Assembly (NCBI GenBank): GCA_015234045.1 | Contig: JADFWU010000001.1 | Location: 1-64,000, forward strand | Direction of reading: 5' to 3' | DNA from: Magnetococcales bacterium | GTDB taxonomy: Bacteria > Pseudomonadota > Magnetococcia > Magnetococcales > JADFWU01 | DNA length: 64,000 nucleotides | Part shown: positions 1 through 64,000 of the stretch, piece by piece | How positions within the stretch are numbered: the stretch's first letter is position 1 | Layout of the letters: the number at the start of each line of letters is the position of its first letter | Translations under genes and position numbers: made by a program | The notes under the pieces: generated by a model | Databases searched by the model: none | What the model saw: the letters and a program-made list of their open reading frames with translations, nothing else | Told to the model about the DNA's origin: nothing

Positions 1-69
1 AAAGCGGCGCAAAAACATCACCAGGGCTTCCACTCAGGTTGTGATTCATTGTCTAATTTCGGATCGAAA
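1..69. repeat. Partial copy (right half, cut by window edge) of dispersed palindromic repeat family A
   Basis: AAAGCGGCGCAAAAACATCACCAGGGCTTCCACTC..GGATCGAAA is nearly identical to the right half of the element at 15031-15175 (about 3 differences). Confidence 0.85.
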
Positions 70-91
70 TCACTATAACACAATTGATCTG

Positions 92-928
92 TCAGGTGTC
101 TCGGTGTTTTTTGCTTTCCTGCCACAACACTTCCATTGCATCCCGTTCGGTTTCATAGATGGTTTGACCATCGGCGTGAATTTTCTCTTCTATATAGCGA
201 AACCGGTTTTGAAACTTCAGAGTAGACCGGCGCAGGGCGGTTTCTGGGTTGACTTTAAGGTGGCGGGCCAGATTGGTCATGGTGAAGAGCACATCACCGA
301 TCTCTTCTTCGATATTGTCGCGGTCCTCATTGGCTTGTGCTTGGCTGAGTTCATTCAGTTCTTCACGGACTTTTTCAGTAACAGCAGGGATTTCATCCCA
401 ATCAAAGCCCACTTTAGCCATCTTCTGTTGAACCTTGAACGCCCAGAGTAGAGCAGGGGCTTTGTTGCTCAGTCCATCAAATACTGAGCTTGGTCCTTTG
501 TGGGCTTTTTTTTCTTTTTCCTGCCGTTTCAAGTCTTCCCAGCGTTTTGTATGGGCTTTGCTGTCATAGCGTCCTTGTTCATCGGTGAACGCTTCGCCGG
601 ACTCTTTGAATACATGTGGATGGCGGTGGATCATTTTTGCCGTTACGCCTTGTATGACTTCTTCCAAGGAGAATAGTCCGGCTTCTTGTGCAATCTGACT
701 ATAGAGAAATACATGGAACGTGAGATCACCGAGTTCATTCTTTAGTTCGGTATAGTCTTGATTTTCGACAGAAGATACCACCTCATACACCTCTTCAATG
801 GTATGAGGTAGTAGAGAATTGAGTGTTTGTTCCCGATCCCATGGACAACCATCTGGTGCCCGCAGACGGGCAACGAGATCTGAAAGGGCGCGGGTTAATG
901 TTTCCAGGGTAGTGGTGTTATCGGTCAT
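92..928 (-). CDS. mazG: Nucleoside triphosphate pyrophosphohydrolase MazG
   Basis: LRAPDGCPWDREQTLNSLLPHTIEEVYEV and EEIGDVLFTMTNLARHL motifs; start placed at internal MTDNTTTLE. Confidence 0.93.
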   Translation of the reverse strand: MTDNTTTLETLTRALSDLVARLRAPDGCPWDREQTLNSLLPHTIEEVYEVVSSVENQDYTELKNELGDLTFHVFLYSQIAQEAGLFSLEEVIQGVTAKMIHRHPHVFKESGEAFTDEQGRYDSKAHTKRWEDLKRQEKEKKAHKGPSSVFDGLSNKAPALLWAFKVQQKMAKVGFDWDEIPAVTEKVREELNELSQAQANEDRDNIEEEIGDVLFTMTNLARHLKVNPETALRRSTLKFQNRFRYIEEKIHADGQTIYETERDAMEVLWQESKKHRDT

Positions 929-1064
929 TTTTGCCTCTCGGTGTATCAAAGGGAAAAAAACGCTCTGCCTTTGGGCAAAAGCTGCCGCAATGGGGGTATA
1001 AATAGGGTGGAAAATATAGAGGTGAATCATTCATTAATGTTATAAATCAATTAGTTGATGTGTA

Positions 1065-1080
1065 TGGCACAGGGGTTGCC
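1065..1080 (+). promoter_or_regulatory. Candidate sigma-54 promoter upstream of flgF
   Basis: TGGCAC-AGGGG-TTGC, consensus -24/-12 spacing, 38 bp before the flgF start. Confidence 0.7.
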
Positions 1081-1118
1081 TTTATAAGATCCAACGAGTC
1101 ACGAGAAAGGAGACGATC

Positions 1119-1928
1119 ATGGATAGTGGATTTTACGCAGCGGTTAACGGCGCACTTCGTTCTGAAATGAAATTGGAAGTGTTGACCAATAACCTGGCCA
1201 ACGTCAACACCACCGGGTTTAAAGCGGATGATATCACTTTTGATTCATTCTTGACCGCAGCGGGTCCAGAGATGTTCCCGATGCCCACTGATTCATTTAT
1301 GGGTCTGCGTGCGCCGGGTGATGTACCGTTTCCGTATAGCAATCCAGGATCGAATTCCTATCAGATGACCTATCCCATGGCGACCGGCACCCAAGCGGAC
1401 CTTCAACAGGGTTCGTTGCAGGCCACCGGCAATCCCTTGGATATGGCCGTTGAAGGGGAAGGGTTCTTCATGGTGCAGACACCCAACGGAGAGCGCTTCA
1501 CGCGTGATGGTTCCTTTACGGTGAACCAAAATGGTGAGTTGGTCAATAAAGATGGTTTTCCAGTGTTGGGTGAGGGTGGCTCATCGCTGGTCATCGGCGA
1601 CAGTGCCATTGAGGTTGGACCGGATGGCAGTATCGCTACGGATGCTGGAATTATCGGACGCATTGCCCGTGTGTCCATTCCACCTGAGGTGTTGAAGAAA
1701 GAGGGGCAAAACCTCTATTCCGCACCGCAAGAGAATGTCGCACCGGTTGAGAGTGGTTTTGGTGGCATTCGTCAGGGATTTTTGGAAGGCTCCAACAGCG
1801 ATTCAATTCGTGGAATGACCCAGATGGTTGAAACGCATCGGGCCTATGACACCTATATGAAGATGATTAAAGCGCTGGACGGTCTGGATGGTCAAGCAAC
1901 AAATCAGATCGGCAGATTGAACGGCTAG
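1119..1928 (+). CDS. flgF: Flagellar basal-body rod protein FlgF
   Basis: N-terminal rod motif (NNLANVNTTGFKADD), C-terminal MVETHRAYDTYMKMIKALD, next to flgG. Confidence 0.93.
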   Translation: MDSGFYAAVNGALRSEMKLEVLTNNLANVNTTGFKADDITFDSFLTAAGPEMFPMPTDSFMGLRAPGDVPFPYSNPGSNSYQMTYPMATGTQADLQQGSLQATGNPLDMAVEGEGFFMVQTPNGERFTRDGSFTVNQNGELVNKDGFPVLGEGGSSLVIGDSAIEVGPDGSIATDAGIIGRIARVSIPPEVLKKEGQNLYSAPQENVAPVESGFGGIRQGFLEGSNSDSIRGMTQMVETHRAYDTYMKMIKALDGLDGQATNQIGRLNG

Positions 1929-2016
1929 TTTGACAGGTAAAAAACGTGAATAAACAGGACATAAGATCCTGTATTCAATAAAACGCTGAAACACAGAACA
2001 ACGGGAGATTACTATT

Positions 2017-2808
2017 ATGATGCGCGCCCTTTGGACATCCGCCACCGGTATGCAGGCACAACAGATGAACATCGACGTGGTTGCCAATAACTTGGCCAAC
2101 GTCAATACCGCTGGTTTCAAACGGTCTCGGACCGATTTTCAAGATCTTCTTTATCAAACCATGCGTGCGCCTGGTTCGGAGACTTCCCAAGCCGGTACAC
2201 AGGTTCCGGTTGGTATCCAACTCGGCCATGGTGTCCGCGCAGTATCCGTTAGCAAGATGTTCACCCAAGGTGACTACAACCAGACCGGTAACCAGCTTGA
2301 TTTAGCCATTGAGGGGCGTGGATTTTTCCAGATTCAGATGCCTGATGGTTCAACTGGCTATTCCCGGGACGGAACATTCAAGATGGATGAAACCGGTCAG
2401 GTTGTCACTTCAGATGGTTATCCTTTAGAACCCGGTTTGGTGGTTCCTCAGGAAGCGGTACAAGTTACCGTTGGACCCGATGGCAGTGTTAACGTGATTC
2501 TTCCGGACAATGTTGAACCGGTCAATATCGGCAATGTTCAGTTGGCAACTTTTGTCAATCCGGCAGGTTTGACCGCCCTGGGACGTAATTTGTTCCAAGA
2601 GAGCGGCGCATCCGGTAACCCAATTATTGGCGATCCTGGTACGGACGGAGTGGGCACCATTCAGCAAGGGTATCTGGAAATGTCCAACGTCAATATGGTT
2701 GAAGAGATGGTGCAGATGATTGCTGGTCAACGGGCGTATGAAATTAGTTCAAAAGGTATCCGTACCGCTGATGAAATGTTGAGCACAGCCACTCAGTTGA
2801 AACGCTAA
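2017..2808 (+). CDS. flgG: Flagellar basal-body rod protein FlgG
   Basis: MMRALWTSATGMQAQQMNIDVVANNLANVNTAGFKRSR..FQDLLYQTMR; C-terminal MVQMIAGQRAYEISSKGIRTADEML. Confidence 0.97.
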   Translation: MMRALWTSATGMQAQQMNIDVVANNLANVNTAGFKRSRTDFQDLLYQTMRAPGSETSQAGTQVPVGIQLGHGVRAVSVSKMFTQGDYNQTGNQLDLAIEGRGFFQIQMPDGSTGYSRDGTFKMDETGQVVTSDGYPLEPGLVVPQEAVQVTVGPDGSVNVILPDNVEPVNIGNVQLATFVNPAGLTALGRNLFQESGASGNPIIGDPGTDGVGTIQQGYLEMSNVNMVEEMVQMIAGQRAYEISSKGIRTADEMLSTATQLKR

Positions 2809-2827
2809 TAATAGGGGAGACTGAGAT

Positions 2828-3538
2828 ATGAAACGCACTATCGCACATCTTATTCTAACTCTGGGAATGGTCCTTTGGGCCATTCCTGGCAACACCACCA
2901 CCATGAGCCGTCACACCATTGCTGATCAGATCAGCAATGCAATCAACACCCAATTGCAACAGAGTGGTAGCAACTATAGCCTGACTTCACTGGTCGTTGC
3001 TCAAGATCTGAACATTGATGGAAAAAATATTGTTTGGGAGCCGGAATTGTCTCCTGAGCGGATGCGTTTGGGTCGTCAAATCGTCAGAGTTAAACTGGTT
3101 GTAGATGGTTTTATCAAAGGTACTGTTCAAGCCACAGCTATGATTCGCAAACAATTGTTGGTTCCATTGTTGCGCAGTCGGGTAGCCCGTGGAACAGTCA
3201 TTCATTCCTCCGATATTGAATGGCGTGAGATGGAAGTGCGCCGCGATATTCCAGGTATGGCAAATGATGAAGCGCAACTGGTTGGTAAAGCCTCAACCCG
3301 TGTGATTAGAGCGGGTGTTCCTCTGCAAGCGTCCTGGTTTTCTGAGCCGATTCTGGTAGAACGCGGCGAGCGGGTACTGGTACATGTTAGAACCGGTGGT
3401 TTGAATATTAAAGCAGTGGGTATTTCGATGGGCAAAGGCCGCATGGGCGAAACCATCACCTTGAGAAACCCCAAAAGCCAACGCCGCTTCATGGCTCGGG
3501 TTATTTCGGCGGGCAAAGCGGAAGTTGTTGATCTTTAA
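2828..3538 (+). CDS. flgA: Flagella basal body P-ring formation protein FlgA
   Basis: Signal peptide, SAF-like region with VRAGVPLQASWFSEPILVERGERVLV; position between flgG and flgH. Confidence 0.9.
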   Translation: MKRTIAHLILTLGMVLWAIPGNTTTMSRHTIADQISNAINTQLQQSGSNYSLTSLVVAQDLNIDGKNIVWEPELSPERMRLGRQIVRVKLVVDGFIKGTVQATAMIRKQLLVPLLRSRVARGTVIHSSDIEWREMEVRRDIPGMANDEAQLVGKASTRVIRAGVPLQASWFSEPILVERGERVLVHVRTGGLNIKAVGISMGKGRMGETITLRNPKSQRRFMARVISAGKAEVVDL

Positions 3539-3638
3539 GATAGAGAACGTACAAGTAACACTTCGAACAGGCACAATGAGTAAAAAAAGTTTTCAGCGCG
3601 TCACCTTTCTCCCTGCTCTCTCCTAATCATCGGAGAAA

Positions 3639-3670
3639 ACGCCCGGCCTTTTGGTCGGGCTTTTTTTTTG
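3639..3670 (+). terminator. Rho-independent terminator after flgFGA
   Basis: GCCCGGCC-tttt-GGTCGGGC followed by TTTTTTTTT. Confidence 0.8.
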
Positions 3671-3714
3671 CAAAAAATCCAGATTGATAAAATGACGTGT
3701 AGAACGTTCTTTAC

Positions 3715-3730
3715 TGGCCTGTATGTTGCT
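3715..3730 (+). promoter_or_regulatory. Candidate sigma-54 promoter upstream of flgH
   Basis: TGGCCT-GTATG-TTGCT with -24/-12 spacing. Confidence 0.5.
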
Positions 3731-3835
3731 TGTCTGTTTAGGAACCAATTGCTGGTTTTACAATAGAGAGCGCGGCGGCCATGTGAATAGTCAGCTGCAT
3801 AAAAGGTTAGTCAGGAAGCAAGAGGAGTTGCGGAT

Positions 3836-4519
3836 ATGAGCAAGGCACGCACAGTTTCCATGGTGTTGATGGGCACAGTATTGCTGGGTGGTTGCGGTAT
3901 GACCCGAGCCGTTGAGCGTGCGCCAGTGCCTGTTGCTTCTCTGCAACCTCAGCCTATGCAGATGCTTTCACCCAAGAAGGGCTCAATCTGGCAAAGCTCC
4001 GATAGAAATACCCTGTTCATTGACAGTAAGGCCAGAAATATTGGCGATATCGTGACGGTGCTGATCTATGAACAGTCCACTGCCGATAATAATGCCAAGA
4101 CAACGTTGGAGCGGCAAGGGGATACCAGTTTTGCGCTGGGTGGTATGTTTGATGTATCTACTGCGTTGAAAACACCGGAGTTAGCCAATGGATCCATTGA
4201 ACTGACCAATGATCATGATGGTAGTGGTAAGACCCATCGGGATGCGTATATCAAGACGGAAATTTCCTGTATCGTGACTGAAGTTCTGTCAAACGGTAAC
4301 CTGCGTATTGAAGGGCGTCGGGATCTTACCATCAATAATGAGAACCAGTTTATCATTCTTTCCGGCCTGATTCGGCCAGAAGATGTGACCTCCAGCAATA
4401 CCGTTCAATCCCGTCAGATTGCCGATGCACGCATTGATTACTCCGGTGATGGAGATATTGATGATCAACAGCGTCCTGGTTGGTTGAACAAAATGATGTC
4501 CAGTCTCCGTGTCTTTTAA
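3836..4519 (+). CDS. flgH: Flagellar L-ring lipoprotein FlgH
   Basis: Lipobox LLGGCG; GSIWQSSDRNTLFIDSKARNIGDIVTVLI..GNLRIEGRRDLTINNENQFIILSGLIRPEDV. Confidence 0.96.
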   Translation: MSKARTVSMVLMGTVLLGGCGMTRAVERAPVPVASLQPQPMQMLSPKKGSIWQSSDRNTLFIDSKARNIGDIVTVLIYEQSTADNNAKTTLERQGDTSFALGGMFDVSTALKTPELANGSIELTNDHDGSGKTHRDAYIKTEISCIVTEVLSNGNLRIEGRRDLTINNENQFIILSGLIRPEDVTSSNTVQSRQIADARIDYSGDGDIDDQQRPGWLNKMMSSLRVF

Positions 4520-4537
4520 GATAGGAGAGAGGAATAG

Positions 4538-5650
4538 ATGACCATGTATAACCCACGAAAAACGCTATTACGCATGATTGGTGTCTTGACGGTCGCACTA
4601 CTTTTGCCATTGTCAGTGGATGCTGCGCGTTTGAAGGATGTCACCAATATTGAAGGTGTTCGAGACAACCCATTGACCGGTTTTGGTCTGGTTGTGGGCC
4701 TCAATGGCACCGGTGATTCAAGTGGTGCCTTTACTTCACAATCCATGCGCATGATGTTGGAACGGATGGGCGTTTCTACCGACCAGGCTGTTTCGGTCAA
4801 GAATGTTGCCTCGGTTATGGTGACCACAACATTACCGCCGTTTTCTCGGCAGGGTAGCCGGTTGGATGCGGTGATCTCTTCGTTGGGTAATGCCAAAAGT
4901 CTGGAAGGTGGTACGCTGATCATGACACCTCTTAAAGGTGCAGATGGTCGGATTTATGCGGTGGCTCAGGGACCGGTCTCCATCGGTGGTTTTTCTGCTG
5001 AAGGCGGCAATCAGGAGGTCCGTAAGAACCATCCTACCGTTGCCAGAATCGCCAATGGCGCCATCGTTGAACGTGAGGTCAGCTTTGAGCTCAACCGTGA
5101 AAACACGTTACAGTTGTCATTGAAAAATCCTGATTTCACGACAGCAAATCGCGTTGTCAGTGCCATCAATAATCTGTTTGGTCAACCTCTCTCCGCTGCC
5201 CGTGATTCCGGCACCATCCGATTGACGGTTCCTCAGGGTTACAAAGGGCGTGTGGTTGAGTTTGTCGCTCGGTTGGAAAATCTTCAGGTAGAGTCGGACC
5301 AGCCTGCTAAAATCGTGGTCAATGAGCGCACAGGTACCATTGTCGTGGGTGAGCAGGTGCGTGTATCCACCGTTGCGTTGTCTCACGGCAGTCTGAGTAT
5401 CACTATTCGAGAAACGCCTCAGGTGAGCCAGCCAGGTCCGTTGAGTGACGGTGAGACCGTTACTGATACCCAGACCGATGTCCAGGTTGAAGAGAGTGAT
5501 GGTCGAGTCATTGAGATGGAAGAGGGCGTGACTTTGGGTGATCTGGTTAAAGGACTCAATTCCATCGGTGTCACACCCCGGGATTTGATCGCTATCCTAC
5601 AAGCCATTAAAGCAGCCGGTGCCCTGCAAGCTGATCTGGAGATTCTATAA
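4538..5650 (+). CDS. flgI: Flagellar P-ring protein FlgI
   Basis: ARLKDVTNIEGVRDNPLTGFGLVVGLNGTGDS; C-terminal VTPRDLIAILQAIKAAGALQADLEIL. Confidence 0.97.
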   Translation: MTMYNPRKTLLRMIGVLTVALLLPLSVDAARLKDVTNIEGVRDNPLTGFGLVVGLNGTGDSSGAFTSQSMRMMLERMGVSTDQAVSVKNVASVMVTTTLPPFSRQGSRLDAVISSLGNAKSLEGGTLIMTPLKGADGRIYAVAQGPVSIGGFSAEGGNQEVRKNHPTVARIANGAIVEREVSFELNRENTLQLSLKNPDFTTANRVVSAINNLFGQPLSAARDSGTIRLTVPQGYKGRVVEFVARLENLQVESDQPAKIVVNERTGTIVVGEQVRVSTVALSHGSLSITIRETPQVSQPGPLSDGETVTDTQTDVQVEESDGRVIEMEEGVTLGDLVKGLNSIGVTPRDLIAILQAIKAAGALQADLEIL

Positions 5651-6060
5651 TGAGTGATCCTACCAAGCTTCATACCCTCTATGCCGTGCAGAATCGTTTG
5701 CCAAATCGAAAGGCCATTGAGGATAAAAAACTCAAACAGTCCGCCTCAGACTTTGAGGCGCTGTTTGTTCAGCAAATGTTGAAGGTGATGCGTCAGACCG
5801 TGCCGCAGAATAGCTTGTTCGGTAAAGGTCATGGTGAGAAACTGTTCCGCGAAATGCTGGATGCCGAGTACGCAAAAACCATCAGTCAGCGTCCTAATGG
5901 TTTGGGTATCAAAGAGTCTTTGATGAAACAAATGGATCGGAGCGATAGAATCACCCCATCCCAAATGAACGCAGGCATAAAAAAAGCACAGGCGGATAAT
6001 AATTCGCTCAAGAGTGCCGCTAATTTGCCGATAGGAACAGTAAAAACCCCTTCTCAATAA
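5650..6060 (+). CDS. flgJ: FlgJ-type rod-binding protein (no peptidoglycan hydrolase domain)
   Basis: SDFEALFVQQMLKVMRQTVPQNSLFGKGHGEKLFREMLDAEYAKTIS; overlaps flgI stop. Confidence 0.88.
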   Translation: MSDPTKLHTLYAVQNRLPNRKAIEDKKLKQSASDFEALFVQQMLKVMRQTVPQNSLFGKGHGEKLFREMLDAEYAKTISQRPNGLGIKESLMKQMDRSDRITPSQMNAGIKKAQADNNSLKSAANLPIGTVKTPSQ

Positions 6061-6074
6061 GAGATGCTCTTGAG

Positions 6075-6266
6075 ATGCACCCACGGAAGGGGATAATATG
6101 GCCCGAATGGAGAAACCACTCTCCGCTCTGGCAACGTAATGCGCGTAGTGCGATCATTGCGTATGAAGTTGAGCGTGGTCTGGCCAAGGCGTATGGATCA
6201 GAGAGTGTGACCAAACGTCAGAAACCTGCTCTTCAGCAGGCTCTAAGAAGGGAAATAGGTTCATGA
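6075..6266 (+). CDS. Small uncharacterised protein between flgJ and flgM
   Basis: 63-aa ORF whose TGA overlaps the flgM ATG (ATGA); basic C-terminus AYEVERGLAKAYGSESVTKRQKPALQQALRREIGS; start uncertain. Confidence 0.5.
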   Translation: MHPRKGIIWPEWRNHSPLWQRNARSAIIAYEVERGLAKAYGSESVTKRQKPALQQALRREIGS

Positions 6267-6565
6267 AAATTAAAGGTGTAAACGTCAGCAAACTGGACCG
6301 GATCTCCGGTGGGCGCGTTCCTCCAGCTAAAAACCAAAGTGCTAATCGCACGGCCGGTGCGCGTCGGGATGATGTCAATCTCTCTTCCGGTGCGCGCGCC
6401 ATCAGCAACGCTGGTGAAGTTGCAAAAAGTGCCTCGGACATTAGAATGGATCGTGTTAAACCCATTCGAGATGCACTGAACGCGGGTCAATATAGCGTCA
6501 ACAGCTTGGATGTGGCCGATAAAATCCTTCGTCAGGTATTGATGGAAGGTAAACGCAGCGTCTGA
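6263..6565 (+). CDS. flgM: Negative regulator of flagellin synthesis FlgM (anti-sigma-28)
   Basis: MKIKGVNVSKLD...VKPIRDALNAGQYSVNSLDVADKILRQVLMEG, typical FlgM C-terminus. Confidence 0.85.
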   Translation: MKIKGVNVSKLDRISGGRVPPAKNQSANRTAGARRDDVNLSSGARAISNAGEVAKSASDIRMDRVKPIRDALNAGQYSVNSLDVADKILRQVLMEGKRSV

Positions 6566-6575
6566 CAGGATTATT

Positions 6576-7070
6576 ATGAGCCAGGAAACCATAGCCGCTC
6601 TCCAGAATAGCGTGGCGGAGCTTACCCAGGGTTTTGCCAGTTTGACTCCGATTCTGCTCAAAGAACGGGAGATCATTAAAAAACGGCGCGTTGATGATAT
6701 TGATGCCATCAATGGTGAAATCGAAACACAGTTGGCTGCACTGCAAAGACTGGATCAATTTCGACAACTCCATACCAAAGAGTTGGCAAAAAGTTTGGGG
6801 CTTGCTGGTACAAAGGTCACCTTGTCCAGTTTGGACGAGGCCCTTGATGGAAAAGCGGGGCTGAAAGCGTTACGCGAAGAGTTGGTTGCCGCAATTGAAA
6901 AGGCTGATAAGGTGAACCAGGAAAATCAGGCCATTTTCAAAGGGGTTCAAGTGGCTACCGAGACGTTGCTCAGAGCTGTAACCGGTGAAAGCAGTACTGG
7001 TGCTGGTTATAATCGACAAGGCAAAAGACAGTCCTCTGGTAGCTTTCATAGGTTCTCTAAACATCTTTAA
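6576..7070 (+). CDS. flgN: FlgN-like flagellar export chaperone
   Basis: Helical protein directly downstream of flgM (LTPILLKEREIIKKRRVDDIDAINGEIETQLAALQRLDQFR). Confidence 0.75.
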   Translation: MSQETIAALQNSVAELTQGFASLTPILLKEREIIKKRRVDDIDAINGEIETQLAALQRLDQFRQLHTKELAKSLGLAGTKVTLSSLDEALDGKAGLKALREELVAAIEKADKVNQENQAIFKGVQVATETLLRAVTGESSTGAGYNRQGKRQSSGSFHRFSKHL

Positions 7071-7288
7071 TTTATCACCAGATAATCATCATAATGACGT
7101 TTTTTTTAGATTGTTTGATTGATGATTGACTGAATTTCAGTCACAATGATCACAGAGGGGAAGACTGTGATCAACTGTTTCGTCATTACTTGGCGTATTT
7201 GTGAATGGTCTGGTATGGTCTACGGACGTAAGTGCACCACGAAAGTGCGCTGGGTATTACAAGGTCCTTTGTTGGAGGGGACACTGTC

Positions 7289-7522
7289 ATGTTGATTTTG
7301 ACACGGAGAGTCGGAGAAAGTCTCAATATCGGCGATGACATAAAGATCACTCTGCTCGGTATCAAGGGTAATCAGGTCCGAATCGGCATTGACGCGCCCC
7401 GTGAAGTTGAAGTGCACCGCGAAGAAATCTACGATAAAATCAAGCGGGAAACACGCAAAGCCAATCGCAAAATGCCTGATGATGTGCTCGAACATGCATC
7501 GCGTATGCTTTCCCGAAAATAG
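7289..7522 (+). CDS. csrA: Carbon storage regulator CsrA
   Basis: [51 protein letters not shown]; start moved to the internal Met. Confidence 0.97.
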
Positions 7523-7807
7523 TTTTCCTTTCTGGCACTCTTCGAGTGCCTTCTGCATTTCTGATTCCTGAGTATCAATTCTCATTCACTTCATTCAAGA
7601 TGAATACTTGACAGTTTTGATCAGGTATTGCATCCTGCCGTCCACTTGAATTGTAGTTGATGAGGGAAGGACTCCCTCAACCCTCAAACTGGGCTTTGTA
7701 CTTGTTCCGGTTTTTTTCAAGGGCTAATACCTGACTATTTCCATGGGGTATTGATTGAGGGTCGATGTTTTTTTCTCTTCGGTTGCATCGGATAAAGGAC
7801 CAACAGC

Positions 7808-8518
7808 ATGCTGGGACTCCGTCGTCGATTGGCCTATGTGTTTGACCGTGATCCAGCCGCACACAGTATTGTTGAGGTTCTGCTCTGTTATCCTGGCGTG
7901 CACGCCATGTTTTTTTATCGTATTGCCAATTGGTTCTGGCGGCGCAAATGGCCGGTGAGTGCCCGGATAATTGGTCACCTTGGTCGGATGTTTACCGGTA
8001 TTGAGATCCATCCTGGTGCGCGGATTGGTGAACGCTTTTTTATTGATCATGGAATGGGTGTCGTGATTGGCGAGACCACCGAAGTCGGAAATGATTGTAC
8101 GCTCTATCACGGTGTGACTCTGGGTGGTACATCTTGGAATAAAGGCAAGCGGCATCCAACCTTGGAAGACGGTGTCATCGTTGGTGCCGGTGCCAAGGTG
8201 CTTGGACCGATTACATTGGGAAAAAATGCCCGTATTGGTTCAAATGCCGTGGTGGTAAAAGATGTTCCGTCTGATACAACCATCGTTGGTGTGCCAGGTC
8301 GTCAGGTTGCGAGTCGTAGACAACAGGGTGATGAGGTCGGGCAATTTCCTTCCTACGGTCAGAGCGATGGTATGCCTGACCCCGTGGCGCGTGCGGTTAC
8401 CTGTGTGCTGGATCAGGTCAGACAGCTGGATAAACGTCTTCAAAAAATGGAAGACAATGATGATCATCCAGATACGCGTGATGATTCCAATGAGGATCAG
8501 CGGAGGAATGCATCTTGA
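7808..8518 (+). CDS. cysE: Serine O-acetyltransferase CysE
   Basis: Left-handed beta-helix repeats: [50 protein letters not shown]. Confidence 0.95.
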
Positions 8519-8988
8519 AATTGACCACACGTGGACGCTATGCCGTAATGGCCATGGTGGATCTGGCAAGTCATACTGAGCAGTGGCCGATCCCGCTGGC
8601 GGATATCTCTGATCGGCAGGAGATTTCACTCTCCTATCTTGAACAGCTGTTTTCCAAACTGCGGCGCCGTGGGCTTGTACGGAGTGTGCGTGGTCCTGGT
8701 GGTGGGTATAGTCTGATTGAAACCGATCAAGGTATTAGTGTGGCGGATATCATTCGGGCGGTGGATGAACCGATTCAGGCAACATCCTGTACCAGTCGGA
8801 AAAACGGAGGCTGTCAGCGTTCCAGTCGGTGCGTAACCCATGATTTATGGGAAAAATTGGGTGACCATATCTATCAGTTTCTGGAATCTATTGATCTGCA
8901 TGGATTAGCGCAACAGTGTCAACATGATATTTCATTGTTGAATGATGGTGTGACTGCGGAGGTCGAGCGTGCCGTATCTCGATCATAA
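8515..8988 (+). CDS. iscR: Rrf2-family regulator IscR
   Basis: [47 protein letters not shown]; three Cys plus THDLW; first gene before the isc operon. Confidence 0.95.
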
Positions 8989-10117
8989 TGCAACAACGCC
9001 GGTTCGTCCTGAAGTGATTGAAGCGATGTTGCCCTATTTTTCCGAAAAATCCGGTAATCCGGCTTCAGTACATGGTGCAGGACGTGCGGCGCGTGATGGT
9101 ATAGATCGATCCCGTAGAACGCTTGGCGAGATTCTGGGTGTACACAACAGTCAGATTATCTTTACCAGTGGTGGTACTGAGTCCAATAACCTCGCCTTGT
9201 TTGGTCTGGCTGCTAAAAGTGGCTTTAAAGGGCGCTTGGTGATCAGCGGTATTGAGCACCCTTCTGTAGATAGTGTGGCAACCGCATTGGAAAAACATGG
9301 TATGCGGATCACTCGTGTTAAGCCGGATAGCCATGGTGTGATTGATGCCGGTAAGATTATGGCCGCGGTTGATGCTGAGACTGTTGCGGTGTCTGTGATG
9401 CAGGCCAATAACGAGACAGGCGTTATTCAACCGGTTGAAGAAATTGCACATGCTTGTCAAAACCGACGCTGTGTTTTTCATAGCGATGCTGTTCAAGTAT
9501 TTGGAAAAAAATCGCTGGATTTTTATCGTGATTGTGGCGGGCTTCTTTCGCTTTCTGCTCATAAATTGGGCGGTCCCAAAGGGGTTGGTGCGCTGGTGCT
9601 GGATAAGTCATTGGCACTGGAGCCACTTCTGTTTGGTGGCGGTCAAGAGCGTGGACGGCGTTCTGGTACTGAAAATCTGACCGGAATCGTAGGGTTTGGT
9701 GTGGCGGCCAAGCTGGCCGTAGATGGCTTGGCGCTTGAGCAGAGTCGTTTGTCTGCATTGAGAGATAGCTTGGCCGATCAAGTCAAACAGGCGATACCTC
9801 AAACTGTTGTCTTTGGTGAAAATGCCAATAAACTGGCCAATACCCTGGCTATGGGTTGGGCCGGATTGGATGGTGAAACATTGGTGATGAATCTGGATCT
9901 GGCAGGGTATTCGGTGAGTAGCGGTTCAGCTTGCTCATCCGGGCGTACCGAGCCATCTCGGATTTTGAAAGCCATGGGCGTTGACACCGCATTGGGACGC
10001 AGTATGATCCGGGTCAGTTTGGGGTTGGATAGTGATGCACTGATGGTACAACAGTTTGCTGCTCAATTGATCAGAACCGTACGCCAACTCACAAGTATGA
10101 GCAGGATAATGGGATGA
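8969..10117 (+). CDS. Cysteine desulfurase, NifS/IscS-like (first of two tandem copies)
   Basis: [34 protein letters not shown] Lys SAHKLGGPKG; catalytic loop SSGSACSSG. Confidence 0.93.
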   Translation: MPYLDHNATTPVRPEVIEAMLPYFSEKSGNPASVHGAGRAARDGIDRSRRTLGEILGVHNSQIIFTSGGTESNNLALFGLAAKSGFKGRLVISGIEHPSVDSVATALEKHGMRITRVKPDSHGVIDAGKIMAAVDAETVAVSVMQANNETGVIQPVEEIAHACQNRRCVFHSDAVQVFGKKSLDFYRDCGGLLSLSAHKLGGPKGVGALVLDKSLALEPLLFGGGQERGRRSGTENLTGIVGFGVAAKLAVDGLALEQSRLSALRDSLADQVKQAIPQTVVFGENANKLANTLAMGWAGLDGETLVMNLDLAGYSVSSGSACSSGRTEPSRILKAMGVDTALGRSMIRVSLGLDSDALMVQQFAAQLIRTVRQLTSMSRIMG

Positions 10118-10217
10118 GTTTGGGAACAAAGTTGGCTCAATGGCTCTCTAATGGTTACTGTGACAAACAGTGTGAAATGATCTGCTCTTCTACAAGGAAG
10201 TAGTGGGTTTATATAAT

Positions 10218-10236
10218 GAGAATGATAATCAGTTAA
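10218..10236 (+). promoter_or_regulatory. Candidate Fur-box-like site upstream of iscS2
   Basis: GAGAATGATAATCAGTTAA matches GATAATGATAATCATTATC at about 14/19 positions; lies in the iscS1-iscS2 gap. Confidence 0.4.
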
Positions 10237-10250
10237 TAAAAGGTTGTATT

Positions 10251-11462
10251 ATGGATCTGCCTATCTATATGGACTATCAATCCACCACGCCGATGGACCC
10301 TCGCGTGTTTGAGGTGATGAAGCCTTGGTTTGTGGAAAAGTATGGTAACCCGGCTTCCAGTTCTCACGCATTTGGTTGGGAGGCGGATGTTGCGGTGGAA
10401 AAAGGCCGCAAGCAGGTGGCAACGTTGATCAATGCCAATCCCAAAGAGATCGTGTTTACATCCGGTGCAACTGAATCAGACAACCTGGCCATTGCCGGTG
10501 CCGCACGGTACTACAAAGAGAAGGGCAACCACATCATCACTGTGGTGACCGAACATAAGGCTGTTTTGGATACTTGCCGCCATTTGGAAGGTGAAGATTT
10601 TTATATTACCTATCTGCCAGTTCAACCTAATGGATTGTTGGATCTGAAGGTGCTTGAAGCGGCGATGACGGATCAGACTATTCTGGTTTCAGTGATGGGC
10701 GGAAACAATGAGATCGGTGTTGTCCAGCCACTGGCAGAAATCGGCAAGCTGTGCCGGGCACGCAAGATTCTATTTCATTGTGATGCAGCGCAGAGTGTTG
10801 GCAAAATTCCCATGGATGTCAACGCGATGAATATTGATCTGCTCTCTATTTCGGGTCATAAACTGTATGGACCAAAAGGGGTAGGCGCTCTCTATGTGCG
10901 TCGTCGTCCACGGGTTCGGTTACGGGCTATCATGCATGGTGGTGGCCATGAGCGTGGTATGCGTTCGGGTACATTGCCGGTACCTTTGATCGTTGGTTTT
11001 GGAGAAGCGTGTGAGATTTGTGCGAATGAGATGGAGGCCGAGTCAGCCCGTTTGCTTTCACTGCGTGAGCGGATGCGTACTCGGATCTTCGACAAATTGG
11101 AACATATTCAGGTAAATGGTGATCTTGAACAGCGCCTGCCGGGTAATTTGAACATCTCCTTTGCCTATGTGGAAGGAGAGTCCATGATGATGGCTATCAA
11201 GGATGTGGCGGTTTCATCAGGTTCTGCATGTACATCGGCTTCTTTGGAACCTTCCTATGTATTGCGTGCTTTGGGCTTGGAAGATGAGTTGGCCCATAGC
11301 TCCATACGCTTTGGTCTTGGTCGTCACACCACTGAAGAAGAGGTGGATTGGGTGGCTGATAAGGTGATCGAAGCGGTTACCAAACTTCGGGATTTGTCGC
11401 CTTTGTGGGAGATGGTCCAGGAAGGTATTGATCTGAGTACGATTAAGTGGGCGGAACATTAA
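10251..11462 (+). CDS. iscS: Cysteine desulfurase IscS
   Basis: [67 protein letters not shown]. Confidence 0.97.
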
Positions 11463-11551
11463 GTTGGGTCTGACACCGCGATACTACTTATTCTGCTGAA
11501 ATAAATGAGCCCAGAGAAATGAACGGGTTGCATCCATAGAGGAGAAATACA

Positions 11552-11944
11552 ATGGCCTATAATGACAAGGTCTTGGACCATTATGAAAATCCACGCAATG
11601 TTGGTGCGATGGAAAAAGGTGATGATGATGTCGGCACCGGCATGGTGGGAGCACCTGCCTGTGGTGACGTGATGAAGTTGCAGATTCGGGTGGATGACGA
11701 AGGCGTGATCAGTGATGCCAAATTCAAAACCTATGGTTGCGGTTCAGCCATTGCGTCCTCATCATTGGTGACTGAGTGGGTCAAAGGTAAGACCATTGAT
11801 GAAGCGTTGGCCATCAAGAACAAAGAGATTGCTGATGAGTTGGCTTTGCCACCGGTGAAGATTCACTGTTCTGTTCTGGCAGAAGATGCCATCAAGGCAG
11901 CGGTCACTGATTACCGTAGCAAACAGGATGCAAAAGGAGAGTGA
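11552..11944 (+). CDS. iscU: Fe-S cluster scaffold IscU
   Basis: MAYNDKVLDHYENPRNVGAM..GAPACGDVMKLQI..LPPVKIHCSVLAEDAIKAA. Confidence 0.97.
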   Translation: MAYNDKVLDHYENPRNVGAMEKGDDDVGTGMVGAPACGDVMKLQIRVDDEGVISDAKFKTYGCGSAIASSSLVTEWVKGKTIDEALAIKNKEIADELALPPVKIHCSVLAEDAIKAAVTDYRSKQDAKGE

Positions 11945-11947
11945 GTC

Positions 11948-12355
11948 ATGTCCGATAAATGCACGGCAACAGACTCCAATACACCCCTTCCAGAGCCACC
12001 GGCACCCAATCCGTCTGTGGATCTGAACGCACCTATTTCTCTAAGCGAAAAAGCAGCTGTTCGGGTTCAGGCCATGTTGGATAATCGCGGAACACCCGAT
12101 GCGATGTTGCGTATTGGCGTGAAAACCAGTGGTTGTTCTGGCATGTCCTATAAGCTTGAGTATGCCGATGCTGTTGAAGAGAGTGACAAGGTGTTCAAGA
12201 GCCATGATGTAAGCGTTGTGGTTGATCCTAAGTCATTGCTCTATCTTGCTGGTTTACAGGTTGATTATATTGATGATCCGTTCAAATCTGGTTTCAAGTT
12301 TACCAATCCCAACGAGAAAGACAGTTGTGGGTGTGGTGAGTCATTCAAGGTTTGA
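11948..12355 (+). CDS. iscA: Fe-S cluster assembly protein IscA (A-type carrier)
   Basis: KTSGCSGMSYKLEYAD...NPNEKDSCGCGESFKV. Confidence 0.93.
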   Translation: MSDKCTATDSNTPLPEPPAPNPSVDLNAPISLSEKAAVRVQAMLDNRGTPDAMLRIGVKTSGCSGMSYKLEYADAVEESDKVFKSHDVSVVVDPKSLLYLAGLQVDYIDDPFKSGFKFTNPNEKDSCGCGESFKV

Positions 12356-12370
12356 TGGAGCACACCATCC

Positions 12371-13024
12371 ATGAGTAATCTCGTTGCCTGTTGGTCATGC
12401 AAAGGACCGATAGCCACGCCGCGTCCGGCTTTTTGTCCTACCTGTAAAGCCATCCAGCCACCGGACCTACAGTTGAGCTATTTTGAACTGTTTGATCAGC
12501 CAAAAGGGTTTTATTTGGATCTTCAATCCGTAGAAGAGCGGTATCGCACTTTACAGCAGGCTTTTCATCCTGATCGTTACGCGACCCGCTCACCCACGGA
12601 AGGGCGTTTTTCCATGGAGCAGGTTACACGGCTGAACGAAGGATTGCAGACACTGCGCGATCCACTCAGTCGAGCGGGTTATCTGTTGCAATTGGAGGGA
12701 CGTTCACCGGGTGATGAATCCAGTGGTGCTGCGCCTTCTGACCCTGCTTTCTTGATGGAAGTGATGGAACTGAGAGAAGAGTTGGAATCGGTTGATCTGG
12801 ATAAAGAGAACGCTTCCGAACAACTTGATCAACTGAGAGAAAATGCCGCATTACGCATTCATGATGAAGTGCAGGGTATCGGTGATGCGTTCGAAGAATG
12901 GTATGAAGAAAATGCGGTAGGCGCACTGGATAGTGTGGCGTTATTTATGGATCGTTTGCGTTACCACAGACGCTATTTGGAAGAGATAGATCAGATGGAA
13001 GAGCGTTTGTTCGACAGGGAATAG
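12371..13024 (+). CDS. hscB: Co-chaperone HscB (with N-terminal zinc-ribbon)
   Basis: CWSCKGPIATPRPAFCPTCKAIQPP, then J-domain LQQAFHPDRYATRSPTE. Confidence 0.93.
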   Translation: MSNLVACWSCKGPIATPRPAFCPTCKAIQPPDLQLSYFELFDQPKGFYLDLQSVEERYRTLQQAFHPDRYATRSPTEGRFSMEQVTRLNEGLQTLRDPLSRAGYLLQLEGRSPGDESSGAAPSDPAFLMEVMELREELESVDLDKENASEQLDQLRENAALRIHDEVQGIGDAFEEWYEENAVGALDSVALFMDRLRYHRRYLEEIDQMEERLFDRE

Positions 13025-13124
13025 CTTTGAACTATCCAGCTGATTGGTACTGTGTGATTGGAAAATTTCAGGATTGAAGGGTAGCGTTTTTTTTGCGCTG
13101 TTCTTGGAAAATAGGAATAGTTGA

Positions 13125-15020
13125 ATGGACGTATTGTTGGATATCGCGGAGCCGGGTGAGTCAAGAGATCCCCATGAAATGCGGCCAGAAGATCAACGCC
13201 GTGTGGTGGGGATTGATCTTGGCACTACCTATTCTCTGGTTGCTTCAGTGGATCGGGAAGGTAAGCCACGCTGTATTCCGGATAGTCAAGGTCGGTACTC
13301 ACTGCCATCGGTTGTTTACTGTCAGGAAAAGGGTGGCGAAGCGGTTTTTGATATCGGCTATGATGCCCGATCCGCAGTTGCCGACAGGCCGGAAGATACC
13401 ATTGTATCGGTAAAGCGCTTTATGGGGCGTGGTCTGGAAGATATCCAGAAGGACAATGTCACTTCGCCTTATCATCTACATGGTGCCGAGGGCGGCATGA
13501 TCCGAATTGAAGCCGCTGGCCGTCAGATCTCACCGGTTGAGATCTCTGCCGAAATCCTTCGGGTGCTGAAAGATCGTGCGGAAGAGGTGCTTGGTGGTGC
13601 TCTGTTTGGCGCTGTGATTACGGTGCCTGCCTATTTCGATGATGCCCAACGCCAAGCCACCAAAGATGCCGGGCGTTTGGCTGGTCTCAATGTCATGCGT
13701 CTGGTGAATGAACCCACAGCAGCTGCGCTGGCTTATGGTTTGGAAGAAGCGCGGGAAGGGATGTACGCTGTCTATGATCTAGGGGGTGGCACCTTTGATA
13801 TCTCCATTCTCAAGCTGACTCAGGGTGTGTTCCAAGTGATGTCCACTGGAGGAAATTCTTCTCTTGGTGGCGATGATTTTGATGATAGCCTGAGTGCGTA
13901 TTTGCTTCAGGAGATGGGACCGGTTAAGCAGGATGCTGAGATGATGCAGCGTATCCGGCAAATCTCAAGAAATGCTAAAGAGGCGTTGACCGATGCGGAC
14001 TCTGTTGATGTAGAAGTACCTAGAGCCAATGGTGAGCGTTTTAAAAAGACTATTACCCGTGAATTGTTCGATGGTTTGATCAAAAAGTTGGTTCGTGCAA
14101 CAGGTGTACCCTGTCGTCGCGCTTTGAAAGATGCGGGTATTGTGCCTACTGATCTTCAAGGGGTTGTTTTGGTGGGCGGGTCTACGCGGGTTCCGGCGGT
14201 CCGTCAGTTTGTTGCGGATTTGTTCAAGCATGAGCCACTATGTGACCTTGATCCTGATCAGGTTGTGGCGTTGGGTGCCGCCCATCAGGCTGATCTTTTG
14301 GCCGGTAATAATCGGTCTGATCTGTTGTTGTTGGATGTCACGCCGCTTTCTTTAGGAATAGAAACCATGGGCGGTTTGGTCGAGAAGATCGTGCCGCGTA
14401 ACAGTCCAATTCCTACCGCAAGAGCCCAGGAGTTTACCACGTTCAAAGACGGTCAGTCAGCCATGGCAATCCATGTGTTGCAAGGGGAGCGTGAGACGGT
14501 TGATGAATGTCGATCTCTAGCCCGTTTCGAATTGCGCGGTATTCCTGCGATGACTGCGGGAGCGGCTCGTATCCGAGTTTCTTTTCAAGTAGACACCGAT
14601 GGCCTTCTGACTGTTGCCGCTCAGGAACAGACAACAGGTTTAGCGCAATCCATAGAGGTGAAACCCTCTTATGGGCTTTCGGATGGAGAAATTGAACAGA
14701 TGCTTCGGGATGCCATGGAGCATGGTGCGTCTGATATTGAGGAACGCATGCTGCGTGAAGCACGGGTTGAAGCGGAACGGGTTTTAGCGGCTCTGGGCGC
14801 TGCATTGAAGGATGACGGGCATCTGCTTTCCGAGTCTGAAAAGCGTAAAATGAAGAAAGATATGCGCGTGTTGTTTGATCTTTCCCAAGCAGAGGATACT
14901 CAGGCCATTAATCAGGGTGTGAGTGATTTGGATAAAGCTACTGGCTTTTTTGCACAACGACGCATGGATCGCAGTATCCAGCAGGCTATGGCCGGTAAGA
15001 AGCTGGAAGATTTTGGCTAA
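13125..15020 (+). CDS. hscA: Fe-S assembly chaperone HscA (Hsp70 family)
   Basis: [56 protein letters not shown]; downstream of hscB. Confidence 0.96.
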
Positions 15021-15030
15021 GATATAGAGG

Positions 15031-15175
15031 TTTCGTCTAAAATTTGAACAGTCAGCCGTTCCAGTCCTGGTGATGTTTTTGCTCTGATGATCTGCTTCGC
15101 ATATCAAAAGCGGCGCAAAAACATCACCAGGGCTTCCACTCGGGTTGTGATTCATTGTCAAATTTTGGATCGAAA
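15031..15175. repeat. Dispersed palindromic repeat family A, full copy inserted between hscA and fdx
   Basis: Perfect 16-bp inverted arms CTGGTGATGTTTTTGC (15067-15082) / GCAAAAACATCACCAG (15115-15130); imperfect outer inverted ends TTTCGTCTAAAATTTGA / TCAAATTTTGGATCGAAA. Confidence 0.88.
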
Positions 15176-15214
15176 TGATTATAATAAAGCCTTTTTGGAA
15201 ACTCGGAGATAGAG

Positions 15215-15547
15215 ATGGCCAAAGTAACCTTTCAACCCATGAATAAAACAGTGGAAGCCGAAGACGGCGAAAGCATTCTTGAAGCGGCGCATCGAAATCA
15301 TGTGCCATTGGAAGGCGCGTGTGAAGGCTCGTTAGCCTGTTCTACTTGTCATGTGATCGTTGCTAAAGCGTGGTTTGATAAGTTGGAAGAGCCAAGCGAA
15401 GAAGAAGAAGATGTCTTGGACGAGGCGTTTGGAGTAAGCTTTACCAGTCGTTGTGGATGTAAAATTATGATGTCGCCGGAACTGGATGGCATTGAAGTAA
15501 CGATTCCTGAATACTCTGTCAATATGTACGTGGATAAGAAGGGATAA
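15215..15547 (+). CDS. fdx: ISC-type [2Fe-2S] ferredoxin
   Basis: EGACEGSLACSTCHVIV...RCGCKI cysteine pattern; isc operon. Confidence 0.96.
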   Translation: MAKVTFQPMNKTVEAEDGESILEAAHRNHVPLEGACEGSLACSTCHVIVAKAWFDKLEEPSEEEEDVLDEAFGVSFTSRCGCKIMMSPELDGIEVTIPEYSVNMYVDKKG

Positions 15548-15552
15548 GTGTC

Positions 15553-15747
15553 ATGAAATGGACGGATGTACGTGATATTGCCATTGAACTGGCAGATGGT
15601 ATGCCGGATGTTGATCCGCTTTCCGTGCGCTTTACTGATTTAATTCAATGGGTGATGGCTTTGGACGGGTTCGATGATAAAGTAGAACGGTGTAATGAAA
15701 AAATTCTTGAAGCAATTCAAATGACTTGGCTGGATGAGCGTGATTGA
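15553..15747 (+). CDS. iscX: Fe-S assembly protein IscX
   Basis: MKWTDVRDIAIELADGMPDVDPLSVRFTDLIQWVMALDGFDD. Confidence 0.95.
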   Translation: MKWTDVRDIAIELADGMPDVDPLSVRFTDLIQWVMALDGFDDKVERCNEKILEAIQMTWLDERD

Positions 15748-15977
15748 TTCGGGTATTGAGTCGTTTTTTTAATCACGTGCTTTTAGCATTTGTAAGGCAA
15801 TTTGGGCTTATTTATGAATCAGTGAATTTTTTGCAAGCTTTTTGAAGGCTTGTTTGGTATTTTTATTGCACTTCAAATTTGTACTTCGGTTACTTGACTG
15901 AGTACGGATCAATGTTACGTCCCTGGACTTGTTAATCCCGTGGACGTTTTTTTTATTTTTTTGTACAGGACACACTG

Positions 15978-16616
15978 ATGAGCATCCAAACTCCAAAAAG
16001 CAGTAACGTAGTATGGCAACCAACACCTGTAACACGCCTTTCACGCGAAGAAAAAAACGGTCATAAAGGAGCGATTCTCTGGTTTACCGGTCTGTCTGGT
16101 GCTGGTAAATCGACGCTGGCTCTGGCCGTTGAAGAGCGGTTGCACGAGATGGGCTGTCACACGATGGTTTTGGATGGCGACAATGTGCGTCACGGCTTGT
16201 GTGGTGATCTCGGCTTCTCCAATGAAGATCGGGAAGAAAATATTCGCCGTATCGGTGAGTTGGCCAAGCTGTTTTTAGATGCGGGTATCGTTGTTCTGAC
16301 TGCGTTTATCTCACCGTTTCAAGCGGATCGCGATAAAGGGCGGAGCTTGGTTGATAAAGGTGACTTTATTGAAGTCTATTGTGATTGCTCTTTGGCGGTT
16401 TGTGAAGAGCGTGACGTTAAAGGGCTGTATAAGAAAGCCCGTGATGGCGTAATCAAGGAATTTACCGGAATTTCTTCACCTTATGAAGCACCAGCAAATC
16501 CTGAATTGAATGTGGATACTGGTAGCGTTTCATTGGAAAAAAGCGTTGAGCAGGTTCTGGAATATCTGGCAGACAAAGGAATCTGTAGCAAGGAATCTAT
16601 AGAAGCAACAAAATAG
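15978..16616 (+). CDS. cysC: Adenylylsulfate kinase CysC
   Basis: [64 protein letters not shown]. Confidence 0.96.
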
Positions 16617-16640
16617 CAAATCAGTCTGTGCTATTGCTGA

Positions 16641-16690
16641 AAACAAAAGAAGCCGAGTCAACGCAGATGTTGACTCGGCTTCTTTTGTTT
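16641..16690. terminator. Bidirectional terminator, 22-bp perfect stem
   Basis: AAACAAAAGAAGCCGAGTCAAC-gcagat-GTTGACTCGGCTTCTTTTGTTT between convergent genes. Confidence 0.92.
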
Positions 16691-16708
16691 TGGGAAGGTG
16701 TGCCGCAG

Positions 16709-17362
16709 TTACCAGATAATGCCCCACTGACCGGGTGGAGTCAGCCAGTACTGCTCCTGTCCGGGCGTGTATTCATAACGATAACTGCCATCGGCCTGCC
16801 GAACCGGATAGGCGGCCTGAATATATGCCTGAGTAGTGTAGACTGGACCAGGCAGATATGTGGTAGTCCGGTAATAGCCGCTCTGTGCATGCCAATAACC
16901 GGGATAGTAGATATAGGTTGAACCTGGAACCCAGGTGGTTTCCAATGTTTCATATGTGGGCATGGCCTGCTCTTGAGTGCTGTGTTGAGCCTGTTGTTGT
17001 GCCAATGCCATTGGGTGCTGTGTCGCAATTGGAGGCGACATGGGTTGTTGTTGCGGCGTTTGCGTATAGTACTGTTGTTGCTGAGTTTCAGGCAACGTGT
17101 ACTGTTGCTGCATGGTGTGTTGAGCCGGTATCTGAGGCAGTATAGGCTGTGGTGCCGGCTTTTGAGAAGGCATGGATGCCATAAATGGTGGCGGATTACC
17201 CGGTTCACCGGCGACAACAGTCTGTGCAGAGACAATGGAAGCCATCAGGCATGTAGCAAGAGAGAATTTACGTAACCCTGAATGAAGGGCGGAGGATTTC
17301 CTCCACCCTTCGGGCATATTACGGCATATCTCAGGGTACTTGAGCGATTTGTATAGCTTCAT
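16709..17362 (-). CDS. Secreted Gln/Pro/Tyr-rich protein
   Basis: Signal peptide-like N-terminus (FSLATCLMASIVSAQTVVA); long Q/P/Y-rich body; start at internal MKLYKSLK. Confidence 0.7.
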   Translation of the reverse strand: MKLYKSLKYPEICRNMPEGWRKSSALHSGLRKFSLATCLMASIVSAQTVVAGEPGNPPPFMASMPSQKPAPQPILPQIPAQHTMQQQYTLPETQQQQYYTQTPQQQPMSPPIATQHPMALAQQQAQHSTQEQAMPTYETLETTWVPGSTYIYYPGYWHAQSGYYRTTTYLPGPVYTTQAYIQAAYPVRQADGSYRYEYTPGQEQYWLTPPGQWGIIW

Positions 17363-17417
17363 TGGAATCCCTTTCGGCTCAATTGAGTGATATGCCTCCA
17401 TTGTTGCCTAAACCAAG

Positions 17418-17924
17418 CTATTGAGCAATTGCATAAGGACTTACAACAGCGGATTGATAGCTACTGTAGTTAGCCGCGGGAACAGTCATTGACTGAGGTG
17501 CATAGCCATACCCTCCATTCTGTTGCACCTGATGGGGTGCTGGTTGGGCTGGTTGGCGCTGATAGTTTGGCACAGCGGGTTGAGCGGGTTGCTGATGGTA
17601 ATAACGCTGTCCCGGGCCTTGATCGTAGATCGGTGCAGGGGGTTGGCTATAATATACCGGTGTTGCTGATGAGTAGATAATTGCCGGGTCTTTTTTCTCA
17701 ACCTGTTGAGGCACAACCACGGGATAGGGCATCGGTTCATAGGCAACTGGCAGAGGCTGACTGGCATGGACCATCAAACCCAAAAGAGCGGCACCACCGA
17801 GAACTGTGGCTATACCAGCAGCATCCGCTTGTGCGGGTGCAGGGGCAGATGTGACAGTGGCCAGGGCAAGGGCACCGGTTATCGCTAGGGCTTTGATTCC
17901 TTTCGGGCTATTGACGGCTCGCAT
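17418..17924 (-). CDS. Secreted Pro/Gln/Tyr-rich protein
   Basis: MRAVNSPKGIKALAITGALALATVTSAPAPAQADA signal peptide; PAQPAVPNYQRQPAQPAPHQVQQ. Confidence 0.7.
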   Translation of the reverse strand: MRAVNSPKGIKALAITGALALATVTSAPAPAQADAAGIATVLGGAALLGLMVHASQPLPVAYEPMPYPVVVPQQVEKKDPAIIYSSATPVYYSQPPAPIYDQGPGQRYYHQQPAQPAVPNYQRQPAQPAPHQVQQNGGYGYAPQSMTVPAANYSSYQSAVVSPYAIAQ

Positions 17925-18083
17925 CGTTTGATTCCTTTCTAACATTGCATGGGTGGGGAAGCCTTCCGCCACCCGCGTACTGTAAAATAGTATGAACGGT
18001 TTTACAGTAATGGATGTGGTAGTTTCCATTTAATATCGGTCGTATACCGAGTTATCTTTAGGATATTTAAACCAGTAGCGAAC

Positions 18084-18440
18084 TTAAAAGAGTCCGAACA
18101 GGGTAAAGCCTTCTCTTTTTTGGCCGGTTGTTTCCACATAGGCCGGTTGCTTGATCAGCAAAGGTACTGCTTCAAAAGGATGGTCAACCGGGGTAAAGTA
18201 GTCCCAGTTTCCATAGTTTGATGGGTTATTGTCCCACCAGTAGTTAACCGGGTGTTTCAGTGCCCAGCGGTAGGAATCCACTTTTTTAAAAGTGCGTTTA
18301 ATTGGCTGTTGTTGGGGCATATGGGCCATCCGATAGCCCGCTGCCTGGTTAGCCGAAGTGGATGTGGCTGTCAGCATGGATAGCGCCATGAACAGACCGA
18401 TGAGTGACCACTTTTTTGCTCTATATATGTGATGAACCAT
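18084..18440 (-). CDS. Small secreted protein of the same cluster
   Basis: Signal peptide (MVHHIYRAKKWSLIGLFMALSMLTATSTSANQ); aromatic-rich C-terminal part. Confidence 0.6.
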   Translation of the reverse strand: MVHHIYRAKKWSLIGLFMALSMLTATSTSANQAAGYRMAHMPQQQPIKRTFKKVDSYRWALKHPVNYWWDNNPSNYGNWDYFTPVDHPFEAVPLLIKQPAYVETTGQKREGFTLFGLF

Positions 18441-18497
18441 CAGGGATACTCCTGTTAACAAAGATCAACCGCGTCATACCAAGTTCACTGATAATCC

Positions 18498-19121
18498 TCA
18501 GTGAGAATAGGAAATAGTTGGTTGATTCTGAATGATGGTTGGTGGTTTCAGATCAATTTGTGGCTTTCTCAGTACGACCTTGGGTGATTGCACCATAATA
18601 GCAGGTTGCTGAATTGTAATAGGTGGCTGTTGAACCACGATGGGTGGTTGTTGTATCACATAAGGCGCAGGTTGAGGATTGCTCAACTGTGAGTAATAGT
18701 TCTGTTGTGTATAGGAAGTAGGCTGTTGTGGTGCGTAACCCATTTCCTGTTGTTGGGGCATCTGTTGCTGTGGTATCTGCTGCTGTGGCATCTGTTGCTG
18801 TGGAATCTGTTGCTGTGGAATCTGTTGCTGGAACATCACCTGCTGCTGGGGCATATAATCCTGAGCCATTGGCATGGATTGCTGAATTGGCATCATAGCC
18901 ATGGGCGCACCGATAAACTGACCGCCATGCATAATGGAGGGCTCAGGCATGGGTGCCATCATACCGGGTCCATTCATGCCAGACTGTGGCAGGACCAGGG
19001 GAGGATGTTCCATATGGGCAATTGGCACCTCAGATAAAGTGCTACCACAACCCGCTAAAAGGGCTGCTGCGGCAAGTGCTGGGGCTAGCTTTCGAACGCG
19101 ATTGGCAAATAGTTTGATCAT
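18498..19121 (-). CDS. Lipoprotein with QQQ(I/M)P tandem repeats and Pro/Val/Ile-rich repeats
   Basis: Lipobox LLAGCG; (QQQ[IM]P)n; PPIVVQQPPITIQQPAIMVQSPKVVLRKPQIDLKPPTIIQNQPTI. Confidence 0.75.
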   Translation of the reverse strand: MIKLFANRVRKLAPALAAAALLAGCGSTLSEVPIAHMEHPPLVLPQSGMNGPGMMAPMPEPSIMHGGQFIGAPMAMMPIQQSMPMAQDYMPQQQVMFQQQIPQQQIPQQQMPQQQIPQQQMPQQQEMGYAPQQPTSYTQQNYYSQLSNPQPAPYVIQQPPIVVQQPPITIQQPAIMVQSPKVVLRKPQIDLKPPTIIQNQPTISYSH

Positions 19122-19284
19122 TTGTTTTTGACTCCTTCCCTAAGATGGGATGCTCCGCAAGTGCTCGGTGATGTGTATATTTATCGGCAGCAATGCAGGA
19201 AGGTTTAGCTACAATATTAAGTGATGTTTGTTATGTGTTGTTTTTTAAGGTTTTATATTTATTCGGTCAAAAGGTACGCACACC

Positions 19285-20043
19285 ATGAAACGACTCAAAC
19301 AGCTGGCTAAACGCATTCTTCCACCAGCACTATTGTTGCGTCTTCAGGCTATGGATCATTGGAAGCATGGTGAGCCTGAGCTTAAATTGATTTCTCAGCT
19401 TTGCCATCCTGATCGGCTCTCTATTGATGCAGGTGCGAATATCGGTGTCTATAGTTACTACATGGCCAAGTACTCCAAATCTGTGAGAGCTTATGAGCCA
19501 CATCCGCACTTGGCAAAACGACTTATCAAAGCATTGCCTGTCTCCAAAGTCAGTATTATTCAGGCGGCTCTGTCAGAAAAATCGGGTTCGGCACATCTCA
19601 AAATGGCGATTGAGTCCGGTCAGGAGTTGCATGAGTTGGGCAGTATCTGCCAATCTTTTGATGAAGCTGAGCAGGTGGCCACATATCCTGTGGAAATTCG
19701 CCGTTTGGATGATGAGAATCTTGAGAATGTCGGCTTTATTAAAATCGATGTTGAACAGCATGAAAGAGCAGTTTTAGCAGGCGCTCAACAGATTATTGAG
19801 CGTGATCGACCGAATTTCATGACCGAAGTTTCGCCCTTATTATATGAAAGTGCTTTGCCGGATGTTTTTTCAACGTATCTTGAGATGGGGTATCAGGGCT
19901 GGTTTCTATTTGAGGGGAGTGTAAGAAATATTGAGACGTATGAAGAGCATAGACACGCTGCGCCAGACAATCTGGGCGTGCCTGGACGTTTTGTCAAAGT
20001 GTTGATATTTACCATGCCACCCTTGGAACCTCAATTGCCTTGA
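19285..20043 (+). CDS. FkbM-family methyltransferase
   Basis: SIDAGANIGVYSYYMAKYSKSVRAYEPHP; RRLDDENLENVGFIKIDVEQHERAVLAGA. Confidence 0.88.
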   Translation: MKRLKQLAKRILPPALLLRLQAMDHWKHGEPELKLISQLCHPDRLSIDAGANIGVYSYYMAKYSKSVRAYEPHPHLAKRLIKALPVSKVSIIQAALSEKSGSAHLKMAIESGQELHELGSICQSFDEAEQVATYPVEIRRLDDENLENVGFIKIDVEQHERAVLAGAQQIIERDRPNFMTEVSPLLYESALPDVFSTYLEMGYQGWFLFEGSVRNIETYEEHRHAAPDNLGVPGRFVKVLIFTMPPLEPQLP

Positions 20044-20062
20044 TGTTTTGCTTCTGTAGTGG

Positions 20063-20206
20063 GTTCGTCTATAATTTGAACAATCAACCGTTTCAGCCTT
20101 GGTGATGTTTTTGCTCTGATGATCTGTTTCGCATATCAAAAGCGGCTCAAAAATATCACCATGACCTTCAATTAGTTTGCGAATATTGTACAGTTTTGAA
20201 ACGAAA
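20063..20206. repeat. Dispersed palindromic repeat family A, diverged copy
   Basis: TTCGTCTATAATTTGAACAATCAACCGTTTCAGCCTTGGTGATGTTTTTGCTCTGATGATCTGTTTCGCATATCAAAAGCGGC aligns to 15031-15113. Confidence 0.85.
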
Positions 20207-20393
20207 TCACCATATAATGGAAAATAAGTACAACAATGAGATAATCTGATATATGGAGATCTATCTATCATTGTTGTTATAAATTCAATAAATGTGGCAT
20301 CTTATTTTTCCTCTATAATTCTTTGTTTTGTCATCAACTGTATAGTGGGTATGTGTATAATAGGTTTGTTTTGTGTGAATAGCATGTCCAGTG

Positions 20394-20433
20394 ATTTCAT
20401 ATTAATAATATACTAGTATTGTTAATATGAAAT
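20394..20433. repeat. 40-bp near-perfect palindrome in the long intergenic region before the GGDEF gene
   Basis: ATTTCATATTAATAATATACT / AGTATTGTTAATATGAAAT, one 2-nt bulge. Confidence 0.85.
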
Positions 20434-20538
20434 TCTGGAATTGATTTTTTGGTGTGTTTTGTGCATTTCTGCCATTTGACTCTATTTTTTAAAGTGGAAA
20501 ACCTGGATTTGTAATCCAAGAATGCAAAATCTGAGGGC

Positions 20539-22143
20539 GTGGCAATAATGTGGGGAAAGAAAAGCCTTATCTATCCAATTCTGGGACTGTTGGCACTGAC
20601 TGCCTTGGCCAGTGTCGTCTCGGGCTTCTTTATCAATTACTACCCGGTTCATGCAAATATTCATAGTGAACTGGATCAGGAAGTAGCCGTACTCCACAAA
20701 ACAGTTGGCTCTTTATTGGAAGAGGAAACATTAGGGTTGCCGCGTCTTGGTCATGTCCTTCAAGGGGATCGTGCGCTTCGAAATCTGCTGAAAAATGAGC
20801 GTAATTCGATGCTTGCCATGCATTTGGGACGCGTGTTTGGAGGGTTGGGCGTGGATATGCTTATTGCGATCAATCCCGCAGGAAAAGTGCTTTATCGCAG
20901 TAGTGGTGATGAACAGACTGTCTTTGAAGTGTCCGATGAGTTCCAATCAGGTGTATCAAAGGTGCAAGAGGGTGAGGCCGTTCTGCTTGCTATTCAAGCT
21001 AAAGGATCCTTGGCCGTCATGGCATTTTCACCGGTGTTTCAGGATGGTTCAGTTGTTGGTGCCGTGATTGTTGGCACGCAATTTGGTGATCGTTTGGCAA
21101 ACTATCTCTCCCGTGGTGTGGCATTCCCTGTTGCTTTTGCCATATCCGAAAAGATTCTTGGTAGTGCAGTACCTTTGGATGAGTGGATTGCCACTCAATG
21201 GACATTGGTCCGTCAGAGTATTGCCGATCAAGAGATCTTTTATGAAGAAAAACATGCTGATTCCCAAGCCATTTTCTATACGCCAGTGCGCGTTCTTTCT
21301 CATGAACTGACTGTGATGGTTTTTGTTGATCTGATTCAATCTCATGGACCGCTGTTCCAAAGCGGTAAGCGGTTGATGTGGTCTGCACTGATTATCATGA
21401 TTTTTGTCAGTATTTTAGGTTTTGCTACCTATCTGTTTTTGATCTTTCCTTTGCGGCGACTATATCGCAAGTCCCAAGTGCTGATGGAAGTGTGTAAAGC
21501 AGATGGTATTCCGGTGACCCTGGATGATCTGCGAAAAGGGAATGAGATACATGTGCTTGATCAGGCATTGGAAACCGCTTCTTTAATCGTTTATACCCAC
21601 ATTGGTCGGTTGCATCAGCAGAAAGAGACGTTTGAAAATATGGCGGTGCGGGATAGCCTGACCGGGCTGGGAAATCGTCGTAGCTTTGAGGAGTTTTTGG
21701 ATCGTTCTTTGGAGTGGTGTGGCAGTCGGAAGAGTAGTTTGGCGGTATTTTATCTTGATCTGGACCATTTTAAACCGGTAAACGATAAAATGGGTCATGA
21801 TGTTGGTGATCTATTGCTCAAAGCGGTGTCTGAGCGCTTTCTGCACTGTGCGCGAGAAAGTGATGGTGTCTTTCGACTTGGTGGAGATGAGTTTGCTGCG
21901 ATCCTGCCTGATTGTGATAGAAATTTTGCCAAGTCTGTTGCAGAGCGATACAACCAGGAGATTGCACGTCCTTACACCTTGAAAGGCAATAATTGCAATA
22001 TTGGTGTCAGTATCGGGATTAGTCTATTCCCCGAGCATGGTGATGAGCGGGATATCTTACTTAAACATGCTGATATGGCGCTCTACGCTTCCAAAGGAAA
22101 AGGACGCGGCACGTTTAGCATTTTCTCTGAAGAGGCGTGTTGA
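20539..22143 (+). CDS. Membrane diguanylate cyclase with periplasmic sensor domain
   Basis: Two TM segments around a periplasmic domain, then GGDEF domain (RESDGVFRLGGDEFAAILP) with RxxD I-site; GTG start, or ATG at 20548. Confidence 0.92.
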   Translation: MAIMWGKKSLIYPILGLLALTALASVVSGFFINYYPVHANIHSELDQEVAVLHKTVGSLLEEETLGLPRLGHVLQGDRALRNLLKNERNSMLAMHLGRVFGGLGVDMLIAINPAGKVLYRSSGDEQTVFEVSDEFQSGVSKVQEGEAVLLAIQAKGSLAVMAFSPVFQDGSVVGAVIVGTQFGDRLANYLSRGVAFPVAFAISEKILGSAVPLDEWIATQWTLVRQSIADQEIFYEEKHADSQAIFYTPVRVLSHELTVMVFVDLIQSHGPLFQSGKRLMWSALIIMIFVSILGFATYLFLIFPLRRLYRKSQVLMEVCKADGIPVTLDDLRKGNEIHVLDQALETASLIVYTHIGRLHQQKETFENMAVRDSLTGLGNRRSFEEFLDRSLEWCGSRKSSLAVFYLDLDHFKPVNDKMGHDVGDLLLKAVSERFLHCARESDGVFRLGGDEFAAILPDCDRNFAKSVAERYNQEIARPYTLKGNNCNIGVSIGISLFPEHGDERDILLKHADMALYASKGKGRGTFSIFSEEAC

Positions 22144-22725
22144 TCAGGCAACGGCAGAGAAGGAGGAGGTGCTTCTTGTCTCACCGTTTGTTTTGGACGA
22201 TCCAAGACTCATCGACTGGTTGAATTGATTTAGTGTGGACTGACCAAATGTGCTGATCCGATTATACAGCGAAGAAACGGCGCTCTGATTGCGCGAGAAT
22301 AGCCCGTTGGAACTGCCTGTGCTTTCAACTTGTTGTAACAGGCTGGACAGAGAGCTTCTATCAAAGGATTGAGAAGTTTCGCTCTGTTGGAGTGAGCTGT
22401 AAATACCAGAGTGCGTTGTGTTAAGAGCTTCCGTGGAATTGGCAAGGGCACTCATTGTTGCGGTAACCGCCGCACCGCCACTCACTGAGGGATTGACAGA
22501 CTCACGTGCGCTGGCGCTTCCACGCATCAGCGCCATATTGAACTCACCTGGAATTGGTTCTGAAATGCCCAAAGAAGAAAAGGCACGGCTAAGCGCTAAT
22601 CCGGTAGGATTATAGGTGTCCTGCTCACGACCAAATGAACTCTGGTCTGTTTGTTGCGCCTGGACAGCCGGGTTTAACTGCATGGCAGAATAAACGGACT
22701 GTGCTGAATTGATGGCAGAAATCAT
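22144..22725 (-). CDS. Uncharacterised Ser/Gln/Asn-rich protein
   Basis: 193-aa ORF, low complexity, ends directly against the GGDEF gene. Confidence 0.6.
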   Translation of the reverse strand: MISAINSAQSVYSAMQLNPAVQAQQTDQSSFGREQDTYNPTGLALSRAFSSLGISEPIPGEFNMALMRGSASARESVNPSVSGGAAVTATMSALANSTEALNTTHSGIYSSLQQSETSQSFDRSSLSSLLQQVESTGSSNGLFSRNQSAVSSLYNRISTFGQSTLNQFNQSMSLGSSKTNGETRSTSSFSAVA

Positions 22726-22855
22726 TACGCTCTCCCCCGATCAAGTAAGTGGTTCTTGGCGCAGGGATCAAAGAACAAGAATACAATTAGCTCACTTCCG
22801 GAAAAATCATACTACCAACTTGGACTGTTAAGCAAGATATTCGGTTCCCGAAAGA

Positions 22856-23146
22856 CTACTTTTTTGTTTCGTCATCACTTTGTAATAAAAAGACCCGCGC
22901 TGCCTCGACGACACCATGAATTGTGTCGGTGTTAACATGTTGAAAAAAAGGTCCACCAGGTGCCAGCCGCATGTTTGGGCCATTGGTACAGTCACCAAAA
23001 CAGGATAGCTCTTTGACAGTGATGTCGATATTCTCTGTCCGCAGTGCATTAATAAGTAGTTCTTTCAGCTTAAGGCTACCGCGACCTGCGCAGGAGGGTT
23101 GCTCTGAGAGCCGGTCATGTATACAAATTATGAGTGTTGGTTTCAT
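22856..23146 (-). CDS. (2Fe-2S) ferredoxin-like / thioredoxin-fold small protein
   Basis: LIICIHDRLSEQPSCAGRGS...ELSCFGDCTNGPNMRLAPGG cysteine pattern. Confidence 0.7.
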   Translation of the reverse strand: MKPTLIICIHDRLSEQPSCAGRGSLKLKELLINALRTENIDITVKELSCFGDCTNGPNMRLAPGGPFFQHVNTDTIHGVVEAARVFLLQSDDETKK

Positions 23147-23232
23147 AGGAGTAGGCTCAAAGGTTGATGTATGGGTAGTACATGAGTCTGTTGCTGTATT
23201 AATAAAAAACCGTTCAGAATCTGAGAGAGTTC

Positions 23233-23691
23233 ATGTCTAGATCTGTGTCAAAATTCAAATATATCATTTCAGGGGTAGCCTTGTTGACGTTATTGTCAGC
23301 CTGCAATGGTCGGATACCTAAGCCGATTTCAATTCATCATCCAGCGGATTGGGGACGGCCTTGTGTTGAAATTCATGCTGAACTGGGTGCTTTGGATAAA
23401 TCAATAGAAACCCAATGGCACAATCAAAAAACATCACCGTTTGGTGGTATTGATAGTGCTTGGTTCATAGAGATGGACGCTATGAAACAGAGGCATGCTT
23501 TCTTATTTTATTTGGCCGGTTCAAGAGGGTGTGTCATGGGGCAGGGAGCCGCAGGTCAGATTGGTGCGCCCACACCAGCCCAACAGCAACCTCAGCTGGA
23601 GCCAGTCCAGCAGCAGCCTCAAATAAAGCCAGCCCAACAGCAGCCAGTCCAAGGGGGTGTGCGTCCTAGATTGATATTGCCATTTCAGTAA
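23233..23691 (+). CDS. Lipoprotein with C-terminal QQQPQ repeats
   Basis: Lipobox LLSACN; TPAQQQPQLEPVQQQPQIKPAQQQPVQGG. Confidence 0.65.
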   Translation: MSRSVSKFKYIISGVALLTLLSACNGRIPKPISIHHPADWGRPCVEIHAELGALDKSIETQWHNQKTSPFGGIDSAWFIEMDAMKQRHAFLFYLAGSRGCVMGQGAAGQIGAPTPAQQQPQLEPVQQQPQIKPAQQQPVQGGVRPRLILPFQ

Positions 23692-24662
23692 GGTGCAGGG
23701 GTCTGTTGCTCTTCCACACCAGCGCGTTTGATATAAAAGCCAGGCATTGTATCAATATGACGCTGTGCCTCATTTAGGGAGTTCTGGGCTGTTTTGGCGA
23801 GTTCTTCGTATTCGGGGTACTCCTCAGGACCTGCTTGGGCGGTACCTGTGCAGAATGAGACACCCTGATGGTTGCGATTTTTAAATGAGATCGTGACCCG
23901 GCGAATCACTTCAATAGCCTGAGCTTCTGAGCAGCGTGGCATGATAATGGCGAAATTATCACTGCTCAGTCGGGCAGGAATATCTTCTTTGCGTAACGTG
24001 TCTCGAATGGCATCTTTCAGAATTACCAGAATTTTATCGCCAGACTCGGTGCCGTTTTCCTGGTTGAAAGTGGCAAAGTGATTGATGTCAATCATAACAA
24101 GGGTGAGAGGCTGTTTGTAGCGTTCTGCGCGAGCTAAGCCTTGTTGAAGGTACTCATAGAAAGGTTGCCCAAGAATAAGTCCTGTAAGAGAGTCTTTAAA
24201 TGAGCTTCCCTCTGAGATGCCGATGAATCCTTCCAACACCCACGATGTTGCAATCATCAGGCGACTTTGAAGAGGCGCGTAGATGGCTTCTTTCTCTTCG
24301 GTGCTCCAGTCACTCTGAATATTGATCAGATTTCTTGTCACAGTCAGGAGTTGATCGACCGGGTGAAGCAGGTCAATAGGAAGGGACTGGCTGTGACGAA
24401 GGGCTTGGCCACTTTTCAGTAGGATAGATACCCATTCAGGATCTGTGGAATGGGCGGTCAGCCAATTACGTATAAAGTCTGGCCAACCTGGTCCAGGGGC
24501 AGGCAGTGGTCGTGCAAAACCCAACTCAGCATAGAGTTTTGGCAGCCAGGACTCGAATGTTTTCTGATAGCGTTGTAACAGGATATCCTGTTCACTGGTT
24601 AATTTAAATTGGGCCAGTGTTTTTTCCAGTGGCAGTGCAGGAATAGCCAGTGAAACGGACAT
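23685..24662 (-). CDS. GGDEF-domain protein with degenerate active site
   Basis: GGDEF fold recognisable (DSLTGLILGQPFYEYLQQGLARAERYKQPLTLVMIDINHF) but the signature is SSDNF; start at internal MSVSLAIP. Confidence 0.8.
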   Translation of the reverse strand: MSVSLAIPALPLEKTLAQFKLTSEQDILLQRYQKTFESWLPKLYAELGFARPLPAPGPGWPDFIRNWLTAHSTDPEWVSILLKSGQALRHSQSLPIDLLHPVDQLLTVTRNLINIQSDWSTEEKEAIYAPLQSRLMIATSWVLEGFIGISEGSSFKDSLTGLILGQPFYEYLQQGLARAERYKQPLTLVMIDINHFATFNQENGTESGDKILVILKDAIRDTLRKEDIPARLSSDNFAIIMPRCSEAQAIEVIRRVTISFKNRNHQGVSFCTGTAQAGPEEYPEYEELAKTAQNSLNEAQRHIDTMPGFYIKRAGVEEQQTPAPY

Positions 24663-24711
24663 GTCACAAACCTCAAAAAAGAAGCGATAGGTAGGCGTAT
24701 AATAATACCCT

Positions 24712-24731
24712 AAAGTGTGTATACACACTTT
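24712..24731. promoter_or_regulatory. 20-bp perfect palindrome, possible operator
   Basis: AAAGTGTGTATACACACTTT, followed by TGGTATG-catgt-CATACCA (24731-24749). Confidence 0.55.
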
Positions 24732-24763
24732 GGTATGCATGTCATACCATCATGACACAAGGA

Positions 24764-25417
24764 TCAAAAAAATGAGGATAGCCAGTTTTGGAATCGGCGC
24801 AATCGTTTATCTGATTCATGAGAATTATCAATCATGTCACGGTGGCGTTGGCCGTTAAACAGCTTAAGAATTGCAGCTTTGAAATGGGGGATCATCTGCT
24901 CTGTCAGCTTCAAATCTTCTGAAGTGAAAGGTTTGCCTCCATTTTTATTGATAAGCTGGATGGCACCAACGGTCAAACCAAGAGACGCGCTTTTGATTGG
25001 AATGCTGAGCAGAGAGTCAATTTTATCCTGAAGTTGAGAGTCTTTGTACTCATTAGGATAAGGAAGCTCATTGCGTGATTGGACCCAGATTATTTGATCT
25101 GTGGTCATGGTCCGCCCAGCAATGGTACCATTGAGAGGGACATCTATTTCGGCTTCATGCATTCCCGTGCCGCTCTGCAACCACAATCTTTGATTGATAG
25201 TATCCAGAATAAAAATATTACAGCGTTCGATTCCGAACACTCGAGGCGTTAGATTGACCATAAAGTCCAGTAGGCGCAAGCAGTCATCGGTGCTTACTAG
25301 CTGGTTATTCAGATGCTTGATCTGATCCAGTTGGTCATAATATGCAGATAGGTCGGCCATAAGATATGCAGGCTTAGAAGAGTTGCCTGGTTTGTATGAG
25401 TCTTTTATGTCAATCAT
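24764..25417 (-). CDS. GAF-domain protein
   Basis: LLDFMVNLTPRVFGIERCNIFILDTINQRLWLQSGTG..IAGRTMTTDQIIWV..SLLSIPIKSASLGLTVGAIQLINK; start at internal MIDIKDSYK. Confidence 0.82.
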   Translation of the reverse strand: MIDIKDSYKPGNSSKPAYLMADLSAYYDQLDQIKHLNNQLVSTDDCLRLLDFMVNLTPRVFGIERCNIFILDTINQRLWLQSGTGMHEAEIDVPLNGTIAGRTMTTDQIIWVQSRNELPYPNEYKDSQLQDKIDSLLSIPIKSASLGLTVGAIQLINKNGGKPFTSEDLKLTEQMIPHFKAAILKLFNGQRHRDMIDNSHESDKRLRRFQNWLSSFF

Positions 25418-25838
25418 CTCAACTTTATAATGAGATCTAACAAGATAAACGTATAATACCAGTTTCGTAAGTTGATCAGTTTGTGAGCCAATGCTTGAAA
25501 AACCAAGACCATCAGAAAATACCTGAATAGACTTTAGCGTACGCAACCACTGGGCAGACTTCGGTACTATCACCGGACGACATTAAAAAGTCAATGGTCA
25601 TTACCGCGAAGGTCCATGCCAAATTTGGTATTGCACATGCCAAGCTACTGCACCGTTTTTTTTATTTTTTCAGCAATGGAAACAATATGATTATCTGATA
25701 AAATAAGTTAAAAACATGCTCTGATTTTTGGTATGCAAAAATTCAATACGCAATTCCAAATTTAAATAAAGCGCATGGAATAGGTAATAAGTATCAAGAT
25801 ATCCTTGTCTTTTTGTGGCACTTTCCGTCAGAATGACC

Positions 25839-25865
25839 GTGTTGATACGCTACGCATATCAACAC
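25839..25865. promoter_or_regulatory. Inverted repeat, possible operator
   Basis: GTGTTGATA-cgctacgca-TATCAACAC, perfect 9-bp arms. Confidence 0.45.
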
Positions 25866-25905
25866 TACAGGCAGATAGTGTAATTATTAAACAAGATTTA
25901 TGAGT

Positions 25906-25921
25906 TGGCACGGTGTGTGCT
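25906..25921 (+). promoter_or_regulatory. Candidate sigma-54 promoter
   Basis: TTGGCACG-GTGT-GTGCT: -24 exact, -12 GTGC instead of TTGC; 80 bp before the 26003 start. Confidence 0.45.
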
Positions 25922-26002
25922 TCGGAGAATGCTGATTTTACGGAGCGTGGTTCAGACTGGGATCTGAACTGAATATGATAGATGAGCGAACCGGGGTAGC
26001 AA

Positions 26003-26647
26003 ATGGAAAACGAGGACATCAAGAAAATTGGAATCATCGGTGGCGGAGTCATGGCAAAGAAGCTGCTTGAAGTGTTTGCCAAAAGCCAACGCATTCAAGT
26101 GGTTTTCGTTGCTGATGAAAGCTCCAGTGCTCCAGCTATGACGGCAGCTAAGAAGCTGGGTGTCAAGACGCTGACCAAACTGGAAACCGCTCTGAAAAAC
26201 CTGCCTACTGATTATCTGCTCGAAACAGCAGTGACTGATGAATTACGCGATATCATTGCTCAATATAATCAGGGGGCAGAGCTGATTGGTCCTCAAACAG
26301 CCATCATGTTACAAGATGTGATTGATGAGCAACGCGGCGCAAAAAATCAACAGGTTTTTGAAGATCTTTATGGGGTACGTAAAGAGATTGATCGCAGCAC
26401 GCGGGATGTCTCCAAAACGTTGCACGGTATCGAAAAGATCTCCAATGAGCTGGAAGTGTTAGCCATCAACGCCGGTATCCAGGCCTCACGTGCTGGTGAG
26501 TTTGGTAAAGGCTTTGCCGTTGTGGCTGGTGAAGTGAAAAGTACCGCTCGCGTGGCTCGTGATCTGGCTGGTGATATTGATCGGGTGATCAGTGAGATCT
26601 CTTCAATGTCCAATAAGATTGAACAAACGCTTAAAAAAGCTCAATAA
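26003..26647 (+). CDS. Soluble protein: Rossmann-like N-terminus fused to a chemoreceptor-type signalling tip
   Basis: IKKIGIIGGGVMAKKLLEVFAKSQRIQVVFVADES + [36 protein letters not shown]. Confidence 0.82.
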   Translation: MENEDIKKIGIIGGGVMAKKLLEVFAKSQRIQVVFVADESSSAPAMTAAKKLGVKTLTKLETALKNLPTDYLLETAVTDELRDIIAQYNQGAELIGPQTAIMLQDVIDEQRGAKNQQVFEDLYGVRKEIDRSTRDVSKTLHGIEKISNELEVLAINAGIQASRAGEFGKGFAVVAGEVKSTARVARDLAGDIDRVISEISSMSNKIEQTLKKAQ

Positions 26648-26670
26648 CTTATTGAACTTTGGTCCGATAG

Positions 26671-26708
26671 GGCACAAAAAAAGGGCTGAAAAGCCCTTTT
26701 TTTGTGCC
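26671..26708. terminator. Bidirectional terminator
   Basis: GGCACAAAAAAAGGGCT-gaaa-AGCCCTTTTTTTGTGCC, 17-bp stem. Confidence 0.92.
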
Positions 26709-26756
26709 TTGTTTCTGTTGTATGTTTTGTCTGAATGGTCGTGCCGGATGCATCGG

Positions 26757-27152
26757 TCACTGTGGCTTGAATTCAAGCGCAATGCCGTTGATGCAGTATC
26801 GCAACCCAGTTGGTGCCGGGCCATCATCAAATAGATGACCAAGGTGGGCATCACACCGGGCACAAAGGACTTCCACTCGGCGCATGAAGTGGCTATTATC
26901 CGCCTCAGTTGCCAGTGATTCGGGTGAATACGGTTCAAAAAAACTGGGCCAACCAGTGCCTGAATCAAATTTTCCAGCTGTTTTAAACAGTGGGTGTCCG
27001 CAACAGGTGCAGACAAATATGCCGGGTCGTTTTTCATCCAGCCAAGGACCGGTAAAAGGGCGTTCGGTGCCTTTTTTCCGACACACCATGAACTGATCCG
27101 AAGTCAGGCAGGACTTCCACTCCTGTTCAGTTTTTTTCTCTTTTTTTTCCAT
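26757..27152 (-). CDS. msrB: Peptide-methionine (R)-S-oxide reductase MsrB
   Basis: ERPFTGPWLDEKRPGIFVCTCCGHPLF...FDSGTGWPSFFEP...RRVEVLCARCDAHLGHLFDDGP..RYCING. Confidence 0.95.
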   Translation of the reverse strand: MEKKEKKTEQEWKSCLTSDQFMVCRKKGTERPFTGPWLDEKRPGIFVCTCCGHPLFKTAGKFDSGTGWPSFFEPYSPESLATEADNSHFMRRVEVLCARCDAHLGHLFDDGPAPTGLRYCINGIALEFKPQ

Positions 27153-27261
27153 GTGTAAAGACTCTTTATTCAGAGGAGGAGGATCAGTTCCTCATTCATT
27201 AAAGGGGCACGGTAAAATAATTTTTCCGTGGTTCTAACGCTAACGATGAGATCAGTGTACT

Positions 27262-27642
27262 ATGAAGGGTCGTAAATACGCTATTGATGTTTCCGTAGAG
27301 TCCAGCTATGTACCGGAACAGTCCAGCCTGGTAGATAAGCGGTTTGTCTTCTCCTACACCGTCACACTGTTCAATGGTGGTGCAGTGAGTGCGCAACTGC
27401 TTTCCCGCCATTGGATTATTTTGGACTCTGATGGCGGTCGGCAGGAAGTTCGGGGTGAAGGTGTTGTGGGTATGCAGCCCTACTTGAAGCCTGGTGAATC
27501 CTTCCAATATACCAGTGGATCAATATTGCATACACCGGCGGGTAGTATGGAAGGCAGTTACCAAATGGTGGCGGATGATGGCGCAACATTTGATGCGCCT
27601 ATTCCGGTATTCGCTTTGGTTGGGCCAATGACATTACATTGA
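27262..27642 (+). CDS. apaG: ApaG protein
   Basis: DKRFVFSYTVTLFNGGAVSAQLLSRHWIILDSDGGRQEVRGEGVVGMQPYLKPGESFQYTSG. Confidence 0.96.
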   Translation: MKGRKYAIDVSVESSYVPEQSSLVDKRFVFSYTVTLFNGGAVSAQLLSRHWIILDSDGGRQEVRGEGVVGMQPYLKPGESFQYTSGSILHTPAGSMEGSYQMVADDGATFDAPIPVFALVGPMTLH

Positions 27643-27669
27643 ATTGATTCTTGATACAGGTAGTTGTTC

Positions 27670-28434
27670 ATGATTATTACGCTCTCTCCAGCAAAAAAAC
27701 TGGACACCAGTAAACCAGATCCAGCTATTGCACACAGCCTGCCTCGGCAATCTGAGCAGACTCAGGCACTATTGACTATCCTCAAAGGGATATCAGCGAA
27801 TGATCTGGCTAAACTGATGAAAATCAGTGAAGCGCTGTCCAATCTCAATTATGAACGTTTTCAGAACGTCTCAATGCCCTTTAATCTGGAAAACGCCAAA
27901 CAGTCCGTGTTGATGTTTCAGGGGGATACCTACGTCGGTTTGAATGCCGGCACTATGACACCGGAGCAGTTGAATCAGGCGCAGAAGCGATTGCGGATTC
28001 TGTCCGGTTTTTATGGTCTATTGCGCCCCTTGGATCTTATGCAGCCTTATCGGTTGGAGATGGGCACCCGTTTACAAAATCCTCAAGGCAAGAATCTTTA
28101 TGCTTTTTGGGGCGATACCATTACCGATTTAATCAATGCCGATCTGGCACAACAGCAAAGTCCGGTGTTGATCAACCTTGCCTCTATTGAATATTTTAAA
28201 TCCGTTCAGGTAAAGCGCTTGAAAGGTGATCTGATTACGCCGGTATTCAAAGAGATCCGTAACGGTGTGCCCAAGGTGATTGGTCTACTGGCTAAGCGGG
28301 CTCGTGGAATGATGGCGCGCTATATTCTGGATCAGGATCTTCAAAGCCCAGAAGGTTTGCGTGATTTCAGCCAAGATGGCTATCTCTATCAGCCAGATCT
28401 TTCTGATACGCAAAACTGGGTCTTTACCCGATAG
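27670..28434 (+). CDS. yaaA: Peroxide stress protein YaaA (UPF0246)
   Basis: MIITLSPAKKLD..MLFQGDTYVGLNAGT-like (VLMFQGDTYVGLNAGTMTPEQL), RILSGFYGLLRPLDLMQPYRLEMGTRL. Confidence 0.95.
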   Translation: MIITLSPAKKLDTSKPDPAIAHSLPRQSEQTQALLTILKGISANDLAKLMKISEALSNLNYERFQNVSMPFNLENAKQSVLMFQGDTYVGLNAGTMTPEQLNQAQKRLRILSGFYGLLRPLDLMQPYRLEMGTRLQNPQGKNLYAFWGDTITDLINADLAQQQSPVLINLASIEYFKSVQVKRLKGDLITPVFKEIRNGVPKVIGLLAKRARGMMARYILDQDLQSPEGLRDFSQDGYLYQPDLSDTQNWVFTR

Positions 28435-28442
28435 TTCAGATT

Positions 28443-29087
28443 CTAATAGAACTTCAATTCGTGATCTTCTGTTTCTTGTGCGCTTTGTGGTTGTTGATCT
28501 GCATGAGGCGCTTCAGTGTTGGGTGCGATCACAGGCGGTGCTGGTTGTAGTGCCAAGTCACAGTCACTGCCTTCGCCAATTTGTTCCTGTTCGATCAGGT
28601 GCCAACTCTGCTGGTAGGGATTAAACTGCATGGTAAGTTGACACCAGGATGTGGTGTTTGCACCTCTGCTGAAGTCTAACCGCTCTTCAATAATGGCAAC
28701 TCGGGGCAGTATCAGAGTGCCGCGTTGTCTATAGATATGAGCAATACCATTTTCAGTCAATCCTTTGCTCGGGCTGGTGTTTTCCTGCACAGATTGAGGT
28801 GATGCCGGTGATAATCCACACGATGCTGGGTTCATAATGCAGGCGTTTCGGCCAGCCTGATAGGCAGGTACACTATCCAGGCGGGCTTGTGTGGGCATGC
28901 GTTGAATTTGGGACCAGTTGTCATTGTCTGGGGTGGAAAGTCGTAACGGTGCGTTGCTGGAATGCTCTGATTGTATGAAAGAGGGTCCATTTTCTGCGAC
29001 AGCTGAACCACTAATCAGGGCTATGAAAATCCCAAGTGCGATAGCAGGATACTGCATGACAGAACTGTGCATGATTGACCTCTCCAA
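28443..29087 (-). CDS. Uncharacterised secreted protein
   Basis: Signal peptide-like (MQYPAIALGIFIALISGSAVAENGP). Confidence 0.6.
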   Translation of the reverse strand: MERSIMHSSVMQYPAIALGIFIALISGSAVAENGPSFIQSEHSSNAPLRLSTPDNDNWSQIQRMPTQARLDSVPAYQAGRNACIMNPASCGLSPASPQSVQENTSPSKGLTENGIAHIYRQRGTLILPRVAIIEERLDFSRGANTTSWCQLTMQFNPYQQSWHLIEQEQIGEGSDCDLALQPAPPVIAPNTEAPHADQQPQSAQETEDHELKFY

Positions 29088-29220
29088 ATGAAATTAAATA
29101 AGGTGCGGGCATGTGTTCACGCAACCAGTATATCAATAACTGCCACATCATGTTAATTCGAATTTGATTACCGTGTTGTTGATGGTCTGTTTTTCTTGAT
29201 TTTAAGCGGACGCTAAGAAA

Positions 29221-30480
29221 TCAACCTCCGGCCAATTTGTGTGCCCGTTGTCTTGCTTCATGCAGGATTTCCTCTTCGCCGGGAACATGGCGATTCTGCA
29301 TCACAACCCGACCATCAACGATCATGGTGTCCACTACATGGCCGGTTGCAGCATAGACAAGATTAGAGACCAGATCATGTTCCGGCGTGATTTCCAGAAG
29401 ATCTCGACGCAATAGGAGTAGGTCCGCTACTTCTCCTGCGGCAAGTGTGCTGGTGACACCGAGCAGTGGCGCACGGGCACCTGTTGCGATATCCCAGGCA
29501 TCTTGAGCTGGTAGTGTGGTTGGATCTTGATCAGCATGTTTTTGGATTAACGCGAAGGTTTTGAGATCTTGGAAAAGGTCCAAGGTATTGTTGGAGGCGG
29601 TGCCATCGGTGCCTAAGGCGATTGGAATATTGCGTTTGGCTGCTTCAGAGTAGGGGAAAATGCCACCTACTGCCAGTTTTAGATTGGAGACTGGATTGGT
29701 TACCAGAGTTGCGCCTTTTTCAGCGATAAGGTCCAACTCTTCATCATCAAGATGAACGCCGTGAGCCAGGAATGTACGCGGTGTGAGTAGTCCAACATCA
29801 TTGAGATAATGAGCAGGGCGGACGCTATATTTCTTCAAACAATCCGATACCTCTTGAAAGGTTTCGGAGAGATGAATATGGACGGGAACATCGTTTTTTT
29901 CAGAAAAATCCGCCAGCCAGCGCAGGCTGTCCGTACTGACGGTATAGATGGCATGTGGGCTGAGTTCATAGCGAATACGACTGGAATATTGGCTGGTCTC
30001 TTCCCACAATTGTTGGGTCAGTTTTTTGAACGTATTTGCCTGATCAGGGCCAGCGACATCAATCATGATGGCACCAACACCGGCACGAATGCCCATTTCC
30101 TCAACTGCTCGGGCGATACCGTGGTAGTTCCAGTACATATCATGAAACATCACCGTACCAGAGCGCATCATCTCCAGGCAGGCCAGTTTTGTGCCCCAGT
30201 AGACATCCTCTTCAGAAAGACGCGCCTCAGCAGGCCAGATTCGGGTTTCAAGCCACTCCATCAACGGCATATCATCGCCATAACCACGTAGCAGCGTCAT
30301 TGCGGCATGGGTGTGTCCATTGATCAGACCGGGAACCGCAACCATATGTTCCGCATCCAGGCGATGGGAGTCTGGCAGTGGTGCCAAGTCAGGGCCAATG
30401 GCCTTGATAATATTCTCTTCAATGATGATGTTGACCTGTCCCTGATTTGGAATCCAGGCGTTGTGGATCCAGAGCGACAT
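29221..30480 (-). CDS. mtaD: TRZ/ATZ-family amidohydrolase, likely 5'-methylthioadenosine / S-adenosylhomocysteine deaminase
   Basis: VPGLINGHTHAAMTLLRGYGDDMPLMEWLETRIWPAE; VPVHIHLSET; LAHGVHLDDEEL; LGTDGTASNN. Confidence 0.9.
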   Translation of the reverse strand: MSLWIHNAWIPNQGQVNIIIEENIIKAIGPDLAPLPDSHRLDAEHMVAVPGLINGHTHAAMTLLRGYGDDMPLMEWLETRIWPAEARLSEEDVYWGTKLACLEMMRSGTVMFHDMYWNYHGIARAVEEMGIRAGVGAIMIDVAGPDQANTFKKLTQQLWEETSQYSSRIRYELSPHAIYTVSTDSLRWLADFSEKNDVPVHIHLSETFQEVSDCLKKYSVRPAHYLNDVGLLTPRTFLAHGVHLDDEELDLIAEKGATLVTNPVSNLKLAVGGIFPYSEAAKRNIPIALGTDGTASNNTLDLFQDLKTFALIQKHADQDPTTLPAQDAWDIATGARAPLLGVTSTLAAGEVADLLLLRRDLLEITPEHDLVSNLVYAATGHVVDTMIVDGRVVMQNRHVPGEEEILHEARQRAHKLAGG

Positions 30481-30484
30481 ACGG

Positions 30485-31195
30485 TTATTCCCTGTCCAGT
30501 TGGGTCAAAAGGGTTTCAACTACATTGAGCACCATGGCTTCATTGGCGCGCACTTGTTGTTTAAATGCGTCAAAGGAGAGCGGTGTGTCCACAAGACCAT
30601 TGGCAAAGTTGTCCACCACACAGAGAGCCGCATAGGGCAGCTTCAATTCCGCAGCAAGAATGCATTCAGAGGCTACAGTCATGCCGACCAGATCCACACG
30701 ACCTTGATGAAAGCGGATCTCTGCCGGTGTCTCAAAGCGCGGTCCAGTGGTTTGCCAGTAGATTCCGCCGTTGACAGGTTCTTTCAAAGGTGTGGTTTTC
30801 CAGAGCCCTAAAATTTTTTGACGCCATGACGCATCGAAACACGGTGCAATATGGCCACGTTGGTCGGTGAAAAAAGAAAGATTGACCTGTGGTGCATAGA
30901 AATCATCCGGCAATACCAGCGTACCAGGTGGTAGATCGTCACGCAGACTGCCTACAGAGCCAATGGCAAGGATGCGGTCAACACCAATCTCTTTTAATGC
31001 CGCCATATGGGCAAAATGATTGATACGGTGAGGCGGTGTGTAGTTTTCCAGACCGTGACGTTGTAGAAAAAAAATCTCATCCTGCTCGAGAAGTGTTACA
31101 ACGCCGTGCGGTGTGGAGATCTGATGCTGTTTGGCCGTTTGAAAATGTTTCGCCTCAAGCAGGCTGGTTCCGCCGATCAGCGCCAGCCGACTCAT
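30485..31195 (-). CDS. S-methyl-5'-thioinosine / thioadenosine phosphorylase (PNP/MTAP family 2)
   Basis: MSRLALIGGTSLLEAK; FLQRHGLENYTPPHRINHFAHMAALKEIGVDRILAIGSVGSL; TTGPRFETPAEIR..VDLVGMTVASECILAAELKLPYAAL. Confidence 0.87.
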   Translation of the reverse strand: MSRLALIGGTSLLEAKHFQTAKQHQISTPHGVVTLLEQDEIFFLQRHGLENYTPPHRINHFAHMAALKEIGVDRILAIGSVGSLRDDLPPGTLVLPDDFYAPQVNLSFFTDQRGHIAPCFDASWRQKILGLWKTTPLKEPVNGGIYWQTTGPRFETPAEIRFHQGRVDLVGMTVASECILAAELKLPYAALCVVDNFANGLVDTPLSFDAFKQQVRANEAMVLNVVETLLTQLDRE

Positions 31196-31881
31196 TGATT
31201 CTTCCACCATAGACCGGCATCACTATTGGAACTGTCTTTTGAAACCGGTTGAGTGCTGGCATCAGTACGGTTATCAGGGTTCTGATGCCACAGACTGTGC
31301 CACCAACCTTCTTCTTCTACGGCGACTTCGGTATCTGGCTTGTCAGAATGGAGAAAATCCAGACTGGTCAGCCGATCCCAAAGAGAGGGTTCCTGTTCAC
31401 TGCGGCGGGCTTGAAGCAGGGCATGCTGTCTGAGTATGGGATCATTATTACTGATGGTTGCTGGAAAAGGGCGGGGATTGCCTACCAGCCAGTTCCACCA
31501 GCCACTCACTTTACTCTCATCCTGAATCAGTGCGACATCTTCTGGATCTCCAAGAGCATCACCAAAGTTGCGGTTGATTTCAGCAACGCGACCAGAGGCA
31601 TCAAACACCAGTTCAACCCGATTATAAACGCGCGTAAATGTGCGCTGATAATTACGGTATTGCCGATCCTGGATATAGATCCAGCGCTCGTTTCTAAATG
31701 AATTGACCAAAGTGGGCGAGCCGAGCAACTGGCGCACTTGCCGGTGTGTGGTTTGACCAATCTTGATCTGCTGGACAGCATCAAGGGAAAGTATGTTACC
31801 CTTTTCGTGCGTCATGGCCTGACAGGCCGTTAAGCTCAGGGTTAGAATAAGAAGCCAGATAGAGGCGAAAGGACGCAACAT
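31192..31881 (-). CDS. bamE: BamE/SmpA-like outer membrane lipoprotein with extended C-terminus
   Basis: Lipobox LTACQ; SLDAVQQIKIGQTTHRQVRQLLGSPTLVNSFRNERWIYIQDRQ; start at internal MLRPFAS. Confidence 0.85.
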   Translation of the reverse strand: MLRPFASIWLLILTLSLTACQAMTHEKGNILSLDAVQQIKIGQTTHRQVRQLLGSPTLVNSFRNERWIYIQDRQYRNYQRTFTRVYNRVELVFDASGRVAEINRNFGDALGDPEDVALIQDESKVSGWWNWLVGNPRPFPATISNNDPILRQHALLQARRSEQEPSLWDRLTSLDFLHSDKPDTEVAVEEEGWWHSLWHQNPDNRTDASTQPVSKDSSNSDAGLWWKNQ

Positions 31882-31973
31882 AATACCTCGATTTTGGATA
31901 CCGTTTGAGTTCATCATCACTATACTATACCAGTCACTATGATAGCCTCGCTGGATGCAGGAGCAAAGCTTCC

Positions 31974-32465
31974 ATGTTATTGTTAAGCCGATTGTGGAAA
32001 AAACGCCGTCAAAGGCATCAGTTACGATCTTGGATGTTGGAAACACAAACTGCTTTGGCCAAGCGGGTACGCACGCTGGCAGAACAGGAACAATTGGAGA
32101 TGGAGAATGATTTTACCCTCCGATTTGAGTTGATGATTTTACTGGTGTCCGATCAAATGGTCACCTTGCGTCGGCAAGGGGGTGATCAGGCAGCCGAGCG
32201 TATTCAAGGGCTTTGGACTGTCACTTTTGAAGGTTTTGATGCCAGTTTGCGTGATCAAGGCGTGAATGATATTCGCATCGGTAAGCGCATGCACAAGCTG
32301 ATTGGTCATGGATCAGGTCGCCGTAAAGCCTATGTGGAAGCCCTGGAAAACAATGACCTTGAATCATTGCGTGATTCGATCGCACGCAATGTCCTCAATG
32401 GGGCACAATCGGATGATACCAGGATTGATCCAATTCTGGCAGAATTAAGCAGTCTGAACGATTAA
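31974..32465 (+). CDS. Ubiquinol-cytochrome c chaperone family (CBP3-like)
   Basis: LRFELMILLVSDQMVTLRRQGG...LWTVTFEGFDASLRDQGVNDIRIGKRMHKLIGHGSGRRKAY. Confidence 0.82.
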   Translation: MLLLSRLWKKRRQRHQLRSWMLETQTALAKRVRTLAEQEQLEMENDFTLRFELMILLVSDQMVTLRRQGGDQAAERIQGLWTVTFEGFDASLRDQGVNDIRIGKRMHKLIGHGSGRRKAYVEALENNDLESLRDSIARNVLNGAQSDDTRIDPILAELSSLND

Positions 32466-32543
32466 CATAGGAATGGCGGTACACGCTTTGATGCCTGTTG
32501 CAACCGGCAACTGCGTAACTCCTATAATAAATACCATCCTTAG

Positions 32544-32595
32544 GGTGTGTTGACATTCGCCAGGGGCCGAAAGATGGTGAATGTCAACAGGGCCT
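32544..32595. repeat. 52-bp internally deleted copy of repeat family B, directly upstream of pgk
   Basis: GGGTGTGTTGACATTCGCCAGGGGCCGAAAGATGGTGAATGTCAACAGGGCC flanked by TA; both ends match the 140-bp copies at 51359-51640. Confidence 0.9.
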
Positions 32596-32612
32596 AGTAA
32601 CCAGGAAATATT

Positions 32613-33800
32613 ATGAATAAGAAGACCATTGACCAAGTTGAACTTCAAGGCAAACGGGTTTTTATTCGGGTTGATTTCAATGTGCCACTGACGCCAGAGG
32701 GCACAGTGCGTGAAGATACCCGTATCCGCCGTGCATTGCCCACGATTCAAAAGGCCATTGAAAAGGGTGGTCGCGTGGTGCTCGCATCCCATTTAGGCCG
32801 CCCAAAAGGTCAGCGGGTGCCTGAGATGTCATTGAAACCAGCGGCTGAGCGACTTTCTGAGTTGTTGGGGCAGCCGGTTGGATTGGCTCCGGATTGTATC
32901 GGTGATGATGTCGCTGCTTTGGCGGATGCGCTGAAACCGGGTGAGGTGCTCTTGCTGGAAAATGTACGCTATCACGCAGGCGAGACCACCAACGATCCTG
33001 AATTTGCCAAAGCATTGGCCATGTTGGCGGATATTCATGTCAACGACGCTTTTGGAACAGCCCATCGGGCACATGCTTCCAATGTTGGTGTGTCTGAGCT
33101 GGTGAAGCCTTCTGTTGCTGGCTTGTTGATGGCTAATGAAATTGAGTACTTCAATCGGGCAATGGCCCAGCCTGAACGGCCTGTTGCGGCGATTCTTGGT
33201 GGTTCCAAGGTGTCTGGCAAGATCAACGTGATTGACGCACTGTTGGATCGTGTGGATAAGGTGCTGATCGGTGGCGGTATGGCGTTTACCTTCTTCAAAG
33301 CGCTGGGCTACGATGTGGGCAACTCCTTGGTCGAAGCCGAGATGACCGATGTGGCGCAGAAAGCCATGGATAAGGCAAAACAGCGTGGTGTTGAATTAAT
33401 CCTGCCTGTGGATGCTATTGCGGCTCAGGCCATTGAAGAGGGTGCCGAAACACAGGTGGTATCGGTTAAATCAGTACCAGAAGGTTGGATGGGGTTGGAC
33501 ATCGGTCCTGATTCGGTAAAACTGTTTCAAGACGCTTTGGCGGATGTTAAAACCGTTGTTTGGAACGGGCCAATGGGTGTGTTTGAGAAGCCAGATTTTG
33601 CTACAGGTACAGTTGAATTGGCAAAATATATTGGTGCCAGTTCTGCGCTGTCGGTAATCGGCGGCGGTGATACCGATGCCGCAGTGAAACAAGCTGGTGT
33701 TGCGGATCAGGTTTCCTATATTTCAACAGGTGGTGGTGCATTCCTGGAGCTTTTGGAAGGCAAAACACTACCGGGTATAGCGGCGCTGGATGATGCCTGA
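32613..33800 (+). CDS. pgk: Phosphoglycerate kinase
   Basis: KRVFIRVDFNVPLTPEGTVREDTRIRRALPTI; VVLASHLGRPKG; AILGGSKVSGKI; IGGGDTDAAV. Confidence 0.98.
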   Translation: MNKKTIDQVELQGKRVFIRVDFNVPLTPEGTVREDTRIRRALPTIQKAIEKGGRVVLASHLGRPKGQRVPEMSLKPAAERLSELLGQPVGLAPDCIGDDVAALADALKPGEVLLLENVRYHAGETTNDPEFAKALAMLADIHVNDAFGTAHRAHASNVGVSELVKPSVAGLLMANEIEYFNRAMAQPERPVAAILGGSKVSGKINVIDALLDRVDKVLIGGGMAFTFFKALGYDVGNSLVEAEMTDVAQKAMDKAKQRGVELILPVDAIAAQAIEEGAETQVVSVKSVPEGWMGLDIGPDSVKLFQDALADVKTVVWNGPMGVFEKPDFATGTVELAKYIGASSALSVIGGGDTDAAVKQAGVADQVSYISTGGGAFLELLEGKTLPGIAALDDA

Positions 33801-34638
33801 TTCTAAACAAAAAAACCTTCCCGGTCTGTCCGCTGTATTGATAGGCCGGGATGAGGCTCACCATTTGAATAAGACCATTCCGCCTCTGATTGAGATTGCG
33901 GATGAAGTGGTCTTTGTGGACACTGGCTCGCAAGATAGTACCGTTGATTTGGCTACTCAGCTGGGTTGCTGGGTAGCGCAAGTTCCTTGGCAGGATGATT
34001 TTTCATTGGCCAAAAACCACGCTGTTGACTTGGCAAAACATGCTTGGATTCTCAATGTGGATTGTGATGAAGAATTGACTATTGATCAAGCGGCTCGGGA
34101 TTTTCGGGCTGTGTTGGATAGCATTGACGCGGTTCCAGCCTATCGGGTTCGGATTGAAAATCTGAATGCCAATGGTGAGATTCAGCCCTCTGAAGCGATT
34201 CGATTGTTTCGGAATGATCCAGTGATTCGGTTTCGTAATCCGGTTCATGAGAGCGTTGCAGATAGTGTTTATGAGCAGTGGCGCGGCTTTCGTCCAATGC
34301 TGGCTGGTTTTGTGCTGCGCCATTACGGTTATCTTGGTAATCTTAATCAGGATAAAATCAAACGCAATGTGATGATTCTGCGCCGCTGGATTGAGCAGGA
34401 ACCCGACAGCGTATATGGTAACTATAAGCTGGGTATGAACCTGTTGTTTTTGGGTAGTGAGAGTGAGGCTGTTTTTTTTCTCAAACAGTCCTTTGAGGCA
34501 CTGAACGCGGCAGCGGATCGCATGAGCTATCCATTTGCCGAGAAATTGATCACTACTTTGGCGACTGCCTTGATGCGGCAAGGGCGGGCACAAGAAGTGG
34601 AAGATATTAAACTCAAGGTTGCACGTTGGACATCTTGA
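33790..34638 (+). CDS. Glycosyltransferase family 2
   Basis: LSAVLIGRDEAHHLNKTIPPLIEIADEVVFVDTGSQDSTVDLA; WILNVDCDEEL. Confidence 0.9.
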   Translation: MMPDSKQKNLPGLSAVLIGRDEAHHLNKTIPPLIEIADEVVFVDTGSQDSTVDLATQLGCWVAQVPWQDDFSLAKNHAVDLAKHAWILNVDCDEELTIDQAARDFRAVLDSIDAVPAYRVRIENLNANGEIQPSEAIRLFRNDPVIRFRNPVHESVADSVYEQWRGFRPMLAGFVLRHYGYLGNLNQDKIKRNVMILRRWIEQEPDSVYGNYKLGMNLLFLGSESEAVFFLKQSFEALNAAADRMSYPFAEKLITTLATALMRQGRAQEVEDIKLKVARWTS

Positions 34639-34720
34639 CGATCTATGCTACTGGTTTTTAGCAAGATAAACGATGTATTTATGATCCTATCCACCTTTCA
34701 TAAAAGTCCTGAATATACGC

Positions 34721-37700
34721 ATGATTCACCAGGAAACGCTGATTACTCTCTCCATCCGGGCTGCTAAAGACCCGGTCAATGCCTTTATGGCCAATTTGGT
34801 TATCGATGGCGTAACCATTCGCGAAGATATGGCGATTTCTGCCAGTCGCTATCAGTTGCTGCGTCCGTTAGTGGATAGTCTGAGGCAGCTGCTTAAAGAG
34901 CCTGGCAATGCTGAGATGGTCCAGGATGCAGTGACCAGTGTTGGTATTGAGATGTTTGATCTTTGGCTGGGTGAACTGTGGAGCGAAGTTGAATCACGTA
35001 TTCAACCCAATCGACCGCGTTTACTTTCGTTCGCCTCAGAGATTGCTGAAGTACTCAATCTGCCTTGGGAATTGATTCGACCGCCATCCTCCTCATCGTT
35101 GGGTTTTAATCCCAGTTATGGCATACGACGTATGCCAAATGTTGGCCAGGAGCCGGCACGATGCTGTGTCATTCCGCCACCGCGTCCATTGCGTGTGCTG
35201 GCTTTGGCCGCTGCGCCGTTGGATCAGCTGGGTATCGATTTTGATGCTGAGTTGTTGGGATTGCGCCGGGCCGTTGGTCGGGCTGGTCGGGATGCGGTGT
35301 TCTATGCCTGTGAGACTGGCTCAATTGAAACGCTGAAACAGGATATCCATCGTTTCCAGCCCCATATTGTTCAGCTTATCGGCCACAGTATGGTCCGTGG
35401 TGGCCAGGGTCACTTCTGCTTCGAGGATGAGAGTGGGCAGAGTGATGTGTACACCGGTCAGTCACTGGCAAAGGATCTGTTTGCTGGTAGCGGTGTTCAG
35501 ATGGTGTGCGTGTCTGGTCGGGTTGCTGGAAAACCAGCCACTATTGCAGCTTCAGGAGCCATGTGTCAGGACTTGGTCAAGCATGGTTTGCCGTTGGCAT
35601 TGGCATGGGGCGATACCCTGATTGCACCGGCTGGTGCTCGGTTTGCTGAGGCAATGTATTCGGCGATTGCTTCTGATCATGTGGTGGATCGTGCGCTGAC
35701 TCAGGCGCGTCAGACCGTACAAGATATCTGCAATGCACAGGGTTATCCCGGTTGGATTCTTCCGGCGCTTTACTCTGTGACCAATCAACGTTTGGTGTTC
35801 AATGTCAGTCCAGCTGCGCCACCCGTAACACCGCCTGAAATCTCTGATCCTGTTGTGCCTTTGCCGGGTTTGATTGCGGGTTCTACACGTCGATTGATGG
35901 GCCGTCGGGCGGAGATGCGTAGCCTGTTGCCGGACTTGATCGAAGGTAAAACCATCTCCTTGTTGATCACCGGCGCACAAGGTAATGGTAAAACCACGTT
36001 GGCAACAGCACTGGCCAGAGGGCTACAAGAAAAGGGATTTCAACCGGTTGCACTCAATTCTACACCAACGAATCCGCTGACTGTTGGGCGCATTATAGAC
36101 GCTTTTGGCAGCGCCTTTTTGGCGCTGGAGTTTCAGGAAGAATATCAACTGCTTCTGGATTCCAATATTCGTGTTGAAGACCGTTTGGTATTCCTCGCTG
36201 AAGCGATGAATCGGCGCACGCCCTTTGTATTGGTCCTGGATGGTCTGGCCCGCGAGTTGGACCCGGAAAACGGAACATTTGTTGATACGGCACTGGCTGC
36301 GTTTGTTGCCCATTTAATCACGCGACTCTCGGGTGATTCGCGTTTGATCATGACCAGTCGGCGCGTGCCTCAACTGCCGGGCGTTACGTTGCCGGATCAT
36401 TTCAAGGTTTCTGAAGTGGTTGGGCTTTCGGAATATGCATTCAGCAGTCTGGTGCTGGATGATGCCTCGGTTGAGGCGCGTCAGATGTTCGGTGATATCA
36501 ACAAGGGCATGTTGCGCAATCTGCATCAATGGTTTGGTGATTGTCCGGCCCTGATTCCGACTCTTCGGGCTTTCCTGCGGGATGCGGATCTGTCGTTGTT
36601 GCAGGAGCGTTTGAATACAACGCCTGCTGAGAGCCTTTCCAGAGATGAGCGGCTGGAGGTGATCAAAACATTGGTGATGAAACCGCTGTTTGATCGTCTT
36701 GATCCATTGGCACGCAAGGCGCTTTCCAAGATTGCCGTGTTTGATATTCCGGTCTGTGCCGAGGCAATGGGACAGGTGTCTGACATGGATCGGGATACGA
36801 TCCTTGGTTGGATTCCTAAATGGCAGGGTGGTGGGTGGATTCATCCTAAAAAACCCAGTGACAATGCCAGACATTGGACGGTACGACCCTTTGTTAAACA
36901 TTTTTTGACAGATGCAGATAATCTTACCGAAGATGAGAATGTCGCCGCGCACAAAGCGGCGGGTGATTTCCTGATTACCACGATTGAGGAAGAGCGGGAC
37001 ATCCAAAGAGGGCATTACTGGGGGGATCTGATGATCTCGGCCAGAAATCACTATTTGACTGGTAAAGCATTTGCGTCGGCGTTGGATATCTCGAAAAAAG
37101 TCAGTGAATTTCTGTATGCCCACGGTTTTTACCATGTGTTGATCAACTTCAACCTTAAAATGTTGGAGGGTGCTGAAAAAGCGTCTCCAGTGAACTGGAT
37201 TGGTTTAGCACTGCTCTATCAAAATCAGATAGATATGGCGCAAACATGGTTGGAGAGAGGGTTGTCGCTGGCATTGACTGAAGGAAGTGATCAAGAAGAA
37301 GGGGTCGCGCGCCGGAATCTTGCGTTGATCATGCGGGAAAAGAATGATCCTGATAGCGCATTGGCGCATCTCAATCTTGTCCTTAAAGGGCTGTCAGATG
37401 ATGTGAAGAACCGTGATGCACAGGGTGCGATCCTATTGCAGATGGCGGAGATTCAAGAAGAGAAGGGCAAAGTTCGTTCTGCAAAAAAATCTTTGGAAGC
37501 CGCGATTGCAGCGACTCAACAGAGTGGTAATAAGGCCGGCGAGTCTGCGGCATGGTTTCAGCTGGGTAATCTCGTGCTGAAACAGGGCGATAGTGAAACA
37601 GCGTTGGAGCATTTCCAAAACGCGTTGGCTATTGATCTGGCGACTGGCAATCGGAGTGGTCAGGCAACGATTCTACCTTGTCTTGGCAATATCCATTTCA

Positions 37701-38194
37701 ATATGGGATTGTTGGACAAAGCACGCGAAAATTTTGAGGCGAGTTTGCATTTGCTACGCGCTTTGGATAATCGGCCTTCTGAAGCGGTGATTTTGCATCA
37801 ACTGGCCACAGTGGATATGCACGCACAGCACTATGATGATGCGTTGAAAAAGTTTCGTCAGTCGTTGGAAATCAAGCGGAGTATGCGTGATTTTCGTGGC
37901 GAATCAGCGACTTTTTTCCAGCTGTCCTTGTTGGCTCAAGAGATGGGCAAGAGTGATGAAGCGTTTAAGCTGATGGCATTGTGTCAGCGCTTGGATGAGC
38001 AAATCGGCCATCCGGATGCCGAACAGGAACGCCATTTGTTCCAGGAAATGGCCGAGTCACTCTCCTATGAGGTGAGTGAGGCGTTGGCTATTCAAGATGA
38101 GGTTTGGGAATCATATCGAAATGATCGCGGTGATACGCTGATTGATGAGATTTTCAAAAAACAGACCGTTATTCCCATTGCACCAATGAACTGA
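34721..38194 (+). CDS. CHAT-like domain / STAND-type P-loop NTPase / TPR-repeat protein
   Basis: N-terminal CHAT-like fold (LNLPWELIRPP; HIVQLIGHSMVRGGQGHFCFED; VQMVCVSGR); Walker A ITGAQGNGKTTLA, Walker B FVLVLDG; C-terminal TPRs (ETALEHFQNALAIDLATGNRSGQATILPCLGNIHFNMGLLDKARENFEASL). Confidence 0.82.
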   Translation: MIHQETLITLSIRAAKDPVNAFMANLVIDGVTIREDMAISASRYQLLRPLVDSLRQLLKEPGNAEMVQDAVTSVGIEMFDLWLGELWSEVESRIQPNRPRLLSFASEIAEVLNLPWELIRPPSSSSLGFNPSYGIRRMPNVGQEPARCCVIPPPRPLRVLALAAAPLDQLGIDFDAELLGLRRAVGRAGRDAVFYACETGSIETLKQDIHRFQPHIVQLIGHSMVRGGQGHFCFEDESGQSDVYTGQSLAKDLFAGSGVQMVCVSGRVAGKPATIAASGAMCQDLVKHGLPLALAWGDTLIAPAGARFAEAMYSAIASDHVVDRALTQARQTVQDICNAQGYPGWILPALYSVTNQRLVFNVSPAAPPVTPPEISDPVVPLPGLIAGSTRRLMGRRAEMRSLLPDLIEGKTISLLITGAQGNGKTTLATALARGLQEKGFQPVALNSTPTNPLTVGRIIDAFGSAFLALEFQEEYQLLLDSNIRVEDRLVFLAEAMNRRTPFVLVLDGLARELDPENGTFVDTALAAFVAHLITRLSGDSRLIMTSRRVPQLPGVTLPDHFKVSEVVGLSEYAFSSLVLDDASVEARQMFGDINKGMLRNLHQWFGDCPALIPTLRAFLRDADLSLLQERLNTTPAESLSRDERLEVIKTLVMKPLFDRLDPLARKALSKIAVFDIPVCAEAMGQVSDMDRDTILGWIPKWQGGGWIHPKKPSDNARHWTVRPFVKHFLTDADNLTEDENVAAHKAAGDFLITTIEEERDIQRGHYWGDLMISARNHYLTGKAFASALDISKKVSEFLYAHGFYHVLINFNLKMLEGAEKASPVNWIGLALLYQNQIDMAQTWLERGLSLALTEGSDQEEGVARRNLALIMREKNDPDSALAHLNLVLKGLSDDVKNRDAQGAILLQMAEIQEEKGKVRSAKKSLEAAIAATQQSGNKAGESAAWFQLGNLVLKQGDSETALEHFQNALAIDLATGNRSGQATILPCLGNIHFNMGLLDKARENFEASLHLLRALDNRPSEAVILHQLATVDMHAQHYDDALKKFRQSLEIKRSMRDFRGESATFFQLSLLAQEMGKSDEAFKLMALCQRLDEQIGHPDAEQERHLFQEMAESLSYEVSEALAIQDEVWESYRNDRGDTLIDEIFKKQTVIPIAPMN

Positions 38195-38208
38195 ACAGAC
38201 GGAGGAAA

Positions 38209-39432
38209 ATGAAGATGAAACAGGGAAATCTTCTAGTAGCACAGGGTGGTGGTCCGACAGCTGTAATCAATCAGTCATTGGTGGGTGCCGTGCTTGAGGC
38301 GCGTAAATTTCCGCAGGTGAAGCGGGTTTACGGAGCGGTTCATGGTGTTCAAGGGATTGTGGATGAGAACTTTATAGACCTCAGCCAAGAGACAACACAT
38401 AACCTGGAACTGGTGGCCGCTACACCAGGTTCAGCATTGGGTTCAACCCGCGATAAACCGGATGCCAAGTATTGTCAGGAGATTTTTAAATCTCTCAAAG
38501 CTCATGATATCCGTAGCTTTTTCTATATGGGCGGCAATGACTCTTCCGATGCGCTACGCATCATCAAAGAGTTTGCCAATGCCGAGCAGTATGCTCTGAA
38601 CACAATCCACATTCCCAAAACCATAGACAACGATTTGATGGTCAACGACCACACACCGGGCTATCCCTCTGCGGCACGCTTTGTGGTCAATGCGTTTGCT
38701 GGTGTCAACTTGGATAACCGTGCGATTCCCGGTGTTTATATCGGTGTAGTCATGGGACGGCATGCCGGTTTTCTCACTGCTGCCGCTGGCTTGGCACGTA
38801 AGAGTCGGGATGATGGTCCACACTTGATCTATGTGCCTGAACGTGTGTTTGACATGGAGAAATTTCTTCAGGATGTGACACGGGTTTATAATAAACATGG
38901 TCGTTGTGTAATCGCTGTTTCTGAAGGTATCCATGATGCTGCGGGCACACCTATTGTGACCAAGATGCTGTCAAACGTTGAAAAAGACGCGCATGGCAAT
39001 GTTCAGCTTTCCGGTACTGGTGCGTTGGCGGATCTGTTGACCAATGAAATCAGAACCAAGTTGGGTATTGGTCGGGTTCGCGGTGATACGTTCGGCTATT
39101 TACAGCGTTCTTTTTTGGGTGTGGTGTCCGATGTCGATCAACGTGAAGCGCGTGAAGTTGGTGAAAAGGCCGCTCAATTTGCCTATTGGCATCAAGCGGA
39201 TGGCACGATCACCATTCATCGTACTGGACAGTATTCTGTAAACTATCGTCTCGATCCTTTGGAGGCAGTGGCTGCTAAGACCAAGGTGATGGATGATTCA
39301 TTCATCTCTGAGTGTGGTACGGATATTACGGATGCGTTCCGGCTCTATTTAAGTCCGTTATTGGGTTCTGGAATGGCGGAATATTATACGTTGAGAGCAC
39401 CGAGAGTGCCGCAGATTCTGACTGGGAAGTAG
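38209..39432 (+). CDS. 6-phosphofructokinase, likely pyrophosphate-dependent type
   Basis: GNLLVAQGGGPTAVINQSLVG; FYMGGNDSSDALRI; HIPKTIDNDL. Confidence 0.92.
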   Translation: MKMKQGNLLVAQGGGPTAVINQSLVGAVLEARKFPQVKRVYGAVHGVQGIVDENFIDLSQETTHNLELVAATPGSALGSTRDKPDAKYCQEIFKSLKAHDIRSFFYMGGNDSSDALRIIKEFANAEQYALNTIHIPKTIDNDLMVNDHTPGYPSAARFVVNAFAGVNLDNRAIPGVYIGVVMGRHAGFLTAAAGLARKSRDDGPHLIYVPERVFDMEKFLQDVTRVYNKHGRCVIAVSEGIHDAAGTPIVTKMLSNVEKDAHGNVQLSGTGALADLLTNEIRTKLGIGRVRGDTFGYLQRSFLGVVSDVDQREAREVGEKAAQFAYWHQADGTITIHRTGQYSVNYRLDPLEAVAAKTKVMDDSFISECGTDITDAFRLYLSPLLGSGMAEYYTLRAPRVPQILTGK

Positions 39433-39442
39433 TAGAAAACGG

Positions 39443-39471
39443 GGTTAGGGGTGGCTACGCTGCCCCTAACC
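39443..39471. terminator. Hairpin between convergent genes
   Basis: GGTTAGGGG-N11-CCCCTAACC; no clear U-tract. Confidence 0.4.
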
Positions 39472-39498
39472 ATTTGCCGGTAATAACAGGTATGAAAT

Positions 39499-39783
39499 TC
39501 ATTCAACCGGACAGAAATCCAGATTTCCGACAACGGATTCAGAGGCAAAAATACCGCCGATGATGTGGGCGTGAACGCCTTGGTTGGTTACCATGGCCAG
39601 GGCCTGTTGTGAATCTGTAATGGTCGGATCATACTCAATATCCAGAATGTGTGGATTTTGTTCGTCAAACAGTGCCAGAGGAAGTTCCTCATGGGCCATC
39701 AGTTGAACCGTTAATGTGGCCTGTTGGGCGGCGTTGAGTGTTTCATCTACCTCAACCACTATGTCGCTCATTCCGGTAAACAT
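39499..39783 (-). CDS. Uncharacterised small protein, possibly ferredoxin-like/HMA-type fold without CxxC
   Basis: 94-aa ORF, VEVDETLNAAQQATLTVQLMAHEEL..HILDIEYDPTITDSQQALAMVTNQG. Confidence 0.6.
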   Translation of the reverse strand: MFTGMSDIVVEVDETLNAAQQATLTVQLMAHEELPLALFDEQNPHILDIEYDPTITDSQQALAMVTNQGVHAHIIGGIFASESVVGNLDFCPVE

Positions 39784-39879
39784 GACATCCTCCCTTTAAA
39801 AGCATTTTCCATATATTATTTGAATCCATTCGGTTCGATTTGGTTCACTATTTCGCAATAAGAAAGATGAATTTCTGTT

Positions 39880-41220
39880 ATGAATGCCAATGTGTTATCA
39901 CTGCCTGATATGTTTAAACGCTGGGTTGGCGTTTATGGTGAGCCTCGGGTGTTGGCGGTATTTTTTCTGGGCTTCTCCAGTGGTCTGCCGTTGGCGTTGA
40001 CGTTTGGTACGTTGTCGTTGTGGTTGGCTGAAGTGGGTGTGAATAAGACCACTATTGGACTGTTTGCTCTGGCGGGTTTGCCGTATACCTTTAAGTTTGT
40101 TTGGTCACCGCTGGTTGATCGTATGCCGTTGCCGTTGATTACACGATGGTTGGGGCGGCGTCGTGGTTGGGCGATTACAACACAGTTGGGATTGTTGGGC
40201 AGTATCCTGATGCTGGGCCTGTCCAATCCGGCGCTTGATCCTGGTGTTACGGCGATTTTTGCGTTGATGACTGCTTTTTTTAGTGCCAGTCAAGATATAG
40301 TTATTGATGCTTATCGTGTTGAAATACTGGAGGAACGCCAATATGGCGCAGGTGCGGCGGTTATCGTGTTGGGATATCGCGTGGCCATGTTGGTTTCCGG
40401 GGCGGGGGCGTTGTTTATTGCCGATGCTTATGGATGGTTTAGCGCTTATGGTGTGATGGCGGCGTTGATGGTGGTGGGTATGATCACCATATTGATCAAC
40501 CCTGAACCAGAGATAAAACAGAGCGAGCAGGATAGAGAACGTGAAGCGCAAATGGCTGAAAAAATGGCCCTGGGTGCAGATGGTGTTTGGCGCTCTGTTG
40601 TTGAATGGATTTCAGGTGCAGTTGTGGGACCGTTTGCCGAATTTATGACCCGGCGGGGTTGGTGGATGGTTCTGTTGTTTATTCTATTTTATAAATTTGG
40701 TGACGCGTTAGCTGGTGTGATGAGTAATCCATTCTATCTGGAAATGGGATTCACCAAGACTGATATTGCCACTATTAGCAAAGCCTTTGGCTTGGTTGCG
40801 ACAATTGTCGGTAGTTTGGTGGGTGGCATATTGGTCAATCGGGTTGGTATTATGACTGCACTGCTTTGGTGTGGTTTATTGCAGATGGTATCTAACCTGA
40901 TGTTTGTGGCGTTGGCCTATGTGGGCAACGATATGACCATGTTGACGATAACTATTGCCATTGAAAATTTATCCGGCGGAATGGGCACTGCTGCATTTGT
41001 GGCTTACTTATCCGGGTTGTGCAATGTCGCCTATACGGCGACACAATATGCGTTACTGTCATCGTTCATGGCATTTGGTCGCACAGCGCTTTCGTCAAGT
41101 GGTGGATGGTTGGCGGATCATTTGGATTGGATCTCTTTCTTTTTGTGGACAACGGCGGCGGCTTTACCAGGATTGGCATTGTTGATATGGATGCGGAAAA
41201 ACTATGCGATAAAAGAGTAG
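39880..41220 (+). CDS. ampG: AmpG-family MFS permease (muropeptide transporter)
   Basis: FFLGFSSGLPLALTFGTLSLWLAEVGVNKTTIGLFALAGLPYTFKFVWSPLVDR; SASQDIVIDAYRVE. Confidence 0.92.
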   Translation: MNANVLSLPDMFKRWVGVYGEPRVLAVFFLGFSSGLPLALTFGTLSLWLAEVGVNKTTIGLFALAGLPYTFKFVWSPLVDRMPLPLITRWLGRRRGWAITTQLGLLGSILMLGLSNPALDPGVTAIFALMTAFFSASQDIVIDAYRVEILEERQYGAGAAVIVLGYRVAMLVSGAGALFIADAYGWFSAYGVMAALMVVGMITILINPEPEIKQSEQDREREAQMAEKMALGADGVWRSVVEWISGAVVGPFAEFMTRRGWWMVLLFILFYKFGDALAGVMSNPFYLEMGFTKTDIATISKAFGLVATIVGSLVGGILVNRVGIMTALLWCGLLQMVSNLMFVALAYVGNDMTMLTITIAIENLSGGMGTAAFVAYLSGLCNVAYTATQYALLSSFMAFGRTALSSSGGWLADHLDWISFFLWTTAAALPGLALLIWMRKNYAIKE

Positions 41221-41374
41221 TGTACTGTCGTGTGTTTTAGGCACTTATTGCCCTTGTAGACAATAAAATATATTCATCAAATGTTATTTTCTGGTATAGT
41301 TGAATAGGTAGATAATGGATGTTCAGGTTGTCGGAATAAATACGGTTTGGCAATCTTAGGATTGTTCAAAGGCA

Positions 41375-41920
41375 GTGATAGAGATGTTAAATTTCAAATA
41401 TAGAGTGACTAAATTTGTCGCACTCATGATGGCGGGATTTTGCCTGTTCCTTTCTGTACCTTCAGAAGCGGATGCTATTGAGGTAGCACCGAGGATTAGT
41501 GATCGGGAGATTGTTGAATCATTGACAGAAATAAAAACAGAAATGAAGGCGATGCAGAAAATTACAGATCAACGCTTTGATCATTCAGATAAACGCTTTG
41601 ATCATTCAGATAAACGTATGGATGATCTGCGTATGGATATGAACACTAAGTTCACAGATTTACGTGAAACGATGTTGGTTATGTTTGGTGCGCTTGTTTC
41701 GTTGATTATCGCGCTGTTTGGCTATATTGCATGGGATCGGCGCAGTATGGTGAAACCGCTTGGTAAGCGGCTGGATATTATGGAGCAGAATCTGGAGCGG
41801 GATTTTGAGGTCAGTAATGCCGAAGGCTCAATGCCGCGCCGGTTATTAAAAGCTTTACGTGAGTTGGCCAACTCTGATGAAAAATTGGCCAATGTTTTGA
41901 GAAGTTTTTCACTGCTCTAA
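41375..41920 (+). CDS. Secreted/membrane coiled-coil protein, paralogue 1
   Basis: Signal peptide, short QRFDHSDK repeats, TM segment LVMFGALVSLIIALFGYIAWDRR; C-terminus nearly identical to the next gene. Confidence 0.75.
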   Translation: MIEMLNFKYRVTKFVALMMAGFCLFLSVPSEADAIEVAPRISDREIVESLTEIKTEMKAMQKITDQRFDHSDKRFDHSDKRMDDLRMDMNTKFTDLRETMLVMFGALVSLIIALFGYIAWDRRSMVKPLGKRLDIMEQNLERDFEVSNAEGSMPRRLLKALRELANSDEKLANVLRSFSLL

Positions 41921-41955
41921 TTATGCGGTATGTTTGTGTGATAGGGGGCGAATAA

Positions 41956-42573
41956 GTGTTTCACTATATGGATAGAATTTTTAAATTTATCTCGATAGTA
42001 TTGACAGGATTCTGCCTGTTTATTTCTGCGCCTTCAGCAGTGGATGCCATTGAAATAGCACCGAGGATCAGTGATCGGGAGATCATCGAATCATTGGCGG
42101 AACTCAAAGCGGAACACAAAAATATAGATCAACGTTTTGATGGTGTTGATCAGCGTTTTGATGGTGTTAATCAGCGTTTTGATGGTGTTGATCAGCGTTT
42201 TGAAGGTGTTAATCAGCGTTTTGATGGTGTTAATGAGCGTTTTGATGGTATTAATGAGCGCTTTAAGAATGTTGATCAACGCTTTGATAATATGGAAAAA
42301 CGCATAGATGATCTACGTGAAACAATGTTGGTCATGTTTGGAGCGCTTGTTTCGTTGTTTATCGCTTTGTTTGGCTACATTGCATGGGACCGGCGTAATA
42401 TGGCGCAACCATTGCGGAAGCGGCTGGATATTATGGAACAGAAGTTTGATCGGGAATTAGAAATCAATAATACTGAGGGCTCAATGCCGCGCAGATTATT
42501 AGAGGCCTTACGTGAGCTGGCCAGCTCCGATAAAAAATTGGCTAACGTGTTGAGAAGTTTTTCGCTGCTTTGA
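41956..42573 (+). CDS. Secreted/membrane coiled-coil protein, paralogue 2 (expanded heptad repeat)
   Basis: Same architecture as 41375-41920 with eight 7-aa units (D/N)QRFDGV. Confidence 0.75.
   Translation: MFHYMDRIFKFISIVLTGFCLFISAPSAVDAIEIAPRISDREIIESLAELKAEHKNIDQRFDGVDQRFDGVNQRFDGVDQRFEGVNQRFDGVNERFDGINERFKNVDQRFDNMEKRIDDLRETMLVMFGALVSLFIALFGYIAWDRRNMAQPLRKRLDIMEQKFDRELEINNTEGSMPRRLLEALRELASSDKKLANVLRSFSLL
42127..42294 (+). repeat. 21-bp in-frame tandem repeat, about 8 units
   Basis: (GAT/AAT)CAGCGTTTTGATGGTGTT units encoding (D/N)QRFDGV. Confidence 0.92.
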
Positions 42574-42753
42574 TTGATAGGAATGATCACAATCAAGTTT
42601 GTCATTATAAGTAATCAAGATGTTGTATTCCCCTTTGTTCCCAGCAGTTAGAAATAATAATTTAACACTTGTAAAAAAATGTTGAAAGATGCCAATATGC
42701 CACAAGGGGCTCGGAAACTTTCAAATCTATTTAAAGCAATTGGAATGATTCCA

Positions 42754-42789
42754 AAAAAAGCCCAATTCGTAGCAGAGTAGGGCTTTTTT
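42754..42789 (-). terminator. Terminator of qmoAB-hdrCB operon
   Basis: AAAAAAGCCC-N16-GGGCTTTTTT. Confidence 0.75.
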
Positions 42790-42798
42790 CCGTGGCCC

Positions 42799-43689
42799 TT
42801 ATCTGACAAATCTCTTCAGCACATTGGCAGGAACGATTTGTTGATGTAGAGCGGCTTGTTTCCAACTGCCACCCCAAGCGGCAACAAAGAGCTGTGAGTA
42901 GTAGACAACCGGAATTTTGAATCTGGTGCCAAACATTTGATTCACTTTGTCCTGATACACTTCAACATTGAGCTGACAAACAGGGCAGGGTGTGACGATC
43001 AGGTCAGCGCCGGAATCTTTGGCGGATTGTAGGATGTCTTTGATTAAACCGCACACTTTTTCCAATTCTGAAAAGGCCAAAGCACCGCCACAGCAAGCGA
43101 CTTTTTTATCAAAGGCAACCGGTGTGGCACCACAGATCTCAATCATTTTATCGAGATAGGTGGGATTTTCAAAACTGTCGCCGCAAACGCCAAAAGGGCG
43201 GTTGGTTTGACAGCCGACATAGCCCGCAATTTTTAAACCAGTTAATGGCTTCTTTACTTTCTCTTTGAGCGTATCCCAGCCGATGTCCTCAATGAGTACT
43301 TCAACAAGATGGCGCGGTCGCAGTGAACCATCGTAGGTGAGATGAGCCGCTTGTAGTACCTCATCCATTTCAGCTTTGATTTCAGCATCTTCATTGAGAC
43401 GGTCATTGGTTTCACGAAGGGCTAACCAGCATGCTGCACAAGTCGCAACAACATCTTTTCTATGACTCTGTTTTTGGGCCAAGCCGAGATTACGGGCTGA
43501 AAGAGCCAAGCGGGGCAGTTCGCCGCCTTCAGCATAGCCGATGGAAGCGGAACAGCAGTTCCAGTCTTTGATCTCATTCAGCCGGATATCCAGAATATGA
43601 CACATGGACTGAACTGAAATGTCCAAATTGGCGGCGGATGCCTTTTTCTCAGAACTACAGCCGGGATAAAAAGTATATGTTTTAGTCAT
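42799..43689 (-). CDS. hdrB: HdrB-like CCG-domain heterodisulfide reductase subunit
   Basis: YTFYPGCSSEKKA..DWNCCSAS..VATCAACWLAL; GYVGCQTNRP..ACCGGALAFSE..IVTPCPVCQLN. Confidence 0.92.
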   Translation of the reverse strand: MTKTYTFYPGCSSEKKASAANLDISVQSMCHILDIRLNEIKDWNCCSASIGYAEGGELPRLALSARNLGLAQKQSHRKDVVATCAACWLALRETNDRLNEDAEIKAEMDEVLQAAHLTYDGSLRPRHLVEVLIEDIGWDTLKEKVKKPLTGLKIAGYVGCQTNRPFGVCGDSFENPTYLDKMIEICGATPVAFDKKVACCGGALAFSELEKVCGLIKDILQSAKDSGADLIVTPCPVCQLNVEVYQDKVNQMFGTRFKIPVVYYSQLFVAAWGGSWKQAALHQQIVPANVLKRFVR

Positions 43690-43692
43690 GAA

Positions 43693-44286
43693 TCAGGACT
43701 CCCGCTTTTTTTGTTCGATTTCCCGGGCTTTTTTAAGCATGGCTTTGAAACCTGCGTGGCCTCTGATTCTGGAAAGATGGAGCGGATCCATCTTCAAGCG
43801 GCCCGATTTGAGCATACTCATAGCCTGGTCTTTCATCTCCATGCCCTTTTTTACGCCATCAGGAATGCCGTTGACCATATACAGTTTGGTAGTCAAAGCC
43901 ATTTCACCAATCCGGCCACCCCTTTCCATGTTTTCCCAAAGGATTTTGGCAAAACGGCGGGTAACTTGATCCTTGTCAGCCCGTTTTTTCTCAACCGCAA
44001 AACGGGCCAGGCCGTGAACAATGTGCGTAATGGGCAGGCCGCGCGGACAACGGACCATACAGTGATAGCAGGAAACACACATCCACATGGATTCGCTTTT
44101 CAAGACCTCTTCAGCTTTACCGGCACGTATCATCTGAAACAGTTGGCGCGGCGAAAATTCCCAATGAGGGCCAAGAGGGCATGAGCCAGCACAAACGCCA
44201 CACTGCATACACATTTTGATCCAGTGGCCCTCTTCGGCATTTTCGTAGACATCTTTGGCAAAAGAGAGGTCATAAGCCATATTCAA
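43693..44286 (-). CDS. hdrC: HdrC-like 4Fe-4S protein
   Basis: CMQCGVCAGSCPLGPHWEFSPRQLFQMIRAG..WMCVSCYHCMVRCPRGL. Confidence 0.92.
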   Translation of the reverse strand: MNMAYDLSFAKDVYENAEEGHWIKMCMQCGVCAGSCPLGPHWEFSPRQLFQMIRAGKAEEVLKSESMWMCVSCYHCMVRCPRGLPITHIVHGLARFAVEKKRADKDQVTRRFAKILWENMERGGRIGEMALTTKLYMVNGIPDGVKKGMEMKDQAMSMLKSGRLKMDPLHLSRIRGHAGFKAMLKKAREIEQKKRES

Positions 44287-44357
44287 TCTCCTGTCGAACG
44301 CTTTTTTGTCCAGTTGAGTATGGTGAACCCGTATGGACGGTTGGAAAAAGGTTCGTC

Positions 44358-46691
44358 CTAGAATTCTTTGAAGGGGTTGGGGCCGAACGCTTCAAGATCG
44401 TCAACAAATGCGTTGATCTTATCGGGTAGGATATCCGAATCCATGATATTGACCTCAATCATCTTCACGCGCTCAGATTCCAGTTGCAGGCGATCCAGTG
44501 TTTCAGCCACCTTGTTCAAGCGCGTTTCAGCCAGAGCAGAACCACGCACAAAGTGACATTGATAGTCATCCCCATGGCGACACCCCATCAGCAGTACACC
44601 GTCGTATCCAGCGGACATCGCATCAGCTACCCACACCAAATTCATCGAGCCCATGCAGCGCAAAGGAACCACACGAATATAGGGGGTCAGTATGCCACGA
44701 TTGTGACCGATCATATCCAAAGCGGGATATGCATCGTTCTCACAGGCAAAGATCAGAATACGGGGTTTCTCTTCGTCTTCCTCGGGAATCTCGCACTCCT
44801 TAAACATGGTGCTGATCATATCCACCGAGTAATTGGAGAAAGAGATAATCTTCTGAGGGCAAGCACCCATACAGGTTCCGCAACGGCGGCAACGTGTTGG
44901 ATTGAATAGCGGATTGCTCTTATCGTCCTCATTGATGGCACCAAAGGGACACTCTTCGGTACAGCGCTTACACTGAGTACATCCGTCAACACGGAACGAA
45001 GGATAGGAGAGATCACCCACGCGTGGATGCACAGCCGCACCACGACCGATGGACTCAACTGTTTGAATGGCTTTCAATGCAGCGCCTGTGGCATCAGTCA
45101 TTGAAGAGGAGATACCCATGGGACGACGCACAGGACCAGCGGCATGGATGCCGGTACGGCGGGTTTCATAAGGGAAGCAAATGTAATGAGAATCCGGGAA
45201 GCCCCACTTCAACAAAGGCAGGCTCGGACCTTGACGATATTGAAGATTCAATACCGAGTTTGCATCCGATGCAGAAAGATCAGTTTCCTGGTTGGGATCA
45301 GTGGTATCAATGTTCGGCATCATGCCGGTGGCAAGTACCAACAGATCAACGTCAAGACTCTCTGGAGTCCGCAGAAGTTTATCATTGATATCAACAGTCA
45401 ATCCGCCATTGGAACCGGAAGCTACTTTGTTAATATCGCCTTTGATAAACACGCCGCCTTCATTCTGAACCTTCCGATAGAAATCTTCCATTTGACCAGG
45501 GGTACGAATCTCCTGATAGATGAGGAAGGTGGAAGCGTCTTCATACTGCTCTGTGACATAAAGGGCCTGCTTCATGGAGTAGGTGCAGCAGGCACCGGAA
45601 CAGTACTCCAAATGCTGAACATCCCGGCTACCGGCGCAGAGAGAGAAGGCAACCCGCTTGGCTGGTTGGCCATCGGATTTACGGACGATATTGCCCGCTT
45701 TGGCCATTTGTTCAAATTCCCAGGCGGTGATGACATCAGGGGATGTACCATGGCCCAAGTGTGTCAGTTTGGTTTCATCATAGAGCGTGTAGCCGGTGGC
45801 AACCACGATTGCGCCGATGCGCTCACTGTTTTCGCCAGTGCTATCTTCGCCAGTGCTATCTTCGCCAGTGCTATCTTCGCCAGTGCTATCTTCGCCAGTG
45901 CTATAATCTTCGCCAGTGCTATCTTCGCCAGTGCTATCTTCGCCAGTGCTATATTCGCCAGCGCCATATTCAATTTTGACATCGAACAGACCGGGTGCTC
46001 CGGTGGTTTCCTTGATGGTGGCCTTTTTGTAGATTTTAATTTTATCATGACCTTCAACCGCTGCAATTAAAGCAGCAGTAGGCGGCTGTTCCAATTGGTC
46101 GTAAGGCGGTTTAACAGGAGAAACTTTCAACATCTGGGCGACACGGCCACCCAGTTCTGCGTCTTTTTCAACCAGAACCACGTCATAACCGGTATCAGCG
46201 GCTTCTTTGGCTGCGGTCAGACCGGAGACACCGCCACCCACCACCATGATGGTTTTGGATAGGCCAGGATCATCAAACGGTTCAGGCGGGTCCATTTTCT
46301 TGACTTTGGCGCAACCCATACGCAAATAGTCTTCCGCCGCCATTTGACGGTCTTCTTCAAACACGTCCTTGTCGTCTTCTTCTTTGAGGTGCTGTACCCA
46401 GATTACCTGCTCACGCAGATTGACCCGATCCAGCAAAGGGGCTTCTAATTGACGAAAGGTCTCAACATGGACACGTGGTGAACAGGCCGCGATAACAACC
46501 GTATTGACAGCTTCGTTCTGCATATCGTGACGGATTGTTGTCAATCCCTCTTCACCGCAGAGAAACGCATGAGTGCGTACAACTGGTATTCGGGACTCCT
46601 TGGTTGCCATATCCTCAAGGAGTTTGATATCCAGTAGATCGCCGATGCCACAGCCCGTGCAGATATAGCAGCCGATTTTTTGATTTTCCAT
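44358..46691 (-). CDS. qmoB: QmoB-type HdrA/MvhD fusion flavoprotein
   Basis: GCYICTGCGIGDLLD; FAD motif VVGGGVSGLTAAKEA; 2x[4Fe-4S] CTQCKRCTEECPFGA/CRRCGTCMGACPQKI; MvhD-like C-terminus (PLRCMGSMNLVWVADAMSAGYDGVLLMGCRHGDDYQCHF). Confidence 0.92.
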   Translation of the reverse strand: MENQKIGCYICTGCGIGDLLDIKLLEDMATKESRIPVVRTHAFLCGEEGLTTIRHDMQNEAVNTVVIAACSPRVHVETFRQLEAPLLDRVNLREQVIWVQHLKEEDDKDVFEEDRQMAAEDYLRMGCAKVKKMDPPEPFDDPGLSKTIMVVGGGVSGLTAAKEAADTGYDVVLVEKDAELGGRVAQMLKVSPVKPPYDQLEQPPTAALIAAVEGHDKIKIYKKATIKETTGAPGLFDVKIEYGAGEYSTGEDSTGEDSTGEDYSTGEDSTGEDSTGEDSTGEDSTGENSERIGAIVVATGYTLYDETKLTHLGHGTSPDVITAWEFEQMAKAGNIVRKSDGQPAKRVAFSLCAGSRDVQHLEYCSGACCTYSMKQALYVTEQYEDASTFLIYQEIRTPGQMEDFYRKVQNEGGVFIKGDINKVASGSNGGLTVDINDKLLRTPESLDVDLLVLATGMMPNIDTTDPNQETDLSASDANSVLNLQYRQGPSLPLLKWGFPDSHYICFPYETRRTGIHAAGPVRRPMGISSSMTDATGAALKAIQTVESIGRGAAVHPRVGDLSYPSFRVDGCTQCKRCTEECPFGAINEDDKSNPLFNPTRCRRCGTCMGACPQKIISFSNYSVDMISTMFKECEIPEEDEEKPRILIFACENDAYPALDMIGHNRGILTPYIRVVPLRCMGSMNLVWVADAMSAGYDGVLLMGCRHGDDYQCHFVRGSALAETRLNKVAETLDRLQLESERVKMIEVNIMDSDILPDKINAFVDDLEAFGPNPFKEF
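45831..45968 (-). repeat. 15-bp in-frame tandem repeat inside qmoB, about 9 units
   Basis: TTCGCCAGTGCTATC units (one of 18 bp) encoding STGED on the minus strand. Confidence 0.95.
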
Positions 46692-46697
46692 CGTCCC

Positions 46698-47966
46698 TTA
46701 TCCTTTCACCACGGTCTGAATCGCCTTAAGGGCAGCCGCTGTACTTGATTGGACCGCTGAGGCCACATCAAGAGGAGCGGTGGAACATCCGCTGGCTGTG
46801 AGACCATTTCCCTGATTGACAATGAAGCCGTATTCATCATAACTGACGAATTTTGCAGGTACTTTGGCATTCAGTGCGGTGTTCGTCTCCATACCAGTAG
46901 CTAAAACAACCATGTCATAGGGTGTCGCGTAGCGTTCACCAGTCAGGGTGTCTTCGCCAATGACAATGGGATCTTTGGTGTTAGGATTTTCTTCCAGGCT
47001 GGCTGGTTTGGACTTGATCCAGGTAATATTTTCGTCAGTTTCAACCTTTTTTTGGAACGCTTCATAACGATCCATGGCACGCAGGTCGATGTAGTAAATC
47101 GTGACCTTGGCATCAGGATACTGGTTACGAACGTAAGTGGCCTGTTTCATGGAAGCGAGGCAGCAAACGCGCGAGCAGTACGGCAGATAGTTATGATCCC
47201 GTGAACCAGCGCATTGAATAAAGGCGATGTTCTTAACTTCTTTTCCATCGGAAGGACGGACAATTTTTCCGCCTGTTGGGCCGTATTTATTGGCGATACG
47301 CTCGAAATGCATGTTGGTGGATACGTTCTGGTAATGACCAAATCCGTAAGCGTGAATCTTACTGGCATCAAAAGGGGTCCAACCCGTGGACCAGACAATA
47401 CTGGATACTGGAATATCAATTTGCTTGGCTTCCATATCCGGTTCAATGGCCTTTACAGGGCATTTTTCGGCCAGCATTTTAGCGGCATCGGATTTGGCGA
47501 ACTCAGGGTCCATAACATAGCGAAGAGGATAGGCCATCATATGTGGCTTACGGATCGCTTTAACTTTGCTGAGATCAAAGTTAAACGGATCGTCAATCTC
47601 AGTGGTACAGGCTTCAGCGCATACGCCACAGGCAGTGCATTTCTCATTCACATGACGCGGATTCTGACGCACTGTAACGGTGAAATTTCCTTCTTCGCCA
47701 GCGATATGTGTCACTTCAGCCATTGTATAGGTGCTGATACGGGGATTGTTACGTATGCGCTGAAAATTGATCTCTAGTCCGCATGACGGGGTGCAGAGTT
47801 TTGGGAAGTATTGATTGATTTGCGCCACACGACCGCCCAGGTAGGGATTTTTCTCTACGAGAATCACATCATAGCCAACCTCGGCAGCCTCAACGGCAGC
47901 GGTAAGGCCGCTCATTCCACCGCCAACGACCAGGATGGTATGGCTAGCGGTATTGTCCTCCGCCAT
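46698..47966 (-). CDS. qmoA: QmoA-type HdrA-like flavoprotein
   Basis: ILVVGGGMSGLTAAVEAAEVGYDVILVEKNPYLGGRVAQINQYFPKLCTPSCGLEINFQRIR; CTACGVCAEACTTE. Confidence 0.92.
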   Translation of the reverse strand: MAEDNTASHTILVVGGGMSGLTAAVEAAEVGYDVILVEKNPYLGGRVAQINQYFPKLCTPSCGLEINFQRIRNNPRISTYTMAEVTHIAGEEGNFTVTVRQNPRHVNEKCTACGVCAEACTTEIDDPFNFDLSKVKAIRKPHMMAYPLRYVMDPEFAKSDAAKMLAEKCPVKAIEPDMEAKQIDIPVSSIVWSTGWTPFDASKIHAYGFGHYQNVSTNMHFERIANKYGPTGGKIVRPSDGKEVKNIAFIQCAGSRDHNYLPYCSRVCCLASMKQATYVRNQYPDAKVTIYYIDLRAMDRYEAFQKKVETDENITWIKSKPASLEENPNTKDPIVIGEDTLTGERYATPYDMVVLATGMETNTALNAKVPAKFVSYDEYGFIVNQGNGLTASGCSTAPLDVASAVQSSTAAALKAIQTVVKG

Positions 47967-48324
47967 GATTCACCTCCGAACTGATGGGTAGAGTCAGAAC
48001 AGTCCCATATTCAAAATATACACAAAGACTGTGAATTCTAAGGACTGCACCTGCAATCTTCAATCTAATTTCTTTACAGTCTTTATTTCCAACCCCAATA
48101 GAACGTATCCTAGTCGGTGGGCTAAGATCTGAAATAAGATACTTTATTCTCTCTTTTAGGCCCTGTTGATCATCCATGGTTATTCATGGAAAATTGACTT
48201 AAAATTCAAGAAGAGATCAGCGTTCTTGTGCTTTTCGACCGTGAAAACCGTTACGGGTTTCGCGCTAAAATAACCTCAATTTTGCTTCATTGAATAACCG
48301 GATTCAGTGGAGGAAGGAATTGCC

Positions 48325-51252
48325 ATGCCTGCGGCTGAATTGCAAGACAGTTTATTTGATAAAATTGATGAACAGCGTGTAGAAGCCCTTAATATTACAG
48401 TTGAATCTTATCGACATCAGAAGACGGGTGCAAGACATCTTCACCTGGCTTCCGATGATGGTCATAACGCATTTTTAGTAGCTTTTCTGACTGTTCCATC
48501 CGATTCATCAGGTGTTGCGCATGTGTTGGAACATACCGCCCTTTGTGGCAGTGAACGCTATCCGGTACGCGATCCCTTTTTCATGATGTTGCGCCGCTCT
48601 CTGGCCACTTTTATGAATGCCTTTACCTCCAGTGATTGGACAGCGTATCCCTTTGCCAGTCAATCCCGAAAAGATTTTTTCAATCTGCTGGATGTCTATC
48701 TGGACGCTGCTTTTTTTCCCAATCTTCATCCATTGGATTTTGCTCAGGAAGGTCACCGGGTCTGTTTTGAAGAGCAGGATGATCCTGAATCAGAGTTGGT
48801 ATTCAAAGGGGTTGTGTTTAATGAGATGAAAGGGGCAATGAGTTCCGCAGCACGTGTTTTATGGGAGCAGATGGGCCGGTTTCTCTTTCCGACCATTACC
48901 TATCATCACAACAGCGGCGGATCACCGGAACGGATTCCAGATCTGACCTACCAAGGTCTCAAAGATTTTCACGCCACACATTATCATCCTACCAACGCCA
49001 TCTTTATGACCTATGGCGATATTTCCGCCCGGGAGCATCAGACGATATTTGAACATCGGGTACTCAATCGTTTTGAGCATCTTGATGTCAGTCATCTCAG
49101 TGTGCCGGATGAACAGCGTTACAGTACGCCGCGCCAGGAAGAGAGCGTTTATGCTCTGGATGCTGAAACAGATCCTGCTGGAAAGACTCATGTGGTTTTG
49201 TCTTGGCTGCTTGGTAAAAGTGTCGATCTGGATATGCTGCTTCAGGCGCATTTTCTTAACGGGATTTTATTGGATAACAGTGCATCACCATTGCTTCAAG
49301 CCTTGGAAACAACCGAGTTGGGCAGTGCGCCTTCTCCGGCTTGTGGGATGGATGATTCGGTTCGAGAAATGGTGTTTGCCTGCGGCGTCGAAGGTTCGGA
49401 GCCAGAGCGGGCTGATGCTGTTGAAGCGTTGATTCTGGGCGTGTTGGAAAAGATCGTTGAGGAAGGTGTGCCACAAGAGAGTGTGGATTCCGTACTGCAT
49501 CAGCTGGAGCTGTCACGCCGTGAAATCGGTGGAGATGGTTTTCCTTATGGCCTGAAAATGATGCTCACAGCTCTGCCTTTTGCGCTGCATGGTGGTAATC
49601 CTGTACAAGCGCTGGCGTTGGAAGAGGCGTTGGAAAAACTGCGTGAATCGGCATCAGATCCTGATTTTAGCCGCCATTTGGTCAAAACCCTGTTGTTGGA
49701 TAATCCGCACCGTGTGCGTTTGGTACTCAAGCCGGACACCGAATTGGATGAGCAACGTAAGCAGGCAGAAGCCGCCCGTTTGGCCGCGATGAAAGTTGCC
49801 ATGAGCGATGAAGAGAAACAGGCTGTCATTACGCTTAATAAAGAGTTGGATGCGCGGCAGGCTCAGGATGATGACCCTGAGGTACTGCCAAAAGTGACGC
49901 TGGATGATGTGCCGGAAGAGATGACCATTCCCGTTGGTTCCAGTAAACCGGTTGGCGATATTCCGGCATGGTGGTATGACCGGCCTACCAATGGATTGGT
50001 CTATCAACAGACGATTGTTGATCTGCCAGCCCTTGAGCCAGATCTTGTTGATGTCATGCCACTGTTTAGTGCCTGTTTGGCTGAAGTTGGCTGTGGTGAG
50101 CGTTCCTATTTGGAAACCCAGGCCTGGCAGTCATCTATCAGTGGTGGCGTGGGTGCGCGGGCTACAGTGCGTTCTGAAGTGAATTCCTTGGAAGGGCATC
50201 AGGGCTATTTTGTCATTTCCAGTAAAGCGTTGGTTCGCAATCAGGAAGAGATGATTGCGTTGTTGGGTGATACCTTTTCAAACGCTCGATTTGATGAACA
50301 TAACCGTATACGTGAATTGGTCACTCAGATGCGGGCGATGTCTGAGATGAAAGTAGTGGACAATGGTCATGTGTTGGCCATGAGTGCGGCATCAGCTGGC
50401 ATGAGTCAGATGTCCAATTTGTCAGAACATTGGGGCGGATTGCAGGCCATCAGTCGATTGAAAAAACTGGATGAAGCATTGAAATCACCGGATGCGGTGG
50501 CTGATCTGGCTGACCGGTTCCAACGTATTCAACAACAGCTGGTTGCCATGGACCCTAATCTATTGGTGATCGGAGAACGGCGGCATTTTTCTGATGTAGA
50601 AGCCTCTTTAAAATCACAGTGGCATAAGCCGACGGGTGATCGGTCAGCGCGTTTCCAATGGAATGCGCAGTGCAGTAAGGTCAATGTGGCTTGGATGGTC
50701 TCCAGTCAGGTACAATTCTGTGCGCGTGTTTTTCCGGCGGTGCCTTATGGTCATTCGGATGCGCCGGTAATGACGGTGCTGGGTCATTTTCTACGCAATG
50801 GATATCTACACCGTGCGATTCGTGAGCAGGGTGGTGCGTATGGCGGTGGTGCGGGATACGATTCTGATGCGGGCGCATTCCGGTTTTACTCTTATCGTGA
50901 TCCGCGTTTGGCTGAGACGTTGGAAGATTTTGATCGCTCCTTGGACTGGTTGTTGAGCGAAAAACATGAACCGCGCAAACTGGAAGAAGCCATTCTCGGC
51001 GTGATCAGTGCCATTGATCGGCCCGGTTCACCAGCGGGAGAGGCACGGCGTGCTTTTCATGAAGCGTTGCATGGTCGCTCGGCTGATCGCCGTCAGGTAT
51101 TCCGCCAGCGGGTGTTGGCAACAACTCTGGAAGATCTTGTAAGGGTTGGTGAAACTTACTTGAAGCCTCAGTTGGCAAGTACGGCTGTTGTGGCAGGCAG
51201 TGCTGCACAAAGCGCATGTGAATCACTGGGGCTGGAGTGCTATAAGTTGTAG
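48325..51252 (+). CDS. PreP-like insulinase-family (M16C) metalloprotease
   Basis: HVLEH zinc motif in GVAHVLEHTALCGSERYPVRDPFFMMLRRSLATFMNAFTSSDWTAYPFASQ. Confidence 0.93.
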   Translation: MPAAELQDSLFDKIDEQRVEALNITVESYRHQKTGARHLHLASDDGHNAFLVAFLTVPSDSSGVAHVLEHTALCGSERYPVRDPFFMMLRRSLATFMNAFTSSDWTAYPFASQSRKDFFNLLDVYLDAAFFPNLHPLDFAQEGHRVCFEEQDDPESELVFKGVVFNEMKGAMSSAARVLWEQMGRFLFPTITYHHNSGGSPERIPDLTYQGLKDFHATHYHPTNAIFMTYGDISAREHQTIFEHRVLNRFEHLDVSHLSVPDEQRYSTPRQEESVYALDAETDPAGKTHVVLSWLLGKSVDLDMLLQAHFLNGILLDNSASPLLQALETTELGSAPSPACGMDDSVREMVFACGVEGSEPERADAVEALILGVLEKIVEEGVPQESVDSVLHQLELSRREIGGDGFPYGLKMMLTALPFALHGGNPVQALALEEALEKLRESASDPDFSRHLVKTLLLDNPHRVRLVLKPDTELDEQRKQAEAARLAAMKVAMSDEEKQAVITLNKELDARQAQDDDPEVLPKVTLDDVPEEMTIPVGSSKPVGDIPAWWYDRPTNGLVYQQTIVDLPALEPDLVDVMPLFSACLAEVGCGERSYLETQAWQSSISGGVGARATVRSEVNSLEGHQGYFVISSKALVRNQEEMIALLGDTFSNARFDEHNRIRELVTQMRAMSEMKVVDNGHVLAMSAASAGMSQMSNLSEHWGGLQAISRLKKLDEALKSPDAVADLADRFQRIQQQLVAMDPNLLVIGERRHFSDVEASLKSQWHKPTGDRSARFQWNAQCSKVNVAWMVSSQVQFCARVFPAVPYGHSDAPVMTVLGHFLRNGYLHRAIREQGGAYGGGAGYDSDAGAFRFYSYRDPRLAETLEDFDRSLDWLLSEKHEPRKLEEAILGVISAIDRPGSPAGEARRAFHEALHGRSADRRQVFRQRVLATTLEDLVRVGETYLKPQLASTAVVAGSAAQSACESLGLECYKL

Positions 51253-51358
51253 TAATGTCTGATTTTGGCAAAAAAAGTTGATTTGAATGTTGGAAGCAGG
51301 AACGCTCTGAAGTATTGTATCCTGTGATGATTTGTTCAGGGGGCTGTTGTTTTTGCTA

Positions 51359-51498
51359 GGGCGTGTTGACATTCACCAGATTTCGGTTCTTGGCAAGGCA
51401 AATCCAACGAAAAAGCGGAGCGTACTTGTAGTACGTGAGCATTTTGAGGCGGATTTAACGCCGCCAGGGGCCGAAAGATGGTGAATGTCAACAGGGCC
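51359..51498. repeat. 140-bp MITE-like repeat family B, copy 1 of tandem pair
   Basis: Terminal inverted repeats GGGCGTGTTGACATTCACCA / TGGTGAATGTCAACAGGGCC; internal GCGTACTtgtAGTACGT; preceded by TA. Confidence 0.92.
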
Positions 51499-51500
51499 TT

Positions 51501-51640
51501 GGGCGTGTTGACATTCGCCAGATTTCGGTTCCTGGCAAGGCAAATCCAACGAAAAAGCGGAGCGTACTTGTAGTACGTGAGCATTTTGAGGCGGATTTAA
51601 CGCCGCCAGGGGCCGAAAGATGGTGAATGTCAACAGGGCC
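51501..51640. repeat. 140-bp MITE-like repeat family B, copy 2 of tandem pair
   Basis: Almost identical to 51359-51498, same ends, followed by TA. Confidence 0.92.
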
Positions 51641-51758
51641 TAGACAGATACAACAAAATGAAACTGTATTTGAACCTGTTTTGACGCATTGGTGAGGGCT
51701 TCTTTCGAGAAAGCAATTTGAAAAAACAGGTAATCAGGACACAAAGGAGACCATTTTT

Positions 51759-54566
51759 ATGAAAGCATGGCGACGGATAATTGATCCCATCTCCATTCGG
51801 GTCAAGCTGATGACACTGGTCGGCATTATTCTGATTTTGTCAGGTATTAATATCTGGCAAGGCATCATAATTCAAACACAGGCTGAACAGGTTCACATTC
51901 TTGGCGACAGCGGTGAGGCTACGGTCAAAATACAACAGGCGGCAACAGAGTTTGGTCGGCAGGTTCAAGAGTGGAAAAACACTCTGCTGCGCGGCTATAA
52001 AGCGGACAATCTGGATGAATTTAAATATTGGAAACGATTCTGGAAACGCAATGAAACGGTTCAATCTCATCTCAAGGCTGCACAGCCGTTTTTGAAGGAG
52101 TTGGGTGTTGATCCTGCATTGGGATCGGATCTGATCAAAGCCCACGCCGAGTTGGCACCGAATTATGATGCCGGGTTAAAGAAATATTATCGCCTGGGTG
52201 ATCCCAGTGGCATTTTTGCCACAGATAAAGGCGTTAAGGGCATGGACCGGCCTGCTGCCAAAGGTATGGACAGCCTTGTGAAAGCCGTATTGGACGCAAC
52301 GGCGGAAACGCGCAGTGCCGCGTTGGAACAGGCTGAACTCTTTACCAAAGTCGGCCAGATTGTCATGGTTTTCATTGTGCTGATTGCGGCTTTTTCAATC
52401 TTCATCTCCTTGCTGTTCTTCAACTCCATTAATGCTGTGATCGGTGATATTGAAGCTGTTGTTGACAAGATGAGCCGAGGTGATTTGACTTCACGGGTGT
52501 TTACGATTGGCAAAACCGGCTTTGCACGCATCGGTCGGAGTGTAAACAGTATGGCCGATCAGATTGAACACGTGATCAAAACGCTTTCGCTTCAGTCAGA
52601 AAGTGTTATGGCTATTGTTCTTGAACTGGTCACACTCAAGCAGTCGTTGATTGATGATGTAGAGAAGAATCACAGCTATGCCAAAAAGGTCGTTGGTGAG
52701 AATGATCTGCTGGACAAAGAGACACAACAACTCAGCGGAAACATTGATGCCGCAGTAAGTAATATCAATACGGTATCTGAAGCAGCAGATCTGCTTTCAA
52801 ATAATGTAAACGCGATTGCTGCGGCTTCTGAGCAGGCCAGCCAAAATGTAAATACCATGGCCTCAGCTGCGGAGCAGATGACCGGTAATATCTCTGAAGT
52901 GAATCACAGTCTGGACCGGGTTAATCTTTCTGTAAATACAGTGAACTCTGCCATTGATGTGATGAGCAGTTCTTTGCAGGAAGTGCGGCAACGGTGCCAG
53001 TTGGCGGATAAACGGTCAACAGCGGCGGATGCCAGTGCACAAGAGTCGCTGGAAGTAATGGATGCGTTGGCGGACTCAGCGGATGAGATTGGTAAAGTGG
53101 TTGGTGCCATCAAAACCATTGCTGATCAAACCAATATGCTGGCGTTGAACGCCTCTATTGAAGCGGCTGGTGCTGGTGAAGCGGGTAAAGGCTTTGCGGT
53201 TGTGGCCAATGAGGTTAAGGATCTGGCTCAACAGACCTCTGAAGCTACCAAGATGATTGAGGAAAAAGCCAACGAGATTCAGACCAAGAGTCGTGCAGCC
53301 GCTGAAGCCACACGCAATATTTCTGAGGTGATTGGTAAAATCTCTGAAACCAATAGTGAAATTACACATGCTGTAGATGAGCAGGGCGAGTCGATTCAGG
53401 AGATCGGACGCTCTATGAGCGATGTGACATTGGCGGCTGAAGAGGTGACGCGCAATGCTCAAGAGCTTGGTTTTGCTTCCAGTGAAGTAGCCAGAGCAGC
53501 TTTGGAAGCGGCTACGGGTACTGGCGAGATTGCCCGTTCAGCCAGTGAAGTGGCCAGAGGTGCCCAAGATGTTGCCAATGCCAGTAATGATGCTAAGGAA
53601 AAAGCCAATTCGGTGAAGCTTTCTTCTTCTGAGATCTTTACCGCATCGGTTGAAGTTCAGAAAATGATGTTGGAAATTATGGAATTGATCCACTTTTTGG
53701 GTGGTTCGATTGAATATTCCGGCATGTTGACTGAGGTTTTGGAAGAGACCAGTCATGCGTTGAAGGCAGCTGAAAAGGGTCTGATATTCGGCAAGCCGAA
53801 ATTTGATGTGTTGGCGGTCAAACAAGCCCATCTACAGTGGTTGGGTCGCTTGGAACAGGTCATTCGCGGTCGTTCACGACTGAAACCAGAAGAGGTGGCC
53901 AGTGGTCGTGATTGCGCCTTTGGAAAATGGTACTACGCGGATGGTTCGGATGTGTTTGGTTCCATGCCCTTGTTCCAGGATCTCGGTTCTACGCACTTGA
54001 AGGTTCATGAAACGGCACGTGAAGTGGTTTCTTTGGCAGGTGAAGGCAATACTGACGAAGCCATTGAACGAATGAATGGGTTTCATTCATTGCGTAAGAA
54101 GATGTTTGATCTTTTGGACCAGCTTTTTTTGGTCAATGTGGACCGTCAGGGAGAAAAAGATATCCTGGTTCCGTGGAGCGATGGCTTGTTGGTTGGTGTC
54201 AAACAGTTCGATGATGATCATAAGCGTTTGGTAGATATGATAAATGAACTGTATTCAGCCATTACCAAAGGTGTGGGGCGTGATGCGCTTGGCAAAATTT
54301 TGGATGAGTTGGTGGCTTATACGGCGGAACACTTCCAGCGCGAAGAGGAGCAGTTTGTCAAGCATAGATATCCAGATTACAAAGCCCATAAAAAGTTGCA
54401 TGAAGAGATGGTGGCAGCGGTTCTGGATTTTCAGAAGAAATTCCGGGCTGGTGATGCGGCCATTAATATGGAATTGCTTTCATTCTTGAAGGATTGGTTG
54501 GTTAATCACATCATGGGTATTGACAAGCAGTACACCGAATTTATGAATAGCAAGGGCGTGAAGTAG
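51759..54566 (+). CDS. Methyl-accepting chemotaxis protein with CZB and C-terminal bacteriohemerythrin domains
   Basis: MCP tip [47 protein letters not shown]-like [16 protein letters not shown]; hemerythrin ligands [39 protein letters not shown]. Confidence 0.92.
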
Positions 54567-54692
54567 ACGCTGGATAAATGAAAAAAATCAAATCTGTTCT
54601 TGATTTAAAAAAGCGCAGACGCTTATAGTGAACTGGTCTACATGCCGATTGAATGACGTGGGATGGCATGTAGGGAAGCCAGGAGTGTAGCG

Positions 54693-54908
54693 ATGTCAGA
54701 ACCGATTGAGGGTACGGTCAAATGGTTTCGGGCAGATAAAGGCTATGGCTTTATCTCGCCGGAGGAGGGTGGACGAGATGTGTTTGTCCACTTTTCATCT
54801 CTTCAATTGCCGGGTTTTAAGACCTTGGTTCAGGGCCAGAAGGTGGTATTCGAAGTATTGGAAACCACCAAAGGGCTGCAAGCCCAGAATGTTACGTTAA
54901 AGGAGTAG
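54693..54908 (+). CDS. Cold-shock domain protein
   Basis: [32 protein letters not shown]. Confidence 0.95.
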
Positions 54909-54921
54909 TCAGTACCTCGGT

Positions 54922-56043
54922 ATGCAAAGGGATTTCTCTGAGAAAGGCTTTTTTCGCCAGGCTTTCCATGGTGTGACCCTGGCGGTTGCCCTGTATCGGG
55001 ATGTTAACCTGGACCGAGCGACCAGTGACGCATTGCTTAACGTGATCAGTGATCTGACTGATCATGGTGCCCGAGTCATCCTTTTTTTTGAGGATGAACC
55101 TCTTGGTTCACGCCTTAAACCGCTGTTGCATGCCCAATCCAAGCCATCTCTGTGGCTTTCTGTGGGCGATTCCGAGTTAAATCATGATGGTGAACGTCTA
55201 CTATTGCACAGTGTGTGGAGTAGTTCGGCGGCTGTTGTGGCTGTGCCATTGCGGTGTGCGAGCGCTGAGATGTTTTCTGAGCGTTTGGTTCGTATTACCA
55301 CGGGATTACGCTTTCCACGTCTGGTTATGGTGGATGAGTTGGGCGGGCTGAGAAGTGGTGATGGATCGGTAATCAGTTTTCTCAATCCTGTTGGGTTGGA
55401 GGCGTTGATTCATGGTGGTGACAGTAAGGATAGTCGAATAGGATTGATGCGTTCTGTAAGTATGTTACTTGCGGGTGGCGTTCCCATGGTAAGTCTGTGT
55501 AAGCTGGCTGATCTGGATGAAGAGTTGTTCACCTATGCGGGACGCGGTACTTTCTTTTCGCAACACCATTACTGCCTTGTTCGGCGGTTGAATTGGTCTG
55601 ATTTTCCAGAAGTTGAATCCACGATCCGCCGTGGTGAGCGGGAAGGGTTTCTTCTGCCAAGAAAAGATGAACAGCTGTTGGATGTGTTGATGAGTGGTTA
55701 TGGCGCTTTTTTCGCTAATAATCATTTGGCTGGTGTGGCTGGTCTGCTCACTGCTCCCTATGAAAATACCAAAGCGGGCGAAGTGGTCTCTCTCTATACC
55801 CTGACCCGGTTTAAAGGGCGTGGTATTGGTGGTCGTCTGTTGGCCAAAATGAAAACCGATGGTCAGAAACGCGGATTACGTTTTTTGTTTGCCTGTACCG
55901 CCAATGCGCGGGTTGTCTCCTTTTTTCAACGTCATGGTTATCAAACCGTTTCGTCTGATCAGATCCCGGATGCCAAGTGGGCATCGTATGATCCGGCTCG
56001 GCGTTCTTTGGTCACCTGTTTACGTCTGTCTCTGGAAGGGTAG
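54922..56043 (+). CDS. argA: ArgA-like N-acetylglutamate synthase (amino-acid-kinase-like + GNAT)
   Basis: N-terminal kinase-like half (VRITTGLRFPRLVMVDELGGL) and C-terminal GNAT (AGEVVSLYTLTRFKGRGIGGRLLAKMKTDGQKRGLRFLFACTANARVVSFFQRHGY). Confidence 0.65.
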   Translation: MQRDFSEKGFFRQAFHGVTLAVALYRDVNLDRATSDALLNVISDLTDHGARVILFFEDEPLGSRLKPLLHAQSKPSLWLSVGDSELNHDGERLLLHSVWSSSAAVVAVPLRCASAEMFSERLVRITTGLRFPRLVMVDELGGLRSGDGSVISFLNPVGLEALIHGGDSKDSRIGLMRSVSMLLAGGVPMVSLCKLADLDEELFTYAGRGTFFSQHHYCLVRRLNWSDFPEVESTIRRGEREGFLLPRKDEQLLDVLMSGYGAFFANNHLAGVAGLLTAPYENTKAGEVVSLYTLTRFKGRGIGGRLLAKMKTDGQKRGLRFLFACTANARVVSFFQRHGYQTVSSDQIPDAKWASYDPARRSLVTCLRLSLEG

Positions 56044-56047
56044 TGTA

Positions 56048-57136
56048 TTGGAACATGTGATTGTTATCGGTGCGGGTGTCATGGGTTGTGCGTGTGCAAT
56101 GCGTTTGTTGCAGGCGGGCTTGAAAGTGACCTTGTTGGAACGATCATTACCCGGTGCTGAGTCTTCAGCCGCTGCGGCGGGTATTCTTGGTGCTCAGTCT
56201 GAAGTATCCGATGCTGGACCGTTCTTTGAACTTTGTTTGGAGAGTCGGAGCCGTTTCCGAGAATTTGCGAAAGAGTTGGAAGAGATTTCTGATATTCATG
56301 TGGGCTATGAGGATTCCGGTGTTCTGGAAGTGGCACTAGATCCTGCTGAAGGACGTTTGGCTGTTGGCCGGGCTGAATGGATGTTAGATCGTGGTTTGAA
56401 TGTTGATGTGCTGGATCGGGAAGAGGCGCGGAAAATCGAGCCTGCACTCACTGAACAGATGGTGGGTGCCAACTTCTATCCTGATGATCATCAGGTAGAT
56501 TCTGTCGGATTAGCGCGTGCTTTGGCGGCATCGGCTGCGCGATTGGGTGCTGATTTTCGCACTGGTGCGCGGGTTTCTGGTGTTTCTGTCGAGAATGGAC
56601 AAGTAACTGGTGTTATCACCGAACAGGGTGTGCTGAATTCGGACCGCGTGGTTGTGGCTGGCGGTGCCTGGAGTACGCGCTTGACTGGTTTGCCACCATT
56701 AAGAACGTCTATTCGTCCCATGGCTGGACAGATCATCCAAGTAGAAACACGTCCACCGATATTTCGCCATGTAGTCTATGGCTATAGCGGTTATGTCGTA
56801 CCACGTGCGGATGGTCGGGTGTTGATGGGTTCAACCCTGGAGGATCGCGGCTTTGATAAAGCGGTCACCACTGCTGGATTAAATAGAATCACCGGTATGG
56901 CGTTGCGTATGGTCCCTGGGCTGGAAAATGCACGGCTGATGGATACCTGGTCCGGCCTGAGACCGGCCAACGAAGATGGTTTTCCATTGCTCGGTGAGGC
57001 TTCAGTACAAGGGCTTTATTTTGCCACTGGCCACTATCGCAACGGGATTCTATTGACCACAATCACAGCCGATGTAATCCGTGATCTAGTGGTGCATGGT
57101 AAGACAGAGGTAGATGTTGAGGCGTTCAAACCATGA
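56048..57136 (+). CDS. thiO: Glycine oxidase ThiO-like FAD-dependent oxidoreductase
   Basis: HVIVIGAGVMGCACAMRLLQAGLKVTLLERSLPGAESSAAAAGILGAQSE; LRPANEDGFPLLGEA..LYFATGHYRNGILL; TTG start or GTG at 56057. Confidence 0.88.
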   Translation: MEHVIVIGAGVMGCACAMRLLQAGLKVTLLERSLPGAESSAAAAGILGAQSEVSDAGPFFELCLESRSRFREFAKELEEISDIHVGYEDSGVLEVALDPAEGRLAVGRAEWMLDRGLNVDVLDREEARKIEPALTEQMVGANFYPDDHQVDSVGLARALAASAARLGADFRTGARVSGVSVENGQVTGVITEQGVLNSDRVVVAGGAWSTRLTGLPPLRTSIRPMAGQIIQVETRPPIFRHVVYGYSGYVVPRADGRVLMGSTLEDRGFDKAVTTAGLNRITGMALRMVPGLENARLMDTWSGLRPANEDGFPLLGEASVQGLYFATGHYRNGILLTTITADVIRDLVVHGKTEVDVEAFKP

Positions 57137-57456
57137 CCGAAATTGATTCCCTTCTGATATACGCCGACCCAGACCAAATGGCCGCCGAACGCAGCAAAGC
57201 CAAACAGATGAAGCGCTCCGCCTGGTGGAAAAACAAGATTGGCCAGGGCAAATGCTTCTACTGCAACAAGCGATTCCATCCCCGCGAATTGACCATGGAT
57301 CATGAAACACCACTGGTGCGTGGTGGTCGTTCTACCCGTGGTAATTTGGTTCCGGCGTGTAAGCCTTGTAATCAGGATAAGATGAATCTACCGCCTGGAG
57401 AGTGGAAAGCGCGTATTGAGGCGTTTGAAAAGGCTCAGAATGGGTGGGGTGTTTGA
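57133..57456 (+). CDS. HNH endonuclease family protein
   Basis: CFYCNKRFHPRELTMDHETPLVRGGRSTRGNLVPACKPCNQDK. Confidence 0.92.
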   Translation: MTEIDSLLIYADPDQMAAERSKAKQMKRSAWWKNKIGQGKCFYCNKRFHPRELTMDHETPLVRGGRSTRGNLVPACKPCNQDKMNLPPGEWKARIEAFEKAQNGWGV

Positions 57457-57459
57457 TTA

Positions 57460-57882
57460 TTAATTATTTTTCGAGTGCCAAGGGTTGATGATTTTGATAG
57501 TCAATCCCTGAAAATCCTTGGTATTTCTTGTTACTATCCTCATGTCAAAGTGAAGTGCTGTAGCTGCTAACAAGCTATCAATAGCAGGCAGTGTTCGACC
57601 TGCATCTGCCAACAACTCACCCCAACGATCAGCAACATCCTTGTCCACAGCGACGACCCGTTCTCCAAACCATTCGGATAATTCATGGGATAGCCAGTTT
57701 TCTAAACGATCCCTTTTTGACGATGGTTCAAGCTTGTTGATACCTTTCCGAAGTTCGCCAAGAGTCAGAACACTGATAAATAAGGACTCCTGTGGCACGC
57801 TCTGAACCCAGTCAATAACGCCTTCATTTGGCTTTGCTCGTGCCAGTTCAGAGATGATATTGGTATCTATGAGGTATTTCAT
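57460..57882 (-). CDS. PIN-domain toxin (VapC/FitB-like)
   Basis: MKYLIDTNIISELARAKPNEGVIDWV..LTLGELRKGI..IDSLLAATALHFDMRIVTRNTKDF. Confidence 0.93.
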   Translation of the reverse strand: MKYLIDTNIISELARAKPNEGVIDWVQSVPQESLFISVLTLGELRKGINKLEPSSKRDRLENWLSHELSEWFGERVVAVDKDVADRWGELLADAGRTLPAIDSLLAATALHFDMRIVTRNTKDFQGLTIKIINPWHSKNN

Positions 57883-58130
57883 AGTTCAATATCTGCTCTG
57901 GAGCTTGATTTATCTCTGGTTAGGTCCAATTCAACATCCGCAAGAGGAGAGTTTCTAATAAAATCAGTCAATAAAGGCTTTGGTTTAACCATTTTATCAA
58001 AGGCCTCTTTTGACAGTAGAACCGCCTCCGCTTTACCACGCACAGTGATGACTTGTGGCCCATGAGATGCCGCCTGTTTGACCACTTCACTGAAACGCGC
58101 TTTTGCTGTCTGAAGTTGCCATGTGTCCAT
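57879..58130 (-). CDS. Phd/YefM-family antitoxin
   Basis: MDTWQLQTAKARFSEVVKQAASHGPQVITVRGKAEAVLLSKEAFDKM; overlaps the PIN toxin. Confidence 0.92.
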   Translation of the reverse strand: MDTWQLQTAKARFSEVVKQAASHGPQVITVRGKAEAVLLSKEAFDKMVKPKPLLTDFIRNSPLADVELDLTRDKSSSRADIEL

Positions 58131-58392
58131 GTTTGCATCCTATCTAATCAGACTAGTCATTTTGCAGGTCCAGTTTTACATTTTTTTATCAAAATTGCAA
58201 TTAAATCTATGTGGTTAGAAGTTACTTTAGCGTGGGGATATTTTTTAGGACTTTTTTAAGAGTGGGCTGATAACTGGACCAATCAGGTTCTAAGACAGGC
58301 ACTTAGATAGCCAATCCGGCCCATGTATTTCTCGTTTCCGTCCTTTGGACAAAAAATGCTACGGATGCTTACGCGCCTGATTTAGTTTAAAT

Positions 58393-58437
58393 TTGGGCGC
58401 TGCCCAAACCCGGCAAAGGCGGCGCAGCCTCCTTTGC
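58393..58437. repeat. Double-hairpin intergenic element
   Basis: TTGGGC-gct-GCCCAA followed by GCAAAGG-N11-CCTTTGC. Confidence 0.55.
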
Positions 58438-58470
58438 AATCCAACCAGTTTTAGTTACTCTTTCCAAAAA

Positions 58471-58501
58471 AAAACGGCGAACCTTTTGGGTTCGCCGTTT
58501 T
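58471..58501. terminator. Bidirectional terminator
   Basis: AAAACGGCGAACC-ttttg-GGTTCGCCGTTTT. Confidence 0.88.
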
Positions 58502-58572
58502 TACTTTGACCCAATCTGTCACAATTGAGCCGGGATGTTCAGGGAAACGCTCAAGCGGTGGCGACAACCGTG

Positions 58573-58950
58573 TCAAACGTGAAGATCAATAGGTTTGTAA
58601 CCCTTCGGAGAGTCCTGATCAGCAGTTCGCCGGGAAGCCACATTGAGAAGAAACGAAGAGGTTTCTTCCTGGGTTTTCTTAGCCCGATTCTTGACATCCT
58701 TGCGAAGTGCCTCTCGGGAAGCATTCCGAGACTTGTCATCGAGACCGCGTCGCCGCGTCTCTTCACGAGTCGGATTTTCCGCTCTGGCATGGGAAGCGCC
58801 GTCACCCGCTTGTGCGTTCCGAACACTCTGCTCAACCAATCTTTCAGCATTTTGCGTACGAATATCCTGCGCAGCCTTGGATTGATTGGCTTGGTCCTGA
58901 ACGACATTTGTGACACCAAACGATGGTGTCGCTGGGAGTGCGTTAATCAT
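58573..58950 (-). CDS. Uncharacterised Ala/Arg/Gln-rich protein, possibly flagellum-associated
   Basis: 125-aa ORF between a terminator and a sigma-28-like promoter. Confidence 0.6.
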   Translation of the reverse strand: MINALPATPSFGVTNVVQDQANQSKAAQDIRTQNAERLVEQSVRNAQAGDGASHARAENPTREETRRRGLDDKSRNASREALRKDVKNRAKKTQEETSSFLLNVASRRTADQDSPKGYKPIDLHV

Positions 58951-58987
58951 AATTCACCTCCACCACTTACACTTTTCCCTATCTCTC

Positions 58988-59014
58988 TTATCGGTTGCAC
59001 CGCTTAATACTTAA
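58988..59014 (-). promoter_or_regulatory. Candidate sigma-28 (FliA) promoter
   Basis: Minus strand TTAAGTAT-N11-ACCGATAA against TAAAGTTT-N11-GCCGATAA. Confidence 0.5.
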
Positions 59015-59140
59015 CACTTTTTTTAATTATTTTTCAAATGCGGCTGTTATTCGCTGGATCAGACTGATAACATACGAAAAAATAATAACATTTTTGGGGC
59101 ACTCTTTCCCGAAAAATTGCACATACAACAGGAAATAATC

Positions 59141-59797
59141 ATGACCCTGGCACTTTTTGATTTGGATAATACCTTGCTGGAAGGCGACAGTGACTATCTC
59201 TGGGGACGGTTCCTGATCGAACACGGTATCGTTGACGAGGCATCTCATGAAGCACAAAATCAGCGCTTTTTTGATGACTATAAAAAAGGTTGCCTTGATA
59301 TCCATGCCTATATCGCCTTTGTCGCAGGTATCCTGTCACAATACGATATGGAGACTCTGACAGCGTGGCGCACACAATTTGTTGCCGAAAAAATTAAGCC
59401 AATCATGCGACCCGCTGCAACCGCTTTGGTTGATAAACATACGCAACAAGGCCATACCTGTATAATCATCACTGCTACCAATAGCTTTGTCACAGCACCA
59501 ATTGCCCAGGCGTTTGGTGTAAAACATCTTTTGGGAACAGATATCGCCATGGATGGTACACGTTTCTCCACAACAATTGATGGTACACCCTGTTTTCATG
59601 AAGGTAAGGTGACCAGAATCAACGCATGGATAGAAGAGAAACAAGCCAGTTTGACAGGCGCGTGGTTCTATAGCGACTCTCACAATGATCTACCGTTGAT
59701 GAAGCGGGTTTCCAATCCCGTTGCCGTAGACCCTGATGAAATCCTGCTTCAAGAGGCCAAGGATCGTGAATGGCCTGTTATTACGTTGAAATCATAA
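59141..59797 (+). CDS. HAD-IB family hydrolase (SerB-like phosphatase)
   Basis: LALFDLDNTLLEGDSDYLWGRFLIEHG; IIITATNSFVTAPIAQAFGV; WFYSDSHNDLPLM. Confidence 0.92.
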   Translation: MTLALFDLDNTLLEGDSDYLWGRFLIEHGIVDEASHEAQNQRFFDDYKKGCLDIHAYIAFVAGILSQYDMETLTAWRTQFVAEKIKPIMRPAATALVDKHTQQGHTCIIITATNSFVTAPIAQAFGVKHLLGTDIAMDGTRFSTTIDGTPCFHEGKVTRINAWIEEKQASLTGAWFYSDSHNDLPLMKRVSNPVAVDPDEILLQEAKDREWPVITLKS

Positions 59798-59816
59798 ATA
59801 AAATGAGGCAGTGGTT

Positions 59817-62800
59817 ATGAATGCCCTATATAAAGCAAGCGCTGTTTTGCTTTTTGTACTGTTTGTTCTGGTGTATCCGGCTCAGTCGGCTCCCATGACA
59901 GAAAGTCAGGTGCCTGAGCAGCTAAAACCCTGGATCTCTTGGGTGATGCATGGTCATGAACAGAGCCGCTGTCCAACGCCGCACGATAATTCCAATCAAC
60001 GTTTGTGTGCGTGGCCGTCTACCCTGCATCTCACCATTGATCAAGGCCACGCAACATTCAAGCAATCTTGGCAGGTATGGTTCGATAGTGTAGTACCGCT
60101 GCCCGATGGTGTGGGCAGTTGGTTGGAGAATGTTAACGTCAATAATAAGCCTGCCATACTGACCTCAAATAAGAACAAACAAGCGATTGCCCTCAGTGCC
60201 GGAACCTGGACAATTTCCGGTACAGTCCGTTGGAAAAACCGCCCGGAAAAACTATGGATTCCACCAGAAACAGGAGTGCTTACCCTGATTCTGGATGGAA
60301 AAAAAATCGAGTCACCACTGCCAGATCGAAATGGTCGGCTATGGCTGTCCAATCAACACAGAATCAAAGAAAAACAAGCCACACAACGCGATACCCTCAC
60401 CATGCGCGTATTTCGTCTGATTGATGATGATATTCCCATGCAGATAACTACACGATTGATGCTGGATATATCCGGTCAAAATCGTGAAATCACCATTCAA
60501 CCGCCACAACTGGCTGAGTTTACACCGCTTGCACTGCACAGCCCGTTACCCGCTCGGTTGGAACCGGATGGACGATTGCATATTCAAGCCAGGCCGGGCA
60601 CATGGATGATTCGCTTGATACATCGCAGTCAGGACCAAACCGATATAATCCCACTGACAAAAAGCGATGATCCCAACTGGCCAAAGCAGGAGATATGGTC
60701 ATTCCAGGCCCAAAACGGCTTGCGTGTGGTCAAAGTCATCCAAGGTCAACCGGTCGATCCCAGCCAATACGGTACACCGGAGCAGTGGCGCACCTTTCCA
60801 GCCTATCGGATACAACCTGGTGAAACTTTCGCCGTACAGCAGGAAAAACGCGGTGATTCCGATCCACTGAACGATCAAATCACGCTGAACCGTACAATTT
60901 GGATTGATTTTGATGGCAAAGGATTAACCACTCAGGACCGTCTAAGCGGTATGCTGACCCGCTCTAACCGTTTGGAAATGAACCCAACGCTTCAGTTGGG
61001 CCACGCCAACAGCAATGGACAGGATTTATTAATTACCGAGCGAGACGGTAGTCAGAAACGCGGCGTGCCGTTGACGTTGGGACCGCTCAATCTGGTGGCA
61101 GAATCCCGCTATGATGGCGGGTTGACCACGCTGCCAGCCGTGGGATGGAATAGTGATCTGAGTCATCTTTCCACCCAATTGAATCTACCGCCAGGATGGA
61201 AGTTGCTGTTTGCCACAGGACCGGATCAGATCCATACCAGTTGGATTCATGGTTGGACGGTTTTGGATATGTTCATGGTACTGGTAGCAGCCATTGCCAT
61301 TGGTCGATTGTGGGGTTGGGTTTGGGGCGGTGTGTCATTGATTGGCCTCATCCTGATCAGTCCGGAAGATAGCGTGATCATCGGTCTACTGCTCAATATG
61401 ATGGTGGCTATTGCCTTGCTGAGGGTGGCTCCGGAAGGCCGATTGATGAAAATTGCCCGTTTATACAGAAATCTTAGCTGGGTGCCGCTCATATTGGCCT
61501 GTTTGATGTTCACCGTTGAGCAAGCGCGGTTCAGTCTCTATCCACAATTGGAAAACAATGGTTGGGGCGGCTGGATGTCAGCCCATGAACTTCAGTTCAA
61601 TGAAGCACCCATGATGGAAGATATGGCCGTGGCAACAGAGGTGGCTGAACCCATGCTACAGATGGCACCTGCGCCGAGAATTAAAAGAGCACCGCAAAAA
61701 AAGGGACGTTATAGCCGTTCCTATGGTGATGAAATCCAGCAATATCAAAAAGCAGCACGGCCCAAACTGCAACAAGATCCTGATGCGCGCATTCAAACTG
61801 GACCCGGTGTGCCTAATTGGCAATGGAAACGGATTCAATTTAACTGGAATGGGCCGGTACTCTCCAGTGAACAGATTACGCTCTATCTCATGTCGCCAAC
61901 CATGAATCGCATTGCTGCGGCTTTGCGGATCATTCTGCTCGGTTTCATTTTGATGCTTTTCTTTGACATGAAAAAAGGGGTTAAAACTGTGTTGAAACCC
62001 ACTGGATCAGCGGCATCAATAGCACTGATTTTGGCGGCCTCTCTGTTCTATTCCAATCCCCTTTGGGCCAATAGCACCGCTTTTCCCGATCAAGGTTTGT
62101 TGGATCAACTTTCTGAACGATTACGCCAACCCGCCGAGTGTTACCCAAAGTGTGCAGAAGCAGTATCTCTGACCCTGCATGTACAGCCGGAACAGCTTTC
62201 CGCGCTGTGGGAAGTCCATGTCAGCCATGAAAGTGCGGTATTGATCAGTGGTGGTGAAGGGAACTGGAACCCGCAAAAGGTCCATGTGGATGGCAAGAAA
62301 CCGCATGCCATGCGCCGAGAAGAGAATGGTTCCCTTCAGCTGTTTCTCAACCAAGGTGCTCATACGGTTGTGCTCAGTGGTCCAATAGCAAACCATGAAA
62401 CAGTTCGGTTAGCGGTGCCCATGAAGTTAAAACACCTGAAACTGGCTGTGATGGATGGCTGGCAGTTTATCAATCAGGATCAAGGTGAACTAAAACAATT
62501 GGATGCCATTGTTTTACGTCGGATTGAACCGATTAAGAACAAAAAACAAAACACGGATAACAGCTTTCTACCGTTCGAACCACCGCCATTTTTCCATGTT
62601 GAGCGCCGTTTGATTCTGGATCAGACATGGAAAATAGAAACCCGCGTCTCGCGCGTTACGGATGCTGGATTCTCAACCAATGTGGTTGTGCCGTTGCTGG
62701 AAAAAGAGTTGGTCCTCAGCCAGGGCGTGAAGGTCAAACAAAATGCTGTTCAGTTGCATTTCAACGCTGGCCAGCGTGAACACCGATGGCACAGCAGTTT

Positions 62801-63977
62801 GAAACAGCATACGCCTATCACTCTACACGCACCGAAACAGGCCAATTGGAGTGAGTCATGGGTTCTGATGGCCGGTCCAATATGGCATATCAGTATGGAC
62901 GGTATTCCACCAATTTTTCAACAGGATAAACAGAGAAAAAATGATCCATACTGGCGACCATGGCCCGGTGAAACAGTAACAATTCACGCTGAAAGACCAC
63001 CAGGTGTAAATGGTCCAACCATGACGCTTCAATCCAGTGTCATGAACGTTACTCCGGGAGCGCGTAGCCTGGAAGCAACACTGAACCTTACCTTGAATAG
63101 CTCCCAAGGTGGGCGGCATGTGATCGTGTTTGATGAGGCATCAACCTTGCTTTCTGCACAAGTAAACGGTCGTTCTATTCCGTTGAATATGGAGCAAGGG
63201 CGGCTGGCTTTTCCCATTATTCCAGGAAATCAACGGGTTTATATTCAGTGGCGCCAGCCAAGCAATGAGGGAATGATTCAGGAAACACCGCGTGTGAATC
63301 TCAATATGCCGGGCGTTAATACGCGTTTGAGCATGTCTGTTCCTTCAGATCGTTGGTTGGTCTTTTTGGGTGGGCCTGCGCTTGGCCCAGCGGTTCTGTT
63401 TTGGGGTACGTTGATGGTGTTGATGTTGGTTGCCTGGGGATTGGGTCGAACCGATCTAACGCCGCTGAAACACTATCAATGGGCGCTACTGTTTTTAGGA
63501 TTCAGTACCCAATTAAGCTACCAATCACTGGTGATTGTCGTGGGTTGGTTTATGGTAATTTCAGTGCGTTCACGGATGCGTACGGATACTGTTCCATGGT
63601 GGCGATTCGGACTGATTCAAATTGCCTTGGTGGTGTGGACAATCAGTGCGGTCGCAACACTGTTTTCCGTAGTTGAGGCGGGTTTGTTGGGCGTTCCACA
63701 GATGATGGTGGAAGGCAATAACTCAACCGGATCACTGTTGAACTGGTTCCAGGACCGCCATGCCAAACAGATGCCGACAGCGTGGATGGTGTCGTTACCC
63801 ATGGTGGCCTACAAAGGTTTGATGCTGTTGTGGGCGCTTTGGCTGGCCAATGCCTTTATCGGTTGGACGCGTTGGGCTTGGCGCTGTTTTTCACATGAAC
63901 GGCTCTGGACACCAATGCCAAAGTTGTTCGCCAAAGAGCAACAAAAGACCGAAGGGACCGAACAGGAACACTCTTGA
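59817..63977 (+). CDS. Very large uncharacterised membrane protein (about 1386 aa)
   Basis: Signal peptide, hydrophobic clusters mid-protein (MFMVLVAAIAIGRLWGWVWGGVSLIGLILI..) and near the C-terminus; no recognisable enzyme motif. Confidence 0.75.
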   Translation: MNALYKASAVLLFVLFVLVYPAQSAPMTESQVPEQLKPWISWVMHGHEQSRCPTPHDNSNQRLCAWPSTLHLTIDQGHATFKQSWQVWFDSVVPLPDGVGSWLENVNVNNKPAILTSNKNKQAIALSAGTWTISGTVRWKNRPEKLWIPPETGVLTLILDGKKIESPLPDRNGRLWLSNQHRIKEKQATQRDTLTMRVFRLIDDDIPMQITTRLMLDISGQNREITIQPPQLAEFTPLALHSPLPARLEPDGRLHIQARPGTWMIRLIHRSQDQTDIIPLTKSDDPNWPKQEIWSFQAQNGLRVVKVIQGQPVDPSQYGTPEQWRTFPAYRIQPGETFAVQQEKRGDSDPLNDQITLNRTIWIDFDGKGLTTQDRLSGMLTRSNRLEMNPTLQLGHANSNGQDLLITERDGSQKRGVPLTLGPLNLVAESRYDGGLTTLPAVGWNSDLSHLSTQLNLPPGWKLLFATGPDQIHTSWIHGWTVLDMFMVLVAAIAIGRLWGWVWGGVSLIGLILISPEDSVIIGLLLNMMVAIALLRVAPEGRLMKIARLYRNLSWVPLILACLMFTVEQARFSLYPQLENNGWGGWMSAHELQFNEAPMMEDMAVATEVAEPMLQMAPAPRIKRAPQKKGRYSRSYGDEIQQYQKAARPKLQQDPDARIQTGPGVPNWQWKRIQFNWNGPVLSSEQITLYLMSPTMNRIAAALRIILLGFILMLFFDMKKGVKTVLKPTGSAASIALILAASLFYSNPLWANSTAFPDQGLLDQLSERLRQPAECYPKCAEAVSLTLHVQPEQLSALWEVHVSHESAVLISGGEGNWNPQKVHVDGKKPHAMRREENGSLQLFLNQGAHTVVLSGPIANHETVRLAVPMKLKHLKLAVMDGWQFINQDQGELKQLDAIVLRRIEPIKNKKQNTDNSFLPFEPPPFFHVERRLILDQTWKIETRVSRVTDAGFSTNVVVPLLEKELVLSQGVKVKQNAVQLHFNAGQREHRWHSSLKQHTPITLHAPKQANWSESWVLMAGPIWHISMDGIPPIFQQDKQRKNDPYWRPWPGETVTIHAERPPGVNGPTMTLQSSVMNVTPGARSLEATLNLTLNSSQGGRHVIVFDEASTLLSAQVNGRSIPLNMEQGRLAFPIIPGNQRVYIQWRQPSNEGMIQETPRVNLNMPGVNTRLSMSVPSDRWLVFLGGPALGPAVLFWGTLMVLMLVAWGLGRTDLTPLKHYQWALLFLGFSTQLSYQSLVIVVGWFMVISVRSRMRTDTVPWWRFGLIQIALVVWTISAVATLFSVVEAGLLGVPQMMVEGNNSTGSLLNWFQDRHAKQMPTAWMVSLPMVAYKGLMLLWALWLANAFIGWTRWAWRCFSHERLWTPMPKLFAKEQQKTEGTEQEHS

Positions 63978-64000
63978 TCTATGATTTAATGATCAAACCG

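Follow-up and report, generated by a model that had tools for sequence, protein, structure and literature searches.

Proteins that join a caspase-like head to a STAND nucleotide switch and a tail of repeats are commonly interpreted as machinery of immunity or cell death. One gene of this layout lies in the stretch of DNA analysed here (the window, 64,000 nucleotides from a Magnetococcales bacterium), and an earlier note, made from the sequence alone, had proposed that it encodes a signal-activated protease or scaffold, possibly defence-related, with a housekeeping or signalling role as an alternative. The question raised by this locus is which of these readings is favoured by the protein itself, by its relatives and by its genomic setting. 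We consider that it is probably a catalytically dead CHAT-STAND-TPR protein, a nucleotide-gated scaffold of a metabolic operon that has, as far as sampled, been vertically inherited in the Magnetococcales.

Domain layout and predicted structure

The open reading frame is intact over 1157 codons, and the claim of a single reading frame with a CHAT-like head, a STAND NTPase and a TPR tail was upheld by profile searches, two AlphaFold models and Foldseek (Table 1), with the motifs LNLPWELIRPP, GAQGNGKTTLA and FVLVLDG found where they had been reported. Pfam profiles place TPRs at residues 900-1100 (TPR_12, E=1.4e-27) and AAA_16 at residues 391-514 (E=3.1e-6, below the curated cut-off). The CHAT profile PF12770 matches residues 185-337 at 22 bits, where the cut-off is 24, and gave 24.5 bits for the window protein when the model was run against the genome; orthologues from other genomes reach as much as 57 bits, making an assignment that is borderline in the window protein firm, by profile comparison, at the family level. 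The NACHT profile did not match the window protein (16.6 bits against a cut-off of 26.7), PADLOC models retrieved only generic TPR matches and weak P-loop or repeat matches for it, and a search of solved structures by sequence returned mainly TPR matches and a few P-loop ones. The protein thus shares the tripartite effector-NTPase-repeat layout of bacterial NLR-like anti-phage proteins (bNACHT, Avs) but lacks their NACHT or known defence-model match.

For residues 1-375, an AlphaFold model built with 32 natural family sequences as input reached a mean pLDDT of 91.8, and Foldseek searches of the PDB with this model retrieved Csx29/TPR-CHAT, separase and SAVED-CHAT followed by caspases, with E-values from 9e-11 (best match 8eey_B, E=9e-11). 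A CHAT/separase/caspase-like fold, on which the earlier reading of the N-terminus had depended, is therefore predicted. The TM-scores are moderate (0.4-0.6 on the query), which argues for a common fold and not for close kinship to Csx29, separase or caspases. What the window protein has in common with the CHAT peptidases (PF12770; Csx29/TPR-CHAT, separase and the SAVED-CHAT protease) is the fold over the whole N-terminal 375 residues, the LPWE motif and the order of strands and helices.

The full-length model (pLDDT 86.5) best matched the STAND-TPR protein PH0952 (6mfv, E=3.7e-19, TM 0.72 on the target), and APAF1 was also among the structural matches. The domain map of PH0952 (PMC6468293) was the basis for assigning boundaries, and by this analogy the protein would run from the CHAT domain through nucleotide-binding, helical, winged-helix and arm domains to the TPRs, the non-CHAT part following the order of STAND ATPases with a TPR sensor (MalT, PH0952; APAF1 clade). 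The TPR helices in the model are spaced by 40 residues (918, 958, 998, 1038, 1078, 1118), in agreement with the periodicity of about 40 residues noted earlier.

Table 1. Features of the locus, with positions in the window.
Feature	Position	Strand	Basis or remark
Pseudo-CHAT - STAND NTPase - TPR protein, 1157 aa	34721..38194	+	ORF calling, Pfam, AlphaFold model
CHAT-like (caspase/separase fold) domain, residues 1-360, predicted catalytically dead	34721..35800	+	AlphaFold pLDDT 91.8, Foldseek, residue columns
His222 codon, catalytic-His column	35384..35386	+	His in only 2/32 orthologues (alignment)
Cys263 codon, candidate of the earlier note	35507..35509	+	Inside a beta strand, off the catalytic column; Cys in the window protein only
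Arg267 codon, catalytic-Cys column	35519..35521	+	Arg in 22/32 orthologues
STAND nucleotide-binding domain, residues 390-555	35888..36385	+	AAA_16 match, model, Foldseek 6mfv and APAF1
Walker A GAQGNGKTT, Lys424	35972..35998	+	Kept in 23/24 orthologues
Walker B FVLVLDG, Asp507	36224..36244	+	Kept in 24/24 orthologues
Helical domain, residues 570-635	36428..36625	+	Model; missing in family f8 and genus g17 relatives
Winged-helix domain, residues 641-730	36641..36910	+	Model; Arg in place of the canonical His (VRPFVKHF)
Arm-like helical region, residues 737-873	36929..37339	+	Model; analogy with PH0952
TPR array, 40-residue period, residues 877-1147	37349..38161	+	Pfam, model
PPi-dependent phosphofructokinase gene, 14 bp 3' of the CHAT gene	38209..39432	+	Locus comparison
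MTA/SAH-type deaminase (amidohydrolase) gene, in most relatives directly 5' of the CHAT gene, in the window moved away by inversion	29221..30480	-	Locus comparison
MTA phosphorylase-like gene of the conserved block	30485..31210	-	Locus comparison
PGK and GT2 genes of the block, in the window directly 5' of the CHAT gene	32613..34638	+	Pfam, locus comparison

The ATP-binding motifs are kept, with at most one exception per motif, in the orthologues whose NTPase region was compared. The window model contains both a helical and a winged-helix domain; compared with other STAND ATPases, 11 of 24 relatives have lost the former, and the His of the winged helix is not conserved. In the fused relatives from family f8 and genus g17 (L038, L040, L041, L043, L050, L051), the helical domain is gone while the P-loop and winged helix are retained, which renders a classical ADP-locked state questionable. 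On these sequence features the NTPase may not switch classically.

The catalytic site and active paralogues

Residue columns were read from an alignment of 32 family members and 13 CHAT-STAND paralogues of the same order. The catalytic-His column holds Pro in 17 members, Thr in seven, Ala in four, His in two, and Leu and Glu in one each, and the catalytic-Cys column holds Arg in 22, Cys in two and other residues in eight. Both His and Cys occur together in 0/32 orthologues as against 13/13 paralogues. Judged by these columns, the N-terminal domain is a pseudo-peptidase throughout the family, usually with Arg in place of the Cys of CHAT peptidases; an active protease is rejected, contradicting the signal-activated protease of the earlier note and bearing out its caution that the domain may be inactive. 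Its proposed catalytic pair survives in one half only: the His of QLIGHSMVRGG does fall in the catalytic-His column, although it is seldom conserved, but the Cys of VQMVCVSGR lies four residues upstream of the catalytic-Cys column, within strand 261-265, where all other members have I, V, L or M, and Cys263 is thereby ruled out as the nucleophile. The position of the Cys column at Arg267 agrees with an independent profile comparison to canonical CHATs.

Bacteria are already known to have inactive caspase-type domains (PMC7159879; PMC6426788), and the window family is thus a variation on them. Similar to the family described here, the bacterial pseudo-orthocaspases (PMC6426788) have a caspase fold, have lost the His/Cys pair, are conserved by lineage and are presumed to be non-proteolytic; they are of p20 type with Tyr/Ser replacements, whereas the window family is of CHAT type, with Pro/Arg as the usual replacements and a STAND module attached. 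In some conflict systems the effector is an inactive domain of the caspase superfamily, likewise joined to NTPase modules (PMC7159879), but at the window locus no conflict-system genes were found alongside, and a conserved metabolic operon takes their place.

A dead site could have been put to new use, with the old active-site pocket binding a ligand or catalysing another reaction by means of the conserved Arg in the Cys column and the proline-rich motif after it. A Pro stretch after the Arg is conserved (PPP in many members), and Arg137, Pro115 and Glu117 are invariant in all 32 family members. Nevertheless, ten of the 32 lack the Arg (members of f5 have Cys or Phe), and Pro115 and Glu117 are conserved in the active paralogues as well and are therefore fold residues, and we regard this reuse of the pocket as unlikely.

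CHAT domains were found in all 48 Magnetococcales genomes searched (up to 12 matches) as against one of 14 control genomes. The window's own genome encodes a CHAT-STAND-TPR paralogue with an intact site, LSCHG ... LSACH (L106; G000 contig 75, about 11142-12497, minus strand), which from its sequence would suit the role of a true NLR-like protease better than the window protein does. Such active paralogues share CHAT, AAA_16 and TPR regions with the window protein (about 27% identity over residues 153-559) but retain the HG...AC site in 13/13, form a separate clade and lie outside the metabolic operon. About 15 of the 38 genomes with the family also have a second, paralogue match at 1e-12, so that cross-talk with active CHATs is possible. 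In a decoy or dominant-negative role, the window protein would assemble together with active CHAT-STAND-TPR paralogues, by way of NTPase or CHAT contacts, and hold them off, as cFLIP does with caspase-8. Active-type CHAT proteins are available in every one of the 48 genomes, and for bacterial conflict systems it has been suggested that inactive caspase domains act as dominant-negative modules or bind peptides (PMC7159879). However, more than 20 genomes carry the family without a close STAND-type active paralogue at 1e-12, some versions consist of CHAT alone and have no NTPase, and the locus is metabolic, which together leave the decoy role rather improbable.

Inheritance and gene neighbourhood

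The family, delimited at over 120 bits (the next-best matches are paralogues at <=102 bits), is single-copy in 38 of the 48 Magnetococcales genomes and in 26 of the 27 good ones (>=90% complete and <=5% contaminated); the genomes compared are mostly metagenome-assembled, with crude gene calls. All family matches in the 399 genomes sampled from the phylum lay within the Magnetococcales, and no orthologue was found elsewhere among them. Searches of phages, plasmids and viral contigs also yielded no orthologue, with weak partial similarity on three plasmids, and a mobile origin was set aside. In the CHAT tree the family forms a single clade (support 100/99) apart from the active CHAT-STAND paralogues. 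Confinement to the Magnetococcales, as far as sampled, and vertical inheritance belong to the reading that we hold to be probable. Among the literature searched, no paper joined Magnetococcales with CHAT domains and none described the window family. Loci of family f8 matched MAGs recorded as Magnetococcales, and the window's genome encodes MamA, with a score above the cut-off; its host is thus probably a magnetotactic member of the order.

Across 37 loci compared, as the earlier note had suggested doing, the gene sits in a conserved block of MTA phosphorylase, MTA/SAH-type deaminase, CHAT protein and PPi-dependent phosphofructokinase (PPi-PFK), with gaps that are often below 60 bp and often only a few bases, and with a 4-bp overlap of the deaminase and CHAT genes in several f13 loci. 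PPi-PFK follows the CHAT gene on its strand in 27 loci; in 29 the deaminase precedes the CHAT gene on its strand, in 22 of these within 600 bp. Beyond the deaminase come MTA phosphorylase, a BamE-domain lipoprotein and a ubiquinol-cytochrome c chaperone gene, and PGK and GT2 are present in many loci. In the window an inversion of the deaminase side has left the CHAT gene next after PGK-GT2, with PFK still immediately downstream; the glycosyltransferase and PFK genes reported as its flanks were confirmed, the latter as the PPi-dependent type. By locus comparison, the setting is operon-like and vertically inherited. Such a neighbourhood is no proof of a functional link, PFK being about 75% identical across loci and the CHAT region about 32%, and in f13, f10 and f14 PFK has moved off while the CHAT part stays. 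An apparent CHAT/PFK fusion in locus L053 was dismissed as a frame overlap of a crude gene call.

In genus g17 (L064, L065, L066, L059, L050), a class III nucleotide cyclase with a PilZ domain is often encoded directly 5' of the CHAT gene, a neighbour that hints at signalling, and some g17 loci have an extra HD-domain protein or WD40-nSTAND protein near PFK.

The earlier note had seen no adjoining defence gene, and a PADLOC scan of ten neighbour genes found none either; its two weak matches were both to one small coiled-coil-like protein, and a defence island was rejected. These results bear on a bacterial NLR-like defence protease, in which the TPRs would sense phage, the STAND module would oligomerise and the CHAT domain would cleave a host protein, leading to cell death. 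The layout is that of predicted conflict proteins, and L106 combines it with an intact active site in the same genome. However, no family member has the His/Cys pair, and in place of the patchy, mobile or defence-island distribution of bNACHT/Avs-type proteins the family is an order-wide, core-like, single-copy syntenic gene in an operon with non-defence neighbours, with nothing on phages or viral contigs and only the weak similarity on three plasmids. Moreover, the C-terminal TPRs (from residue 901) are the most conserved segment, with a mean identity of 0.358 as against 0.206 for the helical and winged-helix part, the least conserved, whereas the tail of an immune sensor would be expected to be variable. 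Defence by proteolysis is unlikely, this particular chain of events is very improbable, and the earlier suggestion of a link to defence found no positive support.

Domain loss, selection and proposed role

CHAT-only genes of about 330-400 aa occur in f13, f10, f14 and genus g7 of f7, and in g17 CHAT and STAND-TPR are often two separate ORFs. Some of the splits could be assembly frameshifts in metagenome-assembled genomes, but the CHAT-only state is too widespread for this. The fused form is probably ancestral on the CHAT tree, in which deep branches are weakly resolved, and because several lineages keep CHAT alone, the dead CHAT domain would be the core output.

By the Nei-Gojobori method, dN/dS over the CHAT region was 0.07-0.15 in three fused-protein pairs, where values are rough as the pairs are near synonymous saturation, and 0.16 and 0.39 in two CHAT-only pairs, the latter at low dS; PFK gave 0.005 and 0.04 in two of the same pairs. 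All values are below 1 and point to purifying selection on the family. That the gene is a functionless, decaying remnant of a CHAT-STAND protein, as the low CHAT-region identity among members (24-38%), the lost catalytic residues and the domains lost in several lineages might suggest, is hardly credible given that long ORFs remain intact across many family-level groups, that dN/dS is well below 1 even over the CHAT region, and that the Walker motifs and the genomic position are retained.

The scaffold and the housekeeping or signalling role offered as alternatives in the earlier note best fit the dead site and the metabolic operon. In the nucleotide-gated scaffold that we favour, the TPR tail would sense a ligand or protein, the NTPase would, like those of MalT and PH0952, be closed in its ADP state and open in its ATP state, and the CHAT domain would serve as a non-proteolytic binding module that scaffolds or regulates a partner, plausibly an enzyme encoded next to the CHAT gene. 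MalT is itself a metabolic and not an immune switch, as we read the window protein to be, although a dead CHAT domain would here be the output instead of the DNA-binding domain of such STANDs. Direct control of PPi-PFK or the deaminase is speculative. We put forward only tentatively, and with some doubt, the bolder version in which a protein of NLR architecture has been recruited to central metabolism as its dedicated regulator, with a TPR-sensing STAND switch and a dead caspase-like domain that binds and controls PPi-PFK or the MTA/SAH-type deaminase. The layout has long been kept in this family with a dead protease, housed in an operon of glycolysis and nucleoside salvage, so that defence function is poorly predicted from architecture alone. 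The natural CHAT-only, split and fused versions within one bacterial order provide a clean test of non-proteolytic CHAT function.

Repeats were also observed elsewhere in the window. Positions 41375-42573 encode two neighbouring paralogous small membrane-type proteins, the second of which has a 21-bp repeat array (42128-42288) that gives a coiled-coil-like QRFDGVN repeat and differs in length from that of its neighbour. An HdrA-like gene (44358-46691, minus strand) contains a 15-bp tandem repeat of about 8.5 copies (45831-45961), which encodes (STGED)n in the middle of the protein.
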